From an uncultured Robiginitomaculum sp. (GTDB lineage Bacteria > Pseudomonadota > Alphaproteobacteria > Caulobacterales > Maricaulaceae), in the NCBI GenBank assembly GCA_938015875.1, contig CALLXE010000025.1:1-64000 (forward strand): a DNA stretch of 64,000 bases, in the 5' to 3' direction. Shown here one piece after another: positions 1 to 64,000 of this stretch (the stretch's first letter is position 1; every line of letters starts with the position of its first letter). The notes below the pieces were generated by a model, which worked only from the letters and a program-made list of their open reading frames with translations, did no database searches and was not told where the DNA came from. Both the position numbers and the translations under genes were made by a program.

Positions 1-89
1 TGATGTATTCTGATACATGACTTGACTGGACAACGAAGCTACGCAATCGTCCATGTACGTTGATACATATTGAATGATTGGAGAGCACA

Positions 90-1058
90 TTGCTCACAGC
101 CTCTAAACAAACCACCGGACTTAAACCTTCAGCTCTGAAAACTGCGCTGCTCGCCCTCGCAGTTTCCTGCTCACTCTCACTGACCGGATGCGGAGAGCCC
201 TTATCAGATTTGGATAAGAAAGTGCTTCGCGCTGAAAAAGATCTTAAGCGGTCGCAGAAAGAGCTCGCCAAAATGAAACGGCGTAACCCTCAGCTGTTCG
301 TTGTGGATGGGCGATCTGAAAAACAACAAATTGAAATGCTGATCAGGTCCAAAGATTGGAAGACCGTTAAGTCGGTATATGAACGTTTAGCAGATCTTGA
401 GTTAGACCTCGGTGATTATCCCGCTGACCTTGAAGCAAGACTGGTCGAGATTGTCAGCGCTATGCCCGCGGCGCAGCTCGAAAACAACCACCTGGGATAC
501 AGCTTCCTTGCAACCATAAACCCAAGCCATACAATTTATCAGGAAAAAGCTAATACCTACAAAAGCAAACTAATGGCTCAAGCCGAAGCAGCCGTTTCCC
601 GGCTAAAAACCAATCATGACAAAATCGAGGACATCCATTGGTATCATCACCCGAAGGAGCCCACATCAACGTCCGTTTACTTTTATATAGGCAAAAGACC
701 GGGCGGGCAGCCATGGTTGAGGCTAAGAGGCCGTTACACATCAAAGCACGGATGGTTGTTCGTGAATAAAATTACAGCTTGGACTGACGGAGAAACGTCA
801 GGGTTTCTGAACGGGCCTTTTGAGCGGCGAAACACATCCCGGGTTTGGGAGTGGCAGGACCTGACCCCTTCTCCGTCACAAGTCAGTACGATGCGAAGCC
901 TCGGACACGCGAATGAAAGCATCCTAAGGTTTGAAGGCGAAAACCGTAACTTCGACCTCACACTTACGAAACAAAACAAGAAAGGAATCCTCGAAGTCCT
1001 GGAAGCCTATGAGGCGCTGCAAACCTTTGAGAGATATAATTCAGTTGAGAAACAATAG
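90..1058 (+). CDS. Unrecognised lipoprotein with a short coiled coil
   Basis: I do not recognise this family with certainty. The protein has a lipoprotein signal peptide: a basic N-terminus, a hydrophobic run at about residues 15-31, and a lipobox LTGC with Cys34 as the lipidated residue. Residues about 39-65 are rich in Lys, Glu and Leu and look like a short coiled coil. The C-terminal half contains IHWYHH, VYFYIGKRPGG, WLRLRGRY and GWLFVNK, a pattern I associate with small beta-rich hypothetical domains seen on phages and mobile DNA. I chose the TTG at 90 because GGAGAG lies at 80-85, five bases upstream; an in-frame TTG at 78 would add four residues. No partner gene is visible inside the window, and the surroundings are AT-rich. 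Confidence 0.75.
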   Translation: MLTASKQTTGLKPSALKTALLALAVSCSLSLTGCGEPLSDLDKKVLRAEKDLKRSQKELAKMKRRNPQLFVVDGRSEKQQIEMLIRSKDWKTVKSVYERLADLELDLGDYPADLEARLVEIVSAMPAAQLENNHLGYSFLATINPSHTIYQEKANTYKSKLMAQAEAAVSRLKTNHDKIEDIHWYHHPKEPTSTSVYFYIGKRPGGQPWLRLRGRYTSKHGWLFVNKITAWTDGETSGFLNGPFERRNTSRVWEWQDLTPSPSQVSTMRSLGHANESILRFEGENRNFDLTLTKQNKKGILEVLEAYEALQTFERYNSVEKQ

Positions 1059-1425
1059 GTATACTCAATGGTTTTTTGAAAACTAAACTCATTCAATAAC
1101 GTCGTAAATCGCTCTATACTGAACAAGAAAACTCGAGCGCAGGGGTGAATATAAAGGAAACTTCCACTGAATTCACAAATAAAAAATCAGAAATGCAAAA
1201 TCTTAATTTTATAAGATTGCAATCTCATGAAATTAAGATCGCAACAAATTCAATAAATTACAGATTTTTAAAAACTTTAGGGGTCAAGCATGTCTGAAAA
1301 AACCCGGCCTGTGTCAACCCGTAGAAAAATAAATAATTTAAACTCACATTTCCATTTGCTCTGCTGTGAAAAATGTACTCCATGGGTAGAGGTCTGCCAA
1401 TCACGGCACAGCAATGGAGAAACCC
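1059..1425. other. AT-rich gap with a 40-bp palindrome
   Basis: This gap of more than 360 bases has no convincing gene. It is clearly richer in A and T than the rest of the window. Its main feature is a near-perfect inverted repeat at 1200-1239, listed separately. The minus-strand open frames here have no ribosome binding site and run into the coding strand of the ParB-like gene, so I treat them as chance. Confidence 0.6.
1200..1239. repeat. 40-bp near-perfect palindrome
   Basis: The left half (1200-1219) and the reverse complement of the right half (1220-1239) agree at 18 of 20 positions. The centre is a perfect 12-bp palindrome AGATTGCAATCT (1214-1225), flanked by four-base arms with two mismatches and then by perfect 10-bp arms ATCTTAATTT and AAATTAAGAT. 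No T-tract follows directly on either strand, so it is not a standard intrinsic terminator. It could be an operator, a cruciform or resolution site, or a folded RNA. Confidence 0.85.
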
Positions 1426-1923
1426 ATGAAAGACCTCAAAATTGAAATTATTGAAATTTCCAAACTCAAGCCTTGGGCCAATAATGCCCGAACCCATTCC
1501 AAGAAACAAATTAAACAAATAGCCGCCAGCATCACGGAGTACGGATTTACTAACCCCGTTCTTATTGATGACAAGGGAAACATCATCGCGGGCCACGGCC
1601 GGGTGGAAGCAGCAAAACTATTGGGAATGGACACAGTGCCCTGTATCACGCTTCCGCCGATGAGTGAGGCCCGGAAGCGCGCTTACGGTATTGCCGATAA
1701 CAAGCTGGCCTTAAATGCAGGCTGGGATCTCGACATGCTGTCTTTGGAGCTTGAGGGCATTGTTCTTGATGACCCGAGCTTTGATATTGAGCTGACAGGG
1801 TTTTCATTTGGGGAGATTGATTTGGTTATGGATGAAGTCTCGCCTGAAGAGCCGGATAACCCCGAGGATGACCTGCCAATGTTATGGTCAGAGCAGCGCG
1901 CAAAACTTGGCTTTCCGGCTTAA
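1426..1923 (+). pseudogene. ParB-like domain remnant of a ParB-methylase fusion
   Basis: The 165-residue product is a ParB/sulfiredoxin-type N-terminal domain. It shows the LKPWANNARTHS opening, IIAGHGR at residues 53-59 and the RAYGIADNKLALNAGWD segment. In phage and plasmid relatives this domain is followed by an N4/N6 DNA methylase domain beginning near a GDLWxLGxH motif. Here the frame stops after an acidic linker and a short unrelated tail, and no methylase motif follows, so the gene looks truncated. The start is ATG 1426, because GGAGA at 1416-1420 lies five bases upstream; ATG 1414 overlaps that site. The stop lies about 200 bases from the 3' end of tRNA-Ala, which suggests the scarred edge of an integrated element. 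A functional free-standing ParB-like protein cannot be excluded. Confidence 0.7.
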
Positions 1924-2095
1924 TCCAACAGCATAGTAATGCATCGCGGGATCCGGGAAGGGGGCAGTGTAATTGGCCAGAGAGACTGAGGGGCCAAATG
2001 AGCCCAGTTTGGGCCCGACCGCCGTCTCTGCAGACCTATAGTGAGTCTCACATACGGCTAAGCCTCGGAAACTACGTAATAATTTCAAGAGAGAT
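1924..2095. other. Short non-coding gap between ParB remnant and tRNA-Ala
   Basis: No gene is supported here. The stretch has small inverted repeats, for example CAGAGA near 1979 facing TCTCTG near 2025, and GC-rich arms near 1990-2015, which could fold. It is the likely junction between transferred DNA on the left and the conserved chromosome on the right. Confidence 0.4.
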
Positions 2096-2122
2096 AAAAA
2101 TGGGGGTTCGCCTAGCGAACCC
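2096..2122 (-). terminator. Intrinsic terminator of tRNA-Ala
   Basis: A perfect 8-bp stem (GGGTTCGC 2104-2111, GCGAACCC 2115-2122) with loop CTA is followed on the minus strand by a T-run (A-run 2096-2100 on the plus strand). It starts two bases past the CCA end of tRNA-Ala. Confidence 0.8.
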
Positions 2123-2123
2123 T

Positions 2124-2199
<76 letters not shown>

Positions 2200-2280
2200 G
2201 ATTGGGCGTATGGTTGCGGTGGTTTGCAAGCCTACGTTTTGGTCAGCGGGCTATGCCATAAGGCCGGGCCCGCTGCAAGT

Positions 2281-2303
2281 CCCGGCGCTATAAAAACGCC
2301 GGG
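2281..2303. terminator. GC hairpin between TIGR02300 gene and tRNA-Ala
   Basis: Arms CCCGGCG (2281-2287) and CGCCGGG (2297-2303) enclose an A-rich loop. It lies just after the stop of the minus-strand TIGR02300 gene. On the minus strand no T-run follows; on the plus strand TATTTTT does. It is probably a weak or factor-assisted terminator. Confidence 0.4.
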
Positions 2304-2309
2304 GTATTT

Positions 2310-2774
2310 TTAAATTTCGATTTCTTCGTCGTCGTCATCATCGTCACCGGTCGGCGGCAATGTGTCATCATCGTCATCGTCAGCAAGAGCCGCATCTTCG
2401 TCGTCGTCATCGTCGGTAGAGAAACCGTCCATGTCCGGCTTGTTATTGCCGCTGTCATCATCGTCGTCTTCGTCACCGCCGGAGATCAGGGCTGCATCGT
2501 CGCCGTCAAGCTCAAGCTCTTTAGCCGCAGCATCCTCGTCCTCGTCCTCGTCTTCATCCTCGTCATCGTCTTCGGAGGCCTTGGCTTTTTTCTTCGCGTC
2601 TTCTGCATCGTCGTCTTCGTAATCAGGCACGTCCGCAATAATGGTCGGCGCGACGGTTTGCGGATCGTAAGTATTGCCGCATTTAGGACAGACCGCAGGA
2701 TTCTTCGTCAGGTCGTAAAACTTGGACTCACATTCAGGACAGGTGCGTTTTTCACCCAAATCGACTTTAGCCAC
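2310..2774 (-). CDS. TIGR02300 family FYDLN-acid protein
   Basis: This 154-residue protein belongs to the alphaproteobacterial FYDLN_acid/TIGR02300 family, whose function is unknown. The N-terminus has a zinc-ribbon pattern, CPEC at residues 12-15 and CPKC at 29-32, around FYDL at 19-22 (canonical FYDLN, here FYDLT). The rest is extremely acidic, with runs of Asp and Glu encoded by GAC/GAT/GAA repeats, so that the opposite strand reads as a serine-rich false frame. I chose the GTG at 2774 (MAKVDLGEKRTC) because AGAGGA at 2781-2786 is six bases upstream and this matches family N-termini; the ATG at 2780 touches that site. It is divergent from aroA. Confidence 0.88.
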   Translation of the reverse strand: MAKVDLGEKRTCPECESKFYDLTKNPAVCPKCGNTYDPQTVAPTIIADVPDYEDDDAEDAKKKAKASEDDDEDEDEDEDEDAAAKELELDGDDAALISGGDEDDDDDSGNNKPDMDGFSTDDDDDEDAALADDDDDDTLPPTGDDDDDDEEIEI

Positions 2775-2919
2775 GTTCATTCCTCTTCGCGTAACCGGCT
2801 CTGTTTTACCGGCATTTGTCACGCAGCGGGCTTGCTTGCACCCGCGCGCATGTTTAAAGACCAAAAAAAGCTTGATTAGCGCCTCGCTGTCTCAAGTCAA
2901 CACTCAAATAGAGCATCAC

Positions 2920-4269
2920 ATGTCAAAGTCATCCCCCGCGCCCGCCGCACGCAGTCATGCCGGTGGCCCCCTGAGCGGGATTGCCCGCGCGCCGGGCGAT
3001 AAATCTATCTCACACAGGGCCATTATCCTGGGCGCTATGGCGTCTGGAACCACGCAAATTACAGGGCTTTTGGAAGGCGCCGATATCATATCCACCGCCG
3101 GGGCCATGCGCGCGTTTGGCGCAGATATCACCCGCAGCGATGACGGGACATGGACAGTAACCGGTGTCGGTCCGGCCGGCCTGAGCGCGCCGAAAAGCGA
3201 TATTGATTGCGGCAATGCGGGAACCGGCGTGCGCCTGATTATGGGCGCGGCGTCGGCCTACCCGATCACCGCAAGCTATATCGGCGATGCCAGCCTGTCC
3301 GTACGGCCTATGGGACGCGTGGTCGACCCGCTTCGTGAGATGGGCGTTGCTGCCGCCGGCGCCCCGGGCGACCGCTTGCCGATGATCATTACCGGAACGC
3401 CGGATTTAAAACCGCTGCGTTATGCGCCGCCTCATGCCAGCGCGCAGGTGAAATCTGCGATATTACTGGCCGGACTGGGCGCGACCGGTATTACTGAAGT
3501 GCGCGAAGCCCACAAAACCCGCGATCATACGGAAAACATGCTGCGGGCCTTTGGCTGCCCTGTCGAGACAATCGACAATGGCGACGGGCAGATTGTCCGC
3601 CTGACCGGACCTGCGGCCTTAACGGGAACGCGGGTCATTGTTCCGGGGGACCCGAGCAGCGCCGCGTTTTTAATGGTTGCCGCGCTTATCGTGCCGGGGT
3701 CTGATATTATAATTGAAAACGTCATGATGAACCCGACCCGCACCGGGCTGTTTGAAACTCTGACGGAAATGGGCGGCAGTATTCAGGCCGACAATTTTAA
3801 GACCTCCGGCGGCGAGGTGATTGCGGATATCCGAGTGCGATATTCCAAGCTGCACGGCATTGTCGTCCCGCCGCGCCGGGCGCCGTCAATGATTGACGAA
3901 TACCCGATCCTTTGTATGGCCGCAGCTGTCGCAAACGGCGAAACGGTTATGGACGGTATTGAAGAGCTCCGCGTGAAAGAAAGCGACCGCATTGCCGCAA
4001 CGATGGCGATTTTGCAGTCTGCGGGCGTAAAAGCGCGCGAAACAAAGACCGGCATGATCGTCACGGGCAGCCCTGCTCCGCGCGGCGGCGGACTTATCAC
4101 GACCCATCATGACCACCGCATCGCCATGAGCGCGCTGATACTCGGCCTTGTCTGCGATAACCCTATGGAGATTGATGACGCCGCCATGATCGCGACAAGT
4201 TTTCCTGACTTTTTCGATATGATGCAAACCCTCGGCGCAGATATTACGCAAACGGAGAATTCGGCATGA
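2920..4269 (+). CDS. aroA: 3-phosphoshikimate 1-carboxyvinyltransferase (EPSP synthase, class II-like)
   Basis: The enzyme transfers enolpyruvate from PEP to shikimate-3-phosphate, the sixth step of the shikimate pathway. The 449-residue sequence has PGDKSISHR near residues 25-33, GNAGT at 98-102, IGDASLSVRPMGR, SAQVKSAILLAGL, TRDHTE, PGDPSS, MNPTRTG, PSMIDEYP, EELRVKESDR and DHRIAMS. It resembles the class II enzymes typified by the Agrobacterium CP4 protein rather than the E. coli type. At the position where CP4 has the Ala that excludes glyphosate, this protein has Gly101. The start ATG 2920 gives the expected N-terminus; upstream in-frame codons run into the TIGR02300 promoter region. It overlaps cmk by four bases, so the two are co-translated. 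Confidence 0.96.
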   Translation: MSKSSPAPAARSHAGGPLSGIARAPGDKSISHRAIILGAMASGTTQITGLLEGADIISTAGAMRAFGADITRSDDGTWTVTGVGPAGLSAPKSDIDCGNAGTGVRLIMGAASAYPITASYIGDASLSVRPMGRVVDPLREMGVAAAGAPGDRLPMIITGTPDLKPLRYAPPHASAQVKSAILLAGLGATGITEVREAHKTRDHTENMLRAFGCPVETIDNGDGQIVRLTGPAALTGTRVIVPGDPSSAAFLMVAALIVPGSDIIIENVMMNPTRTGLFETLTEMGGSIQADNFKTSGGEVIADIRVRYSKLHGIVVPPRRAPSMIDEYPILCMAAAVANGETVMDGIEELRVKESDRIAATMAILQSAGVKARETKTGMIVTGSPAPRGGGLITTHHDHRIAMSALILGLVCDNPMEIDDAAMIATSFPDFFDMMQTLGADITQTENSA

Positions 4270-4898
4270 GCCGGGTTATCGCCATAGACGGGACGTTCGC
4301 CTCCGGCAAAGGAACGCTGGGAAAACGCGTTGCCGCCCATTACGGATTTAAGTATCTGGACACCGGTAAATTATACCGGGCTACGGCTTATGCCATGATG
4401 AAAGCCGAACAGGATTTAAGCGACCCGGACGCCGCCGCCAAAGCCGCCGCCGGCCTTGACGCGGGGGCCTTAAACGATCCGGCGCTGAAATCCGGGGACG
4501 TCGGCGCGGCCGCGTCAAAGATCGCTGTGCATACGCCGGTTCGCGCCGCGCTTTTGAAATTCCAACGGAACTTTGCCAAAATAAAACCGGGCGCCGTTTT
4601 GGATGGCCGCGATATCGGCACCGTTATTTGCCCGGAGGCAGACGTAAAACTTTATGTTGATGCCCGCCCGAACGTTCGCGCGCAGCGGCGCTTCAAGGAG
4701 TTGTCCGGCTACGGCGAAGACACAAGCGTCGAAATTGTCCTCGCGCAACTTATTGAGCGCGACAGCCGTGATAAATCCCGCGCGCAAGCTCCGCTAAAGG
4801 CTGCTGATGACGCGCATCTTTTGGATACAAGCGATTTGGACATTGACGGCGCGACAGCCGCCGCAATCGCCATTATCGACGCCGTTTTAGGGCGGTAG
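4266..4898 (+). CDS. cmk: (d)CMP kinase
   Basis: Cytidylate kinase phosphorylates CMP and dCMP with ATP for nucleotide salvage and DNA precursor supply. The P-loop GTFASGKGT is at residues 9-17 (usual form GPAASGKGT), followed by YLDTGKLYRA and DGRDIGT at 113-119. The C-terminus has the RDxRDKSRxxAPL lid segment. At 210 residues it has the normal length. ATG overlaps the aroA stop (ATGA), and the aroA-cmk pair is a common alphaproteobacterial order. Confidence 0.95.
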   Translation: MSRVIAIDGTFASGKGTLGKRVAAHYGFKYLDTGKLYRATAYAMMKAEQDLSDPDAAAKAAAGLDAGALNDPALKSGDVGAAASKIAVHTPVRAALLKFQRNFAKIKPGAVLDGRDIGTVICPEADVKLYVDARPNVRAQRRFKELSGYGEDTSVEIVLAQLIERDSRDKSRAQAPLKAADDAHLLDTSDLDIDGATAAAIAIIDAVLGR

Positions 4899-5006
4899 CG
4901 CCGCGCGGCCTTTTCTCTGCGTGACAAATGGCATTGATACCCATAGTTTTACGGCCTGATCGGGACACCCGGCGGGTAACAGCTAAACGCTGCGGGAGGA
5001 CTGTCA

Positions 5007-5825
5007 ATGAAACCGGAAATTTTAGCGATTTTGGGCATATTTTTGGTCTTTGTGATTGCAGAGGTAATTTTCACAAAATTCTTCTCCAAAAACGCGCAGA
5101 AAAAAGGGGATGGTTGGGTTGAGCTCATTTCGACCATTGCCCTGACCGGTTTCACCCAACCCTTCGTGCTCGGCATGGCTTACGCCGCCTGTCTGGCGAT
5201 AATCCCGCAATATCAGGACGCGCTGAAAGGCCTGAATATATTTGCGGCTTTGGCCCTGTTTTTGATCTTTGACGACATGCTGCAATATTGGTGGCATCGC
5301 GCCTCTCATACATGGGCATGGCTTTATAAGCTTCACCGCCCGCATCACAATGCCGGCTATATGAGTGTGCGTTTGGTCTATCGCAATAATCTGTTTTACT
5401 ATCTGCTTATGCCCGCCATATGGGGCTCCGGCATCTTGATTTATCTGGGCTTAGGCCGGGTTTACGCCTGTTATATTATTTTCAAACTTTTGGTGATTAC
5501 CGGTGCGCACAGTGATATTCGTTGGGACAAGACCCTCTATAAAATCAAGGCGCTGAAACCCGTTATGTGGCTCGTGCAGCGTACAATCAGCACGCCGGCG
5601 ACGCATCATGCCCATCACGGTAAACACAAATCAGACGGTATTACGCACTACCACGGCAATTACGGTAATCTTCTGTTTTTCTGGGACGTCTTGTTTGGAA
5701 CGGCAAAAATCAGCCAAGCCTATCCCGTAGAATTCGGCGTCGAAAACCTGCCGGCGACAACAGTCCGCGAGCAGCTTTTATGGCCGATATTTCGCGCCCC
5801 CAAAGACGCGCCGATTGTCGATTAA
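5007..5825 (+). CDS. Sterol desaturase / fatty acid hydroxylase family membrane enzyme
   Basis: The 272-residue protein is a membrane-bound di-iron oxygenase of the sterol desaturase/fatty acid hydroxylase superfamily. The expected histidine clusters are present: HRASH (97-101), HRPHH (110-114), an isolated His168 and HHAHH (200-204), with further His near 217-219. Hydrophobic segments at about 4-22, 45-67, 77-90 and 130-166 should place it in the cytoplasmic membrane. The substrate cannot be read from the sequence; relatives act on sterols, carotenoids or lipid chains. GGGAGGA lies about 7 bases before ATG 5007. It stands alone between cmk and gyrB on the same strand. Confidence 0.88.
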   Translation: MKPEILAILGIFLVFVIAEVIFTKFFSKNAQKKGDGWVELISTIALTGFTQPFVLGMAYAACLAIIPQYQDALKGLNIFAALALFLIFDDMLQYWWHRASHTWAWLYKLHRPHHNAGYMSVRLVYRNNLFYYLLMPAIWGSGILIYLGLGRVYACYIIFKLLVITGAHSDIRWDKTLYKIKALKPVMWLVQRTISTPATHHAHHGKHKSDGITHYHGNYGNLLFFWDVLFGTAKISQAYPVEFGVENLPATTVREQLLWPIFRAPKDAPIVD

Positions 5826-8504
<2,679 letters not shown>

Positions 8505-8536
8505 GGCCGCGCGATTTCGAACCAATAGCCCGGCTC

Positions 8537-8550
8537 TTCGATTAATCGAA
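8537..8550. repeat. 14-bp perfect palindrome after gyrB
   Basis: TTCGATTAATCGAA is a perfect palindrome 33 bases past the gyrB stop. It has no T-run and overlaps the end of a short minus-strand open frame. It could be a protein-binding site. Confidence 0.6.
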
Positions 8551-8664
8551 AAGCGCTTTGACCTTAAGCGGATTGTCGGAGATTTTTAAATCGCCGTCTT
8601 TGCGCAAGTCCGCCAAAGTTTTGATTTTAAATTCAGCGCGCCCGGCGCAGGCCGCGTCAGGGAC
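8542..8664 (-). pseudogene. Possible C-terminal gene remnant between gyrB and the S9 peptidase
   Basis: An open minus-strand stretch of 40 codons reads, near its end, LADLRKDGDLKISD and then NPLKVKALFD before TAA. The composition looks coding-like rather than random, but an in-frame stop lies just upstream, and I see no ATG, no GTG and no ribosome binding site. It may be the tail of a decayed gene. I do not recognise the family. Confidence 0.25.
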
Positions 8665-8744
8665 TTAAAAACATACACGACGACATTGCCTTATGACACG
8701 CTCGCCCTATAAAGTTGTATCGACACGTATTTATAAAGAGACCC

Positions 8745-10685
8745 ATGCGCCTTCAAACCTTCCTCGCCGCCTTTACTGCTTTTTTCACTTTATTTTTTTG
8801 CGGATTGACGCCGGCCCACGCCGCACCGCCCGCCAAGGCATTCGGGCAATTGCCGGGCGCGTATGACGCTGCAATTTCCCCGGACGGAAAACGGCTTGCG
8901 GTTATTATTAATACCAGAGGCAGCTACGCAATTTATGTTCAAAACGCAAAAGGAGAGGATGATAACCCTTGGGTTGTTTCATTGGGAGATGAGGCAAGGC
9001 CGCGCTACATCAAGTGGATCAATAATGAACGCTATGTTGTGTCCGTTCGAAAGTCAGAGAAATTCAGAGGCACGCCATTTACAACACGGTTTCTTTTCAC
9101 AGGAAATATCGAAACCCGTAAAGGGAAAATTTTGGTCAGTTCAAAACGTATTTTTCGGCAGATCAACGATACCGTCGTAGCTTGGCTGGAAGATGATCCC
9201 GATCATATCCTGATGGCGTATTCAGATGAACAATGGGACCCTTATCCAACCATTCAGAAAGTCAATGTCAATACCGGGCGTGATACGACCATAAAACGGG
9301 GCGTAGACGGCATTGAACGATGGAGCGCCGATCAGGACGGAACCCCGCGTATCGGTACAGGCCGTACAGACCGCGGCAAAGAACGCCGCATTATCTTCAA
9401 TTCTCAAACGGAGAAATGGGATAAGGTCGAGGATTATCCGGGATTGGAGGCAGACACCCAAATTTTCGGTATTTTAAAAAAAGGCACAGAACTGCTCATC
9501 GGGGACTACGCCGGTAAAAATACACTCGGGCTTTACATTTATGACCTTCGTCAAAAGAAAATCACCCGCAAAGTTTTTCATAACGACAGCTACGACACAT
9601 CCGGCGCGGTTATTAGCAAAGACGGCGAAACCATAATCGGCGCGAAGTATACCGCCGACAGTGATAAAATAGAATTGCTCGGTGAGCACGGAACGCTGCT
9701 GGATCGCCTTCGATCCAAATTTACAGATTATGACGTCAATTTTGTCGATCAGACCCAAGACAGCGAAACTGTATTGGTGGGAATGTCATCGCCTTTTGAT
9801 CCGGGGGGATTGTATATATATCACGCAGCAGATGAGAACCCGTCACAACTCGTCGCCATGTATAATGGCTTTAGCGAAGCCGACACGGGTAACATGGTCA
9901 GTGTTAAATATACGGCCCGAGACGGGGTGAAAATCCCGGCCTTTGTGACATTACCGCCCGGCGTTACGTCCCCTGACAATCTCCCCTTTATTGTATTGCC
10001 CCACGGCGGACCTTATGGCCGGGACGCCAAGCAGTTTGACTATTTTGCACAATTTTTTGCCACGCGCGGCTACGGCGTTTTGCAAATGAATTTCCGCGGC
10101 TCAGAAGGCTATGGAAAAAGCTTCTCTGACGCGGGGCGTAATAATTGGGTCATTATGCAAAATGATGTCGAAGACGGAACCCGGTGGCTGCTTGAAAAAG
10201 GCTATGCAGACCCGACGCGCACCTGCATCGCCGGTTGGTCTTATGGCGGCTACGCGGCATTAATGGGCGTATCGACGGATCCTGAGCTCTATAAATGCGC
10301 GATCGCTATGGCAGCACTGACCGATATTAACGATGCCCGCCGTGACATGCGACGCTATCGCGGCGGTCGGTATGACGTCAAAGAGTTTTTCGGTGAAGCG
10401 ATGGAAGACAGCAAAGTTCGCAAAGCCAATTCCCCTGTGCATGTCGCCGGTGCGATCAAAGTCCCCGTTTTTTTAGCCCACGGAACTCTGGATGAAAATG
10501 TGCACTACGATCAATTTACGCGAATGAAAAAGGCCTTAAATAAGGCCGGCGTCGATGCCACTTATCTGTCTTTCAAAGATGAGGATCACTACTTAACCAT
10601 ACAGAAAAACCGTGAGGACTTCTTTGTCGCGATTGAAAAATTTCTCAACCGCGTGAACGGACCGAGCGAGTATATGAAACAGTAA
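8745..10685 (+). CDS. Secreted S9 family (prolyl oligopeptidase-type) peptidase
   Basis: This is a serine peptidase of the S9 family, exported by a classical signal peptide (cleavage likely after AHA near residue 25). The first two thirds are a beta-propeller-like region with repeated SPDGK/SKDGE strands. The C-terminal alpha/beta hydrolase domain carries LPHGGPYGRD, the nucleophile Ser499 in GWSYGG, Asp583 in HGTLDENV and His615 in EDHYL. Such enzymes degrade peptides in the periplasm or act as acylaminoacyl or dipeptidyl peptidases; the exact specificity is not readable. I chose ATG 8745 because it starts the signal peptide directly behind AAAGAG; TTG 8715 would add ten residues. It converges on the UDG gene. 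Confidence 0.93.
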   Translation: MRLQTFLAAFTAFFTLFFCGLTPAHAAPPAKAFGQLPGAYDAAISPDGKRLAVIINTRGSYAIYVQNAKGEDDNPWVVSLGDEARPRYIKWINNERYVVSVRKSEKFRGTPFTTRFLFTGNIETRKGKILVSSKRIFRQINDTVVAWLEDDPDHILMAYSDEQWDPYPTIQKVNVNTGRDTTIKRGVDGIERWSADQDGTPRIGTGRTDRGKERRIIFNSQTEKWDKVEDYPGLEADTQIFGILKKGTELLIGDYAGKNTLGLYIYDLRQKKITRKVFHNDSYDTSGAVISKDGETIIGAKYTADSDKIELLGEHGTLLDRLRSKFTDYDVNFVDQTQDSETVLVGMSSPFDPGGLYIYHAADENPSQLVAMYNGFSEADTGNMVSVKYTARDGVKIPAFVTLPPGVTSPDNLPFIVLPHGGPYGRDAKQFDYFAQFFATRGYGVLQMNFRGSEGYGKSFSDAGRNNWVIMQNDVEDGTRWLLEKGYADPTRTCIAGWSYGGYAALMGVSTDPELYKCAIAMAALTDINDARRDMRRYRGGRYDVKEFFGEAMEDSKVRKANSPVHVAGAIKVPVFLAHGTLDENVHYDQFTRMKKALNKAGVDATYLSFKDEDHYLTIQKNREDFFVAIEKFLNRVNGPSEYMKQ

Positions 10686-10697
10686 GAGCCGTTCGGG

Positions 10698-11297
10698 TCA
10701 GGCTGATATTTGTAAAATTTCTTTAATGCGCGCTTGCAGGTCCGGCACAGCTTTCGCCTCAAACCATGGATTGGCTTTTAACCAGCGATTATTGCGCGGA
10801 CTGGGATGGGGCATCGGGAAGAGGTTTTCGCCGCAGCCTGCGCGAGTCTGAACCCGCTCGGTCAAGGTCATTTTCGGGGTCCCTGCAAATCGGGAATCCA
10901 TAGCGTGTTTCCCGATCACCAATGTCAGCGCTATGCCGGGCATATGTGCCAGTAACCGGCCATGCCAAGTCGGGGCGCATTGCGGGCGCGGCGGTAAATC
11001 ACCCCCGGCGCCGGTCCCCGGAAAACACATGCCCATAGGTAAAACAGCGATGCGGCCCGTATCGTAAAATTCACTTTCGCTTATGCCCATCCAGCGGCGC
11101 AGACGAACCCCGGACGGATCCTGAAACGCAATATCTTTTTCGTGTGTAATTCGGCCGGGCGCTTGGCCCGTAATTAAAATCTTTGCGCGGGGATCAATTT
11201 GAAAAATCGGATTCGGGCCCAAGGGCAAATCTTTGCAAAGTGTGCAGGCGCGCAAAGATTGCAGCAGTGCGTCTAATCCGGGTGAAGGCGGCGTCAT
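10698..11297 (-). CDS. Uracil-DNA glycosylase superfamily protein
   Basis: The 199-residue protein belongs to the UDG superfamily, whose members remove uracil or related damaged bases from DNA. An N-terminal ACTLCKDLPLG cysteine pair is followed by ITGQAPGR at 42-49 (corresponding to the catalytic GQDPY or GEAPG loop) and by HPSPRNNRW at 164-172 (the DNA minor-groove HPSP loop). The lone CxxC pair at Cys18/Cys21 is not enough to call a family 4 or 5 iron-sulfur enzyme with confidence. Its start overlaps the recF stop by four bases, so it is translated from the recF transcript, consistent with a DNA repair role. Confidence 0.85.
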   Translation of the reverse strand: MTPPSPGLDALLQSLRACTLCKDLPLGPNPIFQIDPRAKILITGQAPGRITHEKDIAFQDPSGVRLRRWMGISESEFYDTGRIAVLPMGMCFPGTGAGGDLPPRPQCAPTWHGRLLAHMPGIALTLVIGKHAMDSRFAGTPKMTLTERVQTRAGCGENLFPMPHPSPRNNRWLKANPWFEAKAVPDLQARIKEILQISA

Positions 11298-12436
11298 CCG
11301 CGTGCCGTGACCGCGCCGCTGCTGATTTCAAACATTTGCGCGCGACCGTCAAAAGCATCAAACAGGTTTGCGTCTGTGCCGGTCATAAAGACTTGCGCCT
11401 TCAGGCTTAACAATTCTTCTATCAGCGCGGCGCGGCGCGCCTTATCCAAATGCGCGGCAACCTCATCTAACAAAAGGATTGGCCGGCGCGGAGCATCCGG
11501 ATCGTCAGTCGATACAGCCCGGGCTTGGGCTAATATAAGTCCGATCAGCAGGGCTTTTTGCTCTCCGGTCGAGCAGTCAGCTGCGGGCATATTTTTTCGC
11601 GCGTAAACCACGCGCAGGTCAGACTTATGAAGGCCGCGCAGCGTGCGCCCGGCGCTGCGATCTTTGGAACGGTCTGCGCGAAGCTCCGAGCCGATAAAAC
11701 TCTCAACATCAGCCAAGTCCCCGCCGGCGGCAAAGATAGCTTCCGCTTCTCCGTCCAAATGAATATCAGAACGGGGAAAGTCCGTATCATCGCGGGCCGC
11801 AATCTGCGTTTTTAAAAGCGCGACAGTTTTTGCGCGCGCTCCCGCAATCTGAGCGCCGAATGTGGCCATGTCAGCCTCCAGCGCGTCAAACCACAAATCA
11901 TCGTTAATGCCGTCCGATAAAAGTCGGTTTCGTTCTGTGCGAGCCTTTTCGTATCGCAAAGACGCTTTGCCGTGACCGGGCGCGTGAGCAAGCGCGAACC
12001 GATCTAAAAACCGCCGGCGGTCAGAGGCGGGGCCGGTGAACAGGCGGTCTTGGGCGGGAGTCAGCCACATGACGGTCAGAAGCTCAGCAAGTTGCGTTCC
12101 GGTGGCAGCACGCCCGTCAATACGCACGCTGCGGCGACCGGGATTTGCCGGCACTTGCCCGACACCGATCGCGACCGGGTCGTCGCCGCCGATCGTGAGG
12201 CGCCCCGCCACAGCCCAAACATCGGCAGCCACCCCGCCGCCGTCTTTTCGGGCAAAATCAGCCAATTGCGCGCGGCGCATGCCTCGCCCCGGCGTCAGTA
12301 ATGACACAGCTTCCATAAGATTGGTTTTACCGGCGCCATTGGACCCATAAAGCACAACAGGGCTGGCTGTCAGCGCCAGATCAAGATCGATATAGTTTCG
12401 AAAATCGGTCAGGCGCAGGGCGGCGATATGCGCCAT
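11294..12436 (-). CDS. recF: DNA replication and repair protein RecF
   Basis: RecF is an SMC-like ATPase that loads RecA at gaps with RecO and RecR. The 380-residue protein has N-terminal LRLTDFRNY, Walker A GSNGAGKT at 31-38, the ABC-type signature STGEQKALL and Walker B ILLLDEVAAHLD. It lies 36 bases after dnaN, the common dnaA-dnaN-recF order, and is followed by the overlapping UDG-like gene. Confidence 0.96.
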   Translation of the reverse strand: MAHIAALRLTDFRNYIDLDLALTASPVVLYGSNGAGKTNLMEAVSLLTPGRGMRRAQLADFARKDGGGVAADVWAVAGRLTIGGDDPVAIGVGQVPANPGRRSVRIDGRAATGTQLAELLTVMWLTPAQDRLFTGPASDRRRFLDRFALAHAPGHGKASLRYEKARTERNRLLSDGINDDLWFDALEADMATFGAQIAGARAKTVALLKTQIAARDDTDFPRSDIHLDGEAEAIFAAGGDLADVESFIGSELRADRSKDRSAGRTLRGLHKSDLRVVYARKNMPAADCSTGEQKALLIGLILAQARAVSTDDPDAPRRPILLLDEVAAHLDKARRAALIEELLSLKAQVFMTGTDANLFDAFDGRAQMFEISSGAVTARG

Positions 12437-12472
12437 AAAAAACCCTTTCCCGCAGCAAGCACGCCGATCAGG

Positions 12473-13576
12473 TTAAACCCGAAGCGGCATCAGTACGAAC
12501 AGCGCGCCGGCATCTTCCGGATCTTTCACCAGCGCCGGAGCGGCCGGGTCAGCAAGGTGCATAATCAGGCTGTCGCCTTCGATTTGCCCGGAGACATCGA
12601 GCAAATATTTGGCGTTAAACCCGATCTCAAGCGCTTCTGCGCTGTAATCGACAATCAGGTCTTCGTGTGCCATGCCGCTTTCCGGATTATTGACGGCCAG
12701 TTTCAGGCTGTCCTCAGAAAGAGTCATCTTCACGCTGCGGGACTTCTCGGCTGAGATCGTCGCAACCCGGTCAACGGCTTTGGCAAAAACGCTGTTATCC
12801 AGCACTAATTCCTTATCGTTATTTTTCGGAATGACGCGGTCATAATCCGGGAACGTCCCGTCGATCAGCTTTGACGTCAGAACCGCATTGCCAAGGCCAA
12901 ATTTTATTTTGGCTTCAGAAACTGAAACGGACACATCCCCGGAGACGCTGTCGAGAAGACGGCGCAACTCGGCGACGGTTTTGCGCGGCACGATAACGCC
13001 GGGAAGGCCCTCGGCGCCGGCCGGAATATCCGTCTCGGCAAGCGCAAGGCGGTGACCGTCCGTAGCCACAGCCCGAAGCTTATCACCGGAGGCATGGACA
13101 TAAATACCGTTCAGATAATAGCGGGTCTCTTCAGTGGATATCGCAAATTTAGTCTTATCAATCAGTCGCGCCAAAGCGCTCGCCGGCATAGCAAAATTAT
13201 TTGTAAATCCGTCCGCTGTCATTGCGGGGAAATCCGCAGGCGGAAGCAGCGGCAGAGTAAAGTGAGACCGTCCGGCATCAACCTCAAGACGGCCGTCAAC
13301 GCCGACGCCAAAAGACACTTCGGCCCCGTCCGGCAATTTACGGGCAATTTCATAAAGCGTATGAGCAGGCGCGGTGACCTGGCCACCACTTGATACGGAC
13401 GCGTCCGTGGCTTCGGACACTTCGATGTCCAAATCGGTTGCCACTAATGTCAGGCGGCCATTATCGGCGCTCATTAAGACATTAGACAATATCGGAATCG
13501 TGTTTCTGCGCTCCACAACGTTTTGTACATGACCCAGTGCGCTCAACAGCGCAGCCCGTTCAATAGAAAATTTCAT
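12473..13576 (-). CDS. dnaN: DNA polymerase III beta sliding clamp
   Basis: The beta clamp encircles DNA and tethers polymerase III and other clamp-binding proteins. The 367-residue protein has three clamp repeats: an N-terminal MKFSIERAALLSALGHVQNVVERRNTIPILSN and a C-terminal domain ending in FVLMPLRV, the partner-binding pocket region. ATG 13576 gives the conserved MKFSIER start; the upstream extension to 13618 is not conserved-looking. It follows dnaA with about 147 bases between them, enough for its own promoter. Confidence 0.97.
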   Translation of the reverse strand: MKFSIERAALLSALGHVQNVVERRNTIPILSNVLMSADNGRLTLVATDLDIEVSEATDASVSSGGQVTAPAHTLYEIARKLPDGAEVSFGVGVDGRLEVDAGRSHFTLPLLPPADFPAMTADGFTNNFAMPASALARLIDKTKFAISTEETRYYLNGIYVHASGDKLRAVATDGHRLALAETDIPAGAEGLPGVIVPRKTVAELRRLLDSVSGDVSVSVSEAKIKFGLGNAVLTSKLIDGTFPDYDRVIPKNNDKELVLDNSVFAKAVDRVATISAEKSRSVKMTLSEDSLKLAVNNPESGMAHEDLIVDYSAEALEIGFNAKYLLDVSGQIEGDSLIMHLADPAAPALVKDPEDAGALFVLMPLRV

Positions 13577-13723
13577 AATCCGTCCGTCTTTGTCTGTTGG
13601 GCGTAGGGGATTCCCCATCGCCCGGAGACAACATCATAAGCGCATTTACCATATATTAAACCCCTAAAGGCGTAAGGCCCGGGGATTATTCAGCGCAAAC
13701 AGGCCGCAAGTCAGCGGCAAGCC

Positions 13724-15199
13724 CTAGCTTTTAAGCGCTTCGACCACAGCTTCGATATTTGCATTCAAAACCGGATCTTGCGCGCGAAGCTCTTCAATGC
13801 GTTTAACCGCGTGAATAACGGTCGTGTGGTCCCGTCCGCCAAAGCGGCGGCCAATATCTGGCAGGCTGCGGGTTGTCATGGTTTTGGCCAAATACATAGC
13901 GGCCTGCCGGGGGCGGGCAATCGCGCGGGCACGGCGTTTAGACAACATGTCGTCCATCGTAATACCGAACTGCTTGGCGGCCGCTTTTTGAATTTTATCG
14001 ACCGTAGGCCGCATGCCGTTATTATAGCGGCTGTGATTTAAGGCCTCTTGGACACTCTCAAGGGTCAAAGGCTTACCAAGAAATTCGCTGCGGGCGACGA
14101 CTTGGTTAAACGCACCTTCGAGGTCCCTCGGCGTTGCATTAATGCGCGCGGCCAAATGGTCACGGGCCTGCTCCGGCATAGCCAGTTGCGGATTTCCGGA
14201 CATGCGCTTGCCTTCGATCAGGCGGTCAAGAATACGGCGACGCAAATCATAATCGGCCGGTCCGATATCACAAAGAAGGCCACCGCACAGATATGACTTC
14301 AGCCGGTCAGAAGCTTTTGTTATGGCATGCGGATGACGATCCGTTGCCAATAAGACCTGACGGCCGTCTCCGACAAGGCTGATGAGCGTATGCAGCAGTT
14401 CTTCTTGGCTGCCCGGTTTATCGGCAATGAAATGAGCATCATCAATAATCAGCAGATCAACATCGCGCATTGAGCGCTTAAACGTTTCAATGGCGCTGCG
14501 CCCTTGGCCGCGCACGGAAGTGACAAAGCTCGCGACAAATTGCTCAGAGCTGATCATGTGAACGCGGCGCTCAGGATCGTCCAGCTCGATTTGGTTTTTG
14601 ACAGCGTGCAGCAAATGGGTTTTGCCCATGCCGTGCGGGCCGTGAATGACAACGGGATTATATTGGCTGGAACGCGACGCGGTGACTTTGCGGGCCACGG
14701 CATGCGCCAGTTCATTTGTCGGGCCGACGACAAAATTATCAAATGTAAACCGGTCAGTGCGCACATCGCGAAGTCTTGCTGCGGCCGGCGATGATAAAGC
14801 TTGCGGCCCTGAGATTTGCAGATTTGGCGCGGCCGGCTCTGACGGTAGCGTTGCGGCGTCGTTAAAAGCGGCGAGTTTCAGGCCGGTTGCCGGCGCGGCC
14901 GCCGCGTCTCCGACGGCGTCCTTAAAATCCTCGGCAAGACCGACGACGATTTGGCGCGGGTCACGGGCGCTCCATAGCGTTTGTATTTTACGGCCATAAT
15001 CATTGACGATGCGGCCGGAAACAAATTTAGACGGCGCGATTAACCGAACAACGGACTCGCTTGCGCTGTGCAGGGACAGACGGGCCGTCCATGATCTGTG
15101 CGCATTATCGCCAAGCAAGCTTTTAAGATCAGATTGCACATCAGCCCATATGTGACGGGCACTTTGGGTGGGCTGTTGTTTTGGCGTGACATCATTCAT
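13724..15199 (-). CDS. dnaA: Chromosomal replication initiator DnaA
   Basis: DnaA is the AAA+ initiator that binds DnaA boxes and opens the origin. The 491-residue protein has domain I (residues about 10-85, IWADVQSDLKSLLG) and a linker rich in Ala and Pro. Domain III begins at FTFDNFVVGPTN and has Walker A GPHGMGKT at 187-194 and Walker B LLIIDDAHF. Domain IV carries the helix-turn-helix signature GGRDHTTVIHAVKRIE. I chose ATG 15199 (MNDVTPK) since AGGGA sits six bases upstream; a longer frame to 15271 lacks such support. It is transcribed away from rpsT, behind a 543-base non-coding region that may carry regulatory sites. Confidence 0.97.
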   Translation of the reverse strand: MNDVTPKQQPTQSARHIWADVQSDLKSLLGDNAHRSWTARLSLHSASESVVRLIAPSKFVSGRIVNDYGRKIQTLWSARDPRQIVVGLAEDFKDAVGDAAAAPATGLKLAAFNDAATLPSEPAAPNLQISGPQALSSPAAARLRDVRTDRFTFDNFVVGPTNELAHAVARKVTASRSSQYNPVVIHGPHGMGKTHLLHAVKNQIELDDPERRVHMISSEQFVASFVTSVRGQGRSAIETFKRSMRDVDLLIIDDAHFIADKPGSQEELLHTLISLVGDGRQVLLATDRHPHAITKASDRLKSYLCGGLLCDIGPADYDLRRRILDRLIEGKRMSGNPQLAMPEQARDHLAARINATPRDLEGAFNQVVARSEFLGKPLTLESVQEALNHSRYNNGMRPTVDKIQKAAAKQFGITMDDMLSKRRARAIARPRQAAMYLAKTMTTRSLPDIGRRFGGRDHTTVIHAVKRIEELRAQDPVLNANIEAVVEALKS

Positions 15200-15340
15200 T
15201 TGCGGTTCCCTGCCCATTATCCCTGTTGACGCCGGACATGTTCCGGCTCGGGTCAAAGTGCCTCTCGGCAATTTGACATAACTTTCCTGTGGCCCTGAAA
15301 CGTGTTCAAAACCTGAATTCTTACCACATGATGTGAAATT

Positions 15341-15367
15341 GCTGCGGTTTAGTCTGTAAACCGCAGC
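15341..15367. repeat. Perfect 11-bp hairpin upstream of dnaA
   Basis: GCTGCGGTTTA (15341-15351) and TAAACCGCAGC (15357-15367) pair fully around a five-base loop. No T-run follows on either strand. It lies about 140-170 bases upstream of the dnaA start, so it could form in the dnaA leader RNA or bind a dimeric regulator. Confidence 0.75.
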
Positions 15368-15672
15368 GCATTCGACGAACCGTGTCTGCGTGATAATACC
15401 GTCTGTCCTGCAGCGTATTTATCAATGCCCCCTCTCGGTTCTGCCCCTCTTAAAGCGGAGGAAAACCATCCCGTCAACGTGATAAAATTAACTTTTTATG
15501 CGATTTTTTTATTGACTCAAAAAAACCTAAAAAACCCAACGGCTTGCGCGCCGTACAACTTTTTAAAAAGTTTTCTTGACTCTCAAGGGCCGGTTTTGGC
15601 AGGGGCCGGAAAAGTACGGCCATAGTGGGTTTTTCGCCCCTTTTACGCGCGTGTAACCCGCAGACTTACCAC

Positions 15673-15698
15673 AAAAAAAGACCCCCAAACGGGGGCCT
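15673..15698 (-). terminator. rpsT intrinsic terminator
   Basis: On the minus strand a GCCCCCGTTTGGGGGTC hairpin is followed by seven T (A-run 15673-15679 on the plus strand). It ends the rpsT transcript before the dnaA upstream region. Confidence 0.88.
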
Positions 15699-15742
15699 GA
15701 TTTAAGTCTTGGCACACCGCGAAAGCGGCGAAAAATCTGTAT

Positions 15743-16009
15743 TTAAGCGCTCATCGCTTTGACGCGCTTAGACAAGCGGGACACTTTGCGCGCGCCTGTA
15801 TTTTTGTGGAAAACACCTTTATTTACGGCGCGCATCAATTTCGGCTCTGCAACGGACAAGGCCGCAGCTGCCGCGCTTTTGTCGCCGGAAGCAATCGCTT
15901 CTTCGACAGTGCGAAGGGATGAACGAACAGAAGAGCGGCGATCACGGTTGATCACAGTCTTACGGGCCATTTTGCGAACGGCTTTTTTAGCAGATGAAGT
16001 ATTGGCCAT
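15743..16009 (-). CDS. rpsT: 30S ribosomal protein S20
   Basis: S20 binds 16S rRNA early in 30S assembly. The 88-residue, strongly basic protein has the typical start [18 protein letters not shown], a long helical body and C-terminal [24 protein letters not shown] motif precedes the start. It has its own terminator and lies upstream of dnaA on the same strand, as in other Caulobacter-like genomes. Confidence 0.96.
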
Positions 16010-16176
16010 GATGGCTCCTGTAAATTAGCGTCATATAAGAGCGCGCGGCGAAGCCGGGCTTACGCTCCGTTAAACTCAAGCCGCGCTATTAGACCCTCAG
16101 GCGGGAGGCGTCAACACTGAAATCAGCAGTTTTTCAGCGGCCTTAGCTATATAGACAGCCCGCGCCCGGCGGATGG

Positions 16177-16950
16177 CTATTTATTGGTAAAATGCGGTTT
16201 ACGCTTTTCTATGAAGGCGCTCATGCCCTCTTTTTGATCATGGGTTGTAAACATGGACTGAAACAGGCGACGCTCATATTGAATACCCTGAGACAGGGTC
16301 GTCTCAAAGGCGATGTTCAGCGTTTCTTTGGTCATCATCGCAGCAATGCGCGATTGGGCCGCGATTTTATCCGCCGCTTCCATAACCGTTTCCATCAAAG
16401 CGTCCGGCGCAACCACGCGGGATACAAGGCCTGAGCGCTCGGCTTCTGCGGCGTCCATCATGCGACCGGTGAGGCACAAATCCATCGCTTTGGATTTGCC
16501 GACCGCCCGGATCAGGCGCTGCGTGCCGCCAATGCCGGGCATAACGCCCAGATTAATCTCAGGCTGACCGAATTTGGCATTGTCCGCGCAGATAATAAAG
16601 TCGCACATCATTGCAATCTCGCACCCGCCGCCCAGCGCGTAGCCGGCAACTGCAGCGATGATCGGTTTGCGAAACCGCTCTATCGCGGTGAAGCTCTCGA
16701 AACGATTGTCTAAAAACAGATCAATATAGCCGTCAGACTGCATTTCCTTGATATCTGCGCCGGCAGCAAAGGCCCGTTCGCTGCCCGTCAAAACAACGCA
16801 GCCAATGGCGTCGTCAGCCGCGAAGCTTTCAAGGGCGATCGCCACTTCGCCCGCCAGTTCCTTACACAAAGCATTCAGCGCTTTAGGTCGGTCCAGTTTG
16901 ATTACGCCCACATGTCCCTGAACAGAGACTTCGATTGTTTCATAGGCCAT
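16177..16950 (-). CDS. Enoyl-CoA hydratase
   Basis: This crotonase-fold enzyme hydrates trans-2-enoyl-CoA in fatty acid beta-oxidation. The 257-residue protein carries the oxyanion-hole segment FAAGADIKEM and both catalytic glutamates: Glu111 in GGGCE and Glu131 in GQPEINLG, corresponding to Glu144 and Glu164 of the rat enzyme. Its length fits the short-chain mitochondrial-type hydratase. It lies upstream of rpsT-dnaA on the same strand, an order also found in Caulobacter. Confidence 0.93.
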   Translation of the reverse strand: MAYETIEVSVQGHVGVIKLDRPKALNALCKELAGEVAIALESFAADDAIGCVVLTGSERAFAAGADIKEMQSDGYIDLFLDNRFESFTAIERFRKPIIAAVAGYALGGGCEIAMMCDFIICADNAKFGQPEINLGVMPGIGGTQRLIRAVGKSKAMDLCLTGRMMDAAEAERSGLVSRVVAPDALMETVMEAADKIAAQSRIAAMMTKETLNIAFETTLSQGIQYERRLFQSMFTTHDQKEGMSAFIEKRKPHFTNK

Positions 16951-17084
16951 AATTGCGCCGCCTTTATAAATGAGTTTCAGTCATATTTAATTTAAAGGCC
17001 TTTTAGGGTGCACTTGCAGGACTGTCACCGGGAAAAGGTGGCCGGCGTATTGGCGCGCACACAATCGCCCGCTATAGGATAGCC

Positions 17085-17567
17085 ATGGACGACACGATTA
17101 TCATATCGCCGGCGGCAGAGCCGCTGCCGCCTGAAAAACCCGCCACTTCAGGGGATATCGCTGCGCGCATCGCGCAAATATCGGGCGGCGCGTTAATTAT
17201 CGGCGGACTGATCGGCTTTGCCGGCTTTGGTCTGTACCCGCTGTTTTCAGGCCAAGGCCTTCGCGAGTTCTTTATATCGCTGATTGTTCCGTTTTTAATC
17301 AGCCTGATCGCCGTCGTGCCGGGCGCGCTGCTTTATTGCACCGCAAAACACGTCCTGACCTGCGGGCCGGGATATGGCCCGGGCGCGATTGCCGCCGTCC
17401 TGTCCCTGCCCCCCTTGGTCTTTGCTGCCTTTATACTTCCGAGGCTCGGCGTGACGGATTTTGCCTCGCGCGCAGCATGCGGCATTGCCGGCGCGCTGCT
17501 TTTTATCTGGGGGCTGTCACTGATCCGGGGGCGGTATAAGCGGCAAGATAAGGCGCGCATCACATAA
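17085..17567 (+). CDS. Small four-helix membrane protein, unrecognised
   Basis: I do not recognise a family. The 160-residue protein has a Pro-rich cytoplasmic-looking N-terminus (about 1-30) and four hydrophobic segments at about 32-54, 60-85, 97-120 and 128-148, ending in a basic tail RGRYKRQDKAR. The helices are rich in Gly, Ala and Ile. AGGA lies just before ATG 17085. It is a single gene, divergent from the enoyl-CoA hydratase. Confidence 0.75.
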   Translation: MDDTIIISPAAEPLPPEKPATSGDIAARIAQISGGALIIGGLIGFAGFGLYPLFSGQGLREFFISLIVPFLISLIAVVPGALLYCTAKHVLTCGPGYGPGAIAAVLSLPPLVFAAFILPRLGVTDFASRAACGIAGALLFIWGLSLIRGRYKRQDKARIT

Positions 17568-17665
17568 TTGTGCAGTTGTAGCCCTTGAGCCCGGGCATCT
17601 GCGCGCTTAGGTTATCAGTATAAATATAAGAGAGAGCCGCTTTTCACCCCCTAACTTGCGAGCTT

Positions 17666-18247
17666 ATGATGATGAAACTAAAAACATTGACCTTAACAGC
17701 GGCCGCAGCCGTGCTTGCAGCCTGCGCAACGGCAACACCTTACCAACCGGCGGCGAAACCCGGCGCGTCCGGATTTTCCCAAACTAAAATCCAAACCGAT
17801 CGCTATACCGTGGCATTTTCAGGCAACTCACTGACGAACCGCGAAACTGTTGAAACTTATTTACTGTATCGCGCCGCAGAAGTGGCCCTTGAAAACGGCT
17901 ATAGCCATTTCGCTTTGGACGAAAAAGACACAGAGAAAAACACGCGCACTGTGTCAACCGGATTTGGCTATAGAGACCCGTTTTACCGCCGGCATGCATT
18001 TCACTACGATTTCTACCACCCGCGCCGCGGTTGGGGTTACGGCTATAATGCCTTTGGCCCAAGCCGTTTCGGGCGGCGCGGCTTTGATCCGTTTTGGGAT
18101 GATTTCAACACACGCGAAGTTACAAAATATAAGGCTTACGGCAATGTTCGCCTGCTTCGGGGCGATAACGGCAATGCTTATAATGCCCGCGAGGTCGTGG
18201 AGAACTTAAGCCCGAAATTGGTCTATCCGGCCGCGAATGCAGGCTAA
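17666..18247 (+). CDS. CC0125/CC1285 family lipoprotein
   Basis: The 193-residue protein has a lipoprotein signal with lipobox LAAC (Cys20). It then shows YTVAFSGNSLTNRETVETYLLYRAAEVALENGYSHFAL, which matches the CC0125/CC1285 lipoprotein family known from Caulobacter and relatives, of unknown function. The middle is rich in Tyr, Phe, His, Gly and Arg, as usual for the family. Three ATG codons in a row (17666, 17669, 17672) make the exact start uncertain by two residues. A strong terminator follows. Confidence 0.85.
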   Translation: MMMKLKTLTLTAAAAVLAACATATPYQPAAKPGASGFSQTKIQTDRYTVAFSGNSLTNRETVETYLLYRAAEVALENGYSHFALDEKDTEKNTRTVSTGFGYRDPFYRRHAFHYDFYHPRRGWGYGYNAFGPSRFGRRGFDPFWDDFNTREVTKYKAYGNVRLLRGDNGNAYNAREVVENLSPKLVYPAANAG

Positions 18248-18272
18248 GCCTTAAAGGCCTGAAGCAAGCCTG

Positions 18273-18302
18273 AAAACCGCCGCTCGCCCGGCGGTTTTTT
18301 TT
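18273..18302 (+). terminator. Terminator of the CC0125-type gene
   Basis: AACCGCCG and CGGCGGTT form a GC-rich stem with a short loop, followed by a run of eight T on the plus strand. It ends transcription before the glycosyltransferase gene. Confidence 0.88.
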
Positions 18303-18345
18303 ATGTCATAGAGACTTCACCTTATGCCTGTAGGAGCAGCAGCCT

Positions 18346-19497
18346 GTGAAGATAATGATCGTGACAGATGCCTGGGAGCCGCAAATGAACGGCGTGGTCA
18401 GAACCCTGATGCGCACAGTTGCGGCCTGCCGCAACGCCGGACACGAAGTTGAAGTCATTGCGCCGTCTGACGGTTATTTCACCCTGCCCCTGCCGACCTA
18501 TCCGGATATACGGCTCGCCCCGTTTGCTTTTAAAGATGTTGAGCGGCGCATGATCAGGTTTGGCCCGCAGGCCATTCATATTGCCACAGAAGGCCCGCTC
18601 GGTCAGGCTGCGCGGGCCATGTGCATAAAATGGAAACTGCCCTTCACCACCAGTTACCACACGAAATTTCCGGAATATATCAAAGCCCGGTTCCCATTTA
18701 TTCCCCTGTCATGGCCTTACAAATTTGTGCGCAACTTTCACAATAGCGGCGGGCGCACTATGGTCACGACGGAATCGATGAAAGACTTTTTACTGCCGCA
18801 GGGCTTTACCAATTTAGACGTCTGGGCGCGCGGCGTAGATCTGGCGCAATTTCATCCCGGACAAAAAAATAATCCGGACGATGTCTATGACGGGTTGCCC
18901 CGCCCCGTCTTTGTCAATGTCGGCCGGGTTGCCGTCGAGAAAAACATTGAAGCCTTTTTAGATTTGGACCTGCCCGGCAGTAAAGTCGTTGTCGGCGACG
19001 GTCCGCAGCTTGACGCGCTTCGGAAAAAATATCCGGATATTCGCTTTACCGGCTCAAAGCTCGGGCAGGATTTGGCGCGGCATTTTGCAGACGCCGACGT
19101 CTTTGTTTTTCCCAGCCGCACCGACACATTCGGACTCGTGAATATTGAGGCAATGGCCTGCGGAACACCGGTCGCGGCCTATCCCGTCTCGGGGCCGGTT
19201 GACATTATACCGGGGTCAAACGCCGGCATATGTGATGAGGATTTGCGCGCGGCATGCCTTGCGGCGCTTAACCTGTCACCGGATGATTGCGTAGCCCATG
19301 CCCGTAATTATTCGTGGGAAGCCGTATCAGACATTTTCATGTCCTATCTGACCCCGCAGTATAAGCCGACAGCGCGTAAGCGGTGGCGACGGATCCGGCG
19401 CCTGACTCGGCTGGCAAGCAGCCCGTTTCATTTCTTAAAACGTAATTTTCGCCGCGCCCGGCGCATCGTGATGGGCAAGCCCGTTCCGAAAGAGTAA
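18346..19497 (+). CDS. GT4 family glycosyltransferase, alpha-mannosyltransferase-like
   Basis: The 383-residue protein is a GT-B fold, family 4 glycosyltransferase. The N-terminal domain starts VTDAWEPQMNGVVRTL and has the TSYHTKFPEY segment. The C-terminal donor domain has VNVGRVAVEKNIEAFL and FPSRTDTFGLVNIEAMACGTPV, the E-x7-E-like region in the form seen in GDP-mannose-dependent mannosyltransferases of the MgtA/PimB type. Donor and acceptor are inferred only. The start is GTG 18346, with AGGAG at 18332-18336. The C-terminus is very basic, which suggests attachment to the membrane surface. It likely works in glycolipid or polysaccharide synthesis. Confidence 0.88.
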   Translation: MKIMIVTDAWEPQMNGVVRTLMRTVAACRNAGHEVEVIAPSDGYFTLPLPTYPDIRLAPFAFKDVERRMIRFGPQAIHIATEGPLGQAARAMCIKWKLPFTTSYHTKFPEYIKARFPFIPLSWPYKFVRNFHNSGGRTMVTTESMKDFLLPQGFTNLDVWARGVDLAQFHPGQKNNPDDVYDGLPRPVFVNVGRVAVEKNIEAFLDLDLPGSKVVVGDGPQLDALRKKYPDIRFTGSKLGQDLARHFADADVFVFPSRTDTFGLVNIEAMACGTPVAAYPVSGPVDIIPGSNAGICDEDLRAACLAALNLSPDDCVAHARNYSWEAVSDIFMSYLTPQYKPTARKRWRRIRRLTRLASSPFHFLKRNFRRARRIVMGKPVPKE

Positions 19498-19512
19498 CGG
19501 GCATCTCGCAGT

Positions 19513-19546
19513 AAAAAAGCCCGCCTTTGAAAAATCAAAGGCGGGC
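19513..19546 (-). terminator. Terminator of the porin gene
   Basis: A 12-bp perfect stem GCCCGCCTTTGA/TCAAAGGCGGGC with a four-base loop is followed on the minus strand by six T (A-run 19513-19518). It sits between the converging glycosyltransferase and porin genes; on the plus strand no T-run follows. Confidence 0.88.
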
Positions 19547-19602
19547 CGGGGTCAGTTTACCGGACTTAGAGTTCAGAGCGCTCCAATCTCCATAAACCCC
19601 TT

Positions 19603-20799
19603 TTAAAAATCAAATCCGAGGCGGGCGTTAATACCGCTTGCACTCTCGGCATAGCCGCCATCGGCCTCAGCATTGAAATAATTGATCCGCAAACGCGTGT
19701 TTTTAGTCGGAAGCCAATCAGCCCCCAGAACAAAGGTATCAAGTTTACCCTCGTATCCGTTATCCTGAAGATCGAGCGTATCGTAACGGGCAATGAGTGA
19801 TACGGCCCCCATACCGCCTTCACCAAGCGGGCTGTCGACTTTCATGCGGTCATAAGTTCCGCCGGAAGACTTATAGCTGCGCCGACCGCCAAAAATAATG
19901 CCGGCTTCGATATATCCGCCGCCAAAATTTGCATCGGGATTAGCATCGACGCCTGTGACGTCGATAATCGCATATTCCGCAGCAGCCCAGAGATTGTCTT
20001 TCAAAATCAAACCCTCAACCGCGAAAAGATTATCTTTATCGCCAAAGCTCTCATCAACCCCGGTAACAATACGGCCTGCGTTAATAATGCGGCCGCTCGG
20101 AAGAACGCCTTGCGTGTTATCAGATGCCAGAGAATGAGCAAATGGGCGTTGGCGATAGCGGAAATTACTGTCTCCGGAATCGCGGTAACGCCAAGATGTG
20201 CCCAAATGGACGAGCATGTCACCGGATTTAATCGGCGTAAATGTTGCCCGGGCGGCGGCCGCGTTTCCGTTCGTGCTGCCGTCATTATTGATGTTTTCAC
20301 CGTAAATACCGGCATTCAGCGTATAATTATCACCGGCCGTACCGATAGACAGGCCAACCCGGCGATCAAGTCCGAAAGCATCTGTAAAACCGCCGCGCTC
20401 TATCGTCGTGATAAAGCGCGAACTGGCTTCTTCTTCGAGGGAGTTATGGGTTTTAAAGTGGCCGACCTTAATTTTAAACGGTTGATTTTCCGGAGAAAAC
20501 TGAAGATAGCCATCTGTGATTTCCAGGTCTGAGCCCGTCGTGTGATTAAACTCGAATTTATAACTGACAGCGCTTCCGAATTTGCCTTTTGCAAACAAGC
20601 GGGCGCGGCGAACCTCTGAAGACGTCACGCTGAGGCTTTCCATGCTGCCGGTGATATTATCGATGTCTGTGACAGCATAATCCATCATGAAGCGGCCGCC
20701 AATCTCAAGGGTCTTGTCTTGAGCGTTTGCGCCGGATGAAAAAACCAAAGAAGCAGCTAATGTTGAAACGGCAAAACCGCTCTTAAATAAAAATGTCAT
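19603..20799 (-). CDS. OprO/OprP-type (phosphate-selective) porin
   Basis: The 398-residue protein is an outer membrane beta-barrel of the phosphate-selective porin O/P family. It has a signal peptide MTFLFKSGFAVSTLAASLVF with cleavage near ANA-QD. It then shows LEIGGRFMMDYA, VRRARLFAKGKFGSAVSYKFEFN and a C-terminal strand ending in Phe (ARLGFDF), the usual barrel-assembly signal. OprP-type porins take up phosphate or polyphosphate, and some take other anions. Specificity is supported by four tandem Pho-box units at 20877-20920, 78-121 bases upstream of the start. ATG 20799 was chosen because it begins the signal peptide; the open frame continues to 21039 without support. Confidence 0.9.
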   Translation of the reverse strand: MTFLFKSGFAVSTLAASLVFSSGANAQDKTLEIGGRFMMDYAVTDIDNITGSMESLSVTSSEVRRARLFAKGKFGSAVSYKFEFNHTTGSDLEITDGYLQFSPENQPFKIKVGHFKTHNSLEEEASSRFITTIERGGFTDAFGLDRRVGLSIGTAGDNYTLNAGIYGENINNDGSTNGNAAAARATFTPIKSGDMLVHLGTSWRYRDSGDSNFRYRQRPFAHSLASDNTQGVLPSGRIINAGRIVTGVDESFGDKDNLFAVEGLILKDNLWAAAEYAIIDVTGVDANPDANFGGGYIEAGIIFGGRRSYKSSGGTYDRMKVDSPLGEGGMGAVSLIARYDTLDLQDNGYEGKLDTFVLGADWLPTKNTRLRINYFNAEADGGYAESASGINARLGFDF

Positions 20800-20876
20800 C
20801 GTTCGAACCTTTAAAATACGATGGAGCCTTGCGGCCGTAAAACGCTTTTGCGTATGATTAGCGACCTTTGGCCACG

Positions 20877-20920
20877 TAATTTGACAGTTTTGAACACTTT
20901 TTGTGACAGTTTTATGAAAA
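20877..20920 (-). promoter_or_regulatory. Tandem Pho box (four 11-bp units)
   Basis: Read on the minus strand, four adjacent 11-mers occur: TTTTCATAAAA, CTGTCACAAAA, AGTGTTCAAAA and CTGTCAAATTA. This is the 7+4 architecture of PhoB sites (consensus unit CTGTCAT plus an A/T-rich four-mer). The second and fourth units match CTGTCA exactly. It lies directly upstream of the phosphate-type porin, so the porin is probably induced by PhoB at low phosphate. Confidence 0.85.
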
Positions 20921-21053
20921 CTCTTATCCTTGCCTTGCCAAGAGGCATTATGAGCCGCCTGCCGGATTGAACACTGTGAAAAAGCGATAATTTCCCGATG
21001 ACTCGGCGTGCTACAAGACTTGCCATGCGCCCTCGCCATTGTTAGAGCGCAGC

Positions 21054-21692
21054 ATGTTTGATTATTCGCTTTTCATATCCGCCTTTGCGATTTTATTCGT
21101 CATTATCGACCCGCCCGGTTGCGCGCCTATTTTTGCAACCCTGACAAAGGGCACGAGCCGCAAACATCAAAAGACAATGGCGTTTAAATCCGTCGGTGTC
21201 GCCGCCGTTATCTTACTCGGCTTTGCCTTTTTTGGCGAGTGGGTGTTCTCTAAGCTGGGGATCAGCCTGGATGCCTTGCGGGTCGCCGGCGGCATAATGC
21301 TGTTTATTATCGGCCTGAACATGGTGTTTGAAAAGCGCACAGAACACCGCGAGGACCGCGCGGAAGAAGCCCTGCACGAAGCAACAGATCCGGAAGATAT
21401 TTCAGTTTTCCCTATGGGCATCCCCATGATCGCCGGGCCGGGAACGATGGCTTCGCTTTTGCTGCTGATGTCACGGGCGGATGGCATCACCGAACAACTC
21501 ACGGTCATCGCGGCGCTTATCGCTGTTTTGTCGGTCGCCTTGGTAACGTTTTTAATCGCCGGGCCGCTGATGAAGGTTTTAGGAAAAAGCTTCACAGATA
21601 TTTTAACCCGCGTGCTTGGTGTTTTACTGGCAACGCTCGCGGCGCAATTTGTTCTGGACGGTATTATTAACGCCTTTACCGCCGCGCTTTAA
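21054..21692 (+). CDS. MarC family integral membrane protein
   Basis: The 212-residue protein is a six-helix MarC/UPF0056 family membrane protein, found widely in proteobacteria. Its function is unsettled; the early link of E. coli MarC to antibiotic resistance was not upheld. Family marks are FAILFVIIDPPGCAPIFATLT near the N-terminus, AGGIMLFIIGLNM and VFPMGIPMIAGPGTMA. The start ATG 21054 is preferred over TTG 21039 on family N-termini. It is divergent from the porin and shares the intergenic region holding the Pho box. Confidence 0.88.
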   Translation: MFDYSLFISAFAILFVIIDPPGCAPIFATLTKGTSRKHQKTMAFKSVGVAAVILLGFAFFGEWVFSKLGISLDALRVAGGIMLFIIGLNMVFEKRTEHREDRAEEALHEATDPEDISVFPMGIPMIAGPGTMASLLLLMSRADGITEQLTVIAALIAVLSVALVTFLIAGPLMKVLGKSFTDILTRVLGVLLATLAAQFVLDGIINAFTAAL

Positions 21693-21753
21693 AGCGTTGC
21701 AGTTTACGCCGGCCGTGCCTACATAAGCCTTATAGTTTACCCCGGGAGTCCCC

Positions 21754-22047
21754 ATGTCTATCGCGTTTCTAAATCTGCTGCTCAGCATTATATCCCTGCT
21801 GACCTTCATTGTCTTTGCATGGGTGATTGTCAGCTGGCTGCTCGCGTTTAATATTATTAATACCCGCAATCAAGTCGTCTATCAGATTGTCAAAACGCTG
21901 GACGCGATTATTAATCCGCTCGTTGCGCCCATTCGCAAAATCATTCCAAGCTTTGGCGGGCTGGATTTCTCTCCGATTATTTTGCTGTTTGCGCTGTATT
22001 TTTTGCAAGATTGGATCATGCAAATCCGCGTCGGCAATATTCTTTAG
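21754..22047 (+). CDS. YggT family membrane protein
   Basis: The 97-residue protein is a YggT family membrane protein with two hydrophobic segments (about 4-28 and 66-90). Between them is the family motif INPLVAPIRKIIPSFGGLDFSPII. YggT proteins are linked to membrane and division-related functions without a fixed mechanism. GGGAG at 21744-21748 supports ATG 21754. Its last four bases overlap the end of the convergent CBM9/DUF5916 gene. Confidence 0.9.
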   Translation: MSIAFLNLLLSIISLLTFIVFAWVIVSWLLAFNIINTRNQVVYQIVKTLDAIINPLVAPIRKIIPSFGGLDFSPIILLFALYFLQDWIMQIRVGNIL

Positions 22048-24224
22048 AACCGGTAGGTATTGCCGATCCGCACCGACAGCCCGGATTGACGGGAGTTTAA
22101 GTCGTCAAAGTCTGCGGTCCCGCTTTGCGAGTAAGTCACCAGTAATTCTGTTTGCGGCCGAATGGCCCAACGGAACCGGCCGAAATATTCGAAATCTTCG
22201 GAAATATTGTCATATTGCACTTGGTTGACGATCTGCATATCCGGCGTGATATTAATATTGGCATCTACAGACAACACTTTGATCTGCACGCTTCCTGCGG
22301 GCAGGGAGATATCGTTTTGGCGATAGCCGGCCTTAAAGTTTAAATGTTTTGTCGGTCGGTAATTGGCGGTCACATCCAAAAGCGTGCGGTCCCCGTCATA
22401 CCAACCCCCGATCTCAAGCTCAGCCCGAAGTCCCCAATTTCGTGAACTGCCGGTATCGAAAACGGCTGACTTGCGCAGCCATGTGTAATTGCCTGCGGGG
22501 ATATTGACGGTGCCGGCCACTGTGAACGGAGCGTCGAGCCGATCGCTGTCTTGGAACAAAAAACCAAGCGCGCTTGAGCCGTCGCGCCAAACGCGTTGTA
22601 TGTATGTGCCGATCTGCGCGCTTTCCTGTGCAGCGCTTAAGTCTGTCACAAGCGTGCCGAAAAAGCCCAGCGTGTCATATAGCGTATCGCTGCCGCTGCT
22701 ATGCCGATTACGAAAGCGCAATTGACCGTTGTAATCGCGGATACCGCTTCGGTTGGTAAAACCGAGGGCGGGATCATAACCTTCGCCGAGATGCTTTGCG
22801 CGCACAAACCAATTAAGCTTGTCATTGGGATAGGCGATTTCCACCCCGTAACTTTCCCCGTCGCGGGCCGCATCCGTAGATTCAGATTTTAAATAATATC
22901 CGTCAGCGGCGAAATTCGCGCCACTTTGAAACTGTGTTTTATACTGCCCATCGAGGCCCCAAACCGTATTGTCAGTCTCCCCTGTCGGGTCTCCGTCCGT
23001 AACAATCATGCCAATCCGTGACCCGCCTGCAATATCGGCGGACAAACGCGCAACAGAGAGCACTTGACGATCTAAATCCCCGGCGCGTCCGGTTTGCGCA
23101 GACAGCGCGCCAATATTAATCGGCCCGACTGATCCCGACAGTTTTGCGCCGCCTTCAATATCAACCGGCACGCCCCCGACAATTCCGATACGGCGCGAGA
23201 AAAAAGGTAGGCCATTCACGGCGCGAAATGGCCGCCCGCCAAACGCAAACAGGTTTTGATCCTGCAGGAAAAACTCGCGGGTTTCCGGGAGGAAAAGTGA
23301 AAACCGGTCCGTGTTCACCTGCCGCGGATCAAGGGGCATATCAGAAAAATCCGTATTCAGCGTCACGCTGCCGGTCAGGGCCGGCGTGAAACGGTAATAA
23401 AGATTGACCGCAGGCTCCAGACTTTTATCGGTTTGACCGCTGCCCCAATCGTGAAGGGTCTCGGCCGTTAAAAAACCTTCGATTTCGATGCCCGCTCCGG
23501 CGCGGGTGTTTTTAATACCCGTCAGGCGGCCAATGCCCGAGACATCATAATCCGGCAAGTCTTGGGTGATTTGCGACCAGGCAATGATTTCGTTTTTACG
23601 CGCGATATTGCGGCGAATTTGAAAGCCCCAACCCTCCTCGTTGTTATCATAACCAAAGCTTCGAAACGGTATGGCGATCTCTGCTGTCCAGCCCTCATCT
23701 GTGATGCGGGTTTTGGCATTCCAAATCGTATCCCATTCAGGGGCAAATTTTCGATTGTTTTCCGTTAAGCCGTCGCGGCGGGCTCCGGTGGGGCTGACCA
23801 TAAAAAAGTGAGAATCGCGCGCTGTATTATAACTGTCGAGAAATATCTGAATATAGTCGTCTTTTTCAACGTCCACATCACGGGTCATGACATTAGCCGT
23901 TATATCCTGCGGACTGCTGTCATAGAGCGTTGCGCCGATATAAAGATGTGTATCCGTATAAACAATTCGCACGTCCGTTCGGTCGGACGGCATCGCGCCT
24001 TCGACCGGCTGTATTTGAAAGAACTGATCCGTAACCGGGGCCTTGCGCCAGACAGCGTCCGACAAATCGCCGTCCATGTCAGGAGCGCTTTCCGCTGCAA
24101 TCTTCAGGGCCTTTATTTGCGGCGCTGTTTCGGCCACAGCCCCGGGCGCGCTCATCAGCGCGCACAGAGCGGCTCCGCACTGCAACCCCCACGGATGCAT
24201 TAATTTAAAAAGCGATGACCCCAC
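22044..24224 (-). CDS. CBM9-domain / DUF5916 outer membrane protein
   Basis: The 726-residue exported protein has a CBM9-like carbohydrate-binding domain at about residues 40-250, marked by DGDLSDAVWRKAP, TDTHLYIGATLYDSSP, DDYIQIFLDSYNTARDSHFF and GWTAEIAIPFRSFGY. A long DUF5916 beta-barrel region follows, ending in a C-terminal aromatic residue (IGNTYRF). Related proteins sit in the outer membrane and are suspected to bind glycans; no enzyme activity is known. GTG 24224 is chosen because AAGGA lies six bases upstream; ATG 24200 has no such site. It overlaps yggT at the 3' end. Confidence 0.85.
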   Translation of the reverse strand: MGSSLFKLMHPWGLQCGAALCALMSAPGAVAETAPQIKALKIAAESAPDMDGDLSDAVWRKAPVTDQFFQIQPVEGAMPSDRTDVRIVYTDTHLYIGATLYDSSPQDITANVMTRDVDVEKDDYIQIFLDSYNTARDSHFFMVSPTGARRDGLTENNRKFAPEWDTIWNAKTRITDEGWTAEIAIPFRSFGYDNNEEGWGFQIRRNIARKNEIIAWSQITQDLPDYDVSGIGRLTGIKNTRAGAGIEIEGFLTAETLHDWGSGQTDKSLEPAVNLYYRFTPALTGSVTLNTDFSDMPLDPRQVNTDRFSLFLPETREFFLQDQNLFAFGGRPFRAVNGLPFFSRRIGIVGGVPVDIEGGAKLSGSVGPINIGALSAQTGRAGDLDRQVLSVARLSADIAGGSRIGMIVTDGDPTGETDNTVWGLDGQYKTQFQSGANFAADGYYLKSESTDAARDGESYGVEIAYPNDKLNWFVRAKHLGEGYDPALGFTNRSGIRDYNGQLRFRNRHSSGSDTLYDTLGFFGTLVTDLSAAQESAQIGTYIQRVWRDGSSALGFLFQDSDRLDAPFTVAGTVNIPAGNYTWLRKSAVFDTGSSRNWGLRAELEIGGWYDGDRTLLDVTANYRPTKHLNFKAGYRQNDISLPAGSVQIKVLSVDANINITPDMQIVNQVQYDNISEDFEYFGRFRWAIRPQTELLVTYSQSGTADFDDLNSRQSGLSVRIGNTYRF

Positions 24225-24346
24225 GTCGCATCCTTCAACTAAGCCGCGCAGGAGACTGCCGGCTCGCGCCCCGACCTTTCGCTACACAGAATGCCGGCTA
24301 CTGTCTACTCTTGTAAAACCGGTTTGGTTATTGAGGTCTTAACGCG

Positions 24347-25657
24347 TTAATCGCCGGGCCTGCCAATACTGGTATAGTGTATGCCATATTCGGCCATTTG
24401 ATCCGGCGCGTAAATGTTGCGCAAATCGACCAAAACAGGCGCGCGAAGCAAATCTTTGACTTTGCGAATATCCAGAGCGCGAAAACTGTCCCATTCCGTG
24501 ATAATCACAAGCGCATCCGCGCCGTCTATACATTCATAAGTTCCGGATGAAAATTCAACATCACTGAGCATATGAGCCGCCTCTTTCATCGCCTCCGGAT
24601 CAAAGGCTTTAATGCGGGCACCGGCCTTTTGCAGCGCCGGAATAATGTCCAACGCCGGCGCGTCGCGCATGTCATCTGTATTCGGTTTAAACGCAAGGCC
24701 CAAAACAGCGACGGTCTTACCGTCAACGGACCCGCCGCACGCATCAATCACCCGCAAAGCCATAGCCGCTTTGCGGTCTTTATTGACCTGTTCAACGGTC
24801 TCTACGATCTTAAGCGGGCTGCCGACCTCTTGGGCCGTTCGGACAACAGCCAGCGTATCTTTTGGAAAGCACGACCCGCCGTAACCGGGGCCGGCATTTA
24901 AAAACTTACGACCGATGCGTCCGTCAAGGCCAATGCCGCGCGAGACTTCCTGAACATTTGCGCCAACCTTTTCACACAGATCCGCTATTTCATTGATAAA
25001 TGTAATCTTTGTCGCCAGAAACGCATTGCCCGCATATTTAATCAGTTCAGATGTGCGGCGATCCGTAAACAGCATCGGGGTTTCATTTAAATAAAGCGGA
25101 CGATAAAGGCGCTTCATCACGTCAACCGCGCGCGGATCATCTGTACCGACGACGACCCGGTCCGGGCGCTTAAAGTCATCAATCGCTGCGCCTTCGCGCA
25201 AAAATTCAGGGTTTGAAACGACCGCGACATCAGCGCTTGGATTGGTCTTGGCAATAATCGCCGCCACTTCATCGCCGGTGCCGACAGGAACCGTTGATTT
25301 GGTCACAACAACCGTAAAACCGTCAATAACGCCGGCGATTTCCTCAGAGGCCGCATAGACATACGACAGATCAGCGTGTCCGTCCCCGCGACGCGCCGGT
25401 GTGCCGACCGCGATAAAGACAGCATCGGCATCTTTCACGGCGTCCGTTATCTCAGTTGTAAAAAACAGGCGCTTCTCAGCGACATTTTTTGCCACCAAGT
25501 CTTCAAGGCCGGGTTCAAAAATCGGAACGCCGCCCTTATTGAGAATATCAATTTTATTGGGGTCTTTATCGACGCAGGTTACCGTGTGGCCGAAATCGGC
25601 AAAACAAACGCCGGAGACTAATCCGACATAACCCGTTCCAATCATTGCTACGCGCAT
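24347..25657 (-). CDS. UDP-glucose 6-dehydrogenase
   Basis: This enzyme oxidises UDP-glucose to UDP-glucuronate with two NAD+. The 436-residue protein starts MRVAMIGTGYVGLVSG, with the Rossmann GTGYVG at 7-12, and has the catalytic Cys263 in GYGGSCFPKDT. The C-terminal UDP-binding domain carries AVLGLAFKPNTDDMRDAP. The product feeds polysaccharide synthesis and is the substrate for the UDP-glucuronate-epimerase-like enzyme encoded at 27782-28789. The gene is on the opposite strand, so they are not one operon. Confidence 0.95.
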   Translation of the reverse strand: MRVAMIGTGYVGLVSGVCFADFGHTVTCVDKDPNKIDILNKGGVPIFEPGLEDLVAKNVAEKRLFFTTEITDAVKDADAVFIAVGTPARRGDGHADLSYVYAASEEIAGVIDGFTVVVTKSTVPVGTGDEVAAIIAKTNPSADVAVVSNPEFLREGAAIDDFKRPDRVVVGTDDPRAVDVMKRLYRPLYLNETPMLFTDRRTSELIKYAGNAFLATKITFINEIADLCEKVGANVQEVSRGIGLDGRIGRKFLNAGPGYGGSCFPKDTLAVVRTAQEVGSPLKIVETVEQVNKDRKAAMALRVIDACGGSVDGKTVAVLGLAFKPNTDDMRDAPALDIIPALQKAGARIKAFDPEAMKEAAHMLSDVEFSSGTYECIDGADALVIITEWDSFRALDIRKVKDLLRAPVLVDLRNIYAPDQMAEYGIHYTSIGRPGD

Positions 25658-25755
25658 GAATGTTTCCTTTGTAAATAATTACCTGACTTTGAAGGCTCTT
25701 TACAGCGCCGGAGCCCTGCGCGCTAATAAAAAAATGTGACGGGTTTGTAACACCT

Positions 25756-26700
25756 TTATTCGAATTCCAATCTTTCCTGCGAGAAATAGAACAGAGATTG
25801 CACCTCCGGGTCTTTAGCCAATACCTGCTCATCTGAAAATGAGAAAATCTTGCGGATGGTTTCTTGACGCTCGCGAAGAGCGGTTTCGAAATCGCGGTCA
25901 ATTTTACCTTCAGTGCCGAACAGTTTTAACTGCTTGGTCATGGCGTCATACATTTCCAATGAGCCGAAAAGATAAGAGCTTTCATAGAGAATTTTTGAGG
26001 CAATTTTCTCGGCAATCGATTTATAACCCAATTGATCAATCATGCGCGAGACCGGCTTGAAGATAAAATCAATTTCCTGCGTTATCGCCGGGTCTTTCAA
26101 ATATTGAAATTTGATTTTAGTAAACTCATCTTCTGCGGCGCGGACAAAATCAACCGAGACCTGCGGCGTGTGCACAAAGACGATATCGATATCGGAACCC
26201 TTGACCATAAAGTCGGTATTATTTACGCGACGCGGTTCATCATGCGCCAAAAAGTAACTGATGTCGCCGGCAATAAATGCACAGGCATGGTCCTGCAAAA
26301 CGGCGCGGGTTTCCGGCTTCAGCGCCAAAATGGCGCGGCGAGCAAATTGCAGTTTTTTCATACTGATGAGGCGATGGTGATTAGAGAGCAAAATAGAGCG
26401 CTCGACCGCCCGCACGGATTGGTCCGCCAAATGCACCAAGGTGAAGGACATGAAATTACGCAATATTGACGGTGAAAGCCGCAATTGATTGTCCCGCGTA
26501 ATGTCATAGCGCAAATAGTAACGCGCTGAATTTTTCAGGCGAAATTGCGGGCTGCTGCGGCAGATTTTCCAAACAATCATGCTGCTGACATCGCCAAGCT
26601 CTGCCAATATTTCTTTGCCGATCATCGGCCCGCGCTCGGCGAGTAAATCACGAATGCGGGACTCAAGCTCTGCGCGCTGTGGTGAGTGGGTTTGGTTCAT
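25756..26700 (-). CDS. Winged-helix plus nucleotidyltransferase-fold protein, unknown role
   Basis: I recognise no named family. The 314-residue protein begins with a region (about 8-75) that reads like a winged helix: ESRIRDLLAERGPMIGKEILAELG, VWKIC, and then a wing with RYYLRYDI. The core carries a nucleotidyltransferase-type signature: FIAGDIS (142-148, replacing the usual GS), SDIDIVFV (169-176, the paired acidic residues Asp170 and Asp172), and a third strand EIDFIF with Asp211 as the third acidic residue. The C-terminal third is helical. This implies nucleotide transfer to an unknown partner, or a decayed enzyme. ATG 26700 has no good ribosome binding site; TTG 26721 is an alternative. 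It lies between UDP-sugar genes. Confidence 0.7.
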   Translation of the reverse strand: MNQTHSPQRAELESRIRDLLAERGPMIGKEILAELGDVSSMIVWKICRSSPQFRLKNSARYYLRYDITRDNQLRLSPSILRNFMSFTLVHLADQSVRAVERSILLSNHHRLISMKKLQFARRAILALKPETRAVLQDHACAFIAGDISYFLAHDEPRRVNNTDFMVKGSDIDIVFVHTPQVSVDFVRAAEDEFTKIKFQYLKDPAITQEIDFIFKPVSRMIDQLGYKSIAEKIASKILYESSYLFGSLEMYDAMTKQLKLFGTEGKIDRDFETALRERQETIRKIFSFSDEQVLAKDPEVQSLFYFSQERLEFE

Positions 26701-26857
26701 AGAGACAGCGTTAGCATGCAATCCCTGATTTTGTCTAAATTTAAACCGGTGAAAATGCTGCGCCTGCGCCGCTTTGCCTGCACAGGATAAAGGTGGCTGC
26801 CCTTGCCAAAACAGCCTGTGCGCGCCATAGTCCGCCCCTTAATTATCGGAGCTTTTT

Positions 26858-27778
26858 ATGTCAAAAACATTGCGGGCGGGCGTCATTGGCGCCGGCGTTT
26901 TCGGCGGCTATCACGCGGGCAAATATGCCGATGCACGCGGCGCTGATTTGGTCGCAATTTTTGACGTTATGCCCGAAGCGGCCAAGGCCGGGGGGGAGGC
27001 GCGCGGCGTCCCCGGTTATGATAATCTTGATAATTTTTTGTCCGCCGTGGACATCGTCACCATTGCCAGCCCGGCCGCCACCCATTTTGACATGGCCAAA
27101 GCCTGCCTGAGCGCAGGTAAATCAGTGCTGATTGAAAAGCCCATCGCGCATACCGCCGCCGAAGGGGCGCAACTGGTTAAACTGGCCGCCGACAAGAAAC
27201 TCATTATCGCTATCGGGCATCAGGAACGTTTGGTATTTGACGCAATGGACCTTTTGGACACGCCTGAAACACCCACTGCCATCACCGCAGCCCGTATGGG
27301 TCCGTGGAGCCCGCGCGGCAGTGATGTCTCCGTCACCCTCGATTTAATGGTGCATGACGCCGATCTGGTACTGGCCCTGTTCGGCCGGCCCAAAGCGGCA
27401 AATATTACGGCGCATGCATCAAGTGAGAAAACGGATCTGCCCGACGCCATTACAGCGCAGATTGAATTTGAGGGCGGCGCGCAAGCCCGGCTTACCGCGT
27501 CACGTATTCACGAGGGCCGCGAACGGCATATGGAAATCACCTATCCGAGCGGCACGTTGAAAATCGATTTTGTCGCGCGGACATTTGAAAACAACACCGG
27601 CTTTGCACTGAATGAAAACTATGCAGATACGCCGGGCGGAAAAGACCCGCTGGGCGCAAATGTTCAGACTTTTATTGACGCGGTGTCCGGTAAACGTTCC
27701 CGTCCCGCCGTAACGGGCGCAGAAGGGCTCCGGGCCTTGGAGCTTATTTTAGCCATTGATATGGCGGCAGGATTTTAA
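26858..27778 (+). CDS. Gfo/Idh/MocA family oxidoreductase
   Basis: The 306-residue protein has an N-terminal Rossmann domain with GAGVFG at 11-16 and the EKPI motif at 93-96, whose lysine belongs to the active site of this family. A C-terminal alpha/beta domain includes DLMVHDADLVLALFG. Such enzymes oxidise or reduce sugars and sugar nucleotides with NAD(P). It ends three bases before the epimerase gene, so the two form an operon and probably act on the same sugar-nucleotide pathway. Confidence 0.9.
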   Translation: MSKTLRAGVIGAGVFGGYHAGKYADARGADLVAIFDVMPEAAKAGGEARGVPGYDNLDNFLSAVDIVTIASPAATHFDMAKACLSAGKSVLIEKPIAHTAAEGAQLVKLAADKKLIIAIGHQERLVFDAMDLLDTPETPTAITAARMGPWSPRGSDVSVTLDLMVHDADLVLALFGRPKAANITAHASSEKTDLPDAITAQIEFEGGAQARLTASRIHEGRERHMEITYPSGTLKIDFVARTFENNTGFALNENYADTPGGKDPLGANVQTFIDAVSGKRSRPAVTGAEGLRALELILAIDMAAGF

Positions 27779-27781
27779 AGC

Positions 27782-28789
27782 ATGAATATACTCATCACAG
27801 GCACAGCCGGGTTTATCGGCAATAATCTGGCGCAAAAATTGTTGGCGAAAGGTCATACGGTCTACGGCGTTGACGCGGTGACTGATTATTACGATGTGCA
27901 ACTGAAACGTGACAGGCTCGCGCTTTGCGAGGTCTATGACAGCTTTACGGCCTGCGAAATCCGCCTTGAAGACAACGCTGCGCTGACAGATGTATTTGAG
28001 CGTTGCCGGCCCGATATTGTTATCCATTTGGCCGCGCAAGCGGGCGTGCGCTACAGCCTTGATCACCCGCGTGAATATGTCGACACGAATGTTATCGGCA
28101 GTTTTAACATCACTGAACTGTCGAAAATTCATGCCGTGAAGCATTTAATTATTGCCTCGACCAGCAGCGCTTATGGCGCGTCGGAAGACTATCCGTTTAT
28201 TGAAAGCCAATCCGCGCCGCATCCGCTGACGATCTATGCGGCCACGAAACTTGCGTCGGAATTAATTGCCCACAGCCATTCGAGCCTGCATCAATTACCG
28301 ACAACGATATTGCGGTTTTTCAGCGTTTATGGCCCTTGGGGCCGCCCGGATATGGCCTTTTACCTGTTCACTCAAAAGATCATGGCCGGCGAGCCGATCG
28401 ACGTGTTTAATCACGGCAAATTGCAGCGCGACTTTACCTATATTGATGACCTGACAGCCGGCATTGAAGCCCTTATCCCCTGCATACCCGAGGTCGGAAA
28501 ACCGGCGTCCGCCAATGACAGCCTGTCTCCGGTAGCGCCCTATCGCCTTGTTAATATCGGCAATGGCGCGCCGGTCGAATTAATGGATTACATCACCGCA
28601 ATTGAGACAAGTATCGGTAAAACCGCCGTCAAAAATATGATCGGTATGCAGCCGGGAGACGTAAAGCAAACTTACGCCAATTCCGATTTGCTGTTTGATT
28701 TAACCGGCTATCGTCCGTCCACGGATTACCGCGAGGGCATCGAAAAATTCGTCGACTGGTACAAAGCGTATTACGCGAGAAGACAGTAA
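27782..28789 (+). CDS. NAD-dependent epimerase, UDP-glucuronate 4-epimerase-like
   Basis: This 335-residue extended short-chain dehydrogenase has GTAGFIG (GxxGxxG) at 7-13, the catalytic Tyr152 and Lys156 in YAATK, and Ser128/129. The segments LAAQAGVRYSLDHPREYVDTN, RFFSVYGPWGRPDMA and DFTYIDDL are typical of UDP-glucuronate 4-epimerases, which make UDP-galacturonate. The nearby UDP-glucose dehydrogenase would supply the substrate. It directly follows the Gfo/Idh oxidoreductase with a three-base gap. Confidence 0.92.
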   Translation: MNILITGTAGFIGNNLAQKLLAKGHTVYGVDAVTDYYDVQLKRDRLALCEVYDSFTACEIRLEDNAALTDVFERCRPDIVIHLAAQAGVRYSLDHPREYVDTNVIGSFNITELSKIHAVKHLIIASTSSAYGASEDYPFIESQSAPHPLTIYAATKLASELIAHSHSSLHQLPTTILRFFSVYGPWGRPDMAFYLFTQKIMAGEPIDVFNHGKLQRDFTYIDDLTAGIEALIPCIPEVGKPASANDSLSPVAPYRLVNIGNGAPVELMDYITAIETSIGKTAVKNMIGMQPGDVKQTYANSDLLFDLTGYRPSTDYREGIEKFVDWYKAYYARRQ

Positions 28790-28807
28790 ACCTCTCGCCG
28801 ATGTTAC

Positions 28808-29743
28808 TTATCCGGGAATTGAATCCGTAACATCTGCCGGGATGTCTGTGTCAGGCAAATCTATGTCCTGCGGTGTTGTGCGCGGCAAATCCAAATCCTC
28901 GGCCGGACTGAACGGCTCCAAACCCTCTTCGTCTTCTATAGAAATTTGCGGCCGTAAAACCCGCGAGTCGATTGGGAACGGTTCGTAATTCAAATCCCCT
29001 TTGGGCTGCGTGCGCAAGTGCCGGGAAAAGAACCCGAACAGCGGATCAGAAATATCAAAAATTCGGCTGGGCCCGTTGACATCATCACTTATGAGGGTCG
29101 CAGAGCCACTACGATTGAGCGTCACCGATTTTCCGGCCGAGGTCACCACGATTTCTCCGGTGCGGTTTTCTGAATTGGTCTCTCCGCCCGGACCGCGCAG
29201 CACAATCAGGGTCGCGCCCATGTGATCAATATAGGACCCCGGCGGTATGACGCCCTCTTTTTCCGCGCATATAAGGGCCTCAGGCCCGACAATAGCTTCA
29301 AATATCGTACCACGTATCCCCATGGTCGAAGTCGGCGTCTCTATCGTGATATTATCCGGGTTCAGGCGGGCTGCATTACCGGACATATACCGAAACATGC
29401 CGCGTCCGACTTTGGCTTTGATCGTATTACTGTCAGATTTAGGGTCGTAGACAAATTCATCAATGGTCATCTCGACATCCGGGCCGACGGTGAACACGGT
29501 TGCGTCCTTAAGCAGAACCTGAAGACCGCTTTGGCGGTCTGTTTTGACCTGATCGCGCAAATGCACCGGCCCGCGTACAACGGCAGGAACGGCAATTTCG
29601 TCCTCTCCGGTCAAAGTGACCGTACCTTTAACCACGGCGTTCGTGCCGATCTCTTCAGGCGCAGCCTGAACGTCGGGCGTCAGCATCAGCGCCGCCAGAA
29701 GGCTCGCCGCAATCAATTTTGTGCAAGGCGTCGTCATAGTCAC
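28808..29743 (-). CDS. Exported FecR-domain protein
   Basis: The 311-residue protein has a signal peptide with likely cleavage after VQA (residue 27) and a FecR-type domain. That domain shows VHLRDQVKTDRQSGLQVLLKDATVFTVGPDVEMTIDEFVYDP, FRYMSGNAARLNPDNITIETPTSTMGIRGT and a later GKSVTLNRSGSA. The C-terminal 60 residues are acidic and Pro-rich. FecR domains usually relay signals to an ECF sigma factor, but no sigma factor lies nearby, and this protein is secreted rather than membrane-spanning. It starts three bases after the TPR/barrel gene, so the pair is an operon. Confidence 0.87.
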   Translation of the reverse strand: MTMTTPCTKLIAASLLAALMLTPDVQAAPEEIGTNAVVKGTVTLTGEDEIAVPAVVRGPVHLRDQVKTDRQSGLQVLLKDATVFTVGPDVEMTIDEFVYDPKSDSNTIKAKVGRGMFRYMSGNAARLNPDNITIETPTSTMGIRGTIFEAIVGPEALICAEKEGVIPPGSYIDHMGATLIVLRGPGGETNSENRTGEIVVTSAGKSVTLNRSGSATLISDDVNGPSRIFDISDPLFGFFSRHLRTQPKGDLNYEPFPIDSRVLRPQISIEDEEGLEPFSPAEDLDLPRTTPQDIDLPDTDIPADVTDSIPG

Positions 29744-29746
29744 CCC

Positions 29747-31129
29747 CTAAAAGTCCCAAATAAGACGCAATTCCGCGCCGGAATTATCGAAATCAGGGGC
29801 CGACGTGTCATTCCGGCGCTGATTATAATTGATTGCGGCCTCAACCCGAACATTTGTCAGGCTTTCGCTCTTCGTAATCAAACTTATTGGCGCAGAGACG
29901 CCGATCCGGGCATTTATGCGCTCCAAGTCAGCCGAGCCTGCGCCTTTAAACGACAGATCCCGCCGCGTGATCAGGCCACGCACTTGCCATCCCGCCTCTT
30001 CGCCCGCCCGAAAATGTGCGCCTATACGCACAGCGTCATAGGATAACACCTCTGCGCGGGCGTCTTTTTTCTCAACGCCAAAACTGCCGCCAATAGCCAG
30101 TTTTGAATTCAGTTTTTTCGTCAGGCGCGCCAAAATTACGGTTTTATCCCCGCTCGCCGCCGCGTCATTGCTTGTATTACTGAGATTGGAATAGTCCTGA
30201 TCGTAATGTCCGACGCTCAAAGAAGCCCGTAAATCCGGATTGCTGTGGGTCGACACAGTCAATCGCGGCCCCGTCTGCATCAGGTAATCATTGCCTGAAA
30301 CAGACACTTTATCAGCATCATATTGCGCAGAGAGACGAAGACGGCCGACATCTTTGAACACGCCGGCATGACCGCCGACCGTATCAAAATCGGCTCGGGA
30401 GAATTCCTGATGGCGGCGGGTTTGTCCGTTAAGTCCGCCAAACAGCTGTAATCCGGTCACGCCCAGAGGCATTTGCCCTTGCGCGCCGGCAATAAGAAAC
30501 GCGGAACCGTCGCTTTGGTCGGTTAATCCGACCGCAACATCGGTCAGCGCATTGCCCGCATTGCTGTCGTTGCGCGCACCAATCGCCAGACGGCCGTTAA
30601 ATAACACATCCGAATTTGGTTTAACAGCTTTGGGCAGCGAAGCAGCTTTTTCCTCGACGGCCAAAGCCTGCGTCCGGCTGCGCGCAATCTGCTCAGGCGT
30701 TAAATCTGCGCTCGCTGTTTCTGCAGGCGTATATTGAAACGAAAATCCGTAATCTTCATAGATAGCGCGCTGCCGCTCTGTCATATTAGATCCGGATAAA
30801 AGCTCCAATTCCCGAAACGCCGCTTTTTTATCATCCAGGCGATAAAGTACGGCTGCATAGAAAAGCCGGGCGCTGTGCCAGTTCGGCTCCGCAAATAAAA
30901 GGCGTTCCAATGAAGCCGACGCGCCAAGTAAATCACCGCGCGCTGATTGTTGACGCGCATAATTTAAGTTTAGCTGCTTGTCATCGGGGTTTGCGTAAAG
31001 CTGCTCAAAACTGACCTTCGGCCCGTCATAGACATAGGTCATGCGCGGCCCCTTACGATCCTGCGCTTGCGCCGCAAAGGCGCAAAAGAACATAAGTAAG
31101 CTCAGAAACGCAATCTTCAGCCAACACAT
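29747..31129 (-). CDS. TPR-containing outer membrane beta-barrel protein (Slam/DUF560-like)
   Basis: After a signal peptide ending AAQAQ (residue about 23), residues about 35-160 contain tetratricopeptide-like helices (NLNYARQQSARGDLLGASASLERLLFAEPNWHSARL). The remaining 280 residues alternate polar and hydrophobic positions as in a beta-barrel and end in LRLIWDF. This layout resembles Slam-type surface assembly modifiers, but the match is by architecture only. ATG 31129 starts the signal peptide; ATG 31171 would give a longer one. It is encoded with the FecR-domain protein, suggesting one envelope module. Confidence 0.78.
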   Translation of the reverse strand: MCWLKIAFLSLLMFFCAFAAQAQDRKGPRMTYVYDGPKVSFEQLYANPDDKQLNLNYARQQSARGDLLGASASLERLLFAEPNWHSARLFYAAVLYRLDDKKAAFRELELLSGSNMTERQRAIYEDYGFSFQYTPAETASADLTPEQIARSRTQALAVEEKAASLPKAVKPNSDVLFNGRLAIGARNDSNAGNALTDVAVGLTDQSDGSAFLIAGAQGQMPLGVTGLQLFGGLNGQTRRHQEFSRADFDTVGGHAGVFKDVGRLRLSAQYDADKVSVSGNDYLMQTGPRLTVSTHSNPDLRASLSVGHYDQDYSNLSNTSNDAAASGDKTVILARLTKKLNSKLAIGGSFGVEKKDARAEVLSYDAVRIGAHFRAGEEAGWQVRGLITRRDLSFKGAGSADLERINARIGVSAPISLITKSESLTNVRVEAAINYNQRRNDTSAPDFDNSGAELRLIWDF

Positions 31130-31434
31130 AACTGCCGATCCGGCGGCCCTAAATGTAATGGATGTATACATTGCCCGGCCCCCACAAGCCTGCATGGATG
31201 TCGTCTGTAAATGTCATTGGTTGCGCCCCGCTACCGTTAATATTTAAGCATAATGCTTATCACATCAGTCCTAAGCCCCTATTAACGCCTATTTTCTCTG
31301 CATTTGCAAGCGCTGTCTGTTTCGGGACGTATGGCGCGGTTAACAGTCCCGCCACGCGCGATTTCATCTTTAAAATTCCATTTTACAGCTTGAGACTTTA
31401 AATCAACAAGCAGGCTTTCAGAACGCGAGAACTT
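31130..31434. other. Intergenic region with a small inverted repeat
   Basis: No gene is supported in these 300 bases. The repeat TAAGCAT-A-ATGCTTA at 31245-31259 is perfect and lies upstream of the TPR-barrel/FecR operon, so it could be an operator. The rest is unremarkable. Confidence 0.45.
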
Positions 31435-31968
31435 TTAAGCCGCAGCGTTCAATCCCATCATGTCGCGATATTGCCGAATAAAATGCATTTGTTTGTCCGC
31501 AGCCATCCCGCCGGTGATCGCAACTTCTGTCAACATGTGGGCCAAATCTTCCGCTTCATTCCCGGAAACAGTTTTTCTTAAAAACTTAGTCATTGGGCGA
31601 AGAACAGAGTCAGGCTGCTTTATATCCCGGGTGAGCCACCGCAAATTGTCGACTAAATCTGAAGTATCGTCTTTCGGCAATTTCATGTTTTCAATTAAAA
31701 GCGATTTAATGGTTTCAGACTCCGCGTCTGTTACCGTGCCTTGGGCGGCGCTTCTCGCAACGCCGATCATTAAAACGCAGGCTGCCTCACGCGGATCAGA
31801 AATTAAAGACAGGCCCGACCGATTTGTCTTTTTCGCATGGCGCATTTTGCGCGGAAGATTTGAAAGTTGGTTGGCTGCATCGGTAATATGATGCGCATTT
31901 TGCGCGGCACGGCCGAACCAAAAAACAAGCATGGCAAGGCCTGTTAAAATTCCGATTATTGCCGCCAT
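31435..31968 (-). CDS. Membrane-anchored TerB-like protein
   Basis: The 177-residue protein has an N-terminal transmembrane helix (about 3-20), a basic stretch (RKMRHAKKTNRSG) and a helical domain resembling the tellurite-resistance TerB fold: DPREAACVLMIGVARSAAQGTVTDAESETIKSLL. TerB-like domains often serve as membrane-linked metal-binding or scaffolding modules; assignment here is by pattern only. It is last in a same-strand run after the DUF350, protease and extensin-like genes, with a 52-base gap. Confidence 0.65.
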   Translation of the reverse strand: MAAIIGILTGLAMLVFWFGRAAQNAHHITDAANQLSNLPRKMRHAKKTNRSGLSLISDPREAACVLMIGVARSAAQGTVTDAESETIKSLLIENMKLPKDDTSDLVDNLRWLTRDIKQPDSVLRPMTKFLRKTVSGNEAEDLAHMLTEVAITGGMAADKQMHFIRQYRDMMGLNAAA

Positions 31969-32020
31969 AATAAAGCATCCTTTTTTTGATTTTGCGGGGC
32001 ATGCTGCCTCAAGTCAAGAC

Positions 32021-32734
32021 TCAGCGGCAGGTGCTTGTCGGGCCCATGTCCAGATGGAAATGATCGGCGTGGGCAGCGTTGTAATCCGGAGATAAGGTAA
32101 CGCGAAATACTTGGCATCCATAATCACGGGCCGCGCGCAAAAAACCTGCACGGGCATCCTTGGCATTCCAATGTTTTTGAACGGATATTAAACGTCCGTC
32201 CTCAAGCTCAAAGGCTGCAACATCCCAGGCATTGGCATATGCGTGTTCAGATAAATTCGATGTTCCCGCAATATTGCGGCAGCTATAGGTTCCGTAATGG
32301 TGGATGCGCATGAGGCCGGAGCCGAGCAGCGCCTTTGCAGACTCATCGACTTTGCGAATCCATATATAAGCAGAAACCTGCAGCGGACAGAGCGATTCCA
32401 TCGTCTCGGGCCGAAACTTAACGCCGGAAATTTGCTCGGCTTTTAAAGATACATCCCACCCGCAACCCTTGCTGTTTCTTTGCGGCTCTAATTCTGAGAA
32501 GGCTGTGTCTTTGGCTTCGGTTTGAATAAGCGTCAAACAGCTTGCGCGATTGCCAAGACTGATTTTTAAAATTTGAGATTTCGTCGCCATACCGATCGGG
32601 GCGTTCATGTCCAAGGGCTTCCAAAATAAATGTTGAGACGCAACGCGGCTGTCCGCAATTTTAAAAATTGAAAACCCGATCAGGCAAAATATAATTAAAG
32701 CCCACAGAGCGCGCATTTTTAAAAACTTGATCAC
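32021..32734 (-). CDS. Extensin-like family protein
   Basis: The 237-residue protein has one N-terminal transmembrane helix (about 8-25) and a bacterial extensin-like C-terminal domain. It shows HHYGTYSCRNI at about 145-155, SEHAYANAWDVAAF with His164 and Asp171, and SPDYNAAHADHFHLDMG with His222, His225 and His227. The His/Asp/His layout resembles zinc LAS peptidases such as VanY and DD-carboxypeptidases, so a peptidoglycan hydrolase role is plausible but not proven. Cysteines at about 66, 91, 116, 152, 207 and 236 could form disulfides. It follows the protease gene by two bases. Confidence 0.87.
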   Translation of the reverse strand: MIKFLKMRALWALIIFCLIGFSIFKIADSRVASQHLFWKPLDMNAPIGMATKSQILKISLGNRASCLTLIQTEAKDTAFSELEPQRNSKGCGWDVSLKAEQISGVKFRPETMESLCPLQVSAYIWIRKVDESAKALLGSGLMRIHHYGTYSCRNIAGTSNLSEHAYANAWDVAAFELEDGRLISVQKHWNAKDARAGFLRAARDYGCQVFRVTLSPDYNAAHADHFHLDMGPTSTCR

Positions 32735-32736
32735 GC

Positions 32737-33561
32737 CTAGTCCACCAAACAGACAACCTGCGCAATGCGGCGATCCCTGCGATAGCCATCGGCTTCTTTC
32801 CCGAAATCATCCGTCGTCACGGCGCGGGCGCGGGCCGGTTTTGCATCTTGCGGAATAAGCGGGCGCACAGAGCTTGGCGCAACTGTATAGACCCGGCCGC
32901 GCCTGGGGCTTTCAGCCGCCACAACGCCAATGACTTCGCCGTCTGCATCCAAAACCGGGCCGCCGGACAATCCGCCCAAGGAGCCGCGCAAGCCCCGCGT
33001 GCGGCCAAGTTCCGCCCACGCTAAAACAGCTTCCTCGGCATTATACCGCCCGCGTGTCACAAGCTGATGCCGACCCAGTAATGTTCCGGCCACTTCACCG
33101 GGTCGGCCTTGGGGAAATCCGAAAAAATAGCCGGCTTCCCTGATCACGCGGCGCGAATTTAAATCCATAGGTAAAGCCGGACGTGACCAGCGGGTTTTTA
33201 AAATCGCAGTATCACTGGTTTCAGATACGATCACTTTATCGACTTTGACCGCGCTGCGGCTTCCGGCAATTATGCCGACCCGGTCACAACTGTCGACGAC
33301 ATGACGTGCCGTCAGCCACATCCCTTTTCCATCAACACTGAACGCCGTGCCCGCGCCGGACTGCCGCGTGCCGATCTCAACTAAAATTTCAGGGTCGGAG
33401 GGCCGAATATCCGGCAAAGCCGCGCCCAAAGGCGGCGGTTCAATTGACGCCACTTCATTATTTGAAGCGCGGGCTTGGAGCAGTATAACGCCCAAGATTA
33501 TCAGGTAAATTGACCAATCAGGCGGCAAGAACCGCCGGCGGGATTTTTGGCGGCGCGCCAT
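32737..33561 (-). CDS. Membrane-anchored trypsin-like serine protease
   Basis: The 274-residue protein has a basic N-terminus (MARRQKSRRR), a signal anchor at about 17-31 and a chymotrypsin-fold protease domain with a complete triad: His87 in LTARHVV, Asp118 in SDTAIL and Ser199 in GGLSGGPV. It has no PDZ domain, unlike HtrA/DegP proteins. It should act in the periplasm, held at the inner membrane. The extensin-like gene follows after two bases and the DUF350 gene precedes by six, so these are co-expressed. Confidence 0.9.
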   Translation of the reverse strand: MARRQKSRRRFLPPDWSIYLIILGVILLQARASNNEVASIEPPPLGAALPDIRPSDPEILVEIGTRQSGAGTAFSVDGKGMWLTARHVVDSCDRVGIIAGSRSAVKVDKVIVSETSDTAILKTRWSRPALPMDLNSRRVIREAGYFFGFPQGRPGEVAGTLLGRHQLVTRGRYNAEEAVLAWAELGRTRGLRGSLGGLSGGPVLDADGEVIGVVAAESPRRGRVYTVAPSSVRPLIPQDAKPARARAVTTDDFGKEADGYRRDRRIAQVVCLVD

Positions 33562-33567
33562 ACCCCG

Positions 33568-33987
33568 CTAGAATTTTACAAAAATTGCGGACGCCAGCAA
33601 AATCGAGCCTGCCAGTTTAAACGCACTCAAAACGATGGCGGCGGCCATATCGTTGTCGGTAATGCGTTTGGGCAGGTCGGGCAGAAGCATGTCGGTCATG
33701 CGAAACAAAAACAATTGCAACAGCAAGCTGACCGTTCCCCATACGGCCAAATCAAACAAGGAGACGCTGCTGGTCAGGCAAGAGGCGAGAGGCAGGGCGA
33801 GCGCAATCAAAAAAGCTGAAAACGAGACAGCCGCTGCGGTATTGCCGTCGCGAATAAGCGTAATTTCTTTATGAGGCGTGAGCTGCACATAGACAATCAT
33901 GCCGGTGATATACAGCGCCGTAGCGAGTAGCAGAAAAAATATAAGCCACGGAAATCCTGCGGCGAGAGAGTTTAGAGCCGGCTCCAT
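33568..33987 (-). CDS. DUF350 family membrane protein
   Basis: The 139-residue protein has four hydrophobic segments and the DUF350 pattern TPHKEITLIRDGNTAAAVSFSAFLIALALPLASCL, followed by a second, related half with DLPKRITDNDMAAAIVLSAFKLAGSIL. The internal similarity suggests duplication of a two-helix unit. Function is unknown. It is the first gene of the run DUF350, protease, extensin-like, TerB-like on the minus strand. It is preceded by a 123-base gap after hemY that holds no gene. Confidence 0.85.
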   Translation of the reverse strand: MEPALNSLAAGFPWLIFFLLLATALYITGMIVYVQLTPHKEITLIRDGNTAAAVSFSAFLIALALPLASCLTSSVSLFDLAVWGTVSLLLQLFLFRMTDMLLPDLPKRITDNDMAAAIVLSAFKLAGSILLASAIFVKF

Positions 33988-34110
33988 TAAGAGCTCCTGA
34001 TATTGTTTAAAAGCAATCCGAGGCTCCCCATTCGCCCTTAGCTTTTTCTTACAGCTAATGCGCTTTTTGGCAAGCGGGCAAACGGCGCATTTACCGAAAA
34101 AAACGCCCGT

Positions 34111-35565
34111 TTATAAAATAACATCCGGGCTGGGCGCGGTTACAATGGCCTCCGGGTCAGCCCGTTTGATTTGCGGCTTAGGCGCGGCCGGAATGGATTT
34201 TAAATCAATCGCAGGGCGGGCCGTTTCAAACCGTTCATGGCGCGGATGAATAAGCGCGCCTGTATCCCCGAAAGAAAAAATCAAACGGCGCCAATCTGCG
34301 TCCGTATATAAAAAGGCGCTGCCTTCCGGATCCAGATCTGACCAATCGGCTTCTCCCGGCGCGCCGGCGGCCTTTGCGACCCAAAGCGCGGCGTCTTTTG
34401 GATTTTTACACAGGCTCTCAGCTTTCGCCGCAAGACTGCAAAGCCGCGCGGACGGCTGCCCGTCCTTGACCATTGGGGACAACAGCCCCCACGCCGTAAC
34501 CCCGTCTCCGCTCGCCAGCGCTTCCTCAACGGTCAACAATGTTGTTTCGCGGTGAGACGGGTTTTGCTTGGTTAAAGATTTTATTCGTTTGGCCCGAACC
34601 TTGGCGGGCTCGCCGCTGACAATATCGCGATATGCAATCGCGAGCGCCGGATGCGGGGCTTTGCCCCACGCTTTTTCAATCAATTTAGCCGCGTCACTGT
34701 CTTCGCCGTTTTGCACCAATAGGCGCGCCGCCATTGCGACTCCGGGGGCAAAGCCGGGCATGCCTTCAGCAGCAATTCTTGCCGACTCTCGAGCGGTGCC
34801 CCTGTCATTGATCGCTTCGGCTTTCGCGGCTTTGGCCGTCAGCAAAACGGCTTTACGGCGGGTCGCAATATCTTTGGAAATATGTTTGCGGCGCAAGCCC
34901 TCTTCGAGGGTCGTCAGCGCCGTGTCCCAATCGCCTTCAGCGATTTGCGCGCCAAATAAAATATCAAAGGCCCATTTCGCCTCTTTATTGTCGGCATAGG
35001 CCTGCTGCGCATGGGACATTGCGGCGGCCATATCGCCGCGATTATACGCTAACGTTGCCAAGCCCCGCTGCCCGACTTTTCGGGTTTTTTCCACGTCGAG
35101 CATTTTAGTGTATTGCGCTTCGGCTTCGGCCGGATCGCCGGACACTTCGGCGGCCTGCGCAGACACAATGCTGCCCAGCGCGGGGCGATCAATGAGGGCA
35201 TTGGCGCGGGCCGCTTTTTTGCGGGCCGTATCGGCGTCGCCGCTGCCGGCAGCAATCATGGCATCTTCCATCGCTTCCAGGGCTTTGCCCCGCTTGCGCC
35301 TTGACACGCCGGAGCGCAGACGCGCCGGTATATCCAAAACGAAACGCGCCAGCGCCCAGACCGCAATGATTGTCACCGTCGCCACAATCGCGCCAAACAT
35401 GGCCGCTTGGGCTGAAATTTTATAACCGCCCTCAGGACGCAAAGCTGAGGCGTCGGCGTGCTCTATAATGAAAAACCGATCTCCGCCGATATAAAGCAGC
35501 AGTGCGGCCACACAGACCGCAAAAATTAAAATAACGATCAAATACCGGATCAGTGCAGATTTCAT
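34111..35565 (-). CDS. hemY: HemY-type membrane TPR protein
   Basis: This is the proteobacterial HemY protein linked to heme biosynthesis operons, distinct from the Bacillus protoporphyrinogen oxidase of the same name. The 484-residue protein has two N-terminal transmembrane helices (about 7-25 and 52-77) and then TPR-like helices through residue 390. The FVLDIPARLRSGVSRRKRGKALEAMEDAM stretch is typical. Its molecular role is unclear; it probably assists late heme synthesis at the membrane. It is last in the hemC, hemD, mitofilin-like, hemY cluster. Confidence 0.88.
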   Translation of the reverse strand: MKSALIRYLIVILIFAVCVAALLLYIGGDRFFIIEHADASALRPEGGYKISAQAAMFGAIVATVTIIAVWALARFVLDIPARLRSGVSRRKRGKALEAMEDAMIAAGSGDADTARKKAARANALIDRPALGSIVSAQAAEVSGDPAEAEAQYTKMLDVEKTRKVGQRGLATLAYNRGDMAAAMSHAQQAYADNKEAKWAFDILFGAQIAEGDWDTALTTLEEGLRRKHISKDIATRRKAVLLTAKAAKAEAINDRGTARESARIAAEGMPGFAPGVAMAARLLVQNGEDSDAAKLIEKAWGKAPHPALAIAYRDIVSGEPAKVRAKRIKSLTKQNPSHRETTLLTVEEALASGDGVTAWGLLSPMVKDGQPSARLCSLAAKAESLCKNPKDAALWVAKAAGAPGEADWSDLDPEGSAFLYTDADWRRLIFSFGDTGALIHPRHERFETARPAIDLKSIPAAPKPQIKRADPEAIVTAPSPDVIL

Positions 35566-35595
35566 AATATGTCCTTTTGGCCAAATCAGCCGGGT

Positions 35596-36642
35596 TTATT
35601 TAATCGCTTTTTTTGCTTCAATCATCCAGCTGTGAGCCGCGGCCCGCAAAGTCGGATTTAAAGTTTCAATCAACGTTACCGCGCCGGCAACATCGCCGCG
35701 CGCCGTTAAAGCTTGCGCTTGGTCAATGGTTTTGCGGGCATCCGCAACAGACAAATCATCGGTTTCAATATGTTTGCCGATTATTCTGCGAAGCCAGCTC
35801 GGCTCTTTGATATTTTGACTTTGCACGGAAAGCGCGCTGAGCATGGCCTCGCGCGGAAACTGCGCAACCAAATCATAAACTTCGGCTGCATCAGCCGGCG
35901 TGATTTGCGGATCTTCCAAGCCCGGTCCACTTTCACCCGGCGTCGTCGAATATGACAAAATGATAGGCTCTTTTGAGACAGGCGGCGTCGCAAGCAGGGC
36001 TTCAAGGCGGGTTTCCAGCGCGTCCAAACGCCCCAAAAGTTGCGACGCCACGCCGGTTTCTTCGCCCTCCGGCGTGATTAGCGTTTCCAAGGCGTCAATG
36101 CGGGCTGTAACAGGGTCAAGCGCAGCGGCGCGTTCGGCATTAATGTCGACGGATTTCAGGCCGGAGACGTCAGCCTCCAGCGCTATTATCTGCGCGGCTT
36201 GCCCGGTGCGGTTACTGACCGTTTGTGCCACGCCGCCCAAATCTTTGCGAAGACTGCTTTGGGATGTCTTAAGCCCGTCAACAGATTGCTGCATGGCTTT
36301 CAAAGCCTGCGCGTTTTGCGTAATCGCTTGCGCAGGGGCCGCATTGGCCGGGTCAAAAATTTTCGGTAAAATCCATCCGCCTGCTGCGCCGGCGAAAGCG
36401 GCCAGAACAGCCATGCCGGCGGCCACAGGAAAGCTGACGCCGGAGCCTTGCCGGCGCGACGGCTTCGCCGGCTTTGACTTGGCGGATTTCGGCGCGCCGG
36501 ACTTACCCGCGGACGGTTTTGGCGAATCCTTGCGGGGCTTAAAGTCTTTAAGGCCGGGCGCATTATCACTTGCGCCGGGCTTTGAAGCGTCAGGCTTCGG
36601 CGCATCGGAGCGGGACGTTTGCGGGGTTTTATCGTCGGGCAT
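35596..36642 (-). CDS. Mitofilin-like inner membrane protein (COG4223)
   Basis: The 348-residue protein has a Lys/Pro/Ser-rich cytoplasmic tail (1-68), one transmembrane helix (about 70-92, VAAGMAVLAAFAGAAGGWIL), a coiled-coil region (about 105-215) and a C-terminal conserved helical segment (SWLRRIIGKHIE to HSWMIEAKKAIK). This is the layout of alphaproteobacterial mitofilin, the bacterial relative of the mitochondrial cristae protein Mic60, which is typically encoded between hemD and hemY as here. It probably shapes or tethers the inner membrane. Confidence 0.82.
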   Translation of the reverse strand: MPDDKTPQTSRSDAPKPDASKPGASDNAPGLKDFKPRKDSPKPSAGKSGAPKSAKSKPAKPSRRQGSGVSFPVAAGMAVLAAFAGAAGGWILPKIFDPANAAPAQAITQNAQALKAMQQSVDGLKTSQSSLRKDLGGVAQTVSNRTGQAAQIIALEADVSGLKSVDINAERAAALDPVTARIDALETLITPEGEETGVASQLLGRLDALETRLEALLATPPVSKEPIILSYSTTPGESGPGLEDPQITPADAAEVYDLVAQFPREAMLSALSVQSQNIKEPSWLRRIIGKHIETDDLSVADARKTIDQAQALTARGDVAGAVTLIETLNPTLRAAAHSWMIEAKKAIK

Positions 36643-36663
36643 AGTTTTACCTTTTTTTCTAGC

Positions 36664-37389
36664 TTACGCTTTTAATGCCGCCGCCTCAAGCAATCCGAGC
36701 ATGGACGGCTCGTCCGGTGTTTCGGCAATATACCTGCCCGTAAATAACGCATCGGCCCCGCGAAGCGTTGCATCGGTCTTGGATGAAATACTGATGACAT
36801 GAAGCGGCGCGGCGATGGCCTTCGGTAAGAGCGACAAAAATGTGTGCGCGCCCTTGGGTGAGTACAGCAGGACAATGAGGGGCCGGCCACTGCCAAGGAC
36901 AGCCAATATATCAGCGCCAAGCGCGGTCACAGCCTGGGTTCCGTATATAATTTCGCGGCGGCAATCAATTGCTGCGCCCCTCAATGCGCCGGACAAATCA
37001 CCGGCGACATGGACGCCGGATAAATGAGTCACCGCGTCAGCCCCGGATTTAAGGATCAACGCCGCTAAATCATCCACGCTCCCGCTCGCGCTTTGTACGG
37101 TTTCAAACCCCGCAGCGCGGGCTATGTTTGCCGTCGCATCGCCAACGGTAAATACCGGCCAAATACGGCGATCCGTCAGCGCCGTAAAAGCGCGCACACC
37201 ATTGGGACTTGTAAAGGCAATCGCATTATCATCCGGCGGGCAGGCATTGGGGGTCGAGACTGCGGACAGTTTCAAGACAGGGCCGATCAGCGGCGTAAAG
37301 CCGGCAGCGCGCACGGCAGCCGCGCTGCTTTGGCAGGCTGTATCCGTGCGCGTAATCCATACGTTTAAGGCGGGCCGGGCCGTGCTCAT
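36664..37389 (-). CDS. hemD: Uroporphyrinogen-III synthase
   Basis: HemD cyclises hydroxymethylbilane to uroporphyrinogen III while inverting ring D. The protein is 241 residues from ATG 37389, which overlaps the hemC stop (ATGA). Family features are modest because HemD diverges fast: VWITRTDTACQSSAAAVRAAGFTPLIGPVL at the start, ITSPNG-like AFTSPNGVRAF, and a C-terminal segment with LYSPKGAHTFLSLL. The position between hemC and hemY supports the call. Confidence 0.9.
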   Translation of the reverse strand: MSTARPALNVWITRTDTACQSSAAAVRAAGFTPLIGPVLKLSAVSTPNACPPDDNAIAFTSPNGVRAFTALTDRRIWPVFTVGDATANIARAAGFETVQSASGSVDDLAALILKSGADAVTHLSGVHVAGDLSGALRGAAIDCRREIIYGTQAVTALGADILAVLGSGRPLIVLLYSPKGAHTFLSLLPKAIAAPLHVISISSKTDATLRGADALFTGRYIAETPDEPSMLGLLEAAALKA

Positions 37390-38345
37390 GGCGCTTCGGG
37401 CATGTCCCATTGAATGGCTGCTCCGGCTTCAAATCGAATTTCCATACCCAGACTATAGCCCAGGGCGTAAGCATCGGCTTTGGCATCGCCGGACAAGATA
37501 ATCGTTTCATCGCGGGTAAAGCTCTCGCGCCCATCCGGCGTTAAGGCCTGGGCGCGCAGACGCAGGTTATCGCCTGTAATTTCGGCCAGCGCCGCGATCG
37601 GCGTTCGGCACGATCCATCGAGGGATTTCAAAAGAGCCCGCTCTGCCGTTATGCGAATGTCGGTTTGCATATCGTCCAGCGGCGCAATCAGCGCTCGGGC
37701 TTTATCGTCATCTTTGCGGATTTGAATACCGACCGCCCCTTGGGCCGGCGCCGGGAGCATATCCTCAACTGCAATTAAATGCGTAATCACATCAGTTTGC
37801 CCGAGCCGGGTCAGGCCGGCGCTCGCTAAAAACGTCGCGTCGCAATCACCTGCTTCCAGCTTTTTGAGACGCGTGCCGACATTGCCGCGAAGCAGCTTTA
37901 TGCGAAGATCAGGCCGCAGACGGGCCGCTTGGGCTTGGCGGCGCAGTGAGGCCGTGCCGAGCGAGGCCCCGCGGGGCATTTCCAAAAATGATTTAGCGGT
38001 CAGAGATATGAAAGCGTCGCGCGGGTCTTCGCGCGGGAGTATGGCCGCCAGATCAAAAATCTCCGGCATATGGGTCGGCACGTCTTTCATGGAGTGGACC
38101 GCCACATCAATTCGCTTATCCGCCAAAGCTTCGTCCAGTTCTTTGACAAATAATCCCTTCCCGCCCGATAAAGCGAGTCTGCCTGTCAGGACATCACCGG
38201 TGGTTTTAAAAACCATAATCGGAAAGACCGTATCGGCGTCAGATTTTGCCGTGCCGGAGCGGGCAGCCAGCAAGTCTTGGACCTGCCGGGCCTGCACCAT
38301 AGCGAGCGGAGACCCGCGACTTCCGATTGTCAGCACCTGTTGCAT
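37386..38345 (-). CDS. hemC: Porphobilinogen deaminase (hydroxymethylbilane synthase)
   Basis: HemC joins four porphobilinogens into hydroxymethylbilane. The 319-residue protein starts IGSRGSPLAMVQA and has VHSMKDVPT, PREDPRDAF, GTASLRRQAQ and LLRGNVGTRL. The dipyrromethane-binding Cys246 lies in LDGSCRTPIA. ATG 38345 gives the usual N-terminus; a longer frame reaches 38516 but would overlap tsaD. It is divergent from tsaD with 29 bases between the two starts, so their promoters must overlap the opposing genes. Confidence 0.96.
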   Translation of the reverse strand: MQQVLTIGSRGSPLAMVQARQVQDLLAARSGTAKSDADTVFPIMVFKTTGDVLTGRLALSGGKGLFVKELDEALADKRIDVAVHSMKDVPTHMPEIFDLAAILPREDPRDAFISLTAKSFLEMPRGASLGTASLRRQAQAARLRPDLRIKLLRGNVGTRLKKLEAGDCDATFLASAGLTRLGQTDVITHLIAVEDMLPAPAQGAVGIQIRKDDDKARALIAPLDDMQTDIRITAERALLKSLDGSCRTPIAALAEITGDNLRLRAQALTPDGRESFTRDETIILSGDAKADAYALGYSLGMEIRFEAGAAIQWDMPEAP

Positions 38346-38374
38346 ATTGGCCCGTTTATCCTTACCTGTTTGGC

Positions 38375-39502
38375 ATGGCTTTAACGGCAAAATCTTCTCA
38401 AGTACAGACCGTGCACACTGTGCTCGGATTAGAATCATCTTGCGACGAAACGGCAGCGTCCGTGGTTCGGCGTAACAGTGACGGGGGCATAGACATCCTG
38501 TCATCCATAATCGCATCTCAAGATGAAATTCACCGCCCGTTTGGCGGCGTTGTGCCGGAAATTGCTGCCCGCGCCCATTTGGACATTGTCGACAGCCTCA
38601 CCGCGCAAGCCGTACGCGAAAGCGGCGTGGAATGGGATGATTTAGACGCCATCGCGGCTACGGCAGGCCCCGGACTGATCGGGGGCGTCATCGCCGGATT
38701 AATGACAGCCAAAGGCCTTGCGCTGGCTTTGGAAAAGCCGCTCATCGCGGTCAATCATTTAGAGGGTCATGCCTTGTCCCCGGCGCTGGCATCCCCCTGC
38801 CCGTTTCCGTATTTGCTTTTGCTGGTCTCCGGCGGACATACGCAGCTGTTAAGTGTGAATGGCCTTGGCGATTATACGCGTTTGGGATCGACCGTTGATG
38901 ACGCCGCCGGCGAGGCCTTTGACAAAACCGCAAAAATCATGGGCCTCGGCTTTCCGGGCGGCCCAAAGGTCGATGCCGCAGCCAAAACAGGCGACCCGAA
39001 ATCCCATAAATTACCCAAGCCGTTTGCCGGGAAAGATCACGCTGATTTCTCTTTTGCCGGCCTGAAAACAGCGACCGCCCGCGCTTACGCCGCCATCGAA
39101 AATCCCACAGATCAAGATCGATCTGACGTGGCGGCTTCGTTTCAGCGTACAGTTTCAGATGTCATCATTGACCGCTGTAAGCAGGCCATGAAACTTTTCA
39201 AATCACAGCATCCCGATCAATCCGAATATCGTTTTGTCGTCGCCGGCGGAGTTGCGGCCAACAGCGAAATTCGCGCAAGCCTTAAGACGTGGTGCCAAGA
39301 TAAAGGCTACGCGCTTAATTTTCCGCCGCTGAAATTTTGCACGGATAACGCCGCGATGATAGCGCTCGCCGGGGCAGAGCGCTTGGCCGCCGGGGACATT
39401 GATGACTTATCTGCAAAGGCGCGCCCGCGCTGGCCGCTCGATGATAAACAAGCCGCCGACGATCCCAAAAGCGGAAGCGGCAGGAAAGGCCCGAAATCAT
39501 GA
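38375..39502 (+). CDS. tsaD: tRNA N6-threonylcarbamoyladenosine transferase TsaD
   Basis: TsaD transfers threonylcarbamoyl to A37 of tRNAs reading ANN codons, with TsaB and TsaE (not here). The 375-residue protein has [16 protein letters not shown], the metal-binding His128 and His132 in [19 protein letters not shown] and [15 protein letters not shown] 38375 gives the expected start. It overlaps gpsA by four bases and is divergent from hemC, a layout common in alphaproteobacteria. Confidence 0.95.
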
Positions 39503-40503
39503 CACAGACATTAAACCATTTTGGCGTCATTGGCGGCGGCGCGTGGGGTACTGCGCTTGCGCAGACCTTAGCCGCAGCCGGCCGCCGGGTCACACTTTGG
39601 GCCTTTGAAACCGATTGCGTAGACGCGATTAATACCTCCCGGGAAAACACGCTTTATCTGCCGGGCGTCACCCTCAGCCCCGCGATAAAAGCCACGACCG
39701 ATTTTGCCGACCTTCATTCCGTGGACGCGGTTTTGGCTGTGCCGCCGGCCCAACATATGCGCGGCACGCTGAAGGCGTTCGCGCCTTACGCCAAAGACGG
39801 TCTTCCGATTGTGCTTTGCTCTAAAGGCATTGAACATAAGAGCCTGAAATTTATGGCCGGCGTTTTGGAAGACGAGATTCCGGCAGCGCGCGGCGCGGTC
39901 CTGTCCGGACCAAGCTTTGCCATTGATGTCGCTAAGGGCCTGCCGACCGCCGTGACCCTGGCTTGCGAAGACGCGGTTTTAGGCGAAGCGTTGTGTGAAG
40001 CCATCGCCTCACCGACCTTCCGGCCGTATTCTGCAACTGATATTATCGGCGCGGAAATTGGCGGCGCGGTGAAAAACGTGCTCGCCATTGCGTGCGGAAT
40101 GGTGCTGGGTAAAGGCCTTGGGAAATCCGCCCACGCCGCCGTTATCGCGCGCGGCTTTCGCGAAATGACCCGGCTGGGCGAGGCGCTGGGCGCGCAGGGC
40201 GAAACTCTGACCGGGCTTTGCGGATTGGGCGATTTGGTCCTGACGTGCAGCAGCGAGCAATCGCGCAATATGTCCTGCGGCCTCGCTTTAGGAAAAGGGC
40301 AGACATTGGACGACATAATGGCCGGCCGCAGCGCCGTCACTGAGGGCGTCGCCACCGCGCCGGCGCTGAAAATTTTGGCGGCTAATCTGGGTATAGACAT
40401 GCCGATATGTGATGCCGTCGCCGATATTTTATCAGGCAAAGAGACGGCCGACACCGCCGTCATGCGGCTTTTGACCCGCAATCTGAAATCAGAACTGGAA
40501 TAG
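39499..40503 (+). CDS. gpsA: NAD(P)+-dependent glycerol-3-phosphate dehydrogenase
   Basis: GpsA reduces dihydroxyacetone phosphate to sn-glycerol-3-phosphate for phospholipid synthesis. The 334-residue protein has the Rossmann motif [10 protein letters not shown] starting at residue 12, [23 protein letters not shown] and the active-site lysine in [13 protein letters not shown]. It ends with [10 protein letters not shown]. It is co-translated with tsaD and followed after two bases by the YciI gene. Confidence 0.96.
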
Positions 40504-40505
40504 AG

Positions 40506-40796
40506 ATGTATTTTGTCATTTACGCCAAAGACCGCAAAGATGGCTTGCCGATACGCAAAGCCAATCGCGATGCCCATTTGGCCTTTCTCAGAGCGCCCGG
40601 CCACGTCAAAGTTATCGTCGCCGGCCCGCTTTTAGATGACGCCGGCGAGGTCATGATCGGCTCTATGCTGATTGTTGAGGCGGCGGATTTGAGCGCCGTC
40701 AAAGCGTGGCTGACCCATGACCCCTACGCCAAAGCCGGACTGTCCGAGAGCGTGGCTGTACATCCGTATATTTGGGCCATCGGCGCGCCTGAATAA
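40506..40796 (+). CDS. YciI family protein
   Basis: The 96-residue protein is a small ferredoxin-fold YciI domain. It shows VIYAKDRKDGLPIRKANRDAHLAFLRA and a conserved middle VAGPLLDDAGEVMIGSMLIVEA with a later HDPYAKAGL. The His/Asp pair in such domains has been proposed to be an active site, but substrates are mostly unknown. It follows gpsA after two bases and precedes rlmN by 44. Confidence 0.9.
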   Translation: MYFVIYAKDRKDGLPIRKANRDAHLAFLRAPGHVKVIVAGPLLDDAGEVMIGSMLIVEAADLSAVKAWLTHDPYAKAGLSESVAVHPYIWAIGAPE

Positions 40797-40840
40797 GCGA
40801 CTTTCTTATTCCCGCGCTTTTGTGCTAGAGGCGGCGCATT

Positions 40841-42034
40841 ATGGCGACACAATTACTCAAGACTGTTTCTGATACTCCGGCCGTGCCTGCTGATGACCGC
40901 ATCCGCTTGGCAGGATTGGGGCGCAAGGAGATTGCAGCCCATTTAACGGCGCTTGAGGATGACCTGAAAATTGAGCCGAAAAAAGTGCGCATGCGCACCA
41001 AGCAAATTTTCCATTGGATATATAATTATGGCGTTACCGAGTGGGACGCCATGACCAATATCGCAAAGCCGCTTCGCGAAAAATTGGCGCAGCACTTCAC
41101 CCTCGCCCGCCCGGAAATCGTAGAGCGTCTGATATCCACCGACGGCACGCGAAAATACCTTATCCGCATGGCCCCCGGCATTGAGGTCGAGAGCGTCTTT
41201 ATTCCGGATGTGTCGAAAACCGGCGCGCTGTGCGTAAGCTCCCAAGTCGGCTGCACGCTGACGTGTAATTTTTGTCATACCGGCACGCAGCGATTAGTCC
41301 GCAATTTAACGTCGCAGGAAATCGTCCTGCAAGTTTTAATCGCCCGTGATGATTTGGGCGAATGGCCGACGACGCAGGAAAATCGCCGCCTGACCAATAT
41401 CGTGTTTATGGGCATGGGCGAGCCGCTTTATAATACGGACGCGGTCGGCGACAGCCTTGATACGATTTGCGACGGCGAAGGTTTGGGCATTGGCCGCCGG
41501 CGCATTACCGTATCCACGTCCGGCGTTGTGCCTGAAATCGGCCCGATGGGCGAGCGCACCAAAGCTATGCTGGCCATATCGCTGCATGCAGCAAATGACG
41601 ACCTGCGTACGCAAATTATGCCAATTAATAAGAAATATCCGCTCGCAGAATTAATGCAGGCGTGCCGCGATTATCCGGGTCTGAATAATTCGCGCCGCAT
41701 TACGTTTGAATATGTAATGCTGAAAGGTGTCAATGACAGCCCGAAGCATGCCAAGCAGTTAATAAAGCTTTTACGCGGCATTCCCGCTAAAGTGAACCTC
41801 ATTCCGTTTAACCCGTGGCCCGGTACGGATTATGTGTGCAGCGATTGGGAAACCATTGAGACCTTTGCCGATATGGTCAATGCGGCCGGCTATGCCAGCC
41901 CAATCCGAACCCCGCGCGGACGCGATATTTTTGCCGCTTGCGGGCAGTTGAAATCAGAGAGTGAGAAATTACGCGCGAGCGTTAAACGCAAGGCGGCTTT
42001 AGCCAATGGCACGCCGGCAGACACAGACGCCTGA
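40841..42034 (+). CDS. rlmN: Dual-specificity 23S rRNA A2503 / tRNA A37 methyltransferase RlmN
   Basis: RlmN is a radical SAM enzyme that methylates C2 of adenine 2503 in 23S rRNA and of adenine 37 in some tRNAs. The 397-residue protein has the 4Fe-4S motif C138-x3-C142-x2-C145 in GCTLTCNFC. It also shows [32 protein letters not shown] and a C-terminal FAACGQL that carries the methyl-carrying cysteine. It converges on the IalB gene with a seven-base gap. Confidence 0.96.
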
Positions 42035-42041
42035 CTGCATT

Positions 42042-42554
42042 CTAAGAGCAGAGCCCTTTGGTTTTTTTCAGGGCCGCCGTAATGCCCGATAATGAAAACT
42101 CGTAACTGGTTGCTGTGCCGCGCGTGGAGACCGCGTCAATGCGCATCAACGAACCGCCGCGCATGTTTTTCACAAGCCGTTTCTCCTCTGTCGTTTCCTC
42201 AACAAAGGCTTCGTTTTGCGAGGCATACATAGGCGTCTTTGCGCTGCCGACGCGAGCGTTTGGCGGCGCCGTAACTTTGAACGAATAGCCCGTCATCAGG
42301 CTGGGCTGCTCGAACGCGGCGCCGGATTGCCAATTGGAAACCATAAAGAACACATCGCCATGTTTGACAGATTTGGGCGACAGATTCTTTGGGGTCGCCA
42401 GCGCGTAGCAGATTTTATTGCTGCCGCTGCCTTTCGTATAAACCATCCAATCAGAATATGTGCCCTGAAGCTTGGGCTCTTCGGCATGGGCCGCCGGGGC
42501 CGTAAGCGCGCCGAAGCCGGCAAGCAGAACAAAAGCAGAGACAAAGGGTTTCAT
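42042..42554 (-). CDS. Invasion-associated locus B (IalB) family protein
   Basis: The 170-residue exported protein has a signal peptide MKPFVSAFVLLAGFGAL with cleavage near AHA-EE. The domain has SDWMVYTKGSGSNKICYALATPKNLSP and VSNWQSGAAFEQPSLMTGYSFK and ends with paired sites for a disulfide (Cys near 59 and Cys169). IalB proteins are periplasmic and named from Bartonella; the free-living role is unknown, so the name does not imply pathogenicity. ATG 42554 starts the signal peptide. Confidence 0.85.
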   Translation of the reverse strand: MKPFVSAFVLLAGFGALTAPAAHAEEPKLQGTYSDWMVYTKGSGSNKICYALATPKNLSPKSVKHGDVFFMVSNWQSGAAFEQPSLMTGYSFKVTAPPNARVGSAKTPMYASQNEAFVEETTEEKRLVKNMRGGSLMRIDAVSTRGTATSYEFSLSGITAALKKTKGLCS

Positions 42555-42647
42555 AATCAGGGTCACATATAAGTTGAAAATCGATAACACAATTTTGCAA
42601 TTATGCCGTTAAGATGCGGTTAACCCAAATTGTTTTCGCAGCCCTTA

Positions 42648-43190
42648 TCAGTTCTTGCGGCGGCGCACTTCTTTCCACGCTTCGACGGCCTCTAATTTCG
42701 GGCCGCCCGGCATTATGGGGCGCTCAGGATAGCCACCCAAACAAATCGTACGATCATAGAGCGTCAACGCGGCGGCAAGGGACACATTAATACAAAATTT
42801 GGTTGGAATTTTAACGACATGGCTGCAGAGCGTTTGCATCTCAGGCGACAGGCTGCCCTTTTCCGGACCCAAAACATAGGCACACGACATGGGGTGGCGA
42901 AAGCTGGGCAGATCGACGCTGTCATCGGTCAGTTCTATTCCGACCAGAGGACAGCCCTTGGGCAGGCGCATATCGGCGACATCGTCCCATTCATAATAAG
43001 GCACATGATGCAGCGCTTTGGAGGTGTCAGTGTCATTAATGCCGCGCAAATCATGGTGCGCATTGACGGTAAACGCAAAGCTCGCCCCGAATGCGTGAGC
43101 CGTGCGCGTTACCGCGCCAAGGTTAGCGGCTTTGGAAATACCTTCACTGCCAATGCCGAAATAGCCGCGGCGGTTCATAGATAGGGACAT
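42648..43190 (-). CDS. SpoU/TrmH-type RNA methyltransferase
   Basis: The 180-residue protein is a SPOUT (trefoil-knot) methyltransferase. Motif 1 is NLGAVTRTAHAFGA, motif 2 is CAYVLGPEKGSLSPEM (SAM-binding knot), and motif 3 is VKIPTKFCINVSLAAALTLYDR. It is of the short TrmL/TrmH-like type lacking extra RNA-binding domains; the methylated nucleotide cannot be told. ATG 43190 lies four bases after the MFS stop, so it is the last gene of the tetR-plsC-MFS unit. Confidence 0.87.
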   Translation of the reverse strand: MSLSMNRRGYFGIGSEGISKAANLGAVTRTAHAFGASFAFTVNAHHDLRGINDTDTSKALHHVPYYEWDDVADMRLPKGCPLVGIELTDDSVDLPSFRHPMSCAYVLGPEKGSLSPEMQTLCSHVVKIPTKFCINVSLAAALTLYDRTICLGGYPERPIMPGGPKLEAVEAWKEVRRRKN

Positions 43191-43194
43191 AGTT

Positions 43195-44550
43195 TTACTC
43201 TGTAATCGGGATTTTTCGTTTTTGGACATAGCGCAGCAAGACATAAGCTGCAACGCAGGCCGAAATGATGACGACCATCAAAAACGGAGTTTGCGGCGCG
43301 AGGGCAAGATAGCCCAGACCGATCAGGATGAGAGTCACGAAATTCACCGCAGCATTGAGCATAACCGCGCCGGCGCTCATCAGGCGGGCCCGAACGGCAT
43401 TGGGCGCTCGGCGCTGCGCCATCGCTTGCAGCGGTATGACATAAAGTCCGGCGCAGAGGGACGAGCCGATAACCGCGAGCAGGAAGCGCGGCGTGGCCGG
43501 ATCTGCAAAAAAATCAACCGCAGTGCCAAGCTCGGTTCGGCCGGATGCTTTGGTGCTCAGATAAAGATCAAGGGTAAACAAGGTTACGCCCACGATACCG
43601 AATGCAATCAAGCCCATGCCGTCACGCCCCCGCGAGAGAACAGCGCACAAAAGCGCGCCAACGAGAATAGCCAAGGTCGAGGACACTAAAACCAAAGCCA
43701 AGACATTTTCGTCATATCCCAAGACGTCTTTGACCATATTGGGCATAACCAAAATCATCACATTTGAAAATCCGTAAAACCACGCAATGCCCATCATCGG
43801 TTTAAACACCGGCATATGCTCCAGAGACGTTTTCAAAACACCGATAATTGACGTTATCGGGTTCCAATCAATTTTTAAATCGCCGCGCGGCGCAGGCGCC
43901 TGCGGGAGCCTTTCGGCCGCGAACCAACCAATGACCGCAAACACTAAAAGCAAGCCGGCAATTATGCGCGGTCCGGTCAGAAAAGTGTCCGGCATGGCTT
44001 TGTTCGCCAAGGCCAAACCGACGACCATGCCAAGCAGTATTGTAAAAAACTGAAAGCCGGACATGACGCCATTGGCAGGCACTAATTCAGTATCATCAAG
44101 CCATTGCGGCAGAACCGCATTTTTAGTGGGCGAGAAAAACGCGGATTGCGCGCCCATCAAAACCAAGGCCGCTGACAGAATAATCACGCTGAACAAATTT
44201 TTATTACCGGGCGCAGGATCGTAAGCCAGAAGCCCGATAGCGGCAAATACCATAATCGCGACCTCAGCCCGTTTTACCCATTTTAAAACGAGGCTGCGAT
44301 CAACCTTATCGGCGATTTGACCGGCAATCGTGCAGAGCACTAAAAACGGCAAGGTGAACAGCAAAGCCGCAATCGGCACAACGGCTTTTTCAGGAATGCT
44401 TTCTGAAAAGAACACCATGCTGCCGAATGTCACCAAAGCGATCAGCGCGTTTTTCAAAAGATTATCGTTGAACGTTCCGGCTTGGAATAAAACAAACAAA
44501 GGCAAGAATGTGCGTTTGGTAAAGAGCTTTACCGATGCTGCCGCGCTCAT
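43195..44550 (-). CDS. LplT-like MFS carrier
   Basis: The 451-residue protein has about 12 transmembrane helices and the opening FLPLFVLFQAGTFNDNLLKNALIALVTF, typical of the LplT group of the major facilitator superfamily. LplT flips lysophospholipids across the inner membrane for re-acylation, and in some bacteria the carrier is fused to an acyltransferase. Here the acyltransferase is the separate gene just upstream, overlapping by four bases (ATGA), which strongly supports this role. Confidence 0.87.
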   Translation of the reverse strand: MSAAASVKLFTKRTFLPLFVLFQAGTFNDNLLKNALIALVTFGSMVFFSESIPEKAVVPIAALLFTLPFLVLCTIAGQIADKVDRSLVLKWVKRAEVAIMVFAAIGLLAYDPAPGNKNLFSVIILSAALVLMGAQSAFFSPTKNAVLPQWLDDTELVPANGVMSGFQFFTILLGMVVGLALANKAMPDTFLTGPRIIAGLLLVFAVIGWFAAERLPQAPAPRGDLKIDWNPITSIIGVLKTSLEHMPVFKPMMGIAWFYGFSNVMILVMPNMVKDVLGYDENVLALVLVSSTLAILVGALLCAVLSRGRDGMGLIAFGIVGVTLFTLDLYLSTKASGRTELGTAVDFFADPATPRFLLAVIGSSLCAGLYVIPLQAMAQRRAPNAVRARLMSAGAVMLNAAVNFVTLILIGLGYLALAPQTPFLMVVIISACVAAYVLLRYVQKRKIPITE

Positions 44551-45398
44551 GAACGTGCGCCTTGGTCAAGTTCGGGCCGCGCCTCACGGGCGATACGTTT
44601 GGCCTCGGCCATGTTGTTTTCTTTGACCAATCCGATATTGTCAGGGTCCAGCGCGCCGAGATTGTCCATATCCAGCAGCGCGCGGCTTTGGGTTTCAATT
44701 GCAGTTTCGAGGCGGGCCATAAATTCTTCCTTTTCCAATCCCGGGGGGATCGGGTCTAAAAACTCTAATGTCGCCCGGCCGGGATATTTCATTATATCGG
44801 CCTGATTCCACCGCTGGCCCAAATTGGTTGCCGCCGGAACGACAGGACAGCCAAAGTCTTTATACATATGATACACGCCTTTGCGATAGCGATGTTGCGT
44901 GCCGATTTCCGAGAGGTGGCCTTCCGGATAGATGAACATCACCCGGTTTTGCGCTTTGACCCGCGCGACTTCGCGGCTCATCTGATCCTGTACATCGCTG
45001 CCGCCGCAATTATCGATCACCACAGCGCCGGCTTTGCGCAGAATAGTTTTGACAATGGTGAATTTCGCAATCGCGTCACCGGCCACAAAAGACAGATCAA
45101 AAAACTCCGAAAACAGCAAAAACCCGTCGCCATAGCTTTGGTGCTTTGGCGCAATAATATAGGCGCCGGACTTTGGCAGACGCTCTTTGCCTTTAATTTC
45201 AATCTCAATATCGACAATAGCCGTCATCAAAAACCGGATAGTGCGCGTATAGGCCATAAGGCCCGCCATCATCGGCTTTCGGCCGGGAATGAGCGCGAGG
45301 ACGCCGCAGACAATCGCAAAAAGGGCAGTCACCCCGTAAAACAAAATATGAAAAACCCAAGACTTGATCAGCCCCGGCTTTGGATGGTGGTCACTCAT
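44547..45398 (-). CDS. PlsC-like 1-acylglycerol-3-phosphate acyltransferase
   Basis: The 283-residue membrane protein has an N-terminal hydrophobic region and the acyltransferase motifs: HQSYGD (HX4D, His86 and Asp91), then a GAVVIDN segment and YPEGHLS at 157-163 (usual FPEGTRS). It would acylate lysophosphatidate or another lysophospholipid. ATG 45398 is chosen because AGGAGG lies seven bases upstream. It follows the TetR gene by ten bases and overlaps the LplT-like carrier. Confidence 0.9.
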   Translation of the reverse strand: MSDHHPKPGLIKSWVFHILFYGVTALFAIVCGVLALIPGRKPMMAGLMAYTRTIRFLMTAIVDIEIEIKGKERLPKSGAYIIAPKHQSYGDGFLLFSEFFDLSFVAGDAIAKFTIVKTILRKAGAVVIDNCGGSDVQDQMSREVARVKAQNRVMFIYPEGHLSEIGTQHRYRKGVYHMYKDFGCPVVPAATNLGQRWNQADIMKYPGRATLEFLDPIPPGLEKEEFMARLETAIETQSRALLDMDNLGALDPDNIGLVKENNMAEAKRIAREARPELDQGARS

Positions 45399-45408
45399 GG
45401 GCGGCCTC

Positions 45409-46113
45409 CTAATCGGCATTTGATAAAAGCACGGCCATAACGGCGGCGTTAAAGGCAGCTTTGTGGTCGCTCAGAGAGCCTGCAATTTGACCATAAATTT
45501 TTGATGTTGCCGTTTGAAGCACGCAACCCAGCGCCATAGCGGCTTTAACGGAGGGATCTCCGTGCGGAATTTCGCCGCGCGATTGCGCCCGGCTGATAAT
45601 CTCAATAGCTGCGCCCATCGGGCTGTCCCCGGCGTCAGCGGCGAGATCTTTGAACCTGTGAAAATGCAGTACGTAATAAGAGAACGCGTCCCAATCCTCA
45701 TCCGCAAACGCGCAATAACCGGCAACGATGGTTGCAACTTTTTCGGACAAACGTCCCGAGCCGGCCTGCGCGTCCCTGACCATATCGGCGAGACGTTTGT
45801 GGCCGGCAACCATAAGACTGCGCGCCAGTTCATCTTTGCTTTTGAAATAACGATAAATAACGCCTTCGGACACGCCGGCCGTTGCGGCTAAATCTTTTGT
45901 CGAGACGCCGTCTACGCCGCCGCGCGAAAACAGCGCCAGGGCGGCGCGCTCGATCTTCGCCTTGGTGGTCGGGCCGGTCGCCTTAACGGCAGGCCGTTTT
46001 GCCGCCGCAATTTGTTTTGGCCGCGGCTTTTCTTTCGCAGGGGCTGCAGAGGCGGGCTGAAGTTTGCCGGCCGGTTTAAAGTATTTTGTTTTAGTCGCCA
46101 CACCGGTTTCCAT
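45409..46113 (-). CDS. TetR/AcrR family transcriptional regulator
   Basis: The protein is 234 residues. An unusual N-terminal tail of about 50 residues, rich in Lys, Ala and Pro, precedes the TetR DNA-binding domain: KIERAALALFSRGGVDGVSTKDLAATAGVSEGVIYRYFKSKDEL. The C-terminal ligand domain is helical. The promoter and a palindromic site lie directly upstream (46118-46156), so it probably represses itself and the acyltransferase, carrier and methyltransferase genes downstream. ATG 46113 has no clear ribosome binding site and the predicted leader is only about ten bases; GTG 46101 is an alternative start. Confidence 0.9.
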   Translation of the reverse strand: METGVATKTKYFKPAGKLQPASAAPAKEKPRPKQIAAAKRPAVKATGPTTKAKIERAALALFSRGGVDGVSTKDLAATAGVSEGVIYRYFKSKDELARSLMVAGHKRLADMVRDAQAGSGRLSEKVATIVAGYCAFADEDWDAFSYYVLHFHRFKDLAADAGDSPMGAAIEIISRAQSRGEIPHGDPSVKAAMALGCVLQTATSKIYGQIAGSLSDHKAAFNAAVMAVLLSNAD

Positions 46114-46117
46114 TATG

Positions 46118-46131
46118 AGTGAGCGCTCACT
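46118..46131. promoter_or_regulatory. Palindromic TetR operator
   Basis: AGTGAGCGCTCACT is a perfect 14-bp palindrome, five bases before the TetR start codon and overlapping the -10 element. Its form and place fit the autoregulatory operator of a TetR family dimer. Confidence 0.8.
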
Positions 46132-46156
46132 ATACACCCTAATTCCCATCCGTCAA
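46129..46156 (-). promoter_or_regulatory. Promoter of the tetR-plsC-MFS unit
   Basis: On the minus strand TTGACG (46156-46151) and TATAGT (46134-46129) are separated by 16 bases. Transcription would start near 46122, inside the palindrome and about ten bases before ATG 46113, giving a very short leader. Confidence 0.7.
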
Positions 46157-46285
46157 ATATTGAGTTTCTGCCTCATGTACTCCGCGAAATCACAATACAG
46201 ACGCGCGTATTTATATGACGACCCTCCCTTGTCCGGCAGAGCGTTGCAGGTATGATGTTGCTGATATTCAACAGGAAATATAATC

Positions 46286-48034
46286 ATGGCTGACGCAAAA
46301 CTGACTTTTTGGGCCGGAGCGCTCGCCGCTGTATTAATGACCGGCTGCGGCAGTGAAACAAAGTCTCCGGCCTTAAAAACTGATGTGTCTCATGAGGCTA
46401 TGGTCGCTGCCGCTGACCCGCGCGCTGTCGCGGCCGGGCTTGAGGTTATTGCAGAGGGCGGCACAGCCATTGACGCCGCGATTGCCGTACAGGCCGTTTT
46501 AGGACTGGTCGAACCGCAGAGCAGCGGCATTGCGGGCGGGGCTTTTCTGATGTTTTACGACGCGCAGGCCAAACGCGTAACAATGTATGACGGCCGCGAA
46601 ACAGCGCCGGCAAGCGCAACGCCAAAACTGTTTTACGGCGATAACGATCAACGCCTTCCTTACGTTCAGGGCATAGCGTCCGGCCGCAGCACCGGGGTTC
46701 CCGGCGTTATTGCTATGCTTGCTATGGCACACAAAGATCACGGAAAAACGAAATGGTCGCGCCCGTTTGATCGCGCCATCACTTATGCGGATGAGGGCTT
46801 TACCGTCTCTGAGCGTATGAACAAGGTTTTAAGCCGCACGGCGGGCTATGGCCTGCTGGCGCAAAATGAAAATGCGAAAAACTATTTTTTTACGCAAGAC
46901 GGCAAGCCGCTTCCGGTCGGGTTTAAGCGGGTCAATACGCCCTATGCCGACAGCCTTCGCGCAATCGCCAAGGATTACCGAAACATGTATCGCGGCCCCG
47001 TGGCACAGGCCATTATCGATGCAAGCCGCGCAGAGCCCCGCCCGGGCGGCTTATCACTTTCTGATTTTGCGGCCTATAAACCGCGCAAACGCGACGCGCT
47101 GTGCAGCGGATATAAAGCCGTAACGATTTGCGGCGCGCAGCCGCCGTCATCAGGCGGAGTCGCCGTTCAATCCATTATGCGCACGCTGGAAAACACCGAT
47201 ATTGATGCAAACGGTCCGCACACCGCCCGCGGCTGGCATTTATTTATCGAAGCTTCACGCCTCGCCTATGCCGACCGTGATCTTTATGTGGGTGACGATG
47301 CGTTTGTCGATGTGCCGATCACAGACATGCTTGGCGGCGCTTATTTAAAAAGCCGCGCGGCGCTGATTAAGCCTGACACGGCCATGAAAACTGTCAAAGC
47401 CGGCAATCCCGTTGACTACAATCCCGGCGCAGATATGACCCCTGACAGCCCCGGCACAAGTCATATTTCCATTGTCGACAGCTATGGCAACGCGCTCTCT
47501 ATGACGACAACCGTTGAAAGCGCCTTTGGCAGCCAGCGCATGGCGGCGGGCATGATGCTCAACAATCAATTGACCGACTTTTCCTTTGAACCGGTTGATA
47601 AAGCCGGCAATCCCATCGCGAACGCCGTCGCGCCGGGCAAACGCCCGCGAAGCTCTATGTCCCCGACCATCGTTCTGGATAAAAACGGCGACTTTGTGCT
47701 TGCAACCGGTTCCCCGGGCGGGAACTCAATTATAGCCTACACGGCCAAGACCCTTGTCGGCATGCTTGATTGGGGCCTGAGCCCGCAAGCGGCCGCTGAT
47801 CTGCCGAACGTAATTGCGCGCGGCAAACGGGTAAAAATGGAAACCGAAGGCATGCCGGAGGATGTTATCGGGCAACTTAAAGCTATGGGCCATAATTTGG
47901 CGCTGTCTGACGGCGAGATCAGCGGCATTCATATTATCCGCAAAAACCCGGATGGCAGCCTGACCGGCGGCGCAGACATGCGGCGCGAGGGCGTGGCTTG
48001 GCGCGTCAGCGATGTTCCTGATAACCTGAAATAA
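46286..48034 (+). CDS. ggt: Gamma-glutamyltransferase (lipoprotein)
   Basis: The enzyme cleaves or transfers the gamma-glutamyl group of glutathione and related peptides after self-cleavage into two subunits. The 582-residue precursor has the self-processing nucleophile Thr391 in SPGTSHISIVD, preceded by the large-subunit motifs GGTAIDAAIAVQAVLGLVEPQSSGIAGGAF. Later come RPRSSMSPTIV and GSPGGN. The N-terminus has a lipobox LMTGC (Cys21), so it is probably membrane-bound rather than freely periplasmic. AGGAAA precedes ATG 46286. Confidence 0.93.
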   Translation: MADAKLTFWAGALAAVLMTGCGSETKSPALKTDVSHEAMVAAADPRAVAAGLEVIAEGGTAIDAAIAVQAVLGLVEPQSSGIAGGAFLMFYDAQAKRVTMYDGRETAPASATPKLFYGDNDQRLPYVQGIASGRSTGVPGVIAMLAMAHKDHGKTKWSRPFDRAITYADEGFTVSERMNKVLSRTAGYGLLAQNENAKNYFFTQDGKPLPVGFKRVNTPYADSLRAIAKDYRNMYRGPVAQAIIDASRAEPRPGGLSLSDFAAYKPRKRDALCSGYKAVTICGAQPPSSGGVAVQSIMRTLENTDIDANGPHTARGWHLFIEASRLAYADRDLYVGDDAFVDVPITDMLGGAYLKSRAALIKPDTAMKTVKAGNPVDYNPGADMTPDSPGTSHISIVDSYGNALSMTTTVESAFGSQRMAAGMMLNNQLTDFSFEPVDKAGNPIANAVAPGKRPRSSMSPTIVLDKNGDFVLATGSPGGNSIIAYTAKTLVGMLDWGLSPQAAADLPNVIARGKRVKMETEGMPEDVIGQLKAMGHNLALSDGEISGIHIIRKNPDGSLTGGADMRREGVAWRVSDVPDNLK

Positions 48035-48195
48035 ACGGCAACGGTCCGAACGCCCGACAAGAAGGCATACATATCTGACAGAGGCCCTTGCAATATTATG
48101 GGTTGCGCGCCGCGTCGCGCGCTCTATTTTCACGGCTTGACTTAAACGCGCGGACGCGGCGCAAACCCGGCAGCCACGCTGCCCGTAGGCAGACC

Positions 48196-49278
48196 ATGAA
48201 AATCAATAAATCTTATTTTATCGCCGGGCTTTTAATGCTCGCGATAATTCTCTGGTTCCTGCTGCATTACTTCAAGCCGGAAACATTTGAGGGTGATGAC
48301 GCCGCAAATAAAGCCGCTGCGAGCGAGCAGACTCTGCCAAGCGTCGTTTACCGGAATGCGCGCGCCTCTCTGCATGAACGCGCCTTTGCGCTCTATGGCC
48401 GCACGGAGGCATCGCGCGAGGTTAATGTCAAAGCGCAAACCGCAGGCATTGTTGTCTCTGCGCCGGCAACAGAAGGCGAGGCGGTCAAACGCGGCGCGCT
48501 TTTGTGTCGCCAAGACGTCGATGCCCGCCAATCCGTTTTGGATCAGGCCAATGCCAATTTACGGTCCGTCAATGTTGATCTGGCCGCTGCGCGTACTCTT
48601 GCGGATAAAGGCTATCAATCCGCGACGCGCGTGACCGCCATTGAGGCGCAATTGGACGGAGCGAAAGCCGCCGTAACCCAAGCGCAAATCGAGCTTGATA
48701 ATGTCAATATTCGCGCGCCCTTTGCCGGCATTTGGGAACGCCGCCTTGCAGAACTTGGCGACTATCTTGCGCCGGGGCAAGCCTGCGGATTACTGGTTGA
48801 TCTGTCGCCGTTAATTGTAAGAGTCGATCTGACCGAAGGCCAGCTTGGCCTAATCAAGGCCGGGCAAGACGCGAGAATAAAGCTCGCTACAGGGCAGGAC
48901 GTTATGGGCAAAGTGCGCTTAATCGAGTCCAAAGCCGATCCTTTAACCCGAACATTTTCAACAGAAATCGCTGTCGACAATGCCGATATGAGCCTGAAGG
49001 CCGGCGTTACCGCAGACGTGAAGCTGATTTCAGGTAAGGTCAGCGCGCAGCAAATTCCGTCACAAATTCTCACGCTGAACGATCAGGGCCTGGTCGGCGT
49101 GCGCTATTTGAACAAAGACGACACCGTCGCATTCACCGCGGTTGAAACTGTCGACGAAGACGCCGGCGGGATTTGGGTGACAGGATTACCGGATAAAACC
49201 CGCATCATCGTTAAAGGCCAAGACTATGTCTCGGCCGGAACGCTTGTCGAACCAATCCTTGAAGGCGCGTCGCAATAA
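48196..49278 (+). CDS. RND efflux periplasmic adaptor subunit
   Basis: The 360-residue membrane fusion protein has an N-terminal transmembrane anchor (about 7-27), a biotinyl-lipoyl half motif (VNVKAQTAGIVVSAPATEGEAVKRGALLCRQD), a helical hairpin (about 110-165), the second half motif (NIRAPFAGIWERRLAELGDYL) and beta-barrel domains. It links the inner membrane pump to an outer membrane channel. ATG 48196 was chosen over the longer frame, which has no membrane-anchor logic. Its stop TAA overlaps the pump ATG by one base (TAATG). Confidence 0.92.
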   Translation: MKINKSYFIAGLLMLAIILWFLLHYFKPETFEGDDAANKAAASEQTLPSVVYRNARASLHERAFALYGRTEASREVNVKAQTAGIVVSAPATEGEAVKRGALLCRQDVDARQSVLDQANANLRSVNVDLAAARTLADKGYQSATRVTAIEAQLDGAKAAVTQAQIELDNVNIRAPFAGIWERRLAELGDYLAPGQACGLLVDLSPLIVRVDLTEGQLGLIKAGQDARIKLATGQDVMGKVRLIESKADPLTRTFSTEIAVDNADMSLKAGVTADVKLISGKVSAQQIPSQILTLNDQGLVGVRYLNKDDTVAFTAVETVDEDAGGIWVTGLPDKTRIIVKGQDYVSAGTLVEPILEGASQ

Positions 49279-52200
49279 TGGAACGCATTGTCGACTTTGC
49301 CATTGATAATTGGCGTGTCACGCTGGGCCTGATGTTTTTTGCCGTCCTTGGCGGCATTTTGGCTATGACGCGCTTGCCGCTGGATGCAGAACCGGACATT
49401 CCCGTCCCGTTTGTAAACGTGCAGGTTCTGGTTCCCGGAATTTCACCCGAGGATGCGGAGCGCCTTTTGGTTCGCCCGATGGAGACGGAGTTGAAAGCGG
49501 TTGAAGGCTTGAAAGAAATGAACGGCGTTGCCGCGTCAAATGTCGCCTATATGACGCTGGAGTTTAATGCGAGCTTTGATCAGGACAAAGCGGTTCAGGA
49601 GATTAACGAAAAAGTCGACAAAGCCCGCGCAGAATTCCCTCAAGAAGCCCGCCAGCCGGTGGTCGAGGAAATCTCAACCTCAACGTTCCCCGTCATTGTC
49701 GTCAATTTATTCGGCGACGCGCCGGAGCGCGAAATGCAGTTTCTTGCCAAGGAATTGCAGCGCCGCATTGAAGGCATACCCGCCGTCTTGGAGGCTAATA
49801 TTTCCGGCGAGCGCATCAATGTTTTGGAAGCGGTTTTAGATCCGTCTCAGATGGAAATTACCGGCATTACGTTTGATGAAATATCGGCCGCTGTCGCGCG
49901 CAACAATGCCTTGATCGCGGCCGGGGCGCTGGAGACGCAAAACGGAAAGTTTAATGTCAAACTTCCCGGCCTGATTGAAACACCGAAAGATTTATCCGAA
50001 TTGGTCATCCGGGCCGGCAGTAATGGCGCAATTGTCAAAATGAGCGACATCGCCGCTGTCCGTAAAGGCTATAAAGACGTGGCGTCCTACGCCCGATTTG
50101 AAGGCCAAACATCCGTATCCGTTGAAGTGTCAAAGCGCCAAGGCGAGAATATTATTGAAACCATCACCAAGGTCCGAACCCTTGTTGATGAGATCAAAGC
50201 GCAGGAAAACTGGCCTGCAACGGTGAAAGTTGCCTATAGTCAGGACCGGTCGCGGGAAATTCGCGAAATGGTCGGATCGCTGTTTTCGTCTATCGTAAAC
50301 GCCGTGATCTTAGTTTTCATTGTCTGTATCGCTGCCCTTGGCTGGCGCTCAGCGCTGTTTGTAGGCTTTGCTATCCCGGCCAGTTTTCTGATGGCCTTGT
50401 TTATGTTCTACATTCAGGGCGCGTCGATTAACATGATGATCATGTTTGGCCTGATCCTGTCTGTCGGAGTTTTGGTGGACAGTGCTATTGTCATTGTCGA
50501 ATTTGCAGACCGCAAACTCTCTGAAGGTTTAGACCGCGTCGAAGCCTACCGCCAAGCCGGTAAGCGTATGTTCTGGCCGATTGTTTCATCCACCGCGACG
50601 ACGCTGGCTGCGTTCCTGCCGCTTTTGTTTTGGGATGATGTCACCGGGAAATTCATGTCTTATTTTCCGCGCACAATGATTTTTGTGCTGACGGCATCTT
50701 TGCTTATGGCGGTTATCTTTCTGCCGACCCTCGGCGCAATGATCGGGCCACGTAAAATCAGTAAAGTAAATCGCAATGCCGCCGCGCTGTCCGGCGAAGG
50801 CGGCGACCCGATGGCGACGAAAGGCATTACCGGAATTTACGTGCGCATTATCAGCAAGCTGGTCAATTTTCCGTTTATCGTTATCGGCGTTACCATCCTG
50901 ATTATGGGCGCAATTGTTGTCAATTTTAATGCCGTTATGGATTCGGATCCGCCCAAGCCGGTCGAATTTTTCACCCAAGCCGCCGGGGACCAAATTTTCA
51001 TTTTGGCCCGGTCACGGGGCAACACCACGCCCGCAGACGCACTGGATATCGCGCTCGATATTGAAGACCGAATTAAAGACATTGAGGGCATTCAGTCTGT
51101 TTATACAGTTGCGGGCGCAGCGGCCGGCGGCTCCGGCGGCGGCGGGCAACTCTCAGGTCCGGCCAATGTGCCGTCCGATACTGTGGTCAAAATTTTTACC
51201 GAACTTAAAGATTTCGACGATCGCAAAAACAGTAACGAAATTATGGAAGATTTGCGCCGCGCGGTCACAGGAATTCCCGGCGTCTATACCGAAGTGTCCG
51301 CCGTGTCCCAAGGTCCGCCCATCGGTAAAGATATGGCCGTGCAATTATCATCGGACAATCTCGCCGACCTCAAAGCGGCAACGCGAAAAGTCCGCGACAA
51401 GTTTCTGTCTGTAGAGGGCCTGTTTGAGATCGAAGACACACTGCCTTTGCCGGGCATAGAATGGCAATTAAAAGTCAACAGGGCGGAAGCCGGCCGGCTG
51501 GGCCTTGATGTCTCGCGCATTGGCGCGGCGGTATCATTTTTGACCGAAGGAGCCTTAGTTGCGCAATACCGGCCGCTCGACGCAACAGAAGAAGTCGACA
51601 TTCGTATTCGCTATCCGGCCGCTTCGCGCGACCTCAAAGAGCTCGACACCCTGCGCATTCAAACTGCCGGCGGCAGCTTGCCGCTCTCATCGGTTGTGAC
51701 GCGAATTGCCAAGCCGCGCCTTGATAAAATTGAGCGCCGCGATCAATCTTTGGTCTATGAAGTGCGGGCCAATACGCGCGACGGCTTTGCCACCAATCAG
51801 CAGGTAAGCCTGATCAAAGATTGGCTGGACACAGAGGCGGATCTTCCGTCCTCAGTCTCTCACAAGTTTTTGGGCCAAGAAGAAGAGAACGCCGCGGCCG
51901 GGCAATTCTTCCAAGGCGCAGCCATTGCCATCCTGTTTATGATGAGCGTGATTTTGCTGTTGCAGTTTAACAGCTTTTACCACGTCTTCCTGACACTTTT
52001 GGCCGTTATCCTGTCAATATTCGGGGTTATTTTAGGTCTGACTTATTACCCGTATATTTCAATCATTCTGTCCGGCACGGGGGTTATCGCTTTGGCGGGG
52101 ATCGTCGTGAATAATAACATTGTTCTCATCGACAGCTATCAACAGCTTTTAAAGAAGGGCTACGCGCCGATTGACTCTGTAATTCAGACTGCGGCGCAAC

Positions 52201-52514
52201 GTTTGCGGCCGGTGTTTTTGACCACGTTGACAACCGTGGTCGGCCTGATGCCATTAGTGCTGGGATGGCAGGCCGATATTTTTACCGGCGAGTTTTCGTT
52301 TAAAGGCACGGCAACATCAACGATTTGGGCGCCGATTTCCTATGTGATTGCGTCCGGCCTGACATTTGCCACTGTGCTGACTTTGTTTTTAACGCCGGTC
52401 ATGCTGGCTCTGCCGTTTGTCGTAAAACGCAGATTACAAAATTTAGGCATTATAAAAATGAAACCTGCCGCCGGGAGTTACGAGGACGCGCAGGGCATTA
52501 CTCCTGCGCCGTAA
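49278..52514 (+). CDS. RND family efflux permease
   Basis: The 1078-residue inner membrane protein is a resistance-nodulation-division pump. It has one helix at the N-terminus, a large periplasmic loop, and helices 2-6 from about residue 335 with SVGVLVDSAIVIVEFADRKLSEG, which carries the proton-relay acidic residue. A second periplasmic loop follows, then helices 8-12 with LAGIVVNNNIVLIDSYQQL. A Gly-rich stretch GAAAGGSGGGG near 612-622 is unusual. Substrates are unknown, and no outer membrane channel gene lies in the window. The 3' end overlaps the convergent gene by 17 bases. Confidence 0.94.
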   Translation: MERIVDFAIDNWRVTLGLMFFAVLGGILAMTRLPLDAEPDIPVPFVNVQVLVPGISPEDAERLLVRPMETELKAVEGLKEMNGVAASNVAYMTLEFNASFDQDKAVQEINEKVDKARAEFPQEARQPVVEEISTSTFPVIVVNLFGDAPEREMQFLAKELQRRIEGIPAVLEANISGERINVLEAVLDPSQMEITGITFDEISAAVARNNALIAAGALETQNGKFNVKLPGLIETPKDLSELVIRAGSNGAIVKMSDIAAVRKGYKDVASYARFEGQTSVSVEVSKRQGENIIETITKVRTLVDEIKAQENWPATVKVAYSQDRSREIREMVGSLFSSIVNAVILVFIVCIAALGWRSALFVGFAIPASFLMALFMFYIQGASINMMIMFGLILSVGVLVDSAIVIVEFADRKLSEGLDRVEAYRQAGKRMFWPIVSSTATTLAAFLPLLFWDDVTGKFMSYFPRTMIFVLTASLLMAVIFLPTLGAMIGPRKISKVNRNAAALSGEGGDPMATKGITGIYVRIISKLVNFPFIVIGVTILIMGAIVVNFNAVMDSDPPKPVEFFTQAAGDQIFILARSRGNTTPADALDIALDIEDRIKDIEGIQSVYTVAGAAAGGSGGGGQLSGPANVPSDTVVKIFTELKDFDDRKNSNEIMEDLRRAVTGIPGVYTEVSAVSQGPPIGKDMAVQLSSDNLADLKAATRKVRDKFLSVEGLFEIEDTLPLPGIEWQLKVNRAEAGRLGLDVSRIGAAVSFLTEGALVAQYRPLDATEEVDIRIRYPAASRDLKELDTLRIQTAGGSLPLSSVVTRIAKPRLDKIERRDQSLVYEVRANTRDGFATNQQVSLIKDWLDTEADLPSSVSHKFLGQEEENAAAGQFFQGAAIAILFMMSVILLLQFNSFYHVFLTLLAVILSIFGVILGLTYYPYISIILSGTGVIALAGIVVNNNIVLIDSYQQLLKKGYAPIDSVIQTAAQRLRPVFLTTLTTVVGLMPLVLGWQADIFTGEFSFKGTATSTIWAPISYVIASGLTFATVLTLFLTPVMLALPFVVKRRLQNLGIIKMKPAAGSYEDAQGITPAP

Positions 52515-53457
52515 GGCCTTCGGACGCGATCAAGTCAGGACTGTAAAGAACTGTATGTTGCCACCCGCCGCCGGAAAGTGGCCGGGTCAGCATCCACCGG
52601 CCGGGTCCGAAACTCGCGCTTGCTTTGGGTAACGCGGACACGGCCGGAGTTTCATCCGCCTCGGCCGGCTGCGACGACAGAGCCGTATCTGCGCTTGACG
52701 CCGGCGCGGGTCGCGTGAACGGCACATCAATTTGCGCATCCACGGCGTTATTAGCGTCAATATGTTGAAGCCGAACAAGATAGCTTCCCACCGGCAAAAT
52801 TGACCCGGCAATCAACGCCCATTGCCCCGAGGCATCCGGCCCCGTCTCCCCGATGACGCTGCGACCGGCCTGAAGACGAATACGGCCGGCCCGCTCTGTT
52901 TTACCGGAAAAAATAATGCCGCCGGCGTCATCAAAATCGGCCGCTTCCAAGGTTAAACCGTTTTGAGTTAAAAAGCCGCCAAAGGGAGATTGCAAGACCT
53001 GCGTCGCAGCGCCCGGCATTGTCGTCAAAAGGGCTTGGGAAAAATTAGCCGGCTCGGTTAAAATTACCACATTCTCTTCCGATCGGATGACAGTTCCGTC
53101 GCTTAACTCCGAGATAAGGCTGAGCACATTGACCCGGCGCGCAATTCGGGCCGGCGGCAATTTTATGCTTATCTCCCACGCCGTATCCACGCCTGTTTTG
53201 AGCGTTCCCGCAATATCCGCCCCGGCCAAGACGCGCAGCGTACTTTTCGGCGTTCCCGTGCCGGTTAACCGTAAAACCCCTTCGAATGTCAGCGACGCCG
53301 TCAGCAATTTTGCCGGCGCATACATCGCTTCTGCAGGGCGCGCGGACGGGGCTGCGGGGGCCTCGGCAATATTGGAGGTGCGTCCTGAGGATATGACCCA
53401 CAGTGCGCCCGCCAAAACGGCGATAGCCGCAGCAGAAATTAACAGCGATTTGCGCAT
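52498..53457 (-). CDS. Ig-like envelope protein with decayed LysM-like tail
   Basis: The 319-residue protein has an N-terminal signal anchor (about 5-23) and two Ig-like segments. The second shows LTLEAADFDDAGGIIFSGKTERAGRIRLQAGRSVIGETGPDASGQWALI. This layout matches alphaproteobacterial proteins that end in a LysM peptidoglycan-binding domain. Here the end, GPGRWMLTRPLSGGGWQHTVLYSPD, aligns by eye to the LysM start (GNSLWRIARRxYGxGxQYTVIY) but lacks key residues and the usual second half. It may no longer bind peptidoglycan. It overlaps the RND gene tail. Confidence 0.7.
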   Translation of the reverse strand: MRKSLLISAAAIAVLAGALWVISSGRTSNIAEAPAAPSARPAEAMYAPAKLLTASLTFEGVLRLTGTGTPKSTLRVLAGADIAGTLKTGVDTAWEISIKLPPARIARRVNVLSLISELSDGTVIRSEENVVILTEPANFSQALLTTMPGAATQVLQSPFGGFLTQNGLTLEAADFDDAGGIIFSGKTERAGRIRLQAGRSVIGETGPDASGQWALIAGSILPVGSYLVRLQHIDANNAVDAQIDVPFTRPAPASSADTALSSQPAEADETPAVSALPKASASFGPGRWMLTRPLSGGGWQHTVLYSPDLIASEGLTAQE

Positions 53458-53537
53458 AAAAGTGCCTTGAGAGGTTGTGCTTATCGCCCCTGTCTAGCAA
53501 GCTGCGCGCAATCCGTCCGGTTATCTTCAGGTGAATA

Positions 53538-54182
53538 ATGTCCGATATAATGTCTGCCCCGTCTTCCGCCCTTCTGTCTGCAAAAGACGGCGTTCAATCA
53601 ATCTGCGTTTTTTGCGGTTCTTCAAGCGCCGTAGACGCTCACTATTTTGATCTTGCCAAAGCGACCGGCCGCGCCATAGCAAAATCCGGTCACCGCCTTG
53701 TTTACGGCGGCGGCGGCGTGGGCCTGATGGGCGCGACGGCGAAGGCAAGCTTTGAGGCCGGCGGCGATGTTTTGGGAATTATCCCTGAGTTTTTACAAAC
53801 TCGCGAAATAACCTACAAAGACGTCCCTCACGAAATTGTCCCGGACATGCACACGCGTAAACAGATGATGTATGATGCAGCGGATGCATTTTTAATTTTG
53901 CCGGGCGGCATCGGTACGCTTGAAGAAGCCGTTGAAGTTATTTCATGGCTGCGCATGAAGCTGCACAGCAAGCCTATCGTTTTTTTAGACACAGATGATT
54001 ATTGGACGCCGATTATTGCGCTGATTTCCCATACTATTGATGCGCGCTTCACGCCGGAATGGCTGCGCCGACATTTGCACCGCGCGACAGATGCCGGGCA
54101 GGCGGTCAAAGTGATTGAGCACGCGTGGATCACAGACCCCGCAGAGACAGACCCGCCTTTGGTCGACCCATCGCTGATTTAA
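53538..54182 (+). CDS. LOG family (TIGR00730) nucleotide 5'-monophosphate phosphoribohydrolase
   Basis: The 214-residue Rossmann-fold protein belongs to the LOG group, which cleaves the N-glycosidic bond of nucleoside monophosphates, including cytokinin ribotides in plants and microbes. The signature motifs are complete: VYGGGGVGLMGATA, MHTRKQMM at 104-111 and PGGIGTLEE at 122-130. The natural bacterial substrate is uncertain. It is divergent from the Ig-like protein and converges on msrC with a one-base gap. Confidence 0.92.
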   Translation: MSDIMSAPSSALLSAKDGVQSICVFCGSSSAVDAHYFDLAKATGRAIAKSGHRLVYGGGGVGLMGATAKASFEAGGDVLGIIPEFLQTREITYKDVPHEIVPDMHTRKQMMYDAADAFLILPGGIGTLEEAVEVISWLRMKLHSKPIVFLDTDDYWTPIIALISHTIDARFTPEWLRRHLHRATDAGQAVKVIEHAWITDPAETDPPLVDPSLI

Positions 54183-54183
54183 T

Positions 54184-54660
54184 TTAAATCCGCGCGCCTT
54201 TCAAAAGCCCGCTGCATATCGCCTCAAGTCCGGCTTTGTCATCGTCGTCAAAATTATCGAACTTCGTGCTGTCCACATCCAGAATTGCCGCAAGCGCGCC
54301 GGTGTCATCAAACACAGGCACGACAATCTCTGAATTGGTTGCACTGTCACAGGCGATATGACCGTCAAACTTATGCACGTCAGGAACGATGACCGTTGCC
54401 TCCGCGCTTGCGCACGCGCCGCACACGCCGCGATCAAACGCAATCCGAAGGCAACCAAGGCTTCCTTGATACGGCCCGACCACCAACTCTTTGGGTTTAT
54501 GGGGATCGACTAAATAAAAGCCCGTCCAAAAAAAGCTATCAAAGCTTTCCGACAAAATGCAGGCCGCCGTTGCGTAGCGGGCAATGGCGCTCGGCTCGCC
54601 GTCAATCACGGCTGCAATCTCTGCGGCGGCAGTTTTGTAAATTTGCGCTTTAGTCTGCAT
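54184..54660 (-). CDS. msrC: Free methionine-(R)-sulfoxide reductase (GAF domain)
   Basis: The 158-residue single GAF domain protein matches fRMsr enzymes, which reduce free methionine-R-sulfoxide. The three catalytic-system cysteines are present: Cys70, Cys80 and Cys104, with the same 10 and 24 spacing as Cys84, Cys94 and Cys118 of E. coli. They lie in LGCLRI, GVCGAC and FDGHIACDSATNSEIVVPV; Cys83 is an extra. ATG 54660 is chosen from the family N-terminus. Its start overlaps the end of the FAD oxidoreductase gene by 11 bases, so both are expressed together in a redox context. Confidence 0.92.
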   Translation of the reverse strand: MQTKAQIYKTAAAEIAAVIDGEPSAIARYATAACILSESFDSFFWTGFYLVDPHKPKELVVGPYQGSLGCLRIAFDRGVCGACASAEATVIVPDVHKFDGHIACDSATNSEIVVPVFDDTGALAAILDVDSTKFDNFDDDDKAGLEAICSGLLKGARI

Positions 54661-55654
54661 GATCCGTCTCCGGCGTCGGGGTGTATTTTTCGGCAACGTA
54701 ATGCCCGGCGCGCATTCCGCTGATCCACGCCGCTTCGACCCGGCCTTCGAGGCACCAATCGCCGCACGCATAAAGATTTTGCGCCGCGTCAAACAGAAAA
54801 TCTTTCCCGGCCGGTTCCCCCACATTCGCGTAAAGCCAGCGGTGAATTGTTTTATGTTTGGCAAGGCGCGCATCAACACCGCTCACCCGCTGAAATTCTG
54901 TGATGAGGGTTTCAAGCACGCCGGCTTTGTCATTATCAATATGAGCCGCTGTCCAGCCATTCTCGGCATGAACAACCATGGCCGTGACCGATTTATCCCG
55001 GCCGGGTTTAGAGCTGTTCACGCTGATGAAATTAATCATGTCACTGTCCGGATACAGCGCGTCCCAATCGCCGCTCCACGGACCGGCAAAGCCAAGCATA
55101 ACCGTAAAGGTCGGCAGCATTTTGACTTCGTCCAAGACTATGCGGTCTTCAAAGTTTTCCGGCAGCAAAGCCTGCGCCTGCACGGACGGCACGGCGCAAA
55201 TGACATGATCATATTGCCCCCAAACGACTCCCGCAGCGTCGGTTAAATACCAATGGCTGCCGTGACGCTCCAGGGAAACAATCTGTGTGGCGGTCACAAT
55301 ATCGAGCTCCTCAGCCAAGCTCTTGCCCAGCGCATTCATGTTCGGAACCGCCACATATCGCGGGCCGGATGCCCGCGGCGCATTAAGGCCGGTGCGGGGC
55401 ATCCAGCGCGTAACCGCACCGCTCTCAATTAACGGGGCGATCTCAGCCTTAAAGCCGGCCGTGCGGGCGGTAAAATACTGGGCGCCGTGATCAAACTTCC
55501 ACGGGTCGGCATAGCGCGTCGCCAGGCGTCCGCTGATCCCGCGCGATTTATCGAAAATCGTCACTTGCACACCGACCGGCACTTTGGCCGTCAGCGCCCG
55601 CGCAGCGGCCAATCCCGCAAGGCCCGCGCCAATAATCGCAATATGTCCGTTCAT
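54650..55654 (-). CDS. FAD-dependent oxidoreductase, renalase/amine oxidase-like
   Basis: The 334-residue protein begins HIAIIGAGLAGLAAARAL, with GAGLAG at 9-14 binding the ADP of FAD, then DKSRGISGRLATRY and FDHGAQYFTAR, a set typical of renalase-like and NAD(P)-binding amine oxidase proteins. The C-terminus has the second FAD contact LYACGDWCLEGRVEAAWISG. The substrate is unknown; renalases oxidise isomers of NAD(P)H. It overlaps msrC, supporting a repair or detoxification role. Confidence 0.87.
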   Translation of the reverse strand: MNGHIAIIGAGLAGLAAARALTAKVPVGVQVTIFDKSRGISGRLATRYADPWKFDHGAQYFTARTAGFKAEIAPLIESGAVTRWMPRTGLNAPRASGPRYVAVPNMNALGKSLAEELDIVTATQIVSLERHGSHWYLTDAAGVVWGQYDHVICAVPSVQAQALLPENFEDRIVLDEVKMLPTFTVMLGFAGPWSGDWDALYPDSDMINFISVNSSKPGRDKSVTAMVVHAENGWTAAHIDNDKAGVLETLITEFQRVSGVDARLAKHKTIHRWLYANVGEPAGKDFLFDAAQNLYACGDWCLEGRVEAAWISGMRAGHYVAEKYTPTPETDHAD

Positions 55655-55800
55655 AGTGTTTTCGCCTTAATTTAAAGCTACATACGCGTGGCACGTGAAT
55701 AAGTTAAGGCAATTTATTGACAGCGCTGTCGCAGGCCGCGAATATAGCAAAATTGATACTTTCCCTTAAATTAAATGCCTGTCCGGTTCGGAGACACTCC

Positions 55801-58632
55801 ATGAGAAAAAAAAGCCCAGAAGATTTACTGAAAGGCCTGTCTGAAACCTTGGCCGGTCATCGTGATCGCATTATCAGCGACCCGCAATCCAATCCGGTCA
55901 AACTGCTCGCATATGATATTTCCAAAGACGTTGAAGAGCGCCGTATGGCGTTTCGCGACATCGAGCAAATTGTCAAAATGTTGTCCGATAACGGGGCCAT
56001 TGCCAGAGCCGAGCGTTTGGGCCACCGCGCCGGCGTCAAAGCCCTGCGCAAACTGGAAGCCGACATTACCGATCTCGCAAGCACCCAAGCCGCCGAGGGC
56101 TGGAGCGCGTTTAAACGCTGGGCTGAAGCCACCGGACAAGGCATTGTCCTGACCGCCCATCCGACTTTCTCCCTGTCGCGGGATATTCGCGAATGTCTCG
56201 GCGATGTGGCCGTATCACGCGGCGAGCGCAAAGCCAAAGCCGTCGAGCATTTGAAAACGCTGCCTTATCTTCCCAAACGCGCGCCGACCTTGCAGGAAGA
56301 GCATGCCGATACGCAGGCGGCTATTACCCGTATTCAAATCGCTGTTCAGTCTGTACGCCGCCAAGTGCTGCAAGTCGCTGCCCGCGAATTTCCGGAAAAA
56401 TGGACTGCCCTCGTCCCGTCTTTAGTCAGCGTCTATAGCTGGGTCGGTTACGATATTGACGGACGGACGGATATTACCTGGGGCGACGCCCTGCGCCTTC
56501 GTCTTGAAGAAAAGTCAACGCAACTGGGCCGCTATTTGAAAGCTGCCAAGAAAATTCAGGCTCATACAGGCAATAAGACGGCCGCAAAACTGGTCGAAAA
56601 AATTGACGCGGCCGAGCAAAGTGCGCAGCGCGATCTTGAGCTGTTTAATGAAGACCTTTCCATTCCGGAAAACCTTGTAGCGGCGGCCAATAATTTAACC
56701 CGCTCATCGGATCGGCGCTTTTTGAATCTGAGCCCGGCCGTCAAGTTGCTGGGCAAAATGCTTAAAGAATTGGATGACACAGACGCGGCGATTGATGCCG
56801 CCCTGCTGCGCGCCGATATGAAAGCGTATGGCCTTGGCACATCGCGTATTCATTTTCGCCTCAACACCCGCCATGTTATCAGCGGCGTGAAATCCATTTT
56901 CGGAATTCGCGGCAACGCTACCGATACACGAACATTGCTGGAGCGCGCATCAAAACTGACCCGTGACGTCAAGCAAGAGCCTGTCAATTTTGCGTCCCTT
57001 GAGCTTGAAAAAAGCACGGCGCATCAACAGATGATTTTGATCGCGCAAATTCACAAATATATTGATGACGAAACGCCTATCCGCCTTTTGATTGCCGAAT
57101 GTGAAGACAGCGTAACGGCCATGGGCATGCTCTATCTGGCCCGCCGCTATGGCATTGATAAACACATCGATATTTCCCCGCTGTTTGAAACGGCCTCTGC
57201 GCTTAACAATGGCGGCCGGATTATCGACAAGCTGCTCGGCAATTCAGTCTATCGGGATTACGTGCAAGAGCGCGGCTGCCTCGCTATTCAAACCGGCTTT
57301 TCTGACGCCGGCCGGTTTATGGGGCAAATCCCGGCAACCCTCGCCATTGAGCGGCTGCAATCGCATTTCGCCCAAGCTATGGCCAAGCACAACGTCAAAA
57401 ACGTAACCGCGATTGTGTTTAACACGCACGGCGAAGGTAACGGACGCGGCGGTCACCCCGGCGATATCAAAGACCGAACCGATTACGTCATGAGCCCGTG
57501 GGCCGTGCACCAGTTTAAAAAGCGCGGCATCCCGCTTTGCCATGAAACAAGTTTTCAGGGCGGGGATGGCTTTATGTGGTTCCAGAATGAAAAACTTGCC
57601 AAGGCAACCGTAACCAATTTGGTCATTACCCGTGCCCAAGACACGAGCACGTCAGAGGACGATATTTTCTATCAGGAAAATGATTTCTCATGGGATGTTT
57701 ACCGCACGCTCTCCACCCAGCAAGACAGCCTTTATAACGATCCGGACTATGTGACGATTTTGGGCGGGTTTGGTCAAAACCTGCTGATCCCAACGGGATC
57801 ACGGGCCGCAAAACGCGCCAAGGCCGGCGGCGATATGTTTGACCCGCGCCAGCTTCGCGCCATTCCGCATAATGCAATTTTGCAGCAACTCGGCGCGCCG
57901 GCGAATATCTTTTACGGTGTGGGCCGGGCGGCGGCTGTGGATCCGGAGAAGTTTGATACATGGCTGCAAACCTCGGCCCGGGCCGGCTCGCTGTTCTCCT
58001 TGGTGACCGTGTCCATGAACCGCGCCGACCTGAGCGTCCTGACCGCTTATGGCCGTTTGTTTGACCCGGGCTTCTGGGTTTCGCGGGCTATGTCCGGCAA
58101 TGAACCTGTCTTGGAGCAGCGCTCACTGGAGGTCGCGGAAACCCTCAGCAATTATCAATGGCGCAGCCAAATTACATCGCTGGTCGACCGGTTGCGGATG
58201 GATACTTATGACAGCGTTCGTATTTTAAATAATTGCGGCGAAAACTGCGCCCTTCCGACAACGGTCAATGACAGCCGCGAAGTTCTGCATATACTGCATG
58301 CTCTGCGTTTGGCTGTGATTATGAAAATGATGATCATTGCCGCAGAACTGCCGGCAAACGGGGAAGTCGGCGTGTCACGCCTGAACGTTTTGCAAAAACT
58401 GCAAACCTTTCAGGTCACGTCGATTATTGAGGATTTGGAAGCGCGCTATCCGTCAAAAGTTGACGCTCTGGAATGGACATCGCAACTGGCGGAAAAATCC
58501 TCCGGCGCGCGATCAAGCTCCGGCGGGTTTGAGCATATCTCAGAAACCATCATCAAGCCGCTCGCGCGGGCCGCTGATTTATCGCGGCAGATTACGATTG
58601 CGATCACACATCACTTTGATGCCTTTGGCTAA
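55801..58632 (+). CDS. Phosphoenolpyruvate carboxylase homologue (divergent)
   Basis: The 943-residue protein aligns by motif with PEP carboxylase, which makes oxaloacetate from PEP and bicarbonate. The catalytic His is in VLTAHPT (His120), and GSRAAKR (666-672) with LRAIP are kept. Other signatures differ: the canonical FHGRGGxVGRGG loop reads THGEGNGRGG (542-551), so the first arginine is replaced; GYSDSxKDAG reads GFSDAGRFMG; and the C-terminus ends DAFG instead of QNTG. It may be an atypical PEPC subgroup or a protein with changed activity. ATG 55801 follows GGAGA at six bases. Confidence 0.82.
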   Translation: MRKKSPEDLLKGLSETLAGHRDRIISDPQSNPVKLLAYDISKDVEERRMAFRDIEQIVKMLSDNGAIARAERLGHRAGVKALRKLEADITDLASTQAAEGWSAFKRWAEATGQGIVLTAHPTFSLSRDIRECLGDVAVSRGERKAKAVEHLKTLPYLPKRAPTLQEEHADTQAAITRIQIAVQSVRRQVLQVAAREFPEKWTALVPSLVSVYSWVGYDIDGRTDITWGDALRLRLEEKSTQLGRYLKAAKKIQAHTGNKTAAKLVEKIDAAEQSAQRDLELFNEDLSIPENLVAAANNLTRSSDRRFLNLSPAVKLLGKMLKELDDTDAAIDAALLRADMKAYGLGTSRIHFRLNTRHVISGVKSIFGIRGNATDTRTLLERASKLTRDVKQEPVNFASLELEKSTAHQQMILIAQIHKYIDDETPIRLLIAECEDSVTAMGMLYLARRYGIDKHIDISPLFETASALNNGGRIIDKLLGNSVYRDYVQERGCLAIQTGFSDAGRFMGQIPATLAIERLQSHFAQAMAKHNVKNVTAIVFNTHGEGNGRGGHPGDIKDRTDYVMSPWAVHQFKKRGIPLCHETSFQGGDGFMWFQNEKLAKATVTNLVITRAQDTSTSEDDIFYQENDFSWDVYRTLSTQQDSLYNDPDYVTILGGFGQNLLIPTGSRAAKRAKAGGDMFDPRQLRAIPHNAILQQLGAPANIFYGVGRAAAVDPEKFDTWLQTSARAGSLFSLVTVSMNRADLSVLTAYGRLFDPGFWVSRAMSGNEPVLEQRSLEVAETLSNYQWRSQITSLVDRLRMDTYDSVRILNNCGENCALPTTVNDSREVLHILHALRLAVIMKMMIIAAELPANGEVGVSRLNVLQKLQTFQVTSIIEDLEARYPSKVDALEWTSQLAEKSSGARSSSGGFEHISETIIKPLARAADLSRQITIAITHHFDAFG

Positions 58633-58652
58633 GCCTTTAGCCCGAAGCATAC

Positions 58653-58698
58653 AAAAGCCCCCAAGCGTTTCTGCAAAGAGGCGTTTGGGGGCTTTTTT
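58653..58698 (+). terminator. Terminator of the PEPC gene
   Basis: AAAAGCCCCCAA (58653-58664) pairs with TTGGGGGCTTTT near 58684-58696 around a loop of about 20 bases, followed by six T on the plus strand. Confidence 0.85.
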
Positions 58699-58702
58699 AT
58701 GA

Positions 58703-60013
58703 TTATAAATCAGTCTGTAAATCAGTGAGCGTCAGAGGCGTGTCGAGAATATATTTAAAAACATCCCAAGGGTCTTCGCCTTTGGCGACGCGGGATCCGA
58801 CATAATCGCCGATGACATGCTGGCCGAGCGAATAATTAATAATATAGCCGCGATAGCTGTCAAAGAAATCGATGCGCTGCTCTGCCCGGCTCTCAGTGTA
58901 GCTGTTAAACTTCACCATAAACGCTACGGCCTGTTCGCGGCTCATACGGCCGTCCAAATATTCACGGGCGGCGTGAATGGCGGCATAATCAAGTACGCGC
59001 TTGGCATCTTTCACGGCTTGGCTGTCCGGCGCACGGGGCGCGTCAGGCGTTAATCCGGCCAGAGGGTATAAAACCGCGCGCTGAAATATTTGCATCTCAT
59101 CACCGGGAAACGCCAGCTCCAATCCGTAATTACCGGAGCCTTCCATAAGCGGGCCGGAGGGCGAGTAAAGCGGCACAACCTGCCCCTCAATCCAGCCTTT
59201 GGATTTAATGCGATCACGTTCGGCGAGAACATTAAAAACATGATGCCCGGGGTAGCCTTCGTGACACCCTAAATCGAGCACGCGGTCCATTTGCATCGGC
59301 TGATCAAGATTGATTTGAATGACGCTGCGATAATCCCCTTTGTACCAATTATAAGCGCTCCACGGTTTATCCGTCACAAATTCCATGTCGAACTTTTCAG
59401 TTTCGGGAAGATCATAACGCACTAATGTGCGGCGTCGACATTCGGCAATTGCCGCCTCCATAACCGGCTTTACTTTGTCTTTAGGAATAATCACGGGCGC
59501 CGGGTTGGCGCCGGCCGCATCTGCGGTTTTCAGCGCGTCTTCAAATTGCGAGAGCGTATATTTCGGTGCCACTGCGCCGTAAAGGCGGCGGGTTTCTTCA
59601 TCAAACGAGAATGTCGCGCCCTGCGCCATAGCGATGCGGGTTTGCATTGCCAACACATCGCCTTTGATTAAGTTCAGACGGTTCCGGTCAACCGATCCCG
59701 GCGAAACCCGGTCCAAACGCGCGGCAAGCGCGTCGGCTTTTTCCGATAACGTCCCAAGGGTCAGCGGATTGGCGTCGGCATAGTCCTGCACAGATTTCGA
59801 GCCGGTAAAGGCATCCACGTAATTTTCGTCAAACTTCCCGAATTGCAGCGCCAAGGTGACGAAGTCAGCGGCAATCATATTGAGGTTTGCCCCGGCGCGC
59901 GCGGCGATGTCCGGACGCTTTGGCGCGTCACTGCAGGCGCTCATCCCGCCGGCGCTCAGGGCAGCGCCGCTAAAGATTGCGGCGAGGGTTTTGCGGCCGG
60001 ATTTGAACGCCAT
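58703..60013 (-). CDS. DUF885 family lipoprotein, putative metal-dependent hydrolase
   Basis: The 436-residue protein has an N-terminal export signal with a possible lipobox ending at Cys27. It is a DUF885 domain, related to gluzincin-like peptidases. The motif HEGYPGHH (251-258) matches the family HExxPGHH, with two His likely to bind zinc, and SGPLMEGSGNYGLELAF follows in the place of the downstream ligand region. DUF885 proteins are usually 550-600 residues, so this is a short form. The substrate is unknown. It is convergent with the PEPC gene across a terminator. Confidence 0.85.
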   Translation of the reverse strand: MAFKSGRKTLAAIFSGAALSAGGMSACSDAPKRPDIAARAGANLNMIAADFVTLALQFGKFDENYVDAFTGSKSVQDYADANPLTLGTLSEKADALAARLDRVSPGSVDRNRLNLIKGDVLAMQTRIAMAQGATFSFDEETRRLYGAVAPKYTLSQFEDALKTADAAGANPAPVIIPKDKVKPVMEAAIAECRRRTLVRYDLPETEKFDMEFVTDKPWSAYNWYKGDYRSVIQINLDQPMQMDRVLDLGCHEGYPGHHVFNVLAERDRIKSKGWIEGQVVPLYSPSGPLMEGSGNYGLELAFPGDEMQIFQRAVLYPLAGLTPDAPRAPDSQAVKDAKRVLDYAAIHAAREYLDGRMSREQAVAFMVKFNSYTESRAEQRIDFFDSYRGYIINYSLGQHVIGDYVGSRVAKGEDPWDVFKYILDTPLTLTDLQTDL

Positions 60014-60015
60014 AC

Positions 60016-60789
60016 TTAACCTGTAACCCGGTCGCGAAAATCGCGAATGCGCTCGGCATTTTTACCCAAATCAGACCCGCCGACCCGTGACAAAGACCGA
60101 ATATCAATCACGCTCCCGACGCCCTCCGACGGGCGGATGCGGATAACAATATCATCTTTAAAGCCAAACCAAAATGTTGTGTCAGTCGCTTCGATCATGC
60201 CCCCTTCGCGATACTCAGTACCAATATCCCAACCCAGAGCCTTTACGGCATCAATAGATTTTTCAAAGGCCAGTGCGGGCGCATCTGCGCTGATAATCGG
60301 GCGAATATCGGGATAAGCGCGGGCTTGTAATACACTCACAAGTTCCTTTTCACGCGTATCTTTTTTGCCGATATAATCCGCCGTATTCACGCCATCGGTC
60401 CCGGCGCGCAATTTTATCAAATCTCCGCTGAATGACGGCACGTCTTGGGTGTCCGTAGTCACATCGTGTATAAACGGAAGCTCAGCCGCCAAAGCTTTCG
60501 TGCCGGTCGCTTTGGCCATGCCGGCCACAGGAATGGCGATGGCGAGCGCTGCCAGAACAAAACCGCCTGATTTGCGCGGCTTAATAAAGGCCACAATCAG
60601 CGCCAAGATGCCGATGACCAATCCGGCCAGCATGACCGGCGCGCCCCATTGAAAAATCATTTTCCCGAGGCCAAATTTCCAGCTCCAAAGCCCGAATTTG
60701 CTGCCCAGAGCCGCGACAACAAACCAAAGGGGCACAAGCACGACGGCGAGCCTTGCAATAAATTGGACGAATGATTTAAATTTTAGCAT
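60016..60789 (-). CDS. DUF1499 family membrane protein
   Basis: The 257-residue protein has three N-terminal transmembrane helices (about 8-28, 42-64 and 71-90). A DUF1499 domain follows with VLQARAYPDIRPIISADAPALAFEKSIDAVKALGWDI, FGFKDDIVIRIRPSEGVGSVIDIRSLSRVGGSDLGKNAERIRDF, the latter typical of the family. Function is unknown. ATG 60789 has AGGAAAA upstream. It follows pdxH by about 70 bases and precedes the DUF885 gene by two, so the three may be co-transcribed. Confidence 0.9.
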   Translation of the reverse strand: MLKFKSFVQFIARLAVVLVPLWFVVAALGSKFGLWSWKFGLGKMIFQWGAPVMLAGLVIGILALIVAFIKPRKSGGFVLAALAIAIPVAGMAKATGTKALAAELPFIHDVTTDTQDVPSFSGDLIKLRAGTDGVNTADYIGKKDTREKELVSVLQARAYPDIRPIISADAPALAFEKSIDAVKALGWDIGTEYREGGMIEATDTTFWFGFKDDIVIRIRPSEGVGSVIDIRSLSRVGGSDLGKNAERIRDFRDRVTG

Positions 60790-60859
60790 GGAGTTTTCCT
60801 GTTTTATCCCGCTAAGCCTATCAGGCCCCAGCGCGCGCGAATACTGAAAAGAAATCCGG

Positions 60860-61552
60860 TTATGGCTGCAATCGCATTGTTGCCCAACCGGCCTGCGTTT
60901 TTTCAAACAGCATCCGGTCATGAAGGCGGTAAGGCCGGTCGCGCCAAAACTCTATGCTTTGCGGGATAACGCGAAAACCGTACCAAAACGGCGGGCGGGT
61001 AATCTCTTTGCCTTTAAAACTGAACTCCGTTTCTTCGACTTTGGCTTCCAAATCTTCGCGGCTGTCTATGGGCTGAGACTGATCCGATGACCACGCGCCT
61101 AATTGGCTGCCGCGCGCCCGGCTTGCGAAATAAGCGTCAGCCTCTGCGTCGATCACCCGCTCTACCTCGCCGCGCACGCGCACTTGGCGGCGCAAACTTT
61201 TCCAGTGAAAACACAGTGCGGCTTTTGGATTGGCAATTAACTGCGTGCCTTTGTGACTGCGTGAATTGGTGTAAAAAACAAAGCCGCGATCATCCACACC
61301 TTTAAGCAAGACCATGCGCGTATCCGGCATGCCGTCAGCGTCCACGGTCGACAGCGCCATAGCGTTGCTGTCATTTAATTCCTCGCGCCGCGCCTCAACC
61401 ATCCATTCGGAAAACAGCGCAATCGGATCCTCACGATCAAAAATCGGCGCGGCATTTGCCTCAGCCATAGCCTGATATTTGTCCGATTGATTATACTCTT
61501 TGCGCGTAGGGGTAGGTTCAATCAGCGTGTCCGGCGGAGTTTTTTTGGTCAT
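60860..61552 (-). CDS. pdxH: Pyridoxamine 5'-phosphate oxidase
   Basis: PdxH oxidises pyridoxine or pyridoxamine phosphate to pyridoxal phosphate with FMN. The 230-residue protein has [39 protein letters not shown] (FMN binding), [34 protein letters not shown] and the C-terminal [16 protein letters not shown]. All hallmarks are intact. It is divergent from the J-domain gene with a 76-base shared promoter region. Confidence 0.95.
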
Positions 61553-61628
61553 TTTGCGCTTTGCCCTTCATGGTCAACAGATGCTTAACAGTTTGCTGCA
61601 CATTATACGCCTCATCCGGAGAGTACAG

Positions 61629-61856
61629 ATGTTGCAACGTCACGCTTTAAAAATATTAGGTTTGAACGCCGGCGCGTCCGATACGGATATTCGCGCGGCT
61701 TGGCGTAAAAAAGCCCGCCTGTTTCACCCGGACAGCCCGTATGGCGACGTAAATGCCTTTCACCAAGCGCAGGCCGCCTATGAAGCCCTGCGTCCCCGTC
61801 CGGAGCAAGCCCTGAAGTCGCGCGTGCGCGTACCGGCGACATCCCGCAGAGCCTAA
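61629..61856 (+). CDS. Minimal J-domain protein
   Basis: The 75-residue product is essentially one J domain: ALKILGLNAGASDTDIRAAWRKKARLFHPD with the HPD motif at 33-35, and AFHQAQAAYEAL helix IV. The HPD loop stimulates the ATPase of DnaK-type chaperones. No zinc-finger or client-binding region follows, only a basic tail. GGAGAG seven bases before ATG 61629 supports this start over the longer frame from 61500. The partner and client are unknown. Confidence 0.85.
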   Translation: MLQRHALKILGLNAGASDTDIRAAWRKKARLFHPDSPYGDVNAFHQAQAAYEALRPRPEQALKSRVRVPATSRRA

Positions 61857-61897
61857 GTCTTATTGAGAATTGACCGCGCCGCCCCATATGCGATGTT

Positions 61898-62611
61898 ATG
61901 AGAGATAAAATCTATTACGCTATCGGCGATGTACACGGCGAAGACGGCAAGCTGGAAATTTTGCATGGCCGCATTAAACGCAGGCATGCTGTTGACTTTC
62001 CCGGCCGTGATATTTGCATTGTGCATTTGGGTGATTATGTGGACAGGGGACCGGACAGCTATGCAGTCATAAAACGCCTGATGGAGATGGAGCAGCGCGC
62101 AACGCCCGGCAGTGTCGAGCATCCCGACGTCATCAACCTTAAGGGCAATCACGAAGCCATGATGTTTGAGGCCTGTATTGATGATGATGCGGCGTCATTT
62201 TGGCGGCGGCATGGCGGCACGGAAACCCTGGAGAGTTACCGTTACGCCGGCCATACATTACCGCCAAAAACCCATTTGGATTGGATAAACCGGTTGCCCT
62301 GCTATTATTGGGACAAGACGGCAAAACTTATATTTGTCCATGCGGGCATTGACGTGCGCAGATTTCCTGATGACGGTGAGGAAAAACATTTATGGAGCCG
62401 CTCACCGCGATTTTTAAACAGCGAGGAATGGCCGAACGCCCTGCCCGGGGGCACAAAAGTCATTCACGGCCATACGCCCACAGATAGCGGAAAGCCGGAT
62501 GTCACAGCCGGCAATCGGCGCATCAATCTTGATACCGGCGCCTGTTATGGCGGGGATTTAACCGCCGCCATATTAGCGCCCGGCGAACCGCCGCAGTTTA
62601 TTATCGCTTAA
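61898..62611 (+). CDS. Metallophosphoesterase, PPP-type serine/threonine phosphatase-like
   Basis: The 237-residue protein has the PPP family metal-site motifs in order: GDVHG (10-14), GDYVDRG (45-51) and GNHE (83-86), then FVHAGID and the IHGHTP histidine. The set is closest to bacterial bis-nucleotide or protein phosphatases of the PrpA/ApaH-like type. The substrate is unknown. It stands alone on the plus strand between the J-domain gene and aroC. Confidence 0.92.
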   Translation: MRDKIYYAIGDVHGEDGKLEILHGRIKRRHAVDFPGRDICIVHLGDYVDRGPDSYAVIKRLMEMEQRATPGSVEHPDVINLKGNHEAMMFEACIDDDAASFWRRHGGTETLESYRYAGHTLPPKTHLDWINRLPCYYWDKTAKLIFVHAGIDVRRFPDDGEEKHLWSRSPRFLNSEEWPNALPGGTKVIHGHTPTDSGKPDVTAGNRRINLDTGACYGGDLTAAILAPGEPPQFIIA

Positions 62612-62673
62612 GCGCCGGCTTGCGTAATTTGCTGCGCGGACTATACAAAGACGCACAGATTTAAAGGCGGCTC

Positions 62674-63765
62674 ATGTCACATAATACATTCGGACATATG
62701 TTTCGGTTCACCACTTGGGGCGAGAGCCACGGGCCGGCCATTGGCGCGGTCATTGACGGCTGTCCTGCGGGCCTGCCCCTGACGCCGGAGTTCATTCAAG
62801 GGTTTTTGGATAAGCGCAAACCCGGCACGTCAAAATATGTCACCCAGCGCAAAGAGCCGGACGCGGTAAAAATTCTGTCCGGCGTGTTTGAAGACGACCG
62901 CACAGACGGCCCACGCACAACCGGTCATCCGATCAGTTTGATGATTGAAAACACCGATCAGCGCAGCAAAGATTATTCCGAAATCCGCGACAGCTATCGC
63001 CCGGGCCACGCCGATATGACCTATGACGCCAAATATGGGATTCGCGATTATCGCGGCGGCGGACGCAGCAGCGCGCGCGAAACCGCGTCCCGGGTTGCCG
63101 CCGGCGCCGTGGCCCGCCTTGTCCTTGGCGACGGTATTGTCATCCGCGCCGCGTTGATCCAAATCGGCGAGCACATGATTGACGGCGAGAACTGGGATTG
63201 GGACGAGACCCGTAATAATCCGTTCTTTTGTCCCGACAAAGACATGGCCAAAATCTGGGCCGATTATTTGGACGGCATTCGCAAATCCGGCAACAGCGTC
63301 GGCGCGGTTCTGCAAGTCGAAGCCACCGGCATTCCGGCCGGTTGGGGCGCGCCGGTTTACGGCAAATTAGATACGGATATTGCCGCCGGACTCATGTCGA
63401 TTAACGCCGCAAAAGGCGTTGAAATAGGCTCCGGTTTTGCAGCGGCCGGATTTACAGGCACGGAAAACGCGGACGAAATGCGCATGGGCGAAGACGGCAA
63501 GCCACGTTTTTTATCCAATCACAGCGGCGGCATTTTGGGCGGCATATCCAACGGCGATACGATTGTAGCCAAATTTGCGATAAAACCGACCAGCTCTATT
63601 TTAACCGCCGTGCAATCTGTCACCAAAGACGGCCGTGACATTGATATTATGACCAAAGGCCGCCACGATCCGTGCGTCGGTGTGCGCGCTGCCCCGGTTG
63701 CCGAAGCCATGATGGCCTGCGTTCTGGCCGATCATAAATTGCGCGCGCGCGGGCAGATGGGTTGA
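62674..63765 (+). CDS. aroC: Chorismate synthase
   Basis: AroC converts 5-enolpyruvylshikimate-3-phosphate, the AroA product, to chorismate using reduced FMN. The 363-residue protein has the signature [18 protein letters not shown] (from residue 17), [14 protein letters not shown] and [19 protein letters not shown], and a C-terminal [19 protein letters not shown]. It is complete and of normal length. It lies about 58 kb from aroA in the window, so the two shikimate genes are not in one operon. Confidence 0.97.
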
Positions 63766-63779
63766 CCGTCTTCTGACAT

Positions 63780-63810
63780 AAAAAAGGCCTCAGATAGTGA
63801 GGCCTTTTTC
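63780..63810. terminator. Bidirectional terminator after aroC
   Basis: AAAAAGGCCTCA and TGAGGCCTTTTT form a perfect stem with loop GATAG. A/T runs on both sides let it stop both aroC (plus) and the converging minus-strand gene at the window edge. Confidence 0.9.
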
Positions 63811-63827
63811 AATTCAAATACTAAGGC

Positions 63828-64000
63828 TTAATGCCCGGCGCTGTGATGGCTGTTCATGCCCTCGCCGCCGTATATACGCGGCTGTGACGGACTGTCATAG
63901 GTAATGCCATAATCAGGCGCTTGGCTATTGCTTGATCCGTAAATCAAAGCTGAAGGCTGCTTGGCGCTGTAGCGGCTTGAGGATTGACCGCCATAGGTAA
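63828..64000 (-). CDS. C-terminus of a Tyr/Gly/Ser-rich protein (partial)
   Basis: Only the last 57 or so codons are inside the window; the start lies beyond 64000. The tail is low-complexity, rich in Gly, Ser, Tyr, Gln and Pro, with spaced short motifs (TYGGQS, IYGSSN, DYGITYD, IYGGEG) that suggest an irregular repeat, and ends in NSHHSAGH. Such tails are common on secreted or surface proteins of alphaproteobacteria, but no family can be assigned. Confidence 0.6.
   Translation of the reverse strand, partial: TYGGQSSSRYSAKQPSALIYGSSNSQAPDYGITYDSPSQPRIYGGEGMNSHHSAGH

Follow-up and report, generated by a model that had tools for sequence, protein, structure and literature searches.

A predicted PhoB-dependent promoter in front of a Porin_O_P porin gene of an uncultured Robiginitomaculum sp.

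Introduction

Phosphate limitation raises OprP of Pseudomonas aeruginosa 82-fold and OprO 87-fold (PMC9769906), and a CTGTCAT motif is described together with head-to-tail binding to direct repeats (PMC4415409). The name ‘phosphate-selective porin O and P’ is often given to a gene from its sequence family alone. Here, we analyse a window of 64,000 nt of DNA from an uncultured Robiginitomaculum sp., in which a Porin_O_P gene lies behind a putative Pho site. The window comes from contig C25; the assembly totals 1.83 Mb in 68 contigs, with an estimated completeness of 67.7%.

Methods

Pho units are 11 bp long, and were scored with two matrices: a textbook PhoB matrix, A/T-rich at 4 of its 11 positions, and a second matrix trained solely on 11 units from four pst promoters (L050–L053). 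Model R1 covers 60 positions, uses sequence only, and was built from the porin promoters of 11 relatives with the window excluded. The wider scan with R1 took in 40 sources at E<=10.

The porin was searched for in 61 genomes including its own, 31 of which had a match at E<=0.001. For 34 porin loci, the strand of the porin was scored for a Pho site no more than 300 nt from a start that was picked by rule; L023, whose contig begins at the gene, and the matches that have no locus (the second copies in G014 and G020, and G051) were left out. The 14 of these loci that are not linked to pstS include the window and the truncated locus L048.

Results

Position and units of the Pho site

The porin, the Pho site with its phases and the flanking genes of the window are:

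18346–19497, plus strand: glycosyltransferase-like gene, convergent with the porin (named by sight; tblastn synteny)
19518–19547, minus strand: terminator-like hairpin of 13 pairs with a T run, directly 3′ of the porin (consensus match only)
19603–20799, minus strand: Porin_O_P porin of 398 aa (PF07396; signal peptide by sight)
20865–20870, minus strand: putative −10-like position, CAAAGG (from alignment A1)
20877–20920, minus strand: Pho site (sequence read, two matrices; R1 match at 20863–20919)
20910–20920, minus strand: unit 1, good
20899–20909, minus strand: unit 2, good
20888–20898, minus strand: phase 3, degenerate
20877–20887, minus strand: unit 4, good
21054–21689, plus strand: divergent gene for a MarC-family membrane protein (PF01914, 6.6e-54), from which the Pho site faces away

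Read along the minus strand from 20920 to 20877, as the reverse complement of the window, the site is TTTTCATAAAA CTGTCACAAAA AGTGTTCAAAA CTGTCAAATTA. A sequence-only reading of this DNA had placed it on the coding strand of the porin, 78–121 bases before the start, and the ATG at 20799–20797 agrees with that position. The porin frame is open through the Pho site to a further ATG at 21039 (19603–21039, minus strand, 478 aa); relatives and the signal peptide (by sight) favour the start at 20799.

The same reading had proposed four in-phase 11 bp units that fit the PhoB dimer-pair site twice over. The phase and the spacing hold, as do units 1, 2 and 4, but the quality of the third unit does not: units 1 to 4 score 9.0, 11.9, −7.5 and 11.2 with the textbook matrix, and 11.9, 17.4, −5.3 and 7.4 with the pst-trained matrix. 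Because phase 3 is negative with both, the site has three good units and a degenerate third phase, rather than four complete units (two boxes), which the class of PhoB-dependent promoters does not require. The two or more adjacent 11 bp direct-repeat units by which such a promoter is recognized, each resembling CTGTCAT followed by 4 bp rich in A/T, are present as units 1–2, which at 20.9 bits form the top pair within the window with the textbook matrix, and reach 29.3 with the pst-trained matrix.

This 1-2-x-4 architecture also describes the relatives. When unit scores were averaged over 12 promoters, those of the window and of the 11 relatives in alignment A1, the first unit had +12.0, offsets 11, 22 and 33 had +14.8, −2.6 and +6.6, respectively, and all other offsets tried between −22 and +66 had negative means; as the 12 were picked for their good sites, the means describe the architecture and not its frequency. 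A gap of 11 nt separates the CTGTCA of unit 4 from the −10-like position. The hexamer that we chose there reads CATAGG in six of the 11 relatives of the alignment; in the window it is the weaker CAAAGG.

The Pho site scores far above chance expectation. Its 4-unit sum of 24.6 is the highest on either strand of the window, where the runner-up has 12.0. None of 300 Markov sequences derived from the 254 nt intergenic region reached this value (maximum 10.4), and the highest 4-unit sum among 1496 segments of 300 nt, which sampled the window plus four further genomic stretches, was 13.5. Summed as 1-2-x-4 with the pst-trained matrix, the site scores 36.7, against 10.3 for the runner-up of the window. 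Matches to two units by themselves were dropped as evidence, because a Pho-like pair at 7589–7610 (plus strand), within a coding sequence that by sight resembles gyrB, reaches 18.7 bits. This pair is a handy decoy for PhoB scans.

The pst operon of the same genome

In the own assembly, model R1 gave two matches in total at E<=10, with 150 of 660 first-look candidates scored and rough E-values. The stronger falls on the porin Pho site (C25:20863–20919, 40.9 bits, E 3.2e-10). The other, at 18.8 bits and E 0.0028, falls on the promoter of the genome’s own pst operon, which lies on another contig:

C5:22211–27807: pstS-pstC-pstA-pstB-phoU-phoB operon
C5:27880–27912: promoter units of this operon

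The two promoters, which alone in the assembly share recognition by R1, differ in their layout: units 1-2-3 of the pst promoter are adjacent (CTGTCATAAAA CTGTCATGCAA TTGTTACAAAA), whereas the porin promoter reads 1-2-x-4. The sequence CTGTCATNNNNCTGTCAT occurs without mismatch at a single place in the assembly, the pst promoter. PhoB, encoded inside this operon, scores 303.5 bits with TIGR02154 (curated cut-off 296.2), and PhoU, PstB, PstA and PstC each exceed their curated cut-offs; PhoR (264.2 vs 334.2) and PstS (147.9 vs 206.6 for TIGR02136) stay under theirs.

In the wider scan, R1 retrieved the pst promoters of G004 (L051, 26.9 bits), G031 (L052, 19.6) and, weakly, G011 (L053, 11.3). It matches 4 of the 16 pstS loci that are not behind a porin, and had no match at the other 12, all from other families of the order. 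With the window and the training rows set aside, 22 porin loci were scanned; five of them have an R1 site upstream of the porin (L026, L033, L038, L039 and L048), and in L020 and L027 R1 matches at other positions. The L027 match (2596–2616, plus strand, 13 bits) lies between porin and pstS, and may be a second Pho site for pstS alone. Given its misses beyond the close group, R1 is specific to that group and says little about others.

Pho sites in front of orthologous porins

An absence of such repeats upstream of orthologues had been named as an outcome that would speak against the proposal, but comparable sites were found at most of the loci scored. Relative to a null drawn from the own genome only, whose base composition differs from that of the other genomes, the 2-unit or 4-unit score fell in the top 1% at 18 of 20 pstS-linked and 9 of 14 unlinked loci, and the 4-unit score exceeded every null segment at 11 of the 20 and 7 of the 14. 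The loci short of the 1% level were L018 (1.3%) and L041 in the linked set, and L032, L036, L037, L042 and L043 in the unlinked set; L042 and L043 also lack the OprP ladder, with 2–3 of its 12 residues.

Class-level porins gave a different picture. When the 360 nt up to a point 60 nt ahead of the match were scanned in 18 of the 19 rows besides the own gene (G099:C1 was left out), two exceeded every null segment, five were in the top 1% and 13 were outside it. Since most class-level Porin_O_P genes are without the site, the family as such is not Pho-regulated.

The porin protein

The porin matches PF07396 at 2.9e-40 (139.1 bits, curated cut-off 20.9) and is the only gene of this family found in the assembly. 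Its close relatives are Hellea sp. and Caulobacterales entries, and phmmer retrieved OprP (2o4v, 3.6e-14) and OprO (4rjw, 4e-12). Of the 12 residues that we take to make up the OprP arginine/lysine ladder with the central R133, all 12 are kept in a MAFFT alignment and 11 in a larger alignment, where R226 is unsure; R133 is among those kept.

We take Y62/Y114 to mark OprP and F62/D114 to mark OprO, together with K121. Positions 62, 114 and 121 are R/K/E in the window porin, against Y/Y/K in OprP and F/D/K in OprO, so the protein is a Porin_O_P member that is by this mark neither OprP nor OprO, and both identities were rejected. R/K/E was in turn rejected as a hallmark of the window porin: among the 50 aligned rows other than OprP and OprO, the window included, 33 have it. 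As the combination is common in alphaproteobacterial Porin_O_P proteins, it does not mark a special substrate for this one.

OprP and OprO type porins are trimeric barrels of 16 strands. For the window porin, an AlphaFold2 model built from five sequences was mostly strands and too weak for use (mean pLDDT 53.9, pTM 0.58). In one relative (L034, G017:C1:1182424–1183149), the parts matching residues 1–156 and 312–398 are fused in one frame of 246 aa; about 155 residues are absent inside the barrel, and the Pho site and the pstS neighbour are retained.

Gene neighbourhood of the porin

Directly downstream of the porin and on the same strand, a pstS match was present in 17 of the 30 other genomes with a porin match (G005, G006, G007, G008, G012, G014, G017, G018, G020, G021, G022, G023, G025, G028, G030, G035 and G043), with 57 to 321 nt separating the two matches. 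The remaining 13 have the porin without a pstS match in that place (G009, G010, G011, G016, G026, G027, G031, G032, G037, G041, G044, G051 and G060). In G022, a tandem pair of pstS matches lies behind the porin (L054, G022:C90:2251–4535). Among five named Hellea and Caulobacterales loci, the porin is directly upstream of pstS in three (L044, L045 and L047, all porin-pstS-pstC-pstA-pstB); L046 has no pstS behind the porin, and the contig of L048 ends within the porin. In L046 (2824–7161 and 9347–13161), the porin faces a pstCAB-phoU-phoB operon of the window genome’s type and is preceded by glycerol-3-phosphate-dehydrogenase-like and glycerol-kinase-like genes (by sight). Across the class, the porin was found at E<=1e-20 in 13 of 141 other genomes, and in five of these 13 (G150, G169, G177, G189 and G197) pstS lies within 1.4 kb of it, in varying orders.

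The window has no pstS behind the porin, whose end is about 100 nt from the glycosyltransferase-like gene, and yet the Pho site is retained. The terminator-like hairpin suggests that the predicted porin transcript comprises one gene; the region has three such consensus matches, where shuffles give an expectation of 2.7. A homologue of the glycosyltransferase-like gene follows pstS on the opposite strand in six relatives (G008, G012, G014, G025, G028 and G030), and pstC follows pstS in others, close Hellea loci included. In G031 (L019), the porin and this homologue stand end to end, and the 725 nt that separate their matches contain no pstS match. Both there and in the window, MarC and YGGT genes lie on the porin’s other side. 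Adjoining the YGGT gene of the window is a gene for a large protein (22047–24224, minus strand) with a CBM9-like domain and a sub-cut-off match to DUF5916.

When the own genome was searched with the porin-linked PstS of Hellea, the pst operon’s PstS was retrieved (51%), and a single further match was weak (E 2e-4). As the assembly is 68% complete, a second PstS may be encoded elsewhere in the genome. In a PstS tree, the own protein falls into one group with those of G004, G031 and G011 (100/100), separate from the porin-linked PstS (linked/unlinked split 83/87); the branches of L056 and L072 are very long, probably through wrong reading frames, and the tree is therefore no more than a hint. 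From the relatives, we infer that pstS, or pstSCAB, was lost from behind the window porin rather than never having been there.

Discussion

The promoter, the gene neighbourhood of relatives and the ladder residues agree in assigning the window porin to phosphate uptake. The Pho site is very probably the PhoB-dependent promoter of a one-gene phosphate/anion porin, and we hold with equally high confidence that PhoB would control this gene. The tie to phosphate starvation that the sequence-only reading had drawn is supported by the sites before orthologues, by a model that was built without the window and retrieves both this site and the own pst promoter, and by pstS as neighbour. The last of these is an independent link, since in many relatives the porin is the immediate neighbour of pstS.

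These observations fit a model in which scarcity of phosphate leads to phosphorylation of PhoB, whose gene belongs to the pst-phoU-phoB operon of another contig. Phosphorylated PhoB would occupy units 1–2 as a head-to-tail dimer; its binding to phases 3–4, where unit 4 lies beside the presumed −10 region, would be weaker. RNA polymerase recruited by PhoB would then transcribe the porin alone, and the porin, once in the outer membrane, would pass phosphate or related anions to PstS. In many relatives, porin and pstS stand in line behind one Pho site; in the window, uptake would fall to the separate pst operon. As this operon has a Pho site of its own, co-regulation in the window would rest on two promoters.

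That the repeat is A+T-rich by chance, or is bound by a different response regulator, can be given almost no weight. The matrix is A/T-rich at 4 of 11 positions and the coding decoy scores 18.7 as a 2-unit site, but none of the 300 intergenic Markov sequences attains the score of the Pho site, which moreover recurs before many orthologues, and the porin-derived model R1 retrieves the pst promoter. We also consider it most improbable that the site serves the divergent MarC gene, or both genes. The two genes do share the 254 nt intergenic region that holds the site, and the MarC ATG is about 134 nt away from it; however, Pho units are directional and these face the porin, and strong sites precede porins with no MarC match in the upstream 1.5 kb (L015, L016, L017, L022, L024 and L025), whilst the two other loci with a divergent MarC have a weak site (L019, 4-unit score 11.9) or none (L036). 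Direction and synteny thus led us to reject MarC as the target.

Greater weight belongs to the possibility, still the less probable one, that the Pho site is real and the porin serves mainly for polyphosphate, pyrophosphate, phosphonate or organic phosphate esters instead of orthophosphate. R/K/E is unlike the residues of OprP and OprO, positions 62 and 114 vary between the OprO entries 4rjw and 4rjx, and the L046 porin adjoins genes resembling those for glycerol kinase and glycerol-3-phosphate dehydrogenase. Against this, the porin adjoins a gene of the phosphate-binding-protein family, pstS, in 20 loci, the ladder residues and R133 are kept, and R/K/E is widespread in the class. Because the constriction residues differ from those of both OprP and OprO, the case for regulation by phosphate is stronger than that for any one substrate. 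Phosphate nevertheless remains the likely substrate from context, since a phosphate-starvation switch, and relatives in which the porin stands beside phosphate-uptake genes, would suit a channel that admits phosphate when it is scarce.

A fuller account of the lineage can be offered tentatively, as one that we think rather doubtful: an ancestral porin-pstS unit may have been broken by loss of pstS, perhaps with pstCAB, the separate pst operon now serving uptake; the 1-2-x-4 promoter may have been retained by selection; and R/K/E may give an anion preference unlike that of OprP or OprO. The window would then be a natural case where co-regulation seems to outlast an operon. A Pho site combined with a pstS neighbour offers a simple rule for choosing true phosphate porins in marine Alphaproteobacteria. 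Within titles and abstract openings, we found no Pho-regulated Porin_O_P porin beside pstS in Alphaproteobacteria, which is no proof of absence.

Systems of this type are already known. In Xanthomonas, a porin presumably lies beside pst genes. The E. coli pstS promoter, located upstream of pstS in E. coli 504239 and present in 5372 of 5426 E. coli genomes (coverage >=80%), has, like the porin promoter, four 11 bp phases and a presumed −10 that starts 11 nt past the last CTGTCA. Its phases are all positive with the pst-trained matrix (17.3, 6.6, 6.6 and 4.6), whereas phase 3 of the porin promoter is negative, and the presumed −10 hexamer, which we take to be TATTTT in E. coli, reads CAAAGG in the window. 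OprP and OprO belong to the same Pfam family as the window porin and share with it homology over most of the length, the ladder and R133, although they are distant in sequence and differ from it at positions 62, 114 and 121. The genes oprO and oprP adjoin each other (PMC9769906), whereas the porin is a single gene in the window and pstS-linked in relatives. Given the known induction of OprP and OprO and the known binding to CTGTCAT direct repeats, it is well supported that the window porin is a further instance of this system.
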